From the NCBI GenBank assembly GCA_029935705.1, contig JAOZJU010000011.1, positions 1-39,735 of the forward strand: a DNA stretch of 39,735 bases, in the 5' to 3' direction. Source of the DNA: Arcobacteraceae bacterium. Lineage in GTDB: Bacteria > Campylobacterota > Campylobacteria > Campylobacterales > Arcobacteraceae. The notes beneath the pieces are model-generated. The model did not search any database and was not told the origin of the DNA. It worked only from the letters and a program-made list of their open reading frames with translations. Of this stretch, positions 1 to 39,735 are shown piece after piece. Numbering within the stretch: the first letter of the stretch is position 1; each line of letters opens with the position of its first letter. The position numbers were made by a program, and so were the translations under genes.

Positions 1-1173
1 GGCATCTTTTTGGTCATACACTTCATCTTCTTCAAATGTAGAGTGTTCTTCACTATATAGTGACATATCAGACTGTCGTCCTACAACTTGCACTGAGCCT
101 TTATAAAGCTTAAGTCGCACATCGCCTTGCACAAACTTTTGTGTCTCATCTATCGCTTTTTGTAGCATCTGTCTCTCTGCTGAATACCAAAAGCCGTTGT
201 ATATGAGCTTGGCATATCGTGGCATAAGTTCATCTTTTAGGTGTGCTTCTTCTCTATCAAGACACAAGCTCTCTATGGCTCTGTGGGCTTTGAGCATGAT
301 AGTCCCCCCTGGTGTCTCGTAGCACCCACGTGCCTTCATACCTACATATCTGTTTTCTACTATATCTATCCTTCCAATACCGTGTTTGTTGCCGTATTTG
401 TTCAAAGTTCGAAGCATGGTAGCTGGACTTAACTCATCCCCATTTAGCTTAACTGGGTCGCCATTTTTGTAGCTTATCGTTATATATTCAGGAGTGTCTG
501 GAGCATCTACTGGGTCAGTTGTCCATAGCCACATATTTTTCTCTGGTTCATTCATAGGGTTTTCAAGATGAAGTCCCTCATACGATATATGTAGCAAATT
601 TGCATCCATAGAGTAGGGGCTAATAGCTGGATTGCCATCCTTGTCAAGGTGTTTTTGGTCTATCTCTATGCCGTGTTTTTTTGCATAATCAAGCAATTTT
701 TCACGACTGTTTAGATCCCACTCTCGCCACGGAGCTATCACTTTGATGTTTGGATTTAATCCCAAATATCCCAACTCAAATCGCACTTGGTCGTTGCCTT
801 TGCCTGTAGCTCCATGTGAGACTGCATCTGCTCCCATCTTTTTGGCTATCTCTATTTGTTTTTTAGCTATGAGTGGTCTGGCTATTGAAGTGCCTAACAG
901 ATACTCGCCCTCGTATATGGCATTTGCTCTAAACATAGGATATACAAAATCTTTTACAAACTCCTCTTGAATATCCAACACAAATATATTTTCAGGTTTG
1001 ATACCACAGCTTAAAGCTTTTTGCCTCGCTGGTTCGACCTCTTCGCCTTGTCCTAAATCTGCAGTAAAGGTGATAACCTCCGCACCATATTCATCTTGAA
1101 GCCACTTCAATATGACCGATGTATCAAGCCCACCACTATATGCTAATACTACTTTTTTGATATTTTTATCCAA
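1..1173 (-). CDS. argG: Argininosuccinate synthase, 3' end cut by window edge
   Basis: Cytosolic enzyme of arginine synthesis that joins citrulline and aspartate with ATP to give argininosuccinate. The reading frame is open to base 1, giving 391 residues of a protein usually about 400 long, so only the last few residues are missing. The N-terminus carries the ATP-binding P-loop-like segment AYSGGLDTS, and the family motif [15 protein letters not shown] follows. The start is TTG at 1171-1173: it sits 5 bases after a strong AAAGGAG ribosome binding site and directly before the conserved VVLAYSGG segment, and no in-frame ATG fits better. It appears to be transcribed alone from the promoter at 1199-1219. 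Confidence 0.96.
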
Positions 1174-1198
1174 ACTATTCTCCTTTAAATTACTATTT

Positions 1199-1219
1199 AT
1201 TATATCCAAATATGCTTAT
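1199..1219 (-). promoter_or_regulatory. Promoter of argG
   Basis: Read on the minus strand: ATAAG, ten bases, then TATAAT (1199-1204). The ten-base spacer ends in TTTGGA. The predicted transcript start is near 1192, leaving a short leader with the ribosome binding site. AGGTGC lies 17 bases before the -10 box. Confidence 0.7.
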
Positions 1220-1288
1220 GGGCACCTGTGTTGGATGATGATTGTTTAAGACACAAGAGAGTTTTGTTGGAGTAGATAAAGTATATCT

Positions 1289-1567
1289 CTAAAAACCAAT
1301 AAAAAGTCTCTTTAAAAATGTCTCAAAAAATATCAACACAAATATCAAAATCACAGGTGCTAAGTCAATACCACCAAACACGGTAGGTATAATTTTTCGC
1401 ACCATCGCATATGCTGGAGCTGTTAGTCTATCGAGTAGCTGAACTATTGGGTTAAATGGATCAGGTCTTACCCATGAAAGTAAAGCAGATATGATTATCA
1501 CCCACTTATATAAGGTAATTGCCCCCAAAATCACTGTAAAAATACTTACCATAAATGCACTTGTCAT
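1289..1567 (-). CDS. YggT family membrane protein
   Basis: Small integral membrane protein of 92 residues with hydrophobic segments at about 5-30 and 65-88. Between them is the family signature [21 protein letters not shown]. YggT proteins occur across bacteria and cyanobacteria; proposed roles include osmotic tolerance and membrane or nucleoid organisation, but no reaction is known. The start overlaps the end of gltX by four bases (ATGA type), so translation is probably coupled. It is the last gene of the pseudopilin-gltX operon. Confidence 0.88.
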
Positions 1568-2862
1568 ACTATCTCTCCTATAAATTTTTTAATCAGCGGA
1601 TATATTTCGCTTAAGTTTGGACCACTGTGTGCTCCTGTTATTACAAATCTTAATGTTTTGAAAAACTCTTTTCCTTTAAGTTTGCTCTCATTTTGAATAT
1701 ATTTTTTAAACTCTTCAAACTCTTCAAAATAGGGTGCTTTTTTTATGATATTTTGAACTATTGTTAGATTTTGCCCCAATGTTTCATCTTTTTTGTTAGA
1801 TGAAAATATCATATCTATTTTTGATTTTATCTGCTGTGTAGTGTCGCACTCCTCAAGATAAAGTTTGGCAAGTTTACCTATATCGCTATCTGCATATCCT
1901 ATGATTTTTGACAATCTCATATCGTCCATATCTTTTATATGCATCGAATTTATGTAGCCTAATTTTTTTATATCAAACTTTGCTGGACTTTTTGATATCT
2001 TTGATATATCAAACCACGATATAGCCTCTTCTATGGTAAATATCTCTTTTGGTGGATTGTATCCTAAAAGTACCAAATAGTTTGCGATAGAGACAGGCAA
2101 ATAGCCAAGTTTTAAAAGATTTTGCACTGATGAAGTTTCATCTCTTTTTGACATCTTTTTGCCTGTGGTTATATCAAGTATCATAGGTAGATGAATATAA
2201 TTTATCGATTTTTTATAATCCAACATATCTCTTATGTGTATCTGTTTGGGTGTATTTGAAAGATGATCTTCCCCTCGTATTACATAGCTAATATCGCTTA
2301 TCATATCATCTATAGCACAAGCGAAGTTGTATGTGGGAGTTTTGTCCTCTCTTAGGATTATAAAGCTATCCACATCAAATGGTTCAAAACTAAATTCGCC
2401 TTTGATCATATCTTTGAACTTTATACTCTTTTGTGGTCTTTTTATACGAACTGCAAAAGGAGCATTGCACTGAAGTTTTGCTTCATCGCTTATATTTAGA
2501 CAAAAATCACCATATCTATATGGTTTTTTTGATTGTTTGGCTTTTTGTCTGTCTTTTTCTATAGCTTCGCTACTACAAAAACAGTTAAATGCCTTTTTGT
2601 CAAGCAACAGATCCAAACCCAATTTTGTATGGAACTTTAGGTTGTCACTTTGGAATAAAACTTGAACATAATCAATTGCAAACAGATCCAAGATATTTAA
2701 TATATCTTTCTCTTTATCTTTGATATTTCTTTGGCTATCTGTGTCTTCTATCCTTACTATCAACTTCTCGTTTAATTGTTTGGACAATATAAAATTAAGC
2801 AAAGCAACCCTTAAGTTGCCTATATGCATATCACCAGTAGGGCTTGGAGCAAATCTAAGCAT
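1564..2862 (-). CDS. gltX: Glutamyl-tRNA synthetase, GluRS2-like class
   Basis: Class I aminoacyl-tRNA synthetase that charges tRNA with glutamate. The ATP-binding motifs are HIGN at residues 13-16 and KMSKR at about 236-240. The length of 432 is usual for Campylobacterota, which commonly carry two GluRS copies and lack GlnRS. The N-terminus ([16 protein letters not shown]) resembles the copy that in Helicobacter mischarges tRNA-Gln before amidation by GatCAB. Which tRNA this copy prefers cannot be read from the sequence with certainty. It starts two bases after the upstream pseudopilin gene and overlaps yggT at its end. Confidence 0.95.
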
Positions 2863-2864
2863 CG

Positions 2865-3377
2865 TTATCCTTTATATAATTTATCTATATCAAATAGTTT
2901 TGGTTTGTTATCAAACGGATATTGGATATAGAATTTTTCGTTTTTTTTGTATATAAACTTACTGCAAAATCTATTTTTGTATATATTAAACTCATACAAA
3001 ATATCTCTTTGTATGTTCTCTTTGATATAAACTCCATATGATTTTTCTTTTAGTTCGTTGTATCTATCAAGTTCAAATATATTTTCAAAATCTATCTTAA
3101 ACCTTTTGTTGTTTTCTACACTTTTACCATTTTTAGTCAATATGTGTTCAAGTTTTCTATCTTTGTTTTCGTATATTATTAGTCTTATCTCATCTGTGGG
3201 TTTGTCTATTAGTTTTTTTAATTCAAAACATATATTGTCGTTTGTTATTAGTTTTGATTTTGGATTGTAGATAAAACCAGAGTTTATAAACGAGAGATAT
3301 ATCAATGATATGAGAAATATCACCAACAATACCTCTACGATTGTAAAACTCTTACAACTCTTTTTTATTTTGAACAT
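2865..3377 (-). CDS. Type II pseudopilin-like protein
   Basis: Protein of 170 residues that I cannot assign to a named pseudopilin. It begins with a class III (prepilin) signal: a basic leader [10 protein letters not shown], a predicted cut between Ser10 and Phe11, Glu at mature position 5, and a hydrophobic helix to about residue 30. The rest is Lys-, Tyr- and Asn-rich and looks like a small globular head. The residue before the cut is Ser, not the usual Gly. It overlaps the end of the GspG-like gene by 13 bases, so the two are probably made together as minor and major pseudopilins of a secretion, pilus or DNA-uptake machine. Confidence 0.75.
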
Positions 3378-3772
3378 TGAGAATATTTTATATCGCTACT
3401 CTCACCTGTGCCACCCTCTTTTTTATCAGCTCCCAAAGAGATTATCTCATATTTGTCACCATCTTTTACATATATAAATTCATTTTTCCAAGAATCCAAT
3501 GGTATCTTACCATCGCTAAAATATGAAGCCCCATCTGCCACAAGAGATTTTAAGCCACTTTTAGTATCTGGATATACTCCGTTGTCTAACTTATACATCT
3601 TCAAGCTTTGTGATATCGTATTCATCTGTATGCATGTTATATTTCTTTTTGCATTTTCTGCTTTGCCTAATAGGTTTGGCAATACAAGTGAAGCAAGAAG
3701 CCCAAGTATAAGTATGACTATCAACAACTCCATCAAACTAAATGCCTGAAGCTGTCTTTGTGTTTTTTTCAT
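3365..3772 (-). CDS. GspG-like major pseudopilin
   Basis: Homologue of the type II secretion major pseudopilin, 135 residues. The prepilin leader MKKTQRQLQA is followed by FSLMELLIVILILGLLASLV, with Glu at mature position 5. The C-terminal region has the GspG calcium-loop pattern (GADKKEGGTGESSDI) and the core signature YKLDNGVYPDTKSGLKSL. Position -1 is Ala instead of Gly. The protein would be cut and N-methylated by a prepilin peptidase and assembled at the inner membrane. No other secretion genes are nearby. It is first in the operon with the second pseudopilin, gltX and yggT, behind its own promoter at 3791-3811. The ribosome binding site AAAGG is well placed. Confidence 0.88.
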   Translation of the reverse strand: MKKTQRQLQAFSLMELLIVILILGLLASLVLPNLLGKAENAKRNITCIQMNTISQSLKMYKLDNGVYPDTKSGLKSLVADGASYFSDGKIPLDSWKNEFIYVKDGDKYEIISLGADKKEGGTGESSDIKYSQCSK

Positions 3773-3790
3773 ATATTTACCTTTTTTATC

Positions 3791-3811
3791 ATTATATCCA
3801 TATTAGCTTAT
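3791..3811 (-). promoter_or_regulatory. Promoter of the pseudopilin-gltX operon
   Basis: Minus strand: ATAAG, ten bases ending in TATGGA, then TATAAT (3791-3796). The upstream element lies inside the last codons of clpB, so the promoter overlaps the clpB stop region. Predicted start near 3784. Confidence 0.65.
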
Positions 3812-6379
3812 CATTACATCTATTTTGTCATCTATTATATCAAACTCAACCATATCGCCATCTTTTAGCTCATCTTTTAGTATCTTGTCGCTTAAAACAT
3901 CTTCAACTATATCATATATCGCTCGTTTTAGTGGTCTTGCTCCATATACTGGGTCAAAACCAGCATCTGCTATATGTTTTTTCATAGTTTCGCTTAGATT
4001 CATAGTGATATTTTTTTGCGATAGTTTCCCTTTTAGCTCATCAAGAAGTATATCTACGATTGCTGTGATAGCTTCTAGGTTTAGTTGATTGAATATTATT
4101 ATATCATCAAGTCTATTTAGAAACTCTGGTTTGAAGTATTGTTTTAGTTCATCTCTTACTGCTTTAGTTCTTTGGGTTTTGTCCTGTATAGATATGATTT
4201 TATCGCTAGCTATATTTGATGTAAGTATCAAAATAGTATTTTTAAAATCAATTGTCACACCTTTGTTGTCAGTCAATCGCCCATCATCTAACACTTGCAA
4301 CAAGATATTAAACACATCTTTGTGGGCTTTTTCTATCTCATCAAACAGCACTATACTGTATGGTTTTCGCCTAATTGCCTCAGTGAGTTGTCCTCCCTCT
4401 TCGTATCCTACATACCCAGGAGCGGCACCTACTAGCCTACTTACTGAATGTTTTTCCATATACTCACTCATATCAAATCGTATAAGTGAGTTTTCACTAT
4501 CAAACAAAAATTTCGCCAAAGTTTTAGCAAGTTGTGTTTTACCTACACCTGTGGGTCCTAAAAAAAGAAAGCTACCAACTGGACGGTTTTCACTGCTTAA
4601 TCCTGCTTTGTTTCTTTTGATCACTTTGCCTATAGCTTCTACTGCTTCATCTTGACCTACAACATCTTTTTTGAGTATATCTACTACTTTTAATACTTTT
4701 TGTCTCTCTGTGCTTAACAATTTGTTTACAGGTATGTTTGTCCATTTTGCAACTATACTTGCTATCATCTCATCATCTACAAAATTTTTAAGCAGTGTGC
4801 CTTTTTGCTCCATAGTGTGCCACTGGTTTTCGAGTTGATCTATTTGGCTGTTTAGTTTTGGTATCTCACCATACTCTATCTTTGCTGCTTTTTCAAACTC
4901 ACTTTGTCGTTTTGCTATAGTGGCTAACTCTTTTTGCTGGTCTATCTCTTTTTTTAGTTTTGATATATTTTCAAATGTCTTTTTTTCGTTTTCAAACTGA
5001 GCTAAGAGTTGATTTTTTTGTTCATTTAAGTTGCTTAACTCTTTGTCAATTTCCACTATCCTTTTTTGGTTTGTATCGTTTGGTTCCATCTTTAGAGCCT
5101 CTTTTTCAACATTTAAGCTACTTATGGTTCGTTTGGTTTGAGATAGTTTAGTAGGTTCTGATTGGATTTGTATCTTTAGCAAAGCAGATGCCTCATCTAT
5201 AAGATCTATAGCTTTATCTGGCAAAAACCTATCTGTGATATATCTGTGGCTTAGTTTGACCGCACTTACAAGTGCACTATCTTTTATAGATATATTGTGA
5301 AATGTCTCTAACTTATCTTTGATGCCACGAAGTATCTGCAATGCTTCATTTACAGTAGGTTCATCTACAACTATAGGTTGAAATCGCCTTTGCATAGCAG
5401 TATCTTTTTCAAAATATTTTCTATACTCTTTAAGTGTAGTTGCTCCAATTGTGTGCAATTCGCCTCTTGCTAAACTGGGTTTAAGTATGTTAGCAGCATC
5501 CATACTGCCTTCGTTTGCACCTGCTCCTATTATAGTGTGAATCTCATCTATAAAAAGTATAATATCACCTGCTTTTTTAACTTCATCTATGACAGATTTT
5601 AATCTATCTTCAAACTCCCCTCTATATTTTGCTCCAGCTATAAGAGCACTCATATCAAGTGTGATCACCTTTTTGTTCAATAAGCTTGTAGGCACCTCTT
5701 TGTCTACTATTTTTTTTGCAAGTGCTTCAGCAATAGCTGTTTTTCCAGTTCCTGGTTCGCCTATAAGTATAGGGTTGTTTTTGGTTTTTCTAACAAGTAT
5801 TTGCATCATACGGTCTATCTCATCATCTCTACCTATGACAGGGTCAAGCTTGCCGTCTATTGCTTTTTGGTTTAGGTTTATACCAAACTTTTCCAAACTT
5901 TCTAAGTTCTCATCTTTTGAAGCTGTATCTATCTTTGCTCCGTTTCTCATAGCTTCCAATGTTTTTTTAAGTTGCAAGCTATCTACATATTTACCAAATA
6001 GCTCTTTGTGTGTGTCGCTATCTATGTTTGCTAATATATATGTATCAACTGCTACAAAGCTATCACCCATACTGGTCATAAGTGCTATAGCTGATTGTAG
6101 TGAAGCGACTGTATTTTGTGATATTTTGATATCCTCTTTGTTTATAGTTGACACTTTTGGCAGTTTGTCCGCCATACTTTTTGCTTCTAGCTCTATTGGC
6201 TTACTTTGTATATTTAACTTATTTAGAGCTTGATTGATTGTAGAGTTAGTAGTGTTTATCATAGCCCAATAAATATGCACAGGCATAACCTCTTGTGTTT
6301 TGTTGTGTAAGCATAGTGAAACTGCTTGAGACAAAGTCTCATTTAGATTGTTTGTTAATTTTTCTAATATATTTTTCAT
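3803..6379 (-). CDS. clpB: Disaggregase chaperone ClpB
   Basis: Hsp100 AAA+ hexamer that works with DnaK to pull proteins out of aggregates in the cytosol. It has 858 residues, the full family length. The order is: Clp N-domain (1-145); first ATPase with Walker A GEPGTGKT at 207-214 and Walker B ILFIDE at 274-279; a long coiled-coil middle domain (about 395-525), which separates ClpB from ClpA and ClpC; and a second ATPase with GPTGVGKT near 605 and the D2-small domain at the end ([14 protein letters not shown]). It appears to be a single-gene transcript with its own promoter, and a CIRCE element stands directly before the ribosome binding site, so heat-shock control by HrcA is likely. Confidence 0.98.
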
Positions 6380-6394
6380 ATTTTATCCTTTAAA

Positions 6395-6421
6395 TTGGCA
6401 CTCTATATAACCGAGTGCCAG
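6395..6421 (-). promoter_or_regulatory. CIRCE operator (HrcA site) before clpB
   Basis: The top strand reads TTGGCACTC, nine bases, GAGTGCCAG. This matches the classic CIRCE element (TTAGCACTC-N9-GAGTGCTAA) in all but two symmetric positions. The spacer is exactly nine. It lies in the 5' leader, 15 bases before the clpB start codon and downstream of the predicted -10 box, where HrcA would block transcription. Confidence 0.85.
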
Positions 6422-6450
6422 TTATTTTACCACATTAAGCTTAAAGTTTG

Positions 6451-6456
6451 ATTATA
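6451..6456 (-). promoter_or_regulatory. -10 box of clpB
   Basis: TATAAT on the minus strand, placing the transcript start near 6444 and the CIRCE element at about +23 to +49. Unlike most promoters in the window it lacks a TTAAG element ten bases upstream. Confidence 0.5.
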
Positions 6457-6560
6457 CTGCTTTATTTTTGAACTTTTTTATAGATTTGCTAACTCTTTTT
6501 AACCATAAAAGATAAAGAAGTTAAAAGATAGTTAAACTAACAGATAGTTTGATAGATTTT

Positions 6561-7754
6561 CTATTTTGTATTGATTATTTTGTTTGGTGAGCTATTTGAG
6601 CTATGATATACTACTACATCATATTTTTTTGCATAATACCTTATAAGCATATTTTGAAGCACAGGTTCAATAGATGGCACAAACCAAGCATTGTTTGTCA
6701 AGACTACCATATATTTTGTATCAAGATTTTCAAACACCTTATCAGTAGTAGCTTCATAACATATTGCATTTCTAAACTTAACACCATCTATACTAAACGA
6801 TGTAGGATGTTTGGCTACTTCATAATCAACAGCTCCACCAAAAAATTTGTCATTTATCCATTTGGCGATAAATTTTGGAAATGGCACAGCCTCACCAAAT
6901 GGCACAAGGACAGTTTTCCTTGCTATTTGCATATTTTGTTTGTGAAAAAAATATGAAGTGTTGTAGTATTTGTTCTGGTCAAACTCCAATGCACCAGCAA
7001 CTATAGCGATATCTTTGCTTCTTTCTTTAAGCTTCGTGATGATATCTTGATTTTTGTTAAGTGCGATAGGAAATATAGTCTCTGGTAAAATTATAAATTC
7101 ATAACCCTCTTTTATAGCATAGTCTATATGTTGAAAATTTATTTTTATAAGCTCATCTTTAAACTTTGGTTGCCACTTTTTATCTTGTGAGATGTTGTAT
7201 TGTGGCATATATATTTTCAAGTTTGGTTGTTCTACTTTGTGCGAAGTGAAATTTAAAGCAAACAATAAAAGCAAAAGATATATAGGCTTTTTTTGCTCTA
7301 TAACTGAAGCTATAGTAAATATGATGACAAAATAAGCAAATATAGTTGTATCAAAATAGGTGTTTAAAAATATAAGCTGTGGTTTAAACCAGTTAAACCC
7401 AAGAATCACCAAAAAATATAACAAAAACAACAAAAATGCTCTTATATAAATATGGTTAAAAATAGACAAAAGATAAAAAACAATAGCATAACCAAGACCA
7501 AAACCAGCAGTCGCAACAATAGCTACATATGTTGGCAGGTCGTAGTATTGAAATGTCAAAAATATCCACCAAAACCAAAACAATCCTATAAAAAAGCCAG
7601 TAAAAAAAAGCTCTTTTTTGGATATAGTCAGTAAAAGATATATAGACAAAATAGCAGTAAAACTATTTAAAATAAGATTTACAATACCAAAATACTCAAA
7701 ATATATAGAAGATGAAAAAAGTCCAGCTGTAAATAAAGGTTTTAAGATGCTCAT
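6561..7754 (-). CDS. lnt: Apolipoprotein N-acyltransferase
   Basis: Inner-membrane enzyme that adds the third acyl chain to lipoproteins, taking it from phospholipid. It has 397 residues, shorter than the E. coli enzyme (about 510), as is usual in Campylobacterota. Several membrane helices fill residues 1-170, followed by a nitrilase-type periplasmic domain. The catalytic triad is visible: Glu225 (ILPETIFP), Lys280 (ARKTVLVPFGE) and Cys332 (NAICYEAT). The neighbouring motif LTNNAWF is also family-typical. It follows a 52-residue membrane peptide by 15 bases in one transcript. The lipoproteins near 37.5-38.3 kb would be substrates. Confidence 0.93.
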   Translation of the reverse strand: MSILKPLFTAGLFSSSIYFEYFGIVNLILNSFTAILSIYLLLTISKKELFFTGFFIGLFWFWWIFLTFQYYDLPTYVAIVATAGFGLGYAIVFYLLSIFNHIYIRAFLLFLLYFLVILGFNWFKPQLIFLNTYFDTTIFAYFVIIFTIASVIEQKKPIYLLLLLFALNFTSHKVEQPNLKIYMPQYNISQDKKWQPKFKDELIKINFQHIDYAIKEGYEFIILPETIFPIALNKNQDIITKLKERSKDIAIVAGALEFDQNKYYNTSYFFHKQNMQIARKTVLVPFGEAVPFPKFIAKWINDKFFGGAVDYEVAKHPTSFSIDGVKFRNAICYEATTDKVFENLDTKYMVVLTNNAWFVPSIEPVLQNMLIRYYAKKYDVVVYHSSNSSPNKIINTK

Positions 7755-7769
7755 ATATTGTTACAAAAT

Positions 7770-7928
7770 CTAATCTTGCTTAATATCCTTAAATATCTCA
7801 TCTACGACATCTTGTATAGTCTCTTGATTTGTAGGTGGTTGTGATGTCAAGTCATCTTGAAATATCAAAAATAACAATCCAGAAAATACCAAAATGCCAA
7901 ATATAGTATATAAAATTTTTCTGTTCAT
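7770..7928 (-). CDS. Small single-span membrane protein upstream of lnt
   Basis: Reading frame of 52 residues with no function I recognise. It starts MNRKILYTIFGILVFSGLLF, a basic end followed by one membrane helix, then an acidic and polar tail ending in DEIFKDIKQD. It is preceded by an AAAGGA ribosome binding site seven bases from the ATG and by a well-formed promoter. The stop codon lies 15 bases before lnt, which itself has a poor ribosome binding site, so translation of lnt may depend on this gene. The hydrophobic segment could be an uncleaved signal anchor, with the tail in the periplasm. Confidence 0.72.
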   Translation of the reverse strand: MNRKILYTIFGILVFSGLLFLIFQDDLTSQPPTNQETIQDVVDEIFKDIKQD

Positions 7929-7945
7929 ATATTGTCCTTTTTGTT

Positions 7946-7966
7946 ATTATATTGATATTTGCTTAA
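7946..7966 (-). promoter_or_regulatory. Promoter of the small ORF-lnt operon
   Basis: Minus strand: TTAAG, ten bases, TATAAT (7946-7951). Predicted start near 7939, eleven bases before the start codon. Confidence 0.65.
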
Positions 7967-7979
7967 AGCCCACTTAACC

Positions 7980-8000
7980 ATAAGGTTTTTTGAGTATAAT
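7980..8000 (+). promoter_or_regulatory. Promoter of the RqcH-like gene, possibly leaderless
   Basis: ATAAG, ten bases ending in TTTGAG, then TATAAT at 7995-8000. The transcript would start at about 8006-8008, which is the ATG of the gene itself. No ribosome binding site precedes that ATG. Confidence 0.65.
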
Positions 8001-8005
8001 TTGTG

Positions 8006-9268
8006 ATGAAATTATATATAATCAAAAATTTATTAAAAGATATAAAACAATACAAAACTATCAAAAATATCAAAAGAGTTCAAAACAATGAGATAAAAAT
8101 AGAGTTTGAACAAAATCAAAACTACTTTTTTGATATGACAAAAAATCAAAGTTTGGTTTATAAAAAAAGAGACATATCACACAAAACAAAAAACTTCTCT
8201 GCTCCTTTTGATATTTTGCTTCTAAAAAAACTTTCAAACTCAAAAATAGTTGATATCTCTATGCCAAATGATGACAAAATGCTATTATTTGAGCTTGAAA
8301 ACTCTACATCGTATAAAAGCCAGACTATATACCTGCTGATAAATTTTGTCCCAAACTGGACAAATGTGATATTGCTTGATAAGCATATGAAAGTGCTTGA
8401 GGCATTGAGACAAATAGATACAAACAATATAGTCGTAAAAATAGGGCATATATTTCTATATCCACCTAAACCAACATTTGAATATATAGAACAAGATATA
8501 GAAGATATGGAGAAATTTTTATACGATATATATGACCAAAAGCAGGCAAAACTGTTTGAAAATAGTAAAAACAATAAACTAAATCAGATCTTAAAACAGA
8601 TAAAAAAACTAAAACAGATAAAAGATAGCTTAGATGACACAGATAAACTTTTGGAAAAATCAGAACAGTTTAACAAAGATGCCACTAAACTTATAAAAGA
8701 TATCCACAAACAAACAGGATATACCAAAGCGATACAACTCAAAGAGTCAAACGATCTTTTCAAAAAAAGCAAAAAGATGAAACAAAAAGCACTCTTGCAA
8801 CATATAGAGCAAAACAACATAGAGAAAAAACTGGAGTTTAACATAAGATTACAATCTATCATAAACAGATGCAAAAGTTTAGATGAACTTGAGTTTTATT
8901 TGCCAAAAAAAGAGAAAAATCAAACAAAAACAAAAAAATCATCTCTATACCAAAGCTTTTTTTACAATGGATATGACATAAAACTTGGACGAAATGAGAG
9001 TGAAAATATATATTTGCTCAAAAACAGCAAAAGCAGTGATGTGTGGTTTCATCTAAAAGATAGACCATCTTCACACTTGATTGTAGTCAATAGAAAAAAA
9101 GAGCTACCACAAGATGTGATACAAAAATGTGCAACAATTGTGGCAAAATTTTCATCTAAAGCTGGTGGTGATTTTTTGGTTGATTGGACAAAAAGAGGAA
9201 ATGTAAAGATACAAAGCGGAGCAAATGTTTTATACAATCCATACAGCACAATCAAAGTAAGAGTCTAG
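8006..9268 (+). CDS. NFACT family protein, short RqcH-like
   Basis: Homologue of RqcH/NEMF, which binds split 50S subunits that carry a stalled chain and tRNA and adds an alanine tail for degradation. It has 420 residues against about 570 in Bacillus. The NFACT-N domain spans 1-180, a charged coiled coil (rich in KQIKKLKQIKD) about 190-290, and the NFACT-R domain the last 110 (SSDVWFHLKDRPSSHLIVV). The position matching the Asp-Arg pair needed in Bacillus RqcH seems to read Asp-Lys (PNDDKMLLFE), a hand alignment. I chose ATG 8006; an in-frame GTG lies directly before it at 8003. It probably acts alone; no ribosome-rescue partner is adjacent. Older databases call such proteins fibronectin-binding. 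Confidence 0.85.
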   Translation: MKLYIIKNLLKDIKQYKTIKNIKRVQNNEIKIEFEQNQNYFFDMTKNQSLVYKKRDISHKTKNFSAPFDILLLKKLSNSKIVDISMPNDDKMLLFELENSTSYKSQTIYLLINFVPNWTNVILLDKHMKVLEALRQIDTNNIVVKIGHIFLYPPKPTFEYIEQDIEDMEKFLYDIYDQKQAKLFENSKNNKLNQILKQIKKLKQIKDSLDDTDKLLEKSEQFNKDATKLIKDIHKQTGYTKAIQLKESNDLFKKSKKMKQKALLQHIEQNNIEKKLEFNIRLQSIINRCKSLDELEFYLPKKEKNQTKTKKSSLYQSFFYNGYDIKLGRNESENIYLLKNSKSSDVWFHLKDRPSSHLIVVNRKKELPQDVIQKCATIVAKFSSKAGGDFLVDWTKRGNVKIQSGANVLYNPYSTIKVRV

Positions 9269-9288
9269 GCATACAATCCTTCACACTC

Positions 9289-9309
9289 TTAAGCTTTTTA
9301 TGATAATAT
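9289..9309 (+). promoter_or_regulatory. Promoter of the tal operon
   Basis: TTAAG, ten bases ending in TATGA, then TAATAT at 9304-9309. Start predicted near 9316, thirteen bases before the tal start codon. Confidence 0.55.
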
Positions 9310-9328
9310 AGCAAAAAATAGGAAAACT

Positions 9329-10330
9329 ATGAGCCTAAAAGAAGAAAATTTCAGATTGTGGTGTGATTTTGTTGAACAAAATTTTTTAAGAACAGAGTTT
9401 AAAAGTTTGATAAAAAATGGAATTATACAAGGTGCTACATCAAATCCAGCTATATTTTCATCGGTTTTTCAAACCAATGAAAGATACAAAGGACTTGCTA
9501 AAAGTTATTCACACAATACTCCAAAAACAGCATATGAAAGAATCGCTATAAAAGATATAAAAAAAGCCTCAAAACTCCTATACTCTTTATATGAAAGAAA
9601 CTATAATGACGGATACATATCTTTTGAAGTTGATCCTAAATTGTGTGATGATAAAGATGCCACTATAGAAGAAGCGAAAAGATTACATAGTCGTATAGAC
9701 TGTGACAATCTTATGATAAAAGTCCCTGCAACTCCTGCTGGTATAGAAGCTATGGGTGAGCTTGCTGCACTTGGAATAAATATAAATGCTACTTTGGTAT
9801 TTGATGAAGATCAAGCTTCAAAATGTGCCACATCGCTAATAGAGGGGCTGAAAAAAGCCGACAAACCAACAAAAGCAGTGATATCTGTATTTGTAAGTAG
9901 GTTTGATAGAGTTTGCAACGATATGTGTGAAAAAAACAATATACCAAAAGATATGGTAGGTATCATAAATGCTACAAGATGCTACAAAGCTATAAATAAA
10001 CATAAAAATCCAAACATAAGGACACTTTTTGCTTCTACTGGTGTCAAGCAAGATTATCTACCAAAAGATTATTATATTCAAAAACTTTTATACCCACATA
10101 GTGTAAATACTGCTCCACTTGATGCCATATATGCAATTGATTTGGAGAACTTTAAGCAAACAATAGATATAATAGACGATAAAAGTTGTGATGAGTTTAT
10201 GGATAGGTTGAAATCTGCTAAGATAAATTTGGATCAGATATCAAAAGATTTGCTAACAGATGGGTTGAAAAGTTTCAATCAATCTTTTGAACAGATGATA
10301 AGTTTTATAGATAAGGAACAAAATGGATAA
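9329..10330 (+). CDS. tal: Transaldolase
   Basis: Cytosolic enzyme of the non-oxidative pentose phosphate pathway that moves a dihydroxyacetone unit from sedoheptulose-7-phosphate to glyceraldehyde-3-phosphate. The length of 333 is normal for the bacterial long form. The Schiff-base lysine is Lys131 in DNLMIKVPAT. Other family blocks are GATSNPAIF (35-43) and the ALGININATLVF segment. It is first in an operon of three overlapping genes; its stop overlaps the next start by eight bases. The ribosome binding site is a modest AGGAAA. Confidence 0.95.
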   Translation: MSLKEENFRLWCDFVEQNFLRTEFKSLIKNGIIQGATSNPAIFSSVFQTNERYKGLAKSYSHNTPKTAYERIAIKDIKKASKLLYSLYERNYNDGYISFEVDPKLCDDKDATIEEAKRLHSRIDCDNLMIKVPATPAGIEAMGELAALGININATLVFDEDQASKCATSLIEGLKKADKPTKAVISVFVSRFDRVCNDMCEKNNIPKDMVGIINATRCYKAINKHKNPNIRTLFASTGVKQDYLPKDYYIQKLLYPHSVNTAPLDAIYAIDLENFKQTIDIIDDKSCDEFMDRLKSAKINLDQISKDLLTDGLKSFNQSFEQMISFIDKEQNG

Positions 10331-11291
10331 GATAGGAACGATGATAATGTCAAGAAAAGATGTAAAAGTATTTGACTGCACCATAAGAGACGGAGGTTTG
10401 GTAAACAACTTTCAGTTTGATGATGAGTTTGTCAAAGGAGTTTATGATACATGTGTCAAAGCTGGAATTGATTATATGGAGATAGGTAAAAACAACTCAC
10501 CAACTATACAAAGTGTTGATGATTTTGGAAAGTGGAACTTTTGTTTTGAAGAGGATATACGAAAAATAGTAGGCAAAAACAAAACAGGCTTAAAAATAGC
10601 AGTGATGAGCGATATAGGCAGAACTGTAAAAGAGGAGCTAAAACCAAAAAAAGATTCAGTAGTGGATATGATTCGAATAGCTGCATATATACACCAAATA
10701 CCAGCGGCTATTGAATTGATAGAGGATGCTCATAAAAAGGGTTATGAAACTACTATAAATATCATGGCTATATCAAAAGCTATGAATGACGAATTGGATG
10801 AAGTGCTTAAAGAGTTAAGCAAAACTTCTGTAGATATCATATATCTTGTAGATAGTTTTGGTTCCTTTTATCCAGAACAGATAAAAAAATTAGCAATAAA
10901 ATATTCAAAAATAGCAAAAGATTCAAATAAATCCATAGGAATCCATGCTCACAACAATATGCAACTCGCATATGCAAACACTATTGAAGCTATGATGTAT
11001 GGAGCAAGTCTGCTTGATGTCACTGTATCAGGTTTAGGTAGAGGTGCTGGTAACTGTCCTATGGAGCTACTTGTAGGGTTTTTGAAAAATCCAAAATACA
11101 AACTTATGCCAATACTAAAGTTTATAGAGCAGTATATGGTGCCGCTTGAAAAAAAATTGGACTGGGGATACTCAGTACCATATATGCTCACAGGTCAGTT
11201 AAATGAACACCCACGAACTGCTATGAAAGCAAGAGATGAGGGTGACAATAACTTTGTGGAACAATACAGAACTTTGTTAGATGCCCAATAA
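10323..11291 (+). CDS. DRE-TIM metallolyase-like aldolase of unknown substrate
   Basis: HMG-CoA lyase-like TIM barrel of 322 residues. The metal site is recognisable: FDCTIRDGG near residue 18 (Asp), the HAHNN motif near 214 (two His), and GRGAGNCPMELL near 239 (Asn). Known members condense or split pyruvate or acyl-CoA units (4-hydroxy-2-oxovalerate aldolase, isopropylmalate synthase, HMG-CoA lyase); this subgroup has no assigned substrate. Relatives are sometimes mislabelled as nucleoid-structuring protein, which the sequence does not support. It overlaps tal by 8 and the phosphohexomutase by 11 bases, so a role in sugar-phosphate or surface-sugar metabolism is a reasonable guess. The ATG at 10323 has AAGGA five bases upstream. 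Confidence 0.82.
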   Translation: MDKIGTMIMSRKDVKVFDCTIRDGGLVNNFQFDDEFVKGVYDTCVKAGIDYMEIGKNNSPTIQSVDDFGKWNFCFEEDIRKIVGKNKTGLKIAVMSDIGRTVKEELKPKKDSVVDMIRIAAYIHQIPAAIELIEDAHKKGYETTINIMAISKAMNDELDEVLKELSKTSVDIIYLVDSFGSFYPEQIKKLAIKYSKIAKDSNKSIGIHAHNNMQLAYANTIEAMMYGASLLDVTVSGLGRGAGNCPMELLVGFLKNPKYKLMPILKFIEQYMVPLEKKLDWGYSVPYMLTGQLNEHPRTAMKARDEGDNNFVEQYRTLLDAQ

Positions 11292-12687
11292 GAGTAACAA
11301 AATCACCAAAGAGATATTTAGAGAGTATGACATAAGAGGTATCGTCCCTGATGATCTAAATGAAAAGTCAGTTAAACTATTGGGATATTTTTTAGGGTTA
11401 CAGATAAAAAAAAGAGTCGGCAAAAATAGTTTTGTAGCAGTTGGTTACGATGCAAGAAATCATGGCAAAGAGATGTTTGGCTATCTAGCTTCTGGATTAA
11501 ACAAAGCATCTTGTCAAGTTTTGGGTATGGGTATGGTAGCAACTGGTGTCAATTATTTTGCAGGATATCAAGAGTTTGATGGTATTTGTCCAAATGCAAC
11601 TGTGATGATAACAGGTAGTCACAATCCACCAAACTACAATGGTTTTAAAATATCTATAAACAATAAACCATTTTTTGCTGATGATATATACACCTTAGGA
11701 GATGAAATTATAAAAAATCAAAATATATCGATAGAGGAGAACACAGATCACAAATATATCGATGCAAAGGCAAAGTATGTAGAGTTTATGACAAATGAGT
11801 TTTCAAATTTGTCAAAACTACAAGATAAGTTTGTAATAGATTGTGGCAATGGAGTAGCTGATACAGTCATCACTGAGATATTTGACAAACTGAAACTAAA
11901 CTATAAAGCTATCTATCAAAATCCAGATGGAGATTTTCCAAACCACCATCCAGACCCAAGTGAAGAGAAAAATTTAATTGATATTAAAAAACTCTTAAAA
12001 GATGATATAAAATACGGTTTTGCTTATGATGGAGATGCAGATAGGGTGGCATTTTTAACTCAAAAACGAAATATCAAAGGTGATATGATAGCTATAATTT
12101 TTGCTTCGGTGATGAAAAATCCAAAAATTATAGGTGAAGTAAAATGCTCACAACTTATGTATGATACTATAGCTAAAAATGGTGGAGAGGTTATCATGAG
12201 CAAAACAGGCCATAGCAACCTTAAAGTGGCTATCAAAAAACACAAAAGCGACCTCGCTGTTGAAGTGAGTGGGCATCTCTTTTTTGCTGATAGATATTTT
12301 GGTTTTGATGATGCGATATATGCTACATTTAGATTGCTTGAGTTGATACAAAACAAAGTTGATATAGATGGAGTTATCGATAGTTTGCCAAAAATTTACA
12401 ACACAGATGAGTTAAAAATTCCTACAACTGATTTGCTAAAATTTAAACTTATGAATAAAATAAAAGAGTATATCCAAAATCCACAAAAAGATTTTCCAAA
12501 AATCAAAAAAATCATCACAATAGATGGCATAAGAGTTTTGTTTGAAAATGGCTGGGCACTTGTAAGAGTCAGCAATACAACACCTGTATTGGTTACAAGA
12601 TTTGAAAGCAGTTCACAACAAGATTTGGATATCTACCAAGATAAGATAAATGAAGTGATATCAAAAGCCAAAAAAGAGTTAATTTAA
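11281..12687 (+). CDS. Phosphomannomutase/phosphoglucomutase
   Basis: Alpha-D-phosphohexomutase of 468 residues that interconverts hexose-6- and hexose-1-phosphates, feeding GDP-mannose or UDP-glucose for surface polysaccharides. The active-site phosphoserine is Ser113 in MITGSHNPPNYNGFK, the magnesium loop is DGDADR near 251, the sugar-binding loop is EVSGHLFF near 330, and the phosphate-binding RVSNTTPVLVTRFES is near 424. It belongs to the AlgC/ManB group; specificity for mannose or glucose cannot be told by eye. It overlaps the aldolase gene by 11 bases and probably ends the operon. Confidence 0.9.
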   Translation: MPNKSNKITKEIFREYDIRGIVPDDLNEKSVKLLGYFLGLQIKKRVGKNSFVAVGYDARNHGKEMFGYLASGLNKASCQVLGMGMVATGVNYFAGYQEFDGICPNATVMITGSHNPPNYNGFKISINNKPFFADDIYTLGDEIIKNQNISIEENTDHKYIDAKAKYVEFMTNEFSNLSKLQDKFVIDCGNGVADTVITEIFDKLKLNYKAIYQNPDGDFPNHHPDPSEEKNLIDIKKLLKDDIKYGFAYDGDADRVAFLTQKRNIKGDMIAIIFASVMKNPKIIGEVKCSQLMYDTIAKNGGEVIMSKTGHSNLKVAIKKHKSDLAVEVSGHLFFADRYFGFDDAIYATFRLLELIQNKVDIDGVIDSLPKIYNTDELKIPTTDLLKFKLMNKIKEYIQNPQKDFPKIKKIITIDGIRVLFENGWALVRVSNTTPVLVTRFESSSQQDLDIYQDKINEVISKAKKELI

Positions 12688-12690
12688 GTC

Positions 12691-12731
12691 AACCTCTAAA
12701 ATCTTACGAGACAATAGAGATTTTTGAGGTT
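12691..12731 (+). terminator. Possible terminator after the tal operon
   Basis: Inverted repeat AACCTC-T-AAAATCT with AGATTTT-T-GAGGTT: a 13-pair stem with one internal T-T mismatch and a loop of about 13 bases, four bases after the stop codon. There is no clear T tract after it, so termination is uncertain; it may only separate this operon from the sucC promoter. Confidence 0.4.
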
Positions 12732-12734
12732 TAC

Positions 12735-12755
12735 TTAAGCAAAATATGATATAAT
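12735..12755 (+). promoter_or_regulatory. Promoter of sucCD
   Basis: TTAAG, ten bases ending in TATGA, then TATAAT at 12750-12755. The predicted start near 12762 leaves a 20-base leader with the strong site AAAAGGAG. Confidence 0.75.
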
Positions 12756-12781
12756 TTTACAGCAACAAAAAAGGAGCAAAG

Positions 12782-14095
12782 ATGAATATTCATGAGTATC
12801 AAGCGAAAAAACTTTTCGCAAAATATGATGTGCCTACACCAAAAGGCTTGATGGCAACTACAGTTAAAAAGGCAGTAGAAAATGCTAAAAAGTTAGGCGG
12901 ACCAGTATGGGTGGTAAAAGCCCAAATACATGCAGGTGGACGAGGTCTTGGAGGCGGTGTTAAACTCGCAAAATCTATAGATGAAGTTGAAGCACTATCA
13001 AATGAGATATTAGGTATGCAACTTGTAACTCACCAAACAACCAAAGAGGGCAAAAAAGTTAGAAAACTTTATATAGAAGATGGTGCTGATATAAAAGATG
13101 AACTATATCTTAGTGTAGTTTTAGATAGAAAGCTTGAGATGCCTTTGATTATGGCGAGTACTCAAGGCGGTATGGATATAGAAACAGTAGCAGAAAAAAC
13201 TCCAGAAAAGATCATAACCATACCTGTAGATCCATCTATTGGTTTTCAAGGTTTTCATGGTAGAGAGTTGGCATTTGGTTTAGGTATTAGTGACAAAGTA
13301 GAACAAAAAAATATCATAAGTTTTGCTTCAAAACTTTACAAACTATATATGGAAAACGATGCTGAAATGATAGAGATAAATCCACTGGTTAAAACTAGTA
13401 GCGGTGAGTTTTTGGCACTTGATGGCAAGATGGGTTTTGATAACTCTGCTTTGTATAGACAGCCACAAATAGAGGCTATGAGAGATCTGAGCGAAGAGGA
13501 CAAAGATGAGATAGAAGCATCAAAATACGGACTTAGTTATGTAGCTCTTGATGGCGAGATAGGTTGTATGGTAAATGGTGCTGGACTTGCTATGGGAACT
13601 ATGGATACTATAAATCATATGGGCGGAACACCTGCTAACTTTTTGGATGTAGGTGGAAGTGCGAGTGCTGAAACTGTAGCTAAAGGGTTTGAGATAATAC
13701 TTAAAAACAAAAAAGTCAAAGCTATATTTGTAAATATATTTGGCGGAATTGTGCGATGTGATAGGATAGCAAATGGTATAATAGAAGCTACTAAAATAAC
13801 CAAAGTCAATGTACCAGTCATCGTAAGATTAGATGGTACAAATGCAAAAGAGGCAAGTGAGATATTAAGTCAAGCAAAGATAAGCAACTTAATCGTAGCA
13901 GATGATTTAGGTGATGGTGCTAAAAAAGCGGTCAAAGCATTGACAGCAAAAAAACCACGAAAAAAACCAGCAGCGAAGAAAACTACAACTAAAAAACCAG
14001 TAGCAAAGAAAACTACAACTAAAAAACCAGTAGCAAAGAAAACTACACCTAAAAAAACAACAGTTAAAAAAACTACAACAAAAAAGGATAAATAG
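12782..14095 (+). CDS. sucC: Succinyl-CoA synthetase beta subunit with a lysine-rich repeat tail
   Basis: ATP-grasp subunit of the TCA-cycle enzyme that interconverts succinyl-CoA and succinate with ADP or ATP. Residues 1-389 match the usual full-length protein (about 388): MNIHEYQAKKLFAKYDVP start, the nucleotide loop KAQIHAGGRGLGGGVKLA, and the C-terminal segment NIFGGIVRCDRIANGI. Residues 390-437 are an extra tail made almost only of Lys, Thr, Pro, Ala and Val, built on the decapeptide TTTKKPVAKK. Comparable tails occur on AlgP- and histone H1-like proteins. The tail is in frame, uninterrupted, and ends directly at the sucD start, so it is not a sequencing slip. Its role is unknown. Strong ribosome binding site AAGGAG. 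Confidence 0.96.
   Translation: MNIHEYQAKKLFAKYDVPTPKGLMATTVKKAVENAKKLGGPVWVVKAQIHAGGRGLGGGVKLAKSIDEVEALSNEILGMQLVTHQTTKEGKKVRKLYIEDGADIKDELYLSVVLDRKLEMPLIMASTQGGMDIETVAEKTPEKIITIPVDPSIGFQGFHGRELAFGLGISDKVEQKNIISFASKLYKLYMENDAEMIEINPLVKTSSGEFLALDGKMGFDNSALYRQPQIEAMRDLSEEDKDEIEASKYGLSYVALDGEIGCMVNGAGLAMGTMDTINHMGGTPANFLDVGGSASAETVAKGFEIILKNKKVKAIFVNIFGGIVRCDRIANGIIEATKITKVNVPVIVRLDGTNAKEASEILSQAKISNLIVADDLGDGAKKAVKALTAKKPRKKPAAKKTTTKKPVAKKTTTKKPVAKKTTPKKTTVKKTTTKKDK
13951..14070 (+). repeat. Four 30-base tandem repeats in the 3' end of sucC
   Basis: Units at 13951-13980, 13981-14010, 14011-14040 and 14041-14070. The two central units are identical base for base; the outer two are diverged copies. 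Each unit codes for ten residues, so unit gain or loss would keep the frame. Confidence 0.9.
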
Positions 14096-15187
14096 ATGTC
14101 AATACTTGTAAATAAAAACACAAAAGTGATAGTCCAAGGTTTCACTGGAAAAGAGGGAACATTTCATGCGACACAATGTTTAGAGTATGGAACTAAAATA
14201 GTAGGTGGAGTTACTCCAAACAAAGGAGGGCAAACACACCTTAAAAAACCAGTATTCAATACAGTCAAAGAAGCTGTCGCAAAAACTGGTGCAACTGTAT
14301 CTATGATATTTGTTCCACCTGCTTTTGTAGCAGATGCAGTTATGGAAGCTGCCGATGCTGGTATTGAGCTCGCTGTCATCATCACAGAAGGTGCACCAGT
14401 TCAAGATATGCAAAAAGCAAAAAGTTATGCAAACAAAATGGGTATGAAAACAATAGGACCAAACTGTCCTGGTGTCATAACAGCAAATGAGTGCAAAATA
14501 GGTATTATGCCTGGAGCTGTATTTAAAAAAGGCAATGTAGGTTTGATATCAAAATCAGGAACCTTGACATATGAAGGAGCAAATCAAGTTTGTAACGAGG
14601 GATATGGTATCACTACTGCTGTTGGTATTGGTGGTGATCCTATCATAGGATTGTCATATATAGAATTGCTAGCTATGTTTGAAGAGGATGATGATACTGA
14701 AGCTATCGTTATGATAGGTGAGATTGGCGGCGATCTTGAGATACAAGCTGCAAGATATATAAAAGAGAACATAAGCAAACCTGTAGTGGCATTTATAGCT
14801 GGACAAACAGCTCCAAAAGGTAAAACTATGGGTCATGCAGGAGCTATTGTAAGCGGAAGTGCTGGAACTGCAAAAGAGAAGATGGATGCTTTGAAAAAAG
14901 CAGGTGTCAAAGTGGTAGTATCACCTGCTGATATAGGCAAAGCGGTCAAAAAAGTTCTTGAAGCAAACAGCCATACAAAAGTAGCTGATGATTTGAAAAA
15001 ATACTCAAAAAAAGCAGAAGAGGCTTTTGTAGATGGATATAACCAACTTGAAAGAAACTTCAAAGAAGCTATAAATAGCGAAGTAGCAAAAAAGACAACA
15101 CAAGAAGCTAAAAAGATAGGCAATGAAGCTCAACATTTTTTAAGCGAGATGTATACAAAATTTAAAAATTTGTTAAAATCAAAGTAG
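14096..15187 (+). CDS. sucD: Succinyl-CoA synthetase alpha subunit with a helical C-terminal extension
   Basis: CoA-binding subunit carrying the phosphohistidine. Residues 1-291 match the normal subunit (about 290): [15 protein letters not shown] (CoA loop), GPNCPGVI, and the active-site histidine in [18 protein letters not shown]. Residues 292-363 are additional, about 72 residues rich in Lys, Glu and Ala and probably helical ([19 protein letters not shown] through [12 protein letters not shown]). I recognise no family for this tail. The start follows the sucC stop with no gap, so the two are co-translated. Both subunits being extended suggests a shared purpose for the tails, such as higher-order assembly or anchoring; this is inference. 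Confidence 0.96.
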
Positions 15188-15197
15188 TTAAGATACC

Positions 15198-15599
15198 ATG
15201 GAGTTGATGAGCCAACCGATATCTTTTCATATATTTACAATATTTTTGCTCGTAGGTTTGATAGTCTTAAACTATTTTAAACTATCAACCTACAAAGATA
15301 TAAATAAACTTAAGATTTATTATTCTAAAATGACACCTTTTTTTCATTTTGTAAATGCATCTATAGCTTATACAGGTGCATTGGTCTCTGCTTATTTGCA
15401 CAATATTGGTTTGGTAGTTTTGCTTATGATATTTGCTTCACTATTTATAATGATTAGTGAAATAAAACGATACAAAAGATTAAGAGTGATTCGTTCAAAT
15501 GAATTTGAACTTCAAAATAGTTTTATCAAATATGCAAAAAATATAACATATATGCAAGCAGTTTTGATAGTGGTTGTCTCTATCATCTCTTTTTTATAA
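15198..15599 (+). CDS. Conserved-type small membrane protein
   Basis: Protein of 133 residues with four predicted membrane helices (about 9-28, 47-67, 70-86 and 113-133) and a basic loop EIKRYKRLRVIRS between the third and fourth. I do not recognise a named family. It follows sucD by ten bases and precedes rsmE by eight, so it is probably co-transcribed with both. The start is uncertain: ATG 15198 or ATG 15207, the latter with GGAG only three bases before it. Confidence 0.7.
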   Translation: MELMSQPISFHIFTIFLLVGLIVLNYFKLSTYKDINKLKIYYSKMTPFFHFVNASIAYTGALVSAYLHNIGLVVLLMIFASLFIMISEIKRYKRLRVIRSNEFELQNSFIKYAKNITYMQAVLIVVVSIISFL

Positions 15600-15607
15600 A
15601 CTATTAG

Positions 15608-16279
15608 ATGCAGTTTTATTATCACCAAAAGAGTGGTTCGAAAAACCTGACAATAGATGGTCAAACATATAAACATATATTTAAAATAAGAAGAGTAGAT
15701 AAAAATCAAAAACTAAACTTTAGAAACCTAAATGACAATCTTCTTTATAGTTATCAAATAGAGGATATAGGTAAAAACAATGCTACATTATTACTAATAG
15801 ATACTATCAAAACCAACATTAAACCCAAACCGTATATACATATAGCTTGGTGCATAATAGACCCAAAAGATATATATAGATATATAGCTATCTTAAATCA
15901 ACTCTCAGTTGATAAGTTGTCATTTGTTTATTGTGCATATTCACAAAAAAACTACAAAATTGATAGAGACAAAATAGAAAAACTTCTAATCAACTCTTGC
16001 TGTCAATGTGGCAGAATCGACAAGATGAAGATAGAACAGTTTGACAGTACGAGACTCTTTTTAGATAGTTATCAAGATAGTTATATCTTGAACTTTTCAT
16101 CAAATACTATCTTAAACCACAAAGATACCATAAAAACAATTCTTGTAGGTTGTGAAGGTGGTTTGCATAAAGATGAGATAAATATGTTTAAAACAGATAA
16201 AATAGTAGGCTTAAAAAACCAAAATATACTTACAAGCCAAACAGCAGTGGTGACTGTCGCATCTATATTGTCAAATTAG
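15608..16279 (+). CDS. rsmE: 16S rRNA m3U1498 methyltransferase
   Basis: SPOUT-class, SAM-dependent enzyme that methylates U1498 of 16S rRNA in the 30S subunit. It has 223 residues, near the usual 225-245. The N-terminal PUA-like part contains the conserved TYKHIFKIRRVDKNQKLNF segment, and the C-terminal knot has the SAM loop ILVGCEGGLHKDEI and the final ILTSQTAVVTVASIL, where families commonly read LR-ETA. The ribosome binding site is weak. It ends the sucCD transcript region. Confidence 0.9.
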   Translation: MQFYYHQKSGSKNLTIDGQTYKHIFKIRRVDKNQKLNFRNLNDNLLYSYQIEDIGKNNATLLLIDTIKTNIKPKPYIHIAWCIIDPKDIYRYIAILNQLSVDKLSFVYCAYSQKNYKIDRDKIEKLLINSCCQCGRIDKMKIEQFDSTRLFLDSYQDSYILNFSSNTILNHKDTIKTILVGCEGGLHKDEINMFKTDKIVGLKNQNILTSQTAVVTVASILSN

Positions 16280-16295
16280 TTTTGCACAGGTGCAT

Positions 16296-16316
16296 TTAAG
16301 GATATTGTGATAATAT
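16296..16316 (+). promoter_or_regulatory. Promoter of hemN-tsaD
   Basis: TTAAG, ten bases ending in TGTGA, then TAATAT at 16311-16316. AGGTGC stands 17 bases before the -10 box inside CACAGGTGC, the same nine bases found at the same place in the argG promoter. Confidence 0.6.
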
Positions 16317-16335
16317 AAGAGAAACAAGGTACAAA

Positions 16336-17703
16336 ATGATTGATTTTAAAAAGTTTGAAAAATATAGCCGACCAGGTCCTAGATATACAAGTTATCCAAC
16401 TGCACCTATGTTTCATGAAAATTTTACTCAAGATGATTTGATACAAAAGTATCAAAACCAAACAGACAATACACCGCTATCTTTGTATCTCCATATACCA
16501 TTTTGTAGAAGTGCTTGCTATTTTTGTGGGTGCAATGTGATATTTACAAGCAAAGATGAAAAAAAGAGCAGATATATATCCTATCTTAAAAAAGAGTTAA
16601 AGATATTGTCAAAATACCTTAATACAAACAGATTGGTAACTCAACTACACTTTGGTGGCGGAACACCTACATTTTTATCGCCAGATGAGCTAAATGAAGT
16701 ATATGAAGCGATATACGAAACATTTCCAAATTTTGCTGAAGATGCTGAGATTAGTTGTGAAGTTGATCCGCGATTTTTCTCAAAAGAGCATATGGATGTG
16801 ATGATAAAATCAAACCTAAATCGTATCAGTTTTGGGGTACAAGATTTGGATGAAAAGGTTCAAAAAACAATACACAGAATCCAGCCATTTGAAACTACTA
16901 AAAATGTAGTAACTATTGCAAGAGATGCAGGAATTAACTCTATAAATGTTGATTTGATATATGGCTTGCCTTTTCAAACTAAAGAGAGTTTTCAAGATAC
17001 ACTTTCAAAGATTATAAAACTAAATCCAGATAGATTAGCGGTATTTAACTATGCACATGTTCCGTGGCTTATGAAAACACAGCGAAAGTTTGATGAGACA
17101 ACATTTGCTCCGCCATCTGTAAAACTGCAGATACTTAAAGATACCATAAGTTTCTTTGTTGAAAAAGGTTACAAGATGGTAGGTATGGATCATTTTGCCA
17201 AACCAGACGATGAACTGTTTAAAGCTATCAACAAAGGAGAGTTGCATAGAAATTTTCAAGGATACACTACAAAAGGTGGAGCTCAACTTGTAGGAATAGG
17301 GCTTACATCTATAGGGGAGGGCAAAGATTATTATGTCCAAAACTATAAAAAACTTGATGATTATGAAAAAGCGATAGATAGTGGCAGTTTGCCAGTCTTT
17401 AAGGGATACAAGCTTGACAAAGATGATGAGCTAAGACAGTTTGTCATCATGGAGCTTATGTCAAACTTTTCATTGGATATCAAAAGATTGGAAAAAACTT
17501 TTGATATATCGTTTGAGGATTATTTTAAAGCTGAAATAGTGTTGTTAGAAGAGTTTAAAAATGTTAACTTGATAACTATTGATGACAAAACCATCAAAGC
17601 AAATGAGACAGGGGCAATGCTTATACGAAATATATCTATGTGTTTTGACAAATATCTACAAACAACACCAGAACAAAAAAGAAGATTTAGCAAAACTATC
17701 TGA
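16336..17703 (+). CDS. hemN: Oxygen-independent coproporphyrinogen III dehydrogenase
   Basis: Radical-SAM enzyme that oxidatively decarboxylates coproporphyrinogen III to protoporphyrinogen IX in haem synthesis under low oxygen. It has 455 residues, the normal length. The iron-sulfur motif is Cys57-x3-Cys61-x2-Cys64 followed by Cys66 ([13 protein letters not shown]), which is HemN-specific. The N-terminal [13 protein letters not shown] and the [16 protein letters not shown] block also distinguish true HemN from HemW. Its stop overlaps the tsaD start by one base. Confidence 0.96.
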
Positions 17704-18659
17704 TGATACTCTCTATCGAATCTAGTTGCGATGATAGCAGTATAGCTATCACATCTATCAAAACAAAAAAAGTACTATTTAGCAAAAAGCTATCACAAGA
17801 GTCATATCACGATAAGTATGGTGGGGTAGTGCCAGAACTTGCCAGCAGGCTTCATCTTAAATTTTTGCCAAACATACTTGAAGATTGTTTAGAGTTTCTT
17901 GACGACATAAAAGCAGTCGCAGTTACTACAACACCTGGTTTAAAAGTATCACTTGTAGAGGGTATTGCTATGGCAAAAGCTATAAGCATATCAAAAGATA
18001 TACCACTAATTGAGGTAAACCATCTTATAGGACATATATATTCTTTGTTTATTGAAAAACAAGTAACACTACCACTTACAGTTTTGTTGGTTTCTGGTGG
18101 ACATACTGAACTTATGGAAGTTAATAGTTTAAATGATATCAAAACAATAGGCAAAACTATAGATGATAGTTTTGGTGAAAGTTTTGACAAAGTTTCAAAG
18201 ATGTTGGGTCTTGGGTATCCAGGTGGTCCTATAGTTGAAAGATATGCAAAAGGTGGCGATGAGAATAGATTTGATTTTCCTGTCCCGCTTAGACAGTCGC
18301 CTGATATTATGTTTAGTTATAGTGGCCTTAAAAATGCAGTTCGATTGGCTATACAAAAATTAGAGAAACAAAACAAACAAGACCAGATGGATATATCGGC
18401 TTCTTTTCAAAAGTCAGCGACAAGACATATCACTATGAAGCTAAAAAAATATCTAAAATCAACAGATATAAAAAGATTTGCAATAGTAGGCGGTGCGAGT
18501 GCAAATCAATACTTGATAGGAAAGATTAAAGTTCTTTTAGATGAGTTTGGCAATATTGAACTACTCACACCAAAGTTAGGTTATTGTAGCGACAATGCCC
18601 AGATGATAGGTAGAGTGGCTATTGAGATGCTATTGTGTGATAAGAATAGGTCTATATAA
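17703..18659 (+). CDS. tsaD: tRNA N6-threonylcarbamoyladenosine synthase subunit TsaD
   Basis: Transfers threonylcarbamoyl from threonylcarbamoyl-AMP to A37 of ANN-decoding tRNAs, working with TsaB and TsaE. It has 318 residues, slightly short of 335. ASKHA fold: phosphate loop [14 protein letters not shown] at the start, metal ligands His107 and His111 ([10 protein letters not shown]), [10 protein letters not shown], and the late Asp in [10 protein letters not shown]. It is coupled to hemN by a one-base overlap. No tsaB or tsaE is in the window. Confidence 0.95.
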
Positions 18660-18693
18660 ATGTTGGTTTAAAACCATCGTCTAATACTACCTT

Positions 18694-19512
18694 TTAGATA
18701 TGCTCTTTATATATCTCTTTTGTATTTTTGCCAGTAAGCTTAGATAAAAGTTTTGCTTTTGTTTTAGGGGGTATATCCAATTTGGCGATATCCTCTACAG
18801 ATATTGGAGTGGTTTTTGTAGGTGGTTTTGCATCTAATACCACTACCCATTCGCCTTTGATAGTTTCATCTTTAAGTTTTTGGTATATCTCATCTACACT
18901 ACCATAATATCTACTGTCGTATATTTTGGTCAACTCTTTAGCTACAAATATATCTTTTTGGTAGTTTATAGATATCAGTTCATCTAATAGTTTCATAACT
19001 CTTTTGGGTGATTCGTATATAACTGTCGCAAAACCATCGTTGACAATCTTTTTAAGTTGGGTTATTCTGTTTTGTTGTTTGATATCTAAAAAACCAAAAA
19101 ATAAAAACTCTTTTGTCAAAAATCCACTATAAGCATATGCTAAAGTACAAGCAGTCGCCCCTGGCAATATCTCAAACTCTATATTTTGTTTTTGACAATA
19201 GTGCACAAGCTTAGCTCCAGGGTCACTAACTGTAGGCATACCAGCATCTGTAAGATAGACAGCATTGGTTTGAACAAAAAAATCATCTGTAAGATTCTCT
19301 ATAAACTGTTGTTCGTTGTGTGAGTGTAAAGATATAAACTTTTTGTTTTTTATATCAAAATCTATATTTAACTTTTTTGAAAGCAGACTAAAAAGTCTTT
19401 TGGATACTCTTGTATCTTCGCAAAGCACCAAGATAGAGTCGCTTAAAACCCTCACTGCTCTATATGATATATCTTCAAGATTTCCTATAGGAGTGGGGAT
19501 AAATGTAAGCAA
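18694..19512 (-). CDS. rsmI: 16S rRNA 2'-O-methyltransferase for C1402
   Basis: SAM-dependent enzyme of the tetrapyrrole-methylase fold that methylates the ribose of C1402 in the ribosomal decoding site. It has 272 residues, normal length. Motifs: FIPTPIGNLEDISYRAV at the start, CEDTRVSKRL, LTDAGMPTVSDPGAKLV, LPGATACTLAYAYSGF and FYESPKR-like VIYESPKRV. It follows rpmE by four bases in the same orientation. Confidence 0.94.
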   Translation of the reverse strand: MLTFIPTPIGNLEDISYRAVRVLSDSILVLCEDTRVSKRLFSLLSKKLNIDFDIKNKKFISLHSHNEQQFIENLTDDFFVQTNAVYLTDAGMPTVSDPGAKLVHYCQKQNIEFEILPGATACTLAYAYSGFLTKEFLFFGFLDIKQQNRITQLKKIVNDGFATVIYESPKRVMKLLDELISINYQKDIFVAKELTKIYDSRYYGSVDEIYQKLKDETIKGEWVVVLDAKPPTKTTPISVEDIAKLDIPPKTKAKLLSKLTGKNTKEIYKEHI

Positions 19513-19516
19513 GAGT

Positions 19517-19717
19517 TTATTTCATATTGTATTTTTGTTTAAATTTGTCTATTCTTCCTGTCGCATCTACTACATTTCTCTCACCTGTGAAAAATGGATG
19601 GCAAGATGAACATACATCAAGTTTAAGTGTCTGAACATTTGATTTTGAACTCCAGCTTGCTCCACAAGCACAAGAAATTTCGCAAGTTTTAAACTCTGGG
19701 TGTATATCTTTTTTCAT
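19517..19717 (-). CDS. rpmE: 50S ribosomal protein L31, zinc-binding form
   Basis: Ribosomal protein of 66 residues starting MKKDIHPEFKTCEISCACG. It is the zinc (C+) type: CACG and the later CSSC supply the four cysteines, and HPFFTG is conserved. I chose ATG 19715-19717 because it gives the standard L31 N-terminus and has AAAGGA upstream; a longer frame to 19750 has no support. It has its own promoter and is followed closely by rsmI. Presence of the zinc form means a zinc-free paralogue may exist elsewhere. Confidence 0.95.
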   Translation of the reverse strand: MKKDIHPEFKTCEISCACGASWSSKSNVQTLKLDVCSSCHPFFTGERNVVDATGRIDKFKQKYNMK

Positions 19718-19739
19718 ATTATTCCTTTGATTTTTTTCC

Positions 19740-19760
19740 ATTATATCCAAATAAGTTTAA
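19740..19760 (-). promoter_or_regulatory. Promoter of rpmE-rsmI
   Basis: Minus strand: TTAAA, ten bases ending in TTTGGA, then TATAAT (19740-19745). Predicted start near 19733, with AAAGGA between it and the rpmE start. Confidence 0.65.
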
Positions 19761-19770
19761 AAAGAGTAGT

Positions 19771-20223
19771 TTATGTAGCTTTTTGTTTGTTATTTATCCA
19801 ATGTTGGACAACTATAAGCACTATAGCTATATCTATCAAAACATCTGCAAGATTAAATATAGCAAAATCAAATCCACAATGCCAATATACATAATCAACC
19901 ACTCCTTCGTGGATAAACCTATCGTATATATTGCTTAAACCTCCTGAAAATATAAGTGATATAGCTATATAATAACTACCAAAAATATTTGGATTTGATA
20001 GAAGATATAACAATATTGCAAAAAGTATAGATAGCTGAATATACTTAAGATATTCGGCCAAACTAGAAAACATACTAAAAGCTACACCTTTATTGTAGAC
20101 TAAAACCAAAGATATACACTCACCGGAAAATTCAAAACCATTTACAAAAATCATCTTGATATATTGGTCTATGAAAAATAAAACAGATACGACAATCAAA
20201 ACTATAGTTAGTTTTTTTAACAC
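19771..20223 (-). CDS. lspA: Lipoprotein signal peptidase II
   Basis: Inner-membrane aspartic protease that removes signal peptides from diacylated prolipoproteins. It has 150 residues with four membrane helices. The two catalytic aspartates are Asp101 (GGLSNIYDRF) and Asp127 (FNLADVLIDI). VYNKGVAFSMF is the conserved N-A-F block, here with Val for the usual Gly or Ala. It overlaps the end of glmM by seven bases. It would process the lipoproteins encoded near 37.5-38.3 kb before Lnt acts. Confidence 0.95.
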   Translation of the reverse strand: MLKKLTIVLIVVSVLFFIDQYIKMIFVNGFEFSGECISLVLVYNKGVAFSMFSSLAEYLKYIQLSILFAILLYLLSNPNIFGSYYIAISLIFSGGLSNIYDRFIHEGVVDYVYWHCGFDFAIFNLADVLIDIAIVLIVVQHWINNKQKAT

Positions 20224-21563
20224 AATGTTTCTTTGATTATCTTTTCAATTTTAAACATATATTGGTCTAAAATCTCTCTATCGTCGCCCTCTATGAGAAC
20301 TCTTATTTTGTTTTCTGTGCCTGAATATCGTATCAAACTTCTTATATCGTGTTTTTCTAATTCGTCTGTGATATTGTTTAGTTTGTCTATATCTTTTAGT
20401 TTTGTTTTTTTGATTACTGTAAAGCTTTTAACTATTTGTGGAGATAGTTCAAATGGATTGAATGCTTGGCTAGCTTTTATATCGTTCTTTATCATCATCG
20501 CCATAGCTTGAAGAGAAGTAACCAACCCATCGCCTGTCTTTGCAAAATCTTTAAAAACTACATGTCCACTTTGTTCACCACCAAAGTTCGAATCTACTTT
20601 TTTCATAGTATCTAACACATGTTTGTCGCCAACATCACATCTTATAAGATTCATATCGTTTTTCTTAAGATAGAGCTCAAGTGCTTTGTTGCTCATAACT
20701 GTAGCTACTATATTGTTTGATATAAGCTTGTTGGTTTGTTTTAGATATACAGCTAATGCACCTATGAGTTTATCGCCATCTACTGTATCGCCATTTTCAT
20801 CTACAATTACTACTCTATCAGCATCACCATCTAGTGCTATACCTATATCTGCACGAACTTTTTTTACCTCTTTTGCGAGATTTTGTGGATACATAGCACC
20901 ACAGTTTTCATTTATATTAAAACCATCTGGTGTATTGTTGATCACTATCAATTCAGCCCCTAACTCTTCTAATATGGTTGGGGCGACTAAATATCCAGCT
21001 CCATTTGCACAATCTAATACAATTCTTAATTTTTCAAGATTTTTATTTATAGGAAATGAACTTTTTATAGATACTATGTATCTGCCTATGACATCGTTTA
21101 TTCTTTTTGCTTTTCCTATATGTTTGTCAATTTGCAAAGATTTTTTTATCAATTTGTCATTTTGAAATATATCTTCTATCTTTTTTTCAATATCACCTGT
21201 AAGCTTGTCGCCATGACAATTGAAAAATTTCACACCATTATCATCGTATGGGTTGTGTGAAGCACTTAGCATAATTCCAGCATCACATCTCATAGATTGT
21301 GTCAGATATGCTATAGCTGGAGTTGGCATTGGGCCTATTTGTATCACATCAAAACCAACACTCGTAAGACCACTTACTAAGGCATTTTCTATCATATATC
21401 CACTTCGCCTTGTATCTTTGCCAAGCAACATCTTGCCTCTTTTCTCTTTGCTGTTGGTTTTAAAATATATTCCTACACTTTGAGCTAATTTTAAAGCAGT
21501 ATTAGCATCAAGAAACTCACCTGCTTTACCTCTTACACCATCTGTTCCAAAAAGTTTTGCCAT
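20217..21563 (-). CDS. glmM: Phosphoglucosamine mutase
   Basis: Converts glucosamine-6-phosphate to glucosamine-1-phosphate for UDP-GlcNAc, the precursor that MurA uses. It has 448 residues, the family length. The start LFGTDGVRGKAGEFL is diagnostic; the phosphoserine is Ser102 in MLSASHNPYDDNGVKFF, the magnesium loop DGDADR lies near 240, and the phosphate loop RYSGTENKIRVLIEG is near the end. First gene of a glmM-lspA operon with ribosome binding site AAAGGAAAA. Confidence 0.97.
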   Translation of the reverse strand: MAKLFGTDGVRGKAGEFLDANTALKLAQSVGIYFKTNSKEKRGKMLLGKDTRRSGYMIENALVSGLTSVGFDVIQIGPMPTPAIAYLTQSMRCDAGIMLSASHNPYDDNGVKFFNCHGDKLTGDIEKKIEDIFQNDKLIKKSLQIDKHIGKAKRINDVIGRYIVSIKSSFPINKNLEKLRIVLDCANGAGYLVAPTILEELGAELIVINNTPDGFNINENCGAMYPQNLAKEVKKVRADIGIALDGDADRVVIVDENGDTVDGDKLIGALAVYLKQTNKLISNNIVATVMSNKALELYLKKNDMNLIRCDVGDKHVLDTMKKVDSNFGGEQSGHVVFKDFAKTGDGLVTSLQAMAMMIKNDIKASQAFNPFELSPQIVKSFTVIKKTKLKDIDKLNNITDELEKHDIRSLIRYSGTENKIRVLIEGDDREILDQYMFKIEKIIKETLC

Positions 21564-21585
21564 AATTTTCCTTTAAATTTTAGTT

Positions 21586-21606
21586 ATTTTATCACAATAA
21601 AGTTAA
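21586..21606 (-). promoter_or_regulatory. Promoter of glmM-lspA
   Basis: Minus strand: TTAAC, ten bases ending in TGTGA, then TAAAAT (21586-21591). It overlaps the divergent promoter at 21598-21618, so the two may compete for polymerase. Confidence 0.5.
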
Positions 21607-21618
21607 ATATGTTAAAAT
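21598..21618 (+). promoter_or_regulatory. Promoter of the 21639 gene
   Basis: TAAAG, ten bases, then TAAAAT at 21613-21618, divergent from and overlapping the glmM promoter. Confidence 0.45.
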
Positions 21619-21638
21619 AGAGAAAAAAGGATACTCAT

Positions 21639-22136
21639 ATGATAGAAAAATTAAAGTTAAATATCATCAATTTTGTTTTCAAAATTTCAAGTTCGCCAGT
21701 GTTGTATTATGACCTATTGTTAGCAAACAAAAGGTTTAATGATGGAATGCTTACAAAAAATTTAGAAATAGGTGTCAGGTTGATACACAAAAGAGCATAT
21801 GTAGTCTTTTTTCTATTGTTACATATTGTTGTAATCCCTTTGGCATATTTTTCACATATTTTATTTGCTAAAGTTGATTGTCATCTATCTATCATAGTGG
21901 CAATTGTATTTACCTCATTTGTCTTTTCATTTTTTGGTGTCTTTAAAGAGTGGCTTTTTGATGCTGTGCTTGAAAAAAGGATAAAAGATAGTTGGCCGGT
22001 GCATTTTGCTTTTTTCTCTTATGAAAAATATAGATTCAAAGTTGAAAAATATTTTGATGAAGCTTTAAAAAGAGATATACAAAAAAAGGATATTCAAAGG
22101 TTTATAGAAAATCAACTTTCACAAGATGACAAATAA
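21639..22136 (+). CDS. Uncharacterised membrane protein next to mobA
   Basis: Protein of 165 residues that I do not recognise. Two strong membrane helices lie at about 52-75 and 82-104 (VVFFLLLHIVVIPLAYFSH and SIIVAIVFTSFVFSFFGVF). The first 50 residues are amphipathic and basic, and the C-terminal 60 are charged (YEKYRFKVEKYFDEALKRD), probably cytosolic. It overlaps the mobA start by 11 bases, so translation is coupled. A good AAAGGA ribosome binding site supports the start. Confidence 0.72.
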   Translation: MIEKLKLNIINFVFKISSSPVLYYDLLLANKRFNDGMLTKNLEIGVRLIHKRAYVVFFLLLHIVVIPLAYFSHILFAKVDCHLSIIVAIVFTSFVFSFFGVFKEWLFDAVLEKRIKDSWPVHFAFFSYEKYRFKVEKYFDEALKRDIQKKDIQRFIENQLSQDDK

Positions 22137-22704
22137 AAATTCAAAACTCCCTTGTGTAGTTTTAACTGGTGGCAAATCAAGCCGAATGGGTGAAGATAAG
22201 GCTATGTTGCCATTTAAAAAAGAGAAAACTATCTTTTCATATCTTTATGATCAACTTGATGGTGTGTTTGAAAATATATTTGTATCTTGCAAACAAAACA
22301 ATGCTTATAAGTATGATAAATACAAACTAATAGTTGACAATCAAGATATATACTCACCATTGGTAGCTTTAGATTCAATTGTTGAGTTTTTTATAAGAAA
22401 AGATATAGAAAAGTTTTTTGTAGTTCCAGTCGATACTCCATTGGCGACAGCAAATATATACAATAGGTTTATATATGATTGCACCAATGCAGAAATAACC
22501 ATAGCTAAAACACAAAGAACCACTCACAACCTTTTTGGTATCTTTGATGTTTCAATCAATGACAAGATAAAAATTTTGTTATCAAAAAACCAACACAAGA
22601 TAAAAAAACTCATAGATATCTCTCAAACAAAAGAGATATATTTTACAAATGAGATATATTTTACAAATATAAACTCAAAAGAAGATTATCTTAAGTTAAA
22701 ATAA
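22126..22704 (+). CDS. mobA: Molybdenum cofactor guanylyltransferase
   Basis: Attaches GMP to molybdopterin to make the MGD cofactor used by DMSO-reductase family enzymes such as nitrate reductases. It has 192 residues. Nucleotidyltransferase signature LTGGKSSRMGEDKAMLPF at the start, the DNQDIYSPLVAL segment, and the magnesium aspartate in VPVDTPLAT. The C-terminus contains the exact duplication EIYFTN-EIYFTN caused by an 18-base tandem repeat. Molybdate would come from the modABC importer in this window. Confidence 0.92.
   Translation: MTNKNSKLPCVVLTGGKSSRMGEDKAMLPFKKEKTIFSYLYDQLDGVFENIFVSCKQNNAYKYDKYKLIVDNQDIYSPLVALDSIVEFFIRKDIEKFFVVPVDTPLATANIYNRFIYDCTNAEITIAKTQRTTHNLFGIFDVSINDKIKILLSKNQHKIKKLIDISQTKEIYFTNEIYFTNINSKEDYLKLK
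22633..22668 (+). repeat. 18-base perfect tandem duplication in mobA
   Basis: GAGATATATTTTACAAAT occurs twice in a row (22633-22650 and 22651-22668), in frame, doubling six residues in the MobA C-terminus. Confidence 0.92.
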
Positions 22705-22710
22705 TACTGC

Positions 22711-22731
22711 TTAAGCTATATGTAATAAAAA
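22711..22731 (+). promoter_or_regulatory. Possible promoter of the SQR gene
   Basis: TTAAG, ten bases, then TAAAAA at 22726-22731. The -10 match is poor; TAAAAT at 22738-22743 is an alternative without the upstream element. Confidence 0.35.
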
Positions 22732-22769
22732 TTATGATAAAATGAAAAATCTTAAAAAAAAGGATAAGT

Positions 22770-24257
22770 ATGAAAAATAGGAATTTGAAGAGAGATTTGG
22801 AGCAATTGGACTCTATCTTAAAAGAGAAAGGGATCAGTAGACGAGATGCTATGAAGATGATGGGGCTTAGCACTGCTGGTGTAGCTTTTGGTAGTTCAAC
22901 AGCTACAGCAACTGAGTTAAAAGCTAGCGATGCAAAAGGGCATGTTCTTATCATAGGTGGTGGCTTGGCAGGTATGTCAACCGCTGCAAGACTTAGAAAC
23001 AATGCATCTGATTTGAAGATATCTATCATAGAACCAGAAGCTAGCTCATGTAGTTATCAACCAGGGCAAACACTTGTAGGTGCTGGTCTTTGGGATAAAT
23101 CAGATATTTTATACAAAAGAGATGATTTTGTTCCTTCAAACACAACAGTTTACAAAGAAAAAGCGATGACTTTTGACCCTGTTAACAATGTAGTCACTAC
23201 AGATAAAGGAACAGCAGTTAAATATGATGTCTTGATAATAGCAGCAGGTGTTAAACTAAACTATGGTGCCATAAAAGGTCTTGAAGCAGCTGGTGAAGTT
23301 TATTCATCTGGTGACAATAGTGCATTGGTCAGTGAATTAAATGCAAAAGGTGTATCATCTATATATACAGCAGACGGTGCTCAAGCTACATGGAAAAATA
23401 TGGAGAAGTTTATCGCAAGTGCCAAATCAGGCAAAAAAGTTAAAGGTGTATTTACACACCCAAATACACCTATCAAATGTGGAGGTGCTCCAAAAAAGAT
23501 AATGTATCTTGCAAATGATAGACTAAAAGATGCAGGTGCTAGAAAAAATGCTGACTTACACTTCTATCCAAATGGTGGAGCGATGTTTGGAATCAAAAAC
23601 TATCACAATGCAATAGTTAGCCAATTTGAAAGAGAAGGTATGAAATGGTCATATAAACACAATCTTGTAGCGATTGAAAACCAAGTTGCAATATTTGACA
23701 AACATGGCAAAAAGAAAGGTGCTTATGATGAAGACCTTAAAGAATACGATATGATCACTACACATGAGAGAGTTGAAGTTCCTTTTGATTTTATTCATGT
23801 AACTCCACCTATGAAAGCTCCAGATGAGATAGGAAACTCTCCAATTGGTTCAGGAAAAGGTTGGGTGCCTGTAAACAAAGAGACTTTACAACATGTTAAA
23901 TTTGACAATGTTTTTGCATTGGGTGATATAGCTGCTGTACCTATGGGAAAAACAGGTGGAACAGCTAGAAAACAATACAAAGTTGTAGTAAACAATGTCT
24001 TGTCATACCTTGAAACAGGTTCTATACCAAAAACAAACGACAAATTTGATGGATACACAGTTTGTCCACTAATTACAAGTATAGGGACTGTTATGTTAGC
24101 AGAGTTTAACTGGGCATCAAAAGCTACTGGCGATGGCTCAAATGCGGCTGCTATCTCTATGCTTGACCCAACTCAAGAGAGATATATATGGTGGTTGCTT
24201 AAATTTTATTTATTGAAACCTATGACTGTATACGGAATGCTTGCTGGTAGAGCATAA
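22770..24257 (+). CDS. Type II sulfide:quinone oxidoreductase with Tat signal
   Basis: Flavoprotein that oxidises sulfide and passes electrons to membrane quinone. It has 495 residues. A twin-arginine signal lies at 21-50 (ISRRDAMKMMGLSTAGVAFG), so the folded protein would be exported. The FAD-binding loop is GGGLAG at 63-68. Cys237 (TPIKCGGAPKKIMYLA) and Cys432 (DGYTVCPLITS) match the two redox cysteines of the mitochondrial SQOR type; HVTPPMKAPD and FALGDIAAVP also fit that group. The C-terminus (YIWWLLKFYLLKPMTVYGML) is a likely membrane-binding amphipathic segment. Flavocytochrome c sulfide dehydrogenase is the alternative, but no cytochrome subunit is adjacent. It appears to be a single-gene transcript. 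Confidence 0.88.
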   Translation: MKNRNLKRDLEQLDSILKEKGISRRDAMKMMGLSTAGVAFGSSTATATELKASDAKGHVLIIGGGLAGMSTAARLRNNASDLKISIIEPEASSCSYQPGQTLVGAGLWDKSDILYKRDDFVPSNTTVYKEKAMTFDPVNNVVTTDKGTAVKYDVLIIAAGVKLNYGAIKGLEAAGEVYSSGDNSALVSELNAKGVSSIYTADGAQATWKNMEKFIASAKSGKKVKGVFTHPNTPIKCGGAPKKIMYLANDRLKDAGARKNADLHFYPNGGAMFGIKNYHNAIVSQFEREGMKWSYKHNLVAIENQVAIFDKHGKKKGAYDEDLKEYDMITTHERVEVPFDFIHVTPPMKAPDEIGNSPIGSGKGWVPVNKETLQHVKFDNVFALGDIAAVPMGKTGGTARKQYKVVVNNVLSYLETGSIPKTNDKFDGYTVCPLITSIGTVMLAEFNWASKATGDGSNAAAISMLDPTQERYIWWLLKFYLLKPMTVYGMLAGRA

Positions 24258-24263
24258 AAAAAG

Positions 24264-24289
24264 CGACACGACAACTTAAAGTCGTGTCG
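24264..24289. terminator. GC-rich hairpin after the SQR gene
   Basis: Perfect nine-pair stem CGACACGAC/GTCGTGTCG with an eight-base loop, six bases after the stop codon. Seven A residues precede it, so as RNA the minus strand has the ideal stem plus T tract, while the plus strand is followed only by AATTTAAG. It probably ends SQR transcription and blocks any transcript coming from the right. Confidence 0.65.
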
Positions 24290-24453
24290 AATTTAAGCTT
24301 GAAACAATCAAGCTGTACTGATAAAATACTCTATCTCATATAGTAACTTGCCGATATTTATAAAAACTTCTTAAGTGATAAAATATTTGTAATAAACTAT
24401 TTATATATCCAAATTAACTACAAATTAGCTGCAAAAACTTTTTTTTGATACTC

Positions 24454-24474
24454 TTAAGCAACTAAAGGTAAAAT
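24454..24474 (+). promoter_or_regulatory. Promoter-like element inside the gene-free region
   Basis: TTAAG, ten bases, TAAAAT (24469-24474), predicted start near 24481. It is 262 bases from the next gene, so it would make either a long leader or a small RNA. Confidence 0.45.
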
Positions 24475-24567
24475 ATCTTTAAATGTTGTTATATAGATTT
24501 TACAACCAAAAAAATTTCTCAAACTTTTCTTTATCTTACAAACTATATTTGATTGTTAAACTATCTT

Positions 24568-24588
24568 TTAAGTAATATTTGATATAAT
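24568..24588 (+). promoter_or_regulatory. Promoter of the PPIase-fbaA-queF operon
   Basis: TTAAG, ten bases ending in TTTGA, then TATAAT at 24583-24588. The start near 24595 gives a leader of about 148 bases, unusually long for this window. Confidence 0.65.
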
Positions 24589-24742
24589 AAGATTACATTG
24601 TAGTAAAAATAGATATAAAAAGAGGTTCTCAAAGAAAATTTGCTTTGTAAAATCCTCACTATTATCTCAAAGTTATAAAATTGTTTACTTTGATGTAGTC
24701 TCAACAATTGAACCATCTGGTTCAACAATAAAAAGGATAAAT

Positions 24743-25537
24743 ATGAAAAAGATATTAATATATATGGTGGTGTTGTCTACAATAATTGTAGCAGGAGAAA
24801 ATTATGGACATGTAAATGGAGATAAAATTACAGACAAAGATGTTCAAGTGCTTCTAGGTAGGCCAATAGATTTAAATATGTTGCCTCAAAATGATAAGAA
24901 AAAAATAATTGATCAAATAGTAAAAAGAAAATTATTAGTCAAAGATGCTATGAAATCAGGTGTTGCAAACAAAAAAGAGTTTAAAGAAGCCCTAAATGAC
25001 CTAAAAGAAGGATTGCTTTTAGAGTATTGGATGCAACAAAAAATGAAAAAAATCAAAATTTCATATAAAGAGCAAAAAGATTTTTACAACAAAAACAGAA
25101 AAAGTTTCACACAAAAAGAGGTGCTAAAAGCAAGACATATACTGTTAGATACTCAAAGTGAAGCGAAAGATTTGATAAATAAGATAAATAAAAGTTCAAA
25201 TAAAAAATCTGCATTTATAGCATTTGCAAAATCACACTCAAAAGGACCATCAGGTAAAAATGGTGGCGACCTAGGTTGGTTTGAACCAAAATCAATGGTG
25301 CCAGAGTTTTCAAAAGCTGCTAGCAAATTGAAAAAAGGCACCTATAGCAAAGTTCCAGTGAAGACAAATTTTGGCTACCATATTATATATCTTGAAGATA
25401 AAAAATCTCGTGGTGTTGCAAGTTTTGATGACTCAAAAATAAAAATCCAAAAAATATTAGCTGAACGAAAACTTATGAAAGTTATAGACAAAAGAGTTGA
25501 TGTGCTTAAAAAAACAGCAAATATATCAATCAAGTAA
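24743..25537 (+). CDS. Periplasmic parvulin-type PPIase/chaperone, PEB4-like
   Basis: Exported folding factor of the SurA/PrsA kind for outer-membrane and surface proteins. It has 264 residues. The signal peptide is MKKILIYMVVLSTIIVAG, followed by a helical chaperone part (about 20-125), a parvulin domain (about 128-220: KARHILLDTQSEAKD, SHSKGPSGKNGGDLGWF, KTNFGYHIIYLEDKK), and a C-terminal helix. In Campylobacter the equivalent gene (peb4, Cj0596) also stands directly before fba, which supports the assignment. Ribosome binding site AAAGGA. Confidence 0.9.
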   Translation: MKKILIYMVVLSTIIVAGENYGHVNGDKITDKDVQVLLGRPIDLNMLPQNDKKKIIDQIVKRKLLVKDAMKSGVANKKEFKEALNDLKEGLLLEYWMQQKMKKIKISYKEQKDFYNKNRKSFTQKEVLKARHILLDTQSEAKDLINKINKSSNKKSAFIAFAKSHSKGPSGKNGGDLGWFEPKSMVPEFSKAASKLKKGTYSKVPVKTNFGYHIIYLEDKKSRGVASFDDSKIKIQKILAERKLMKVIDKRVDVLKKTANISIK

Positions 25538-25546
25538 GTAATACTC

Positions 25547-26617
25547 ATGCAAAAAAATTTAATTGGTGTTTTGAATTCAAAACAAGCAAAAGAACTCTAT
25601 AGTTTAGCAAAAAAGCTAAATTTTGCTATACCTGCAGTCAATGTTGTAAATAGTGAATCAATAAACGCAGTGCTTGAAAGTGCATCTAAGGCTCGTTCGC
25701 CAGTGATATTGCAGTTTAGTCATGGTGGGGCAAAACATTTTATAGGAAAAGGGTGTCCTGCTATTGATAGCGATGTCGCAGGAGCAGTTGCTGGTGCAAA
25801 ATATATTCACAATGTTGCCAAATATTATCAAGTGCCAGTAGTGCTTCATACAGACCATGCAAACAAAAAATTGCTACCTTGGATAGATGGACTACTTAAA
25901 GAGGGAGAAAGATATTTTAAACATACAGGAAAGCCGCTTTTTACCTCCCATATGCTTGATTTGAGTGTTCAACCACTTGAAGAAAATGTTGCTATATGTG
26001 TAGATTATCTTGAGAGATTCAAAAAAATTGATCTCTCTATTGAGATAGAGCTTGGCATAACAGGCGGAGAAGAGGATGGAGTGGATAATACTCATATAGA
26101 TAACTCTCTTTTGTATACACAGCCAAGTGATGTCCAGTATGCATATGAAAAATTGAGCCAAACAGATGGCAATTTTACTATAGCTGCTAGTTTTGGAAAT
26201 GTTCATGGAGTTTATAAGCCCGGCAATGTAAAATTGACCCCTAAGATACTTAAAAATAGTCAAGAGTTTATCAAAAATAATCTAAAATTAGAAGATGACA
26301 AACCAGTTGATTTTGTATTTCACGGAGGCAGTGGAAGTGAGCTTGAGAAGATAGAAGAAGCTATATCTTATGGTGTGATTAAGATGAATATAGATACCGA
26401 TACACAGTGGGCTTTTTGGAGTGGAGTAAAAGAGTTTGAGAAAAACAACAAAGAGTTTCTACAGTCACAAATAGGCAACCCACTGGGTGAAAATAAGCCA
26501 AATAAAGCTTATTATGATCCACGAGTATGGTTAAGAGATGCTCAAGTTTCTATGGCAAACAGAGTGACCAAAGCATTTAAAGAGCTTAACTGTGTAGGAG
26601 TTTTAGACAAGATATGA
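25547..26617 (+). CDS. fbaA: Class II fructose-bisphosphate aldolase
   Basis: Zinc enzyme that splits or, in autotrophs, forms fructose-1,6-bisphosphate. It has 356 residues, like E. coli FbaA. Catalytic and metal residues are visible in VVLHTDHANK (Asp and His), SIEIELGITGGEEDGVD, AASFGNVHGVYKPG (His), VFHGGSGS (His), and the NIDTDTQWAFW segment of the long (class IIA) subgroup. It sits nine bases after the PPIase gene and overlaps queF by four. Confidence 0.96.
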   Translation: MQKNLIGVLNSKQAKELYSLAKKLNFAIPAVNVVNSESINAVLESASKARSPVILQFSHGGAKHFIGKGCPAIDSDVAGAVAGAKYIHNVAKYYQVPVVLHTDHANKKLLPWIDGLLKEGERYFKHTGKPLFTSHMLDLSVQPLEENVAICVDYLERFKKIDLSIEIELGITGGEEDGVDNTHIDNSLLYTQPSDVQYAYEKLSQTDGNFTIAASFGNVHGVYKPGNVKLTPKILKNSQEFIKNNLKLEDDKPVDFVFHGGSGSELEKIEEAISYGVIKMNIDTDTQWAFWSGVKEFEKNNKEFLQSQIGNPLGENKPNKAYYDPRVWLRDAQVSMANRVTKAFKELNCVGVLDKI

Positions 26618-26991
26618 GATATGGAGAAAAAGAGATAGATCAGTTTGACATAAATTTGACTGAAAACTTTTGGGAAAACAAACATAGAAAAAATTATAAT
26701 ATCAAAATAACTCTACCAGAGTTTATGTGCAGATGTCCAAGAAGCGGTTATCCTGATTTTGCTACTATTTATCTCTCATACAAGCCAGACAAATTGGTCA
26801 TAGAACTAAAAGCTCTAAAACTATATATCAACAGTTTTGCACAAAACTATATCTCACATGAAGATGCTACAAACTTGATTTTTGATACTTTATACAGTAA
26901 ACTTGCACCAAAACATTTAAATATAAAAGCTGTATTTAACCCAAGAGGCAATGTATCTACGACTATCATCATAGATAGTGATGAAAATTAG
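26614..26991 (+). CDS. queF: 7-cyano-7-deazaguanine reductase
   Basis: NADPH-dependent enzyme that reduces preQ0 to preQ1 for queuosine in tRNA. It has 125 residues, the short unimodular form. Cys41 in FMCRCPRSGYPDFA is the thioimide-forming nucleophile, and VIELKALKLYINSFAQNYISHE is the NADPH-binding and QueF-specific block. The start overlaps fbaA by four bases (ATGA), and its end overlaps the convergent adk gene by four bases. Confidence 0.94.
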   Translation: MRYGEKEIDQFDINLTENFWENKHRKNYNIKITLPEFMCRCPRSGYPDFATIYLSYKPDKLVIELKALKLYINSFAQNYISHEDATNLIFDTLYSKLAPKHLNIKAVFNPRGNVSTTIIIDSDEN

Positions 26992-27569
26992 CTATTTTTG
27001 ATACCTTTTTGTTCTAAATGTTTTTGAATATCTTTGACTATCTCGTTTATTGTTCGTTCGCCATCTACTTTGTGTAGTAGGTTTTTAGTTTGATAAAAGT
27101 TTTGAATATCTTCTAATGGTTGATTGTATACTTTCATACGATTGTTAAATATTTCAACATTGTCATCCTCGCCTCTTGCTCGTCCTAGCACTCTGTCACA
27201 TGCTGTCTCTTCAGATACGACTACCTCTATGACACTTACGAGTTTGATATTGGTATCATTGTTAAGATAATTATCAAGCTCTATCATCTGTTCGTTGCTT
27301 CGTGGGTATCCATCTATAATCACAACATTTGTAGGAGCTTTGTTTAGTGCATCTACGATTGTTTTGATGACAATATCTATAGGAACTAAGTTTCCAGCAC
27401 TTACATATTTGTTGATAATCGCTCCAAGTTCGCTCTTTGATGCTATCTGCTCCCTAAACATATCTCCAGTGCTATAGTGTGTGATATTTTCGTTGTTTTG
27501 TGCTATCATCTCAGCATCTGTTGTTTTGCCGCTTCCTGGTGCTCCTATGATTAAAAAAAGTTTTTTCAT
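26988..27569 (-). CDS. adk: Adenylate kinase
   Basis: Interconverts ATP and AMP with two ADP. It has 193 residues. P-loop GAPGSGKTT at about 8-16, AMP-binding YSTGDMFREQI, IIDGYPRSNEQM, and the LID start RVLGRARGEDD. The LID is short and lacks zinc cysteines, as is common in this class of bacteria. It has its own promoter and is convergent with queF. Confidence 0.95.
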   Translation of the reverse strand: MKKLFLIIGAPGSGKTTDAEMIAQNNENITHYSTGDMFREQIASKSELGAIINKYVSAGNLVPIDIVIKTIVDALNKAPTNVVIIDGYPRSNEQMIELDNYLNNDTNIKLVSVIEVVVSEETACDRVLGRARGEDDNVEIFNNRMKVYNQPLEDIQNFYQTKNLLHKVDGERTINEIVKDIQKHLEQKGIKNS

Positions 27570-27589
27570 ATTGTTACTCCTATTTTTAC

Positions 27590-27610
27590 ATTTTATCCAA
27601 ATAAACTTAA
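27590..27610 (-). promoter_or_regulatory. Promoter of adk
   Basis: Minus strand: TTAAG, ten bases ending in TTTGGA, then TAAAAT (27590-27595). AGGTGC lies 17 bases before the -10 box, as in argG and hemN. Confidence 0.6.
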
Positions 27611-27629
27611 GAGCACCTCCAATAATTTT

Positions 27630-27650
27630 TTAAGGTAAATTAGATACAAT
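27630..27650 (+). promoter_or_regulatory. Promoter of the modABC-ligA operon
   Basis: TTAAG, ten bases, TACAAT (27645-27650), divergent from adk. I see no ModE-type palindrome or molybdenum-cofactor riboswitch. Confidence 0.6.
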
Positions 27651-27680
27651 ATATAAAATCAACTCTAAAAAGGATAAATT

Positions 27681-28415
27681 GTGAACTATTTTGTATTTGT
27701 GATCATTTTTTCATCGATGTTAGTAGCAAATAGTATAAATATAGCAGTATCTTCAAATATGAGTTTTGTTATAAATGAACTTAAAAATAGCTTTTTAAAA
27801 CAACACAAAGATATAAAGATAAGAACCACAGTATCAAGCAGTGGCAAACTATATGCCACAATCTTAAAAGGTGCAGATTATGATATATTTGTATCAGCAG
27901 ATACTATATATCCACAAGCTTTATTTGACAAAAATATCACCACACACAAGCCAAAACCATATGCTACGGGCAAATTGGTGCTATTTAGTCAAAAACAGAT
28001 AAAATTTGATAAAGCAATAAACCATCTACTTGATAAAGATGTAAATCGTATAGCTATAGCAAACCCAGCTACTGCCCCATATGGCAAAGCTTCATTGGAA
28101 GTTCTTAAAAATACAAAACTATACGATAAGGTAAAAGATAAGTTAGTCTATGGCTCATCTATATCGCAGACAGTTTTGTATGCTATAAACTCCACAGATA
28201 TGGCAATCATCAACAAATCAGCAATATATACAAATATATTTAAAAAATATAAATACAATCTAAACTATATTGATATAGACAGCTCATTTTACACTCCTAT
28301 TAAACAATCAGCAGTGCAGATAAATGACAAAGAATCAACACGCCTATTTTTTGATTTTTTATTTTCAAAAGAGGCCAAAGCATTATTAAGCAAATTTGGA
28401 TACAATAGTTTATGA
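27681..28415 (+). CDS. modA: Molybdate-binding periplasmic protein
   Basis: Substrate-binding protein of the molybdate (or tungstate) ABC importer, 244 residues. The first 18 or so residues are a signal peptide (NYFVFVIIFSSMLVANS). Oxyanion-binding and family segments: AVSSNMSFVINEL, VSSSGKLYATI, GADYDIFVSAD, IAIANPATAPYGKAS, and the final FLFSKEAKALLSKFGY. GTG start, six bases after AAAGGA. It leads an operon in which every junction overlaps by four bases. Confidence 0.92.
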   Translation: MNYFVFVIIFSSMLVANSINIAVSSNMSFVINELKNSFLKQHKDIKIRTTVSSSGKLYATILKGADYDIFVSADTIYPQALFDKNITTHKPKPYATGKLVLFSQKQIKFDKAINHLLDKDVNRIAIANPATAPYGKASLEVLKNTKLYDKVKDKLVYGSSISQTVLYAINSTDMAIINKSAIYTNIFKKYKYNLNYIDIDSSFYTPIKQSAVQINDKESTRLFFDFLFSKEAKALLSKFGYNSL

Positions 28416-29098
28416 TAGATATATTAAATAATGTAAATTTTGCACCATTTGTTTTGTCGTTTAAATTAGCATCAGTTACAACTATTGTCCTATTTGTATT
28501 TACTATGCCATTTGCATGGTATCTCTCACAAACAAAATCAAGAATAAAACCAGTGCTTGAAGCTTTGACAGCATTGCCAATTATATTGCCTCCATCTGTG
28601 CTTGGATTTTATCTCATCGTTTTATTGAGTCAAAACTCACCTTTGGGTATATTTTTGCAAACATATTTTGATATCTCTTTGCTTTTTAGTTTCAATGGAC
28701 TTGTTGTAGCTAGTTTTATATACAGTTTGCCTTTTATGGTTCAGCCACTTCAAGCAGGGTTTGAATCAATTGACAAAAATTTACTTGAAGCTAGCTATCT
28801 ATGTGGCAAAAAAAAGTTTAAAACAATCATAAAAGTTGTATTACCAAACATCAAACCAGCTATTGTCACTGCTATTGTGATCACATTTGCTCACACAGTT
28901 GGCGAGTTTGGTGTAGTTCTTATGGTAGGTGGTAGCATACCACATGAGACAAAAGTAGCATCAGTAGCCATATATGAGATGGTGGAGGTTATGGATTATC
29001 AAAATGCTCACATATATAGTGCTATATTGTTGACACTTAGCTTTTTGGTTTTGGTTTTTGTCTATATATTTAATCGCACTAAAAAGAGGTTTGTATGA
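28412..29098 (+). CDS. modB: Molybdate ABC transporter permease
   Basis: Inner-membrane channel subunit of 228 residues with about five to six helices. The cytoplasmic coupling loop (EAA motif) reads EASYLCGKKKFKTIIKVVLPNIKPAI, and the family-typical GEFGVVLMVGGSIPHETKVASVAIYE follows. LPIILPPSVLGFYL is also ModB-like. It overlaps modA and modC by four bases each. Confidence 0.94.
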   Translation: MIDILNNVNFAPFVLSFKLASVTTIVLFVFTMPFAWYLSQTKSRIKPVLEALTALPIILPPSVLGFYLIVLLSQNSPLGIFLQTYFDISLLFSFNGLVVASFIYSLPFMVQPLQAGFESIDKNLLEASYLCGKKKFKTIIKVVLPNIKPAIVTAIVITFAHTVGEFGVVLMVGGSIPHETKVASVAIYEMVEVMDYQNAHIYSAILLTLSFLVLVFVYIFNRTKKRFV

Positions 29099-29910
29099 TA
29101 ACTGTAGATATAGAAAAGAGATTTAATGATTTTTTACTTGATGTTTCATTTGATATCCGTCAAGGTGAGTTTGTGGCTATCAGTGGATTGAGTGGAAGTG
29201 GCAAAACTACACTATTGAGGACAATAGCAGGTTTAACCAAGAGTTCTGGAACTATTGCTTCATTTAATAACATATGGCAAGACAAAACAACATTTGTGCC
29301 TGCATACAAAAGAGCTTTAGGTTTTGTATCTCAAGAGTATACACTGTTTCCAAATATGTCAGTAATTGACAATCTATTGTATGCCAAAAAAGATGCAGGT
29401 TTGGCAAAATATCTGCTTGAAACTGCTGATATGTTTAAGTATCAAACAGTATATCCAGATAATTTAAGTGGAGGTCAAAAACAAAGAGTTGCAGTATGTA
29501 GAGCTTTGATGAACAAACCAAAACTACTACTTTTGGATGAACCATTTTCATCGCTTGACAATAAAACAGCACAAAATTTACAATATATGATAAAAAAATT
29601 TCATAAAAAATTTGACACCACTACACTTATGGTTACACACAATATAACAGAAGTTTATACACTAGCTAGTAGAAATATTATCCTTGATGATGGTTTGATT
29701 ATAAATGATTATGAGATAAACGATGTGTTAAGTTATAGTTTGTCAAAAAAGCCAAAAGTTACAGCAAAAGCTATTGATTTTCGTATCATAGATGGTAAAG
29801 ATGTTATAGTTTATGAGATAAACAAACAGCTTGTTGTATCAAACGGACAAAATATAAAAAAAGATGAAAAAGTCAATATGGGCATATACTCTATATCGCC
29901 AACAAAATGA
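29095..29910 (+). CDS. modC: Molybdate ABC transporter ATPase
   Basis: ATPase of the molybdate importer, 271 residues. Walker A GLSGSGKTT at 32-40, signature LSGGQKQRVAVCRAL, Walker B LLLLDEPFSSLD, switch His in MVTHNITEV. The C-terminal 55 residues form only a short extra domain, so the protein is about 80 residues shorter than E. coli ModC, and a complete pair of molybdate-sensing OB domains is unlikely. It overlaps ligA by four bases. Confidence 0.93.
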   Translation: MITVDIEKRFNDFLLDVSFDIRQGEFVAISGLSGSGKTTLLRTIAGLTKSSGTIASFNNIWQDKTTFVPAYKRALGFVSQEYTLFPNMSVIDNLLYAKKDAGLAKYLLETADMFKYQTVYPDNLSGGQKQRVAVCRALMNKPKLLLLDEPFSSLDNKTAQNLQYMIKKFHKKFDTTTLMVTHNITEVYTLASRNIILDDGLIINDYEINDVLSYSLSKKPKVTAKAIDFRIIDGKDVIVYEINKQLVVSNGQNIKKDEKVNMGIYSISPTK

Positions 29911-31853
29911 CAAAAGAGCAATATAAAGCTTCTGTCAAACAGCTTATAAAATGGGCAGATGATTATTATAAGTATGATGATTTATCTGCTACAGATGATG
30001 AATATGACAAGTTAAATAGACTCATAGTCGAATATGAAAAGAGATATCCACAAGATATAGACCCAAACTCTCCAACTCTAAAAGTAGGAGCAGGTGTATT
30101 AGAAAAGTTTGAAAAATCATCTCACATAACCCCTATGTGGTCACAAGAAGATATATTTGACGATGATGAATTAGACAGATGGATACAAAGGGCTTTTAAG
30201 ATAGTAGGTCATAGTGATTTTATATGTGAACCAAAATATGATGGAGTAAGCTTAAACCTTATATACAAAGATGGCAAACTTTTCAAAGCTATCACAAGAG
30301 GTGATGGCAAAACAGGAGAGGATGTCACAAACAATGCAAAAACAATCTTATCAATCCCTCAAACAATAAATCACGATAAAACTATAGAGATAAGAGGCGA
30401 AGTTGTGATCAAAAATAGTGATTTTCATCTGTTGAACATTCAAAGAGAAAAAGATGGCAAACAGCTTTTTGCAAACCCTAGAAACTGTGCTGCTGGAAGT
30501 TTAAAACAACTTGATAGCTCTATAACATCAAAAAGAAAGTTGTATTTTGTAGCTTGGGGAGTAGGGCACAATAGTCTCAAAATGGACAAGATATCAGATA
30601 TTTTTAAGTTTTTATATACTCTTGGGTTTAAAGAAGCACCTATAAAAAAAGTTTGTAAAAACAAAAATGATATAATAGAGTTTTATAACAAAATGATAAA
30701 GATAAAAGATAATATTGACATAGGACTTGATGGTATGGTGATAAAATATGATGATATAAAACATCATACAGCTTTAGGCTGGACTGTCAAATATCCAAAA
30801 TGGTCTTGTGCATATAAGTTTCCAGCAGTAGAAAAAACTACAAAACTAAATGGCATCTTACTTCAAGTTGGACGAACAGGAGTTATCACACCTGTAGCTA
30901 TACTTGAACCTGTCTTGATAGATGGCTCTACCGTAGCAAAAGCATCTTTGCACAATTTTAAACAGATAGAAAAATTAGGATTAAAGATAGGCGATAGTGT
31001 AGTAGTGCATAAAAGTGGCGATATCATACCAAAAGTGATAAAAGTGTTGCAAGATAGACGAACTGGTGTTGAAGAAAACATAATCAAACCAAAATTTTGC
31101 CCAACTTGTGATAAACTACTACTTCAAGAAGATATTTTGCTAAAATGCCAAAACTTAAACTGCAAAGATAGATTGCAAAATAGCATAATACATTTTGCAA
31201 GTAAAAATTGTGCAAATATCCAAGGACTTGGGTCTAATATAGTCAAAACTCTCATAAAGCAAGGTGTCATAAAAGATATTTTAGATATTTACAATATAAC
31301 TTATGATAAACTCGTAGGCATTGAAACTTTTAAGGATAAAAAGATAAACAATCTATTGGAAGCTATTGAAAATAGCAAAAATATGCCACTTGATAGATTT
31401 ATCAACAGTTTATCTATAGAGCATATAGGTGAAGTAGCTAGTCTTACAATAGCAAAAAAGTTTTCTCTTGGTTTTGTAAATGTTTCAAAAGATGATATAG
31501 TAGCAATTGATGGTTTTGGAGATGAGATAGCAAATAGTTTAGTAGAGTTTTTAGAGATAAATAGATCTTTTATTGCTAAGCTTATAAACACTATCAAACC
31601 AAAAGAGTTAAAGATAAAAGAGATAAAAAACAACATCTTTAAAGACAAAAGAGTAGTCCTCACTGGTACGATGCCAGTAAATCGCTCAGTAATTAAAAAA
31701 AATCTTGAGAATCTAGGAGCAAAAATAGGATCAAGCATATCATCAAATACTCATTTTTTGATATATGGTCAAAATAGTGGAAGCAAATTAGCAAAAGCAA
31801 AAACAGAAGGAACTACTACTTTATCATACGATGATTATCTAAAACTATTATGA
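29907..31853 (+). CDS. ligA: NAD-dependent DNA ligase
   Basis: Seals nicks in replication and repair using NAD. It has 648 residues, the family length. The adenylated lysine is Lys110 in CEPKYDGVSLNL. Domains: Ia/adenylation (1-310), OB fold (to about 400), zinc finger with four cysteines (CPTCDKLLLQED through CQNLNCKD), helix-hairpin-helix region (about 430-560), and BRCT (about 570-648). It is translated as part of the mod operon through a four-base overlap, an unusual place for an essential gene. Confidence 0.97.
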   Translation: MTKEQYKASVKQLIKWADDYYKYDDLSATDDEYDKLNRLIVEYEKRYPQDIDPNSPTLKVGAGVLEKFEKSSHITPMWSQEDIFDDDELDRWIQRAFKIVGHSDFICEPKYDGVSLNLIYKDGKLFKAITRGDGKTGEDVTNNAKTILSIPQTINHDKTIEIRGEVVIKNSDFHLLNIQREKDGKQLFANPRNCAAGSLKQLDSSITSKRKLYFVAWGVGHNSLKMDKISDIFKFLYTLGFKEAPIKKVCKNKNDIIEFYNKMIKIKDNIDIGLDGMVIKYDDIKHHTALGWTVKYPKWSCAYKFPAVEKTTKLNGILLQVGRTGVITPVAILEPVLIDGSTVAKASLHNFKQIEKLGLKIGDSVVVHKSGDIIPKVIKVLQDRRTGVEENIIKPKFCPTCDKLLLQEDILLKCQNLNCKDRLQNSIIHFASKNCANIQGLGSNIVKTLIKQGVIKDILDIYNITYDKLVGIETFKDKKINNLLEAIENSKNMPLDRFINSLSIEHIGEVASLTIAKKFSLGFVNVSKDDIVAIDGFGDEIANSLVEFLEINRSFIAKLINTIKPKELKIKEIKNNIFKDKRVVLTGTMPVNRSVIKKNLENLGAKIGSSISSNTHFLIYGQNSGSKLAKAKTEGTTTLSYDDYLKLL

Positions 31854-33403
31854 AAAAATATCTACTTTTCTACATCTTGCTCTTTTGTTTTGCAGATGCA
31901 TTAGAGTTTAAAGTAGGTAGCTACAATGTCAAAAATCTTTTTGATGACAAAATTCAAGGCAAAGAATACGAAGATATCAAACAAAAAAGAGGCCAATGGT
32001 ATAGTTATGACTACGAAGAAAAGTTAAAAAACATAACCCAAGTCTTAAAAGATATGGATCTTGATATAGTATCTTTACAAGAGGTTGAAAATAGATCTAT
32101 CTTAGATGAGATAAAAAGAGTTATACCATCTTATAAATATACCTATTTTTATAAAAGAGCAGATAGTCCTATAGGCTTGTCTATATTGAGTCGCTTTAAA
32201 ATCGTATCAAATGATATAATAACAGTCCAAAAACACAATAAAAAATCAAGAGATATTTTAAAATCAACCATAAAGATAGAGAATCAAAAATTGATAGTAT
32301 ATACAAACCATTGGAGGTCAAAAAGAGCACAAGAGAGTTCAAGAGTGCCATATGCTATATCGTTAGTAGATGATATAAAAAGATTAGATGAGGATATGGA
32401 TTATATAATTGTAGGTGACTTAAATTCAAACTACAACGAAGTGTTTAGTTTCAAAAACAATAAAAAACTAAACAATACATACGGAATAACTGGCATAAAT
32501 CATATTTTAAATACCACAATAGATGGTAAGTTTATAACCAAACAAAATATCACCAAAATATCACCATATTATCAAAAAATTCATTATAACTGTTGGTTAG
32601 ATACAGATAGAAGAGATAGGTTTAGCTATATCTTTAAGGGCAATTTTAATACACCAGACAATATCATATTGGCAAAAACTTTATTTGACAACAAGGGCAT
32701 ATCCTATGTAGATAGAAGTTTTAAAGTGTTTAAGCCATATTATCTATACAAAAATAGAAAAATTCAAAACAGATACTCAGACCACCTACCAGTATTTGCA
32801 CATTTTGATACAAAAAAAAGATTCAAAATAAAACCAAAAACCAAAAATACAAACAGCATAAAACACCTATATGAGATTGAGGATATAAAAGAAACAATTA
32901 AACTAAAAGATATAATACCTATATACAAACATAACAATAGTGCAATCATAGTAGATGATCAAAACAGTTCAATATATCTATACAATGTAGCAAAAGATTT
33001 AAAGGTTGGTTTTCACTACAATCTTGATGTATTGAAGATCAAAGACTATCACGGGCTTATTGAGATAACAAAATTGGAAAATATAAAGATATTGAAAAAA
33101 GAGCAACAAGATATTACAAAATATTTTTTAAATAGTCAAGATATAGATATAAAAAACTTTGAATACCAAAACAAAATAATAACAAACCTAAAAGGAGTAT
33201 ACAAAAGAGCAAAAGCAGATAGGAGAAAAAAGCTACACTATATCTTTAAAAATAGAAAGAAAAAAATATCAATCTATTTTTTAGATAAGAAGCTAATACC
33301 AAAAGATAGAACAAGACTAAAGATAAAAACAGCAAGAGTTTCTATATATAAAGGGAAGATTCAGTTGATTATATCAAAAGCAAGTGATTTTAAAATTTAC
33401 TAA
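31850..33403 (+). CDS. Secreted endonuclease/exonuclease/phosphatase-family protein
   Basis: Metal-dependent phosphodiesterase of the DNase I-like fold, 517 residues. The signal peptide is MKKYLLFYILLFCFADA. Active-site blocks: GSYNVKNLF, VSLQEVENRS (metal Glu), YTNHWRSKRAQ (His), VGDLNSNYNE (Asp, Asn), and YSDHLPVFAHF (Asp-His). A second, very Lys- and Ile-rich part (about 330-517) follows and may hold an OB-like domain; I do not recognise it. The substrate could be extracellular DNA or RNA or a phosphodiester lipid. It overlaps ligA by four bases and the convergent hisH by 14. Confidence 0.85.
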   Translation: MKKYLLFYILLFCFADALEFKVGSYNVKNLFDDKIQGKEYEDIKQKRGQWYSYDYEEKLKNITQVLKDMDLDIVSLQEVENRSILDEIKRVIPSYKYTYFYKRADSPIGLSILSRFKIVSNDIITVQKHNKKSRDILKSTIKIENQKLIVYTNHWRSKRAQESSRVPYAISLVDDIKRLDEDMDYIIVGDLNSNYNEVFSFKNNKKLNNTYGITGINHILNTTIDGKFITKQNITKISPYYQKIHYNCWLDTDRRDRFSYIFKGNFNTPDNIILAKTLFDNKGISYVDRSFKVFKPYYLYKNRKIQNRYSDHLPVFAHFDTKKRFKIKPKTKNTNSIKHLYEIEDIKETIKLKDIIPIYKHNNSAIIVDDQNSSIYLYNVAKDLKVGFHYNLDVLKIKDYHGLIEITKLENIKILKKEQQDITKYFLNSQDIDIKNFEYQNKIITNLKGVYKRAKADRRKKLHYIFKNRKKKISIYFLDKKLIPKDRTRLKIKTARVSIYKGKIQLIISKASDFKIY

Positions 33404-33998
33404 AATTTTTGATGATTTGTAGGCCACTATTGTGTGATTTTTCTGGATGTGGCTGAAGTCCAAATATATTATCCTTGTTAACAGCACTTGGAAAATTGTA
33501 TCCATAATCTGTCTTGCCTATGATATATTGTTCGTCGCAAACTATATGATAGGAGTGCACAAAATATAGGTATGGATCGTTCAAATTGTCAAAAAGCTTA
33601 TTGCCAGTGTGAGATATTTTGTTCCAGCCCATATGTGGTATCTTGAGATTTTCTTTTATTGTTTTATCGTAGTCAAACATCTTAACCTCGCCATCTATGA
33701 GTCCGAGTCCAGATGTTTTGCCAAACTCTTCACTACTTTGGAAAAGCAGTTGCAAACCTAAGCATATACCAAAGACGGGTTTGCCACTGTTTGCAAATTG
33801 GATAATAGCTTTATCCATATTGGTTTCTTTTAGATGCTCCATAGCATCTTTAAATGCTCCAACTCCAGGAAGTATAATCTTATCGTATCTTGACAAATTA
33901 TCTGGTTTGTTTTCTATAGATGCTTCAACACCTAGCACCTTACAAGCATTTAAAACACTTGAAAGGTTGCCCACATTATAATCTATAATTGCTATCAA
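33390..33998 (-). CDS. hisH: Imidazole glycerol phosphate synthase, glutaminase subunit
   Basis: Class I glutamine amidotransferase of 202 residues that supplies ammonia to HisF in histidine synthesis. The nucleophile is Cys79 in VFGICLGLQLLFQSSEE, the oxyanion region is LPGVGAF, and the His-Glu pair is in LQPHPEKS. The start is TTG at 33996-33998, since the frame begins directly with IAIIDYNVGNLSSV; no clear ribosome binding site is visible. It stands alone without hisF or other his genes, so a paralogue serving sugar amination cannot be excluded. Confidence 0.9.
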   Translation of the reverse strand: MIAIIDYNVGNLSSVLNACKVLGVEASIENKPDNLSRYDKIILPGVGAFKDAMEHLKETNMDKAIIQFANSGKPVFGICLGLQLLFQSSEEFGKTSGLGLIDGEVKMFDYDKTIKENLKIPHMGWNKISHTGNKLFDNLNDPYLYFVHSYHIVCDEQYIIGKTDYGYNFPSAVNKDNIFGLQPHPEKSHNSGLQIIKNFSKF

Positions 33999-34015
33999 TT
34001 TAGACTATTTTGATA

Positions 34016-34795
34016 TTAGAACTTGACATTAAGTCCATAAAATGCACCTTTGGTGTCAATATCGATATTTAAATCATCTACAAGACTATCTGGTATAGTG
34101 ATGTTTTGAACTCTATATCCAAGGTCAAGATTGAAATCCACAAATACATTTGAAAATGGCAATCTATAACTTAGTTTTATAAAATTGTCAGATACTTCTG
34201 CCCCATCATACGATATAAATTTTGTTGTTGCTTCAACTTTGATAGGAGTAAATGGCACATCTAAAATGGCATTTAGATATACAAGCGGTAGTGTCTCATC
34301 GAACTCTGCTTTTTCGCTATTTGTCGCATCTTTTAGCTCTATAAAGCCATCATATTTTTTCATATCTAAACCGAAGTTTATATCAAATACTCCACCAGTA
34401 GCTAAACCTATAAATGGCACTGACCAATAAGCTATCATATCAAGCTGTTTTATATCTGTAGTCATAGTTGCTGGTCCATTGAAATTAAATTTACCAAATC
34501 TATAATTAACAACACCATCACCAGATATTTTATAATCAACCTTTTCAATTCTAATGTTTGGAATTATTGGTACAAAATGATTAAAATCAACATATAGATA
34601 ACTACTTGAATCTTTTTCAAAATCAAATTTATCCAAGTCTATTTCTGTTCCTATGTTTGAACCATCGCTATATTTGATAGCTCCTGTCATAGTTGGCTCC
34701 CAAACCCCAGCTCCAAGTTCGAGGTCTATACCGCTTTTTGCACTCAAAGTTGTAGCGAAAAACACTACAACAAATATCTTAAATATATTTTTCAT
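34016..34795 (-). CDS. TIGR04219-like outer-membrane beta-barrel protein
   Basis: Exported protein of 259 residues with signal peptide MKNIFKIFVVVFFATTLSA and a mature start GIDLELGAGVWEPTMTG. The mature part alternates hydrophobic and polar strands and ends in a final strand GAFYGLNVKF with C-terminal Phe, the signal for outer-membrane insertion. The pattern fits the TIGR04219 family common in Campylobacterota. Function unknown; it might be a small porin-like barrel. Upstream, TTAAG and TATTAT (34819-34840) are spaced eleven instead of ten bases. It precedes hisH by 17 bases. Confidence 0.8.
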   Translation of the reverse strand: MKNIFKIFVVVFFATTLSAKSGIDLELGAGVWEPTMTGAIKYSDGSNIGTEIDLDKFDFEKDSSSYLYVDFNHFVPIIPNIRIEKVDYKISGDGVVNYRFGKFNFNGPATMTTDIKQLDMIAYWSVPFIGLATGGVFDINFGLDMKKYDGFIELKDATNSEKAEFDETLPLVYLNAILDVPFTPIKVEATTKFISYDGAEVSDNFIKLSYRLPFSNVFVDFNLDLGYRVQNITIPDSLVDDLNIDIDTKGAFYGLNVKF

Positions 34796-34857
34796 ATCTT
34801 ATTCCTTTTAATTTTCATATAATAGCTAAATTTTGCTTAATATATGCTTAATAGTGC

Positions 34858-36027
34858 CTAATGCAACTCTTTGTTAAGCTTAATCTCTCTTTCGCTTCTT
34901 TTGGCAACTATCTTGCCTGTAAGTGAATCTTGTCTAAAATGAATACCATGTAGACCTTGTAGTTGTGATGCTTTGACTATATTTGATAGTTTGACCTCTT
35001 TGTTTGCATCTGTTATTTTTTTGATCTCATCATCGTTTATTGATATTTTTGTTCCTGCAAAAATAGACAAACCACCATCAACTATACATCCATCTCCAAG
35101 TGGTATACCTGTAGTTGAGTTAGCACCCAACAATGTATTTTGACCTATAGATATAGGGTTGCCATCTGTTCCGCTTAATACCCCCAATATAGATGCTCCA
35201 CCACCTATATCGCTACCTGCTCCTACTATAGCAGAACTAGATATTCGCCCCTCTACCATAACAGCACCAGTAGTTCCTGCATTGAAGTTTATATAGCTAG
35301 CACCAGGCATAACAGTAGTGCCAGGTGCAAGTGATGCCCCAAATCTTACTTTGCTAGTATCTAGTATCCTTGTGTTGTCTGCTGGAATGATATGTGATAA
35401 AAATCGTGGAAATTTATCTACCATATCAATAACTGGATATTGACCTGTCATTTTTAAAGCAATCTCATTTTCTCTTAACCAATCCAACTCTATAGGCATA
35501 GTGCCACTCCATGCTGAATTGTGAAGCAAAGAAAATGCTCCATCAAGATTTAAACTTCTAAGTGGAGCTTTGTTTAAAGACAAAGCATAAAGTTTGAGAT
35601 AAACTGTTTCTATTGATTTTGGCTTTTTATCTTCAAATATAAACACAGCTTTATAAGATGACAACTCTTTGCCCTCAAGCTCCCTTATCACTTGAACATT
35701 TTGATGGTTTTGACCCACTGCTTTATCTAAATATGGAGCAAAATTCCCCATGGCTATTTTGACAAAATCTTCATTTAATTCACATACAAGCTCACTGTCT
35801 GTGCAGTTTACTGCTATATTGCTTTCATTTAGTGCATTTAAAAATATAGCCGCACTTCCTATATTTTCACCCCAATTTACCACTGGATATGTCGCTTGAA
35901 GTATCTTGTCCTTATTTAACTGACCTTTATCAATCCTTGTTATACCAAAACCTATAGGCTCTTTGAACCATGGAAGTGCTTTTATATCTTCAACTTTTTC
36001 TTTAAACTCATTTTCATTTTGTATCAT
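34858..36027 (-). CDS. dapD: Tetrahydrodipicolinate N-succinyltransferase
   Basis: Trimeric left-handed beta-helix enzyme of the lysine and meso-diaminopimelate pathway that transfers succinyl from succinyl-CoA. It has 389 residues, the longer form seen in Campylobacterota and Actinobacteria. Hexapeptide repeats run from about 225 to 325 ([51 protein letters not shown]). It overlaps murA by 14 bases, so two peptidoglycan precursor steps are coupled. Succinyl-CoA links it to SucCD. Ribosome binding site AAAAGGA. Confidence 0.94.
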
Positions 36028-37288
36028 ATTTTTTCCTTTTTATATCTATACCTATGTTTTTAAACTTATTTTCAAGATGCTCATAACCTCTATCAAGATG
36101 ATAGATCCTATCGATAGTAGTAGTAGAATCAGCAATTAAACTCGCGATAACAAGAGATGAGCTTGCACGAAGATCTGTAGCCATAACTTTTGTGCCTGTT
36201 AGTCTATCTGAACTATTTTCAATAGTTGCCGTGGTGCCATTTATAGATATTTTTGCACCCATTCTTTTAAGTTCCGCTATATGCATAAATCTATTTTCAA
36301 AAAGCCTCTCATCTATGACAGATGTGCCATTTGCTTGTGTGGCTACTGCCATAAATTGAGCTTGCATATCTGTAGGAAATCCAGGATATTCTGTAGTGAC
36401 GATATGCACTGGTTTTATCTCTTTTGTTGGCAAAATAGTGATAGTATCATCAGTCAATTCTATACCATAACCCATCTCTTCAAATTTTTCAATGATTGAT
36501 ATCATATGCTCTGGTTTTACATGAGTTACTGTAAGTGCACTATTTGTTATAGCTCCTACACACAAATATGTGCCAGCTTCTATTCTATCTGGTATGATAG
36601 TAAAATCTTTAAAATCAAGAAGTTTTTGATTGCTACCTTTGATCACAAGTGTATCAGTGCCAATACCTTTTATATCTACACCAGCATCCGATAGCACTTT
36701 GCATAGTTGCACAACTTCAGGCTCTTTTGCTACATTGATTAAAGTGGAGCTTCCATGAGCTAAAGCACATGCCATGATGATATTTTCACTTCCTGTTACT
36801 GTAATTTTGTCAAATACTATATTTGCACCCTTTAGGCCATCTTTACAAGTTGCTAATATATAACCATCTTTTATCTCTATCTTTGCACCTAATTTCTCCA
36901 AAGCACTCAAGTGCAAATCCACAGGCCTAGTGCCAATAGCACAGCCACCAGGAAGAGAGACTTCACAATGATTAAACCTACTAAGAAGCGGTCCTAATAC
37001 CAATATAGATGCTCTCATGGTTTTGACTATATCATATGTAGCAGTAGTTTTGTTGATTTTTGAACCATCTATTTTGATACAGTGTTTCTCTTTTGTATAT
37101 GAAGCACCCAGTATCTGCAGAAGTTTTAAAAGAGTATTTATATCTACAACATCTGGTAAGTTTTTTATAGCTATGCTATTTTTAGATAAAATAGTTGAAG
37201 CAAGAAGTGGCAAAGCTGCATTTTTTGCTCCGCTTATTCGCACCTTTCCGTTTGGTTTTTGGTTTGGTTCTATCTCTATATAATCCAT
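36014..37288 (-). CDS. murA: UDP-N-acetylglucosamine 1-carboxyvinyltransferase
   Basis: First committed step of peptidoglycan synthesis: adds enolpyruvate from PEP to UDP-GlcNAc. It has 424 residues. Active-site Cys116 in [16 protein letters not shown] (the fosfomycin target), Lys22 in [10 protein letters not shown], and the late [13 protein letters not shown] segment. It is first in the murA-dapD operon with a standard promoter and the strong site AAAAAGGAG. Confidence 0.97.
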
Positions 37289-37312
37289 CTTGCTCCTTTT
37301 TATTAACTTGCT

Positions 37313-37333
37313 ATTATACTATTTTTAGCTTAA
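37313..37333 (-). promoter_or_regulatory. Promoter of murA-dapD
   Basis: Minus strand: TTAAG, ten bases ending in AATAG, then TATAAT (37313-37318). Predicted start near 37306. Confidence 0.7.
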
Positions 37334-37367
37334 GGAGAGTTCTGAAATTTTGATTATTTATAAAATA

Positions 37368-37457
37368 AAAATAGTAGAAAATTTTTATAAGTTTTGTTGA
37401 TTTATCAAAAGTTCTATTTTGATATTGTTATAATTGTTATATATTTTCTACTATTTT
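37368..37457. repeat. Perfect 15-base inverted repeat with 60-base spacer
   Basis: AAAATAGTAGAAAAT at 37368-37382 is the exact reverse complement of ATTTTCTACTATTTT at 37443-37457. It lies between the end of the lipoprotein operon and the murA promoter. It could be a weak terminator for the lipoprotein operon or the ends of a small decayed element; no target-site duplication is evident. Confidence 0.8.
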
Positions 37458-37467
37458 ACTACAAAAT

Positions 37468-37504
37468 CTAATCACAAGTGATCCCACACTCTACACCACA
37501 AACA
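37468..37504 (-). repeat. Direct repeat copy 1: 3' end of the small lipoprotein gene
   Basis: 37 bases including the stop codon, matching 37651-37687 at 32 positions. They code for the shared VCGxECGIxCD tail. Confidence 0.85.
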
Positions 37505-37629
37505 CCATTTTGTTCAGCAAAAGCATTGTTTGCCTCTTTGTCTTCATCTGTACTCATTCCACATCCGACAAAACCAAATAATAAAACTATTAGTATAGCT
37601 ATAGTTGTTTTAAATTTTAAATTTTTCAT
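37468..37629 (-). CDS. 53-residue lipoprotein with CGVECGITCD terminus
   Basis: Not a family I recognise. The frame reads MKNLKFKTTIAILIVLLFGF, then lipobox FVGC (lipidated Cys23), leaving a mature peptide of 31 residues. It ends in VCGVECGITCD, a Cys-x3-Cys-x3-Cys-Asp motif. The neighbouring larger lipoprotein ends in nearly the same residues. The start is supported by AAAGGA five bases upstream and by being 21 bases after that gene. It is the third gene of the envelope operon. The three cysteines could bind a metal, form disulfides in the periplasm, or be a modification site; all are guesses. Confidence 0.78.
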   Translation of the reverse strand: MKNLKFKTTIAILIVLLFGFVGCGMSTDEDKEANNAFAEQNGVCGVECGITCD

Positions 37630-37650
37630 TCTATTCCTTTGTTGTTAAAT

Positions 37651-37687
37651 CTAATCACAAATGATTCCGCACTCTGTACCACAAACA
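37651..37687 (-). repeat. Direct repeat copy 2: 3' end of the Ig-like lipoprotein gene
   Basis: Partner of 37468-37504. Of five differences, two are silent (Cys and Gly codons) and three change residues at the two variable positions of the tail. Confidence 0.85.
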
Positions 37688-38304
37688 GTTGGAACCGCAA
37701 CAACAATAGAAGTTGAAGCTATATCAGAGCCTAATTCATTTTTAGCGGTGATAGTATAGTTGTATGTGCCTGTATTGTTTGGAGTTCCACTAATAGTTCC
37801 AGTTGAAGTACTAAAAGCAAATCCATTGCTTATCGCCGGAGATATAGAGTAGCTTGTAGCTCTTCCGCCACTATTTCTTATGGTGATATTAGTAATAGCT
37901 TTGCCTACAGTAGCATTTGTCACTGTTGCACTTGGAGTGATATTTGGTGCACCTTCTGATGCAATAACATTTATGACAATACTAACTTGACTGCTTCCTG
38001 CATTGTTTGTAGCAGTAATTGTATAGTCAAATCTCCCTGCTGACAATGGCACACCACTTACTGTTCCTGTATTTGTATCAAATGTAAAACCATTAGAGAC
38101 TGATGGATTGATTGAGTAGCTATCTATATCGCCACCTGTATTGCTAATCTTTATATCATCTATCTTGATACCAACTTGGGCAGTTGTTGTTATTTTGCTT
38201 GCCTGTATTTGTGGTAGTAGCCCACTATTTTCACCAGTTTCATTGCTACATCCTGCAAATAACAATAAAAATAGTAAATTTATTTTGATTATAGTTGTTT
38301 TCAT
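37651..38304 (-). CDS. Lipoprotein with two Ig-like (He_PIG-type) domains and CGTECGIICD tail
   Basis: Surface or periplasmic lipoprotein of 217 residues. Signal with lipobox LFAGCSNE (lipidated Cys19). Two tandem domains of about 85 residues resemble putative Ig domains: each has a block like SYSINPSVSNGFTFDTNTG followed by TVSGVP or TISGTP and then YTITATN or YTITAKN. The C-terminus is VPTVCGTECGIICD. Ig-like domains usually mediate adhesion or protein contact. The ribosome binding site is AAGGAG; the gene follows the barrel protein gene by 13 bases. LspA and Lnt in this window would mature it. Confidence 0.82.
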   Translation of the reverse strand: MKTTIIKINLLFLLLFAGCSNETGENSGLLPQIQASKITTTAQVGIKIDDIKISNTGGDIDSYSINPSVSNGFTFDTNTGTVSGVPLSAGRFDYTITATNNAGSSQVSIVINVIASEGAPNITPSATVTNATVGKAITNITIRNSGGRATSYSISPAISNGFAFSTSTGTISGTPNNTGTYNYTITAKNELGSDIASTSIVVAVPTVCGTECGIICD

Positions 38305-38317
38305 CTTTTACTCCTTA

Positions 38318-39097
38318 TTATAGTTTAATCTTAATACCAACAAGCATACTAGGTCCAGTAGCTGTTTTTATATTTGTATTATAATTACCAATTTTTTTCT
38401 CTCCATCTAAATATGCGACATCTATTGTAACTTGGGCAAAAATTCCAAAACTTTTTGATATATCATTTCCTATATTTAAACCAATAGGCAACATTAAACC
38501 ATTTTGTTCAAAATCATTTACATATGGTTCTACTGCTTTTGTCTTAATATTTTTCATCTTAATCCCAGCAAATGGTGCAACATATAGATTCTTGTCAAAA
38601 TAGAAACGATTTTTGACATTTATACCCATCTCAACAATTGTTGTATCTTCAAATCTCTCTTCATCTGGATTTTTTAAACTAAATTTTCCCCCAGAGTAAC
38701 TTGACACATATGGTGTGATATATGCATATCTCATACCCAATTTTGACAGTGAAAGATCAATTCCCAACATAAAACCAGTATTTGAAGGGGTTGATGATAT
38801 TTTTCTACCTAAAATTTCATCCATATCAAATTTTGTCTCCCCTATACCAATGATCAGCTCATTTGGTACAACTTTTGGTCTTCTTTTTGTTCTGATTAGC
38901 CTCTTTTTTGATTTTTTATAATTTTTTCTACATTTGATATAATTTCTTCTCTCTCTTTTACATCTTACTTTCTTTTTTTTCTTTTTGATACATTTTATAT
39001 ATCTTATTTTTTGTATTTTACAGCTTTTTGCTGCTTGTGCACCTGTAGAGATCAACCCTAAAATGACAATGACAAACAATAAATTTCTTAATTTCAT
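38318..39097 (-). CDS. Outer-membrane beta-barrel protein with basic Cys-containing N-terminal region
   Basis: Exported protein of 259 residues, family not recognised. The signal peptide is MKLRNLLFVIVILGLISTGAQA. It is followed by a strongly basic stretch (about 24-75) with four cysteines in the pattern SCKIQK, IKCIKKKKKKV, RCKRERR, IKCRKNYKK. The remaining 185 residues look like an eight-strand barrel (IGIGETKFDMDEIL, GFMLGIDLSLSKLGMRYAYI) ending MLVGIKIKL. I chose ATG 39095-39097 because AAAGG is six bases before it and it directly precedes the signal peptide; an in-frame ATG two codons earlier and one at 39130 fit less well. First gene of an operon with two lipoproteins. Confidence 0.78.
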   Translation of the reverse strand: MKLRNLLFVIVILGLISTGAQAAKSCKIQKIRYIKCIKKKKKKVRCKRERRNYIKCRKNYKKSKKRLIRTKRRPKVVPNELIIGIGETKFDMDEILGRKISSTPSNTGFMLGIDLSLSKLGMRYAYITPYVSSYSGGKFSLKNPDEERFEDTTIVEMGINVKNRFYFDKNLYVAPFAGIKMKNIKTKAVEPYVNDFEQNGLMLPIGLNIGNDISKSFGIFAQVTIDVAYLDGEKKIGNYNTNIKTATGPSMLVGIKIKL

Positions 39098-39121
39098 AAC
39101 CATCCTTTCGATATTTGACAT

Positions 39122-39142
39122 ATTATACAATCTTTTATTTAA
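39122..39142 (-). promoter_or_regulatory. Promoter of the envelope operon
   Basis: Minus strand: TTAAA, ten bases ending in GATTG, then TATAAT (39122-39127). Predicted start near 39115. Confidence 0.6.
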
Positions 39143-39167
39143 TATAACAACTAAAATTGAATATTTT

Positions 39168-39188
39168 ATAACAAATTTGAAAAATTAC
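39168..39188. promoter_or_regulatory. Operator-like half of a repeated palindrome, copy 1
   Basis: ATAACAAATTTGAAAA followed by ATTAC: an imperfect version of the palindrome at 39250-39269, sharing 16 bases with it. It lies about 55-70 bases before the predicted start of the envelope operon. Confidence 0.4.
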
Positions 39189-39249
39189 AGATATATTTAT
39201 GGATATTGTTTATTTTTTGACTATTTTGCTGCAAATACAAGAAAAATAT

Positions 39250-39269
39250 AACAAATTTGAAAATTTGTT
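39250..39269. promoter_or_regulatory. Perfect palindrome, copy 2
   Basis: AACAAATTTGAAAATTTGTT: two nine-base arms around GA. It lies between the divergent envelope operon and the tRNA promoter, 80 bases from copy 1. Probably a regulator-binding site; the factor is unknown. Confidence 0.45.
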
Positions 39270-39287
39270 GCTTCTATCACAGATAAA

Positions 39288-39308
39288 TTAAGATTGATTT
39301 GATATAAT
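39288..39308 (+). promoter_or_regulatory. Promoter of the tRNA cluster
   Basis: TTAAG, ten bases ending in TTTGA, then TATAAT at 39303-39308, eleven bases before the first tRNA. Confidence 0.75.
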
Positions 39309-39318
39309 GACAAAATGA

Positions 39319-39395
39319 CGGAGTGTAGCGCAGTCTGGTAGCGCACCTGGTTTGGGACCAGGGGGTCGGAGGTTCGAACCCTCTCACTCCGACCA
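39319..39395 (+). tRNA. tRNA-Pro(TGG)
   Basis: 77 bases including encoded CCA. Acceptor CGGAGTG pairs with CACTCCG; anticodon stem CCTGG/CCAGG with loop TTTGGGA gives anticodon TGG; T loop TTCGAAC. Confidence 0.97.
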
Positions 39396-39406
39396 TTGTT
39401 ATGTAT

Positions 39407-39484
39407 GGTAGGTATAGCTCAGTTGGTTAGAGCGTCTGGTTGTGGTTCAGAAGGTCGTGGGTTCGATCCCCATTACTTACCCCA
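39407..39484 (+). tRNA. tRNA-His(GTG)
   Basis: 78 bases including the extra 5' G (position -1, pairing with C73) typical of tRNA-His, and encoded CCA. Anticodon stem TCTGG/TCAGA with loop TTGTGGT gives GTG. Confidence 0.97.
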
Positions 39485-39500
39485 TTTACTCCTAATTTGT

Positions 39501-39577
<77 letters not shown>

Positions 39578-39620
39578 CCTTTGATCTTGTCTTTTATGAC
39601 AATATCAACTTATTTTTTGT

Positions 39621-39705
39621 GCGGATGTGGTGAAATTGGTATACACGCTAGACTTAGGATCTAGTGCTTTACGGCGTGAAGGTTCAAGTCCTTTCATCCG
39701 CACCA
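39621..39705 (+). tRNA. tRNA-Leu(TAG)
   Basis: 85 bases with a long variable arm and encoded CCA. Acceptor GCGGATG/CATCCGC; anticodon stem CTAGA/TCTAG with loop CTTAGGA gives TAG. Confidence 0.97.
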
Positions 39706-39735
39706 TCAACAAATATATTAAACTATTCAATTATC

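Follow-up and report, generated by a model that had tools for sequence, protein, structure and literature searches.

The window, the whole 39,735-nt stretch of Arcobacteraceae DNA analysed, carried three adjacent genes on its minus strand (Table 1). The gaps between them were 13 nt (barrel gene to Ig lipoprotein gene) and 21 nt (Ig lipoprotein gene to the gene of the 53-aa lipoprotein). Re-reading of the ORFs agreed with the initial annotation on the number of genes, their spacing, and the VCGxECGIxCD terminus of both lipoproteins. The operon lay between a stretch judged by eye to be rich in tRNA genes (39320-39735) and a murA-like gene (36014-37288). A single promoter had been proposed for it; the -35/-10-like pair upstream of the barrel gene is compatible with this, and the promoter stays putative, as the upstream region contained 12 promoter-like sites versus 12.4 expected from shuffling. 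Also near the operon, positions 34016-34795 encoded an exported, beta-rich protein of 259 aa with zero cysteines, probably an outer-membrane protein.

Table 1. Genes and sequence features of the operon in the window.
Feature	Position	Strand	Description
Barrel gene	38318-39097	minus	259 aa, ATG start; signal peptide, basic CX9C hairpin, linker, 8-stranded OmpW/OmpA-like barrel ending ...GIKIKL
CX9C hairpin of the barrel	38930-39022	minus	C-x9-C-x9-C-x9-C, Cys 26/36/46/56; two helices predicted
Ig lipoprotein gene	37651-38304	minus	217 aa; lipobox LFAGC19, two He_PIG/PKD-like Ig domains, tri-Cys tail
Ig lipoprotein tail	37651-37686	minus	VCGTECGIICD-stop
Minimal lipoprotein gene	37468-37629	minus	53 aa; lipobox GFVGC23, acidic linker MSTDEDKE..., tail directly after
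53-aa lipoprotein tail	37468-37503	minus	VCGVECGITCD-stop
Candidate operon promoter	39122-39150	minus	TTGTTA-17-TATAAT, some 25 nt before the ATG of the barrel gene; as a class not above chance

Pfam analysis upheld the Ig-like reading of the 217-aa lipoprotein, in which two He_PIG stretches were found; the protein as a whole exceeded the cut-off (51.6 bits, cut-off 24). With its LFAGC lipobox and its He_PIG domains, the protein belongs to the Ig-repeat lipoproteins.

The barrel protein had no cysteines other than the four of its hairpin, the second and fourth of which were preceded in the manner Y-x-x-C. Residues 23-78 had a net charge of +28. Alignment of 11 hairpins from proteins of the genus showed that the four cysteines were invariant. 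In the Pfam search of the barrel, OMP_b-brl fell below the threshold, and the N-terminal matches to COX6B (E=0.043), CX9C (E=0.58) and Pet191 were all below the cut-off. The AlphaFold2 model, built with eight relatives (pLDDT 81.7), showed helices to residue 38 and from 43 to 69, followed by an 8-stranded barrel, and Foldseek matched it to OmpW (4.4e-6, TMt 0.69) and OmpA (9e-6). The fold of a small OmpW/OmpA-like barrel was thus present in the model, with no sequence match above the Pfam cut-off. The hairpin cysteines lay symmetrically about the turn in the model, so that pairing of 26 with 56 and of 36 with 46 is the natural inference; on this geometry, disulfides joining the first to the fourth and the second to the third cysteine could form. 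The initial annotation had suggested disulfide- or metal-linked assembly of all three products, but in the model the four barrel cysteines are positioned for pairing among themselves and need not be the partner of the tail.

Sequence searches found the barrel family in three genomes of the genus (G000, which carries the window, G038 and G039) and not in the fourth, G037. A search of the genome contig collection with the barrel returned two loci only, both from Arcobacteraceae MAGs, and CX9C-pattern matches outside the genus, judged by eye, mostly looked like repeats or pentapeptide-like sequence. By these searches, close relatives of the barrel are limited to this one Arcobacteraceae genus. 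A barrel with a basic two-Cys (C-x14-C) N-terminal stretch was encoded upstream of two tail-bearing giant lipoproteins (L088:1991-2731 and L091:2247-2969), and it may be a further relative of the hairpin barrels. A different conserved, Cys-bearing barrel with an overlapping lipoprotein gene was observed in three genomes (L096:1069-4336, L098:7512-10557 and L099:6699-9936); the L096 lipoprotein contained DUF285 (BspA-like) repeats, and the Cys tail was missing from all three lipoproteins. At L099:3243-4513 (G038 contig C35), two overlapping genes encoded exported proteins rich in Lys and Cys, of which one carried a CAP/SCP domain at its C-terminus (1.3e-18); this is a further case in the genus of N-termini that are basic, helical and Cys-rich.

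The combination of barrel and lipoprotein recurred within the genus. G000 had two further CX9C barrels: the second, on contig C38, was followed by a Big_2 lipoprotein truncated at the end of the contig, the remainder of which was not found elsewhere in the assembly, and the third, on contig C64, by a Rib/He_PIG lipoprotein that was also cut. On G038 contig C14, CX9C barrels alternated with two Big_2-type lipoproteins ending in FCLETSPIYDCDGQTCE and LCHETAPLYDCGIVCDQ; the orthologous lipoprotein on G039 contig C73 ended in FCLETLPAYNCGGQICE. Within the CX9C-barrel clusters, the tail was present on all five lipoproteins with a complete 3' end (two in the window, two at L083 and one at L084), while many other tail lipoproteins had no adjoining barrel (L089/L093, L094/L095). 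The CX9C barrel adjoined only some of the tail-bearing lipoproteins.

At L081:403-1973 (G000 contig C38), upstream of the second CX9C barrel by about 3.4 kb, a sub-threshold bAvd-like ORF overlapped a reverse transcriptase (RVT_1, 4.5e-21), an arrangement that is the layout of a diversity-generating retroelement; no template/variable repeat pair for this element was found in the stretches read. An apparent second element of this type was located at L126:9488-16452 (G041 contig C26), with several candidate targets ending in ...AVRLVRGGE, followed by seven tandem copies of a 170-202-aa ORF (MMITKEDLTQAIL...).

The exact string VCGxECGIxCD was found in this pair only, but the motif exceeds what chance would give. 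Among 399 genomes of the order, CGxECGxxCD-stop occurred twice in G000 and otherwise in two spurious ORFs of 22-25 aa, and the exact motif was rejected as a widespread signal. A looser terminal tri-Cys tail was present on 18 lipoproteins in all four genomes of the genus (2 in G000, 1 in G037, 8 in G038 and 7 in G039), and the exact string is one version of it. These 18 tails correspond to about ten independent genes, as the four genomes represent four species of which G038 and G039 are close relatives. All 18 ended lipoproteins, three of them on 5'-truncated pieces; the assemblies are drafts in many contigs, and their gaps fall exactly in the repeat genes. The tail-bearing lipoproteins were 53 to 2946 aa long, varied in domain content and stopped 1-5 residues past the last tail cysteine. 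The large Ig-repeat lipoproteins of G038 and G039 (768-2946 aa) ended in G-x-C-x3-C-[VI]-D-N-C-[DE] or closely similar sequences, as in PCKLDCVDNCDNY and NCQNDCVDNCENPH.

At least three cysteines in the last 22 residues were found in 17 of 216 ORFs, an enrichment biased by the choice of stretches for Ig-domain or motif matches; the 17 comprised 13 recognised lipoproteins, 3 pieces of such lipoprotein genes cut by gaps or contig ends and 1 ABC ATPase. In whole-genome pattern searches, the in-frame C-terminal matches read in the genus were all on these lipoproteins. Outside the genus, the C...C[VI]DNC matches read were short out-of-frame ORFs, and one match at the phylum level was an unrelated 97-aa ORF. 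A plasmid search with the C-terminal domain gave no match. Matches to a profile of the last domain and tail extended through the tail only within the genus, and a Big_5-like domain without the tail was found in four other Arcobacteraceae genera and in one G000 protein (contig C16). In the searches made, the tail is an addition of this genus and was found nowhere else. Four internal copies of the tail followed Ig-like domains (one in G037, two in G038 and one in G039); the G037 copy had lost the third cysteine (GPCAMDCVDNL), and every terminal copy kept three.

Alignment of nine C-terminal regions showed 12 invariant columns, six of which were in the tail (G186, C188, C192, D194, N195 and C196). 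Between G038 and G039 orthologues, the tail cysteines were conserved in 15/15 cells versus 70/95 at the other positions of the compared tail segment (p=0.02). In the window, the last 36 nt of the two lipoprotein genes were identical at 31/36 positions; with codon differences at five positions only, the likeness of the tails is due to duplication and not to chance. This identity, and the clear tandem paralogy, would fit a tail passively spread by duplicated lipoprotein 3' ends and having hardly any function in itself, with the 53-aa gene as a deletion remnant. Such an origin would also suit the resemblance of the 53-aa protein to an internally deleted Big_2 lipoprotein. It is nevertheless quite unlikely: paralogues only about 29-49% identical over 199 aa kept all three cysteines and DNC, the orthologues kept every tail cysteine, and the 53-aa gene retained a ribosome-binding site, a lipobox and an in-frame tail. 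Judged from this conservation, the tail is under selection.

The two lipoproteins had been described as otherwise unrelated, which did not hold as worded. The first 39-40 residues of the 53-aa lipoprotein aligned without gaps to the N-termini of Big_2 lipoproteins of the genus (scores 75, 76 and 62, shuffles about 22-23 +/- 5), and it scored 40 against the neighbouring Ig lipoprotein (shuffled 24 +/- 5). Because its N-terminus is colinear with those of the Big_2 lipoproteins, it is a minimal member consisting of signal, lipid cysteine, acidic linker and tail.

The initial annotation took the shared C-terminus for a recognition or modification tag. What was supported is a conserved C-terminal tag, always on exported lipoproteins and often beside a Cys-bearing barrel, whose exact string is confined to the pair. 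As a processing or sorting tag, the acidic tri-Cys terminus would be the target of a dedicated enzyme for export or modification (lipidation, cleavage or outer-membrane translocation), encoded elsewhere in the genomes. The terminal position on 18 lipoproteins of such different length and domain content argues for it, as do the presence of the tail on a 53-aa lipoprotein with little else besides signal and linker, and the loss of the third cysteine in one of the internal copies and in none of the terminal ones. However, no enzyme recurred beside the tail genes in the stretches read, no NCBIfam CTERM model matched, the hydrophobic helix and basic end of the LPXTG, PEP-CTERM and MYXO-CTERM signals (PMC11980579) are absent, N-terminal lipidation already anchors these lipoproteins, and internal copies occur. 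A sorting tag is rather unlikely on this balance.

Each window lipoprotein had its lipobox cysteine and exactly three others, all in the tail. This odd number of unlipidated cysteines, unsatisfiable within one chain, leads one to expect from the sequence an interchain disulfide, a metal, a modification or a free thiol. The spacing C-x3-C-x3-C was found in 12 of the 18 tails, and CuA has the same spacing in its C-x3-C-x3-H. Together with the odd thiol number and the acidic neighbours of the conserved cysteines, this would suit three thiolates and flanking Asp/Glu binding Cu, Zn or Fe-S, either to capture metal at the surface or to cap the last domain structurally. Against a metal site, the spacing varied among paralogues (C-x8-C-x4-C, C-x3-C-x4-C, C-x1-C-x6-C), no His or Met ligand was conserved, and no metal genes were seen beside the tail genes. 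The structure model of the terminal domain and tail of a large lipoprotein was also of low confidence (last block pLDDT about 37), and metal binding is considered unlikely.

The preferred reading, in which the tail serves as an intermolecular linker through its thiols at the outer membrane, is held tentatively, as possible rather than probable. The lineage-specific module, multiplied in one genus, would comprise a small 8-stranded outer-membrane barrel, whose basic helical hairpin of the disulfide type would lie in the periplasm, followed by Ig-repeat lipoproteins. The Ig-like repeats may form surface or periplasmic adhesin stalks, which would end in a flexible, acidic three-Cys tail. This tail most likely acts between molecules, because the only three unlipidated cysteines of the mature window lipoproteins sit in it. 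Periplasmic oxidation would give interchain disulfides, either tail-to-tail between the long and the 53-aa lipoprotein, which would be co-expressed, or by exchange with the barrel hairpin. Such links may cluster or anchor the stalks at the outer membrane, with the 53-aa protein as a short linker or terminator subunit of the assemblies.

Two near-identical tails from one operon count in favour of the thiol linker, as do the 18 terminal tails confined to lipoproteins, the conservation of the tail cysteines, the three unlipidated cysteines of each window lipoprotein and the tails on every complete lipoprotein of the CX9C-barrel clusters. The opposite charges of the barrel stretch and of the mature window lipoproteins (-6 and -5), together with the operon linkage, speak for a position near the barrel. 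The barrel cysteines look self-paired and several tail lipoproteins have no adjacent barrel, so tail-to-tail bonding is at least as likely as tail-to-barrel bonding. Against the linker, the same placement of the barrel cysteines leaves no obvious free thiol on the barrel, the variable tail spacing fits disulfides and equally a loosely defined tag, and the internal copies after Ig-like domains imply that the element need not be terminal. A genus-limited tail on mostly Ig-repeat lipoproteins, often beside a hairpin barrel, suggests lineage-specific linking or tagging of envelope proteins. The wider proposal, an undescribed Gram-negative C-terminal tag that cross-links, metal-loads or modifies Ig-repeat outer-membrane lipoproteins in company with twin-CX9C barrel hairpins, is somewhat doubtful.

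Compared with known systems, the lipoprotein family resembles the He_PIG, Big_2 and Big_5 Ig-repeat lipoproteins in its lipobox and Ig-like repeats, with members above the Pfam cut-offs, and is set apart from them by the terminal tri-Cys tail, which the Big_5 relatives in the other genera lack. The arrangement of a barrel gene beside lipoprotein genes is like that of Slam/type XI secretion, in which Slam has a DUF560 barrel and cluster 1 cargo ends in an 8-stranded beta-barrel domain (PMC12282271). Unlike these, the window barrel is a small 8-stranded OmpW/OmpA-like protein with a Cys hairpin, and the lipoprotein has only Ig-like domains and the tail, with no terminal cargo beta-barrel domain; DUF560/Slam was rejected, as Pfam gave no DUF560 match to the barrel.

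The tail is like LPXTG, PEP-CTERM, GlyGly-CTERM and MYXO-CTERM in that a short, conserved signature stands at the C-terminus of many exported proteins that otherwise differ, and like MYXO-CTERM in its invariant cysteine and confinement to one lineage. LPXTG-, PEP- and MYXO-type signals require a hydrophobic helix and a basic end (PMC11980579). The tail differs in having three cysteines and neither a transmembrane helix nor a basic terminal cluster, and its proteins differ in already possessing a lipobox, with no sortase-like enzyme seen nearby. The known CTERM families were rejected, none being among the NCBIfam matches up to E=1, and the initial statement that no known sorting signal was recognised agrees with this: the tail is not a known C-terminal sorting signal. 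If it is a functional tag, a cysteine-based C-terminal device would join the short list of Gram-negative surface-protein signals, and the 53-aa lipoprotein would be a natural minimal substrate with which the tag is easy to test.

The barrel hairpin resembles the twin-CX9C (CHCH) hairpins of the mitochondrial intermembrane space (COA6, NDUFA8, Pet191, Cox6B) in its antiparallel helices, C-x9-C pairs and aromatic-x-x-C motif. Two C-x9-C pairs in a helical hairpin were found in the 11 sequences and in the AlphaFold2 helices, and the weak profile matches fell on exactly such proteins; the profile of the 11 hairpins against the PDB gave NDUFA8, the yeast chain 9iho_e and COA6 (E=0.02-4), and neither these nor the Pfam matches amounted to significant homology. 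The hairpin differs from the mitochondrial ones in that it is bacterial and rich in Lys/Arg, is exported by means of a signal peptide and forms a fusion with the outer-membrane barrel that follows. Mia40 is not conserved in prokaryotes (PMC5509380). The likeness is probably convergent, and CX9C hairpins on bacterial outer-membrane barrels would give bacteria a counterpart of the disulfide hairpins found in the mitochondrial intermembrane space.
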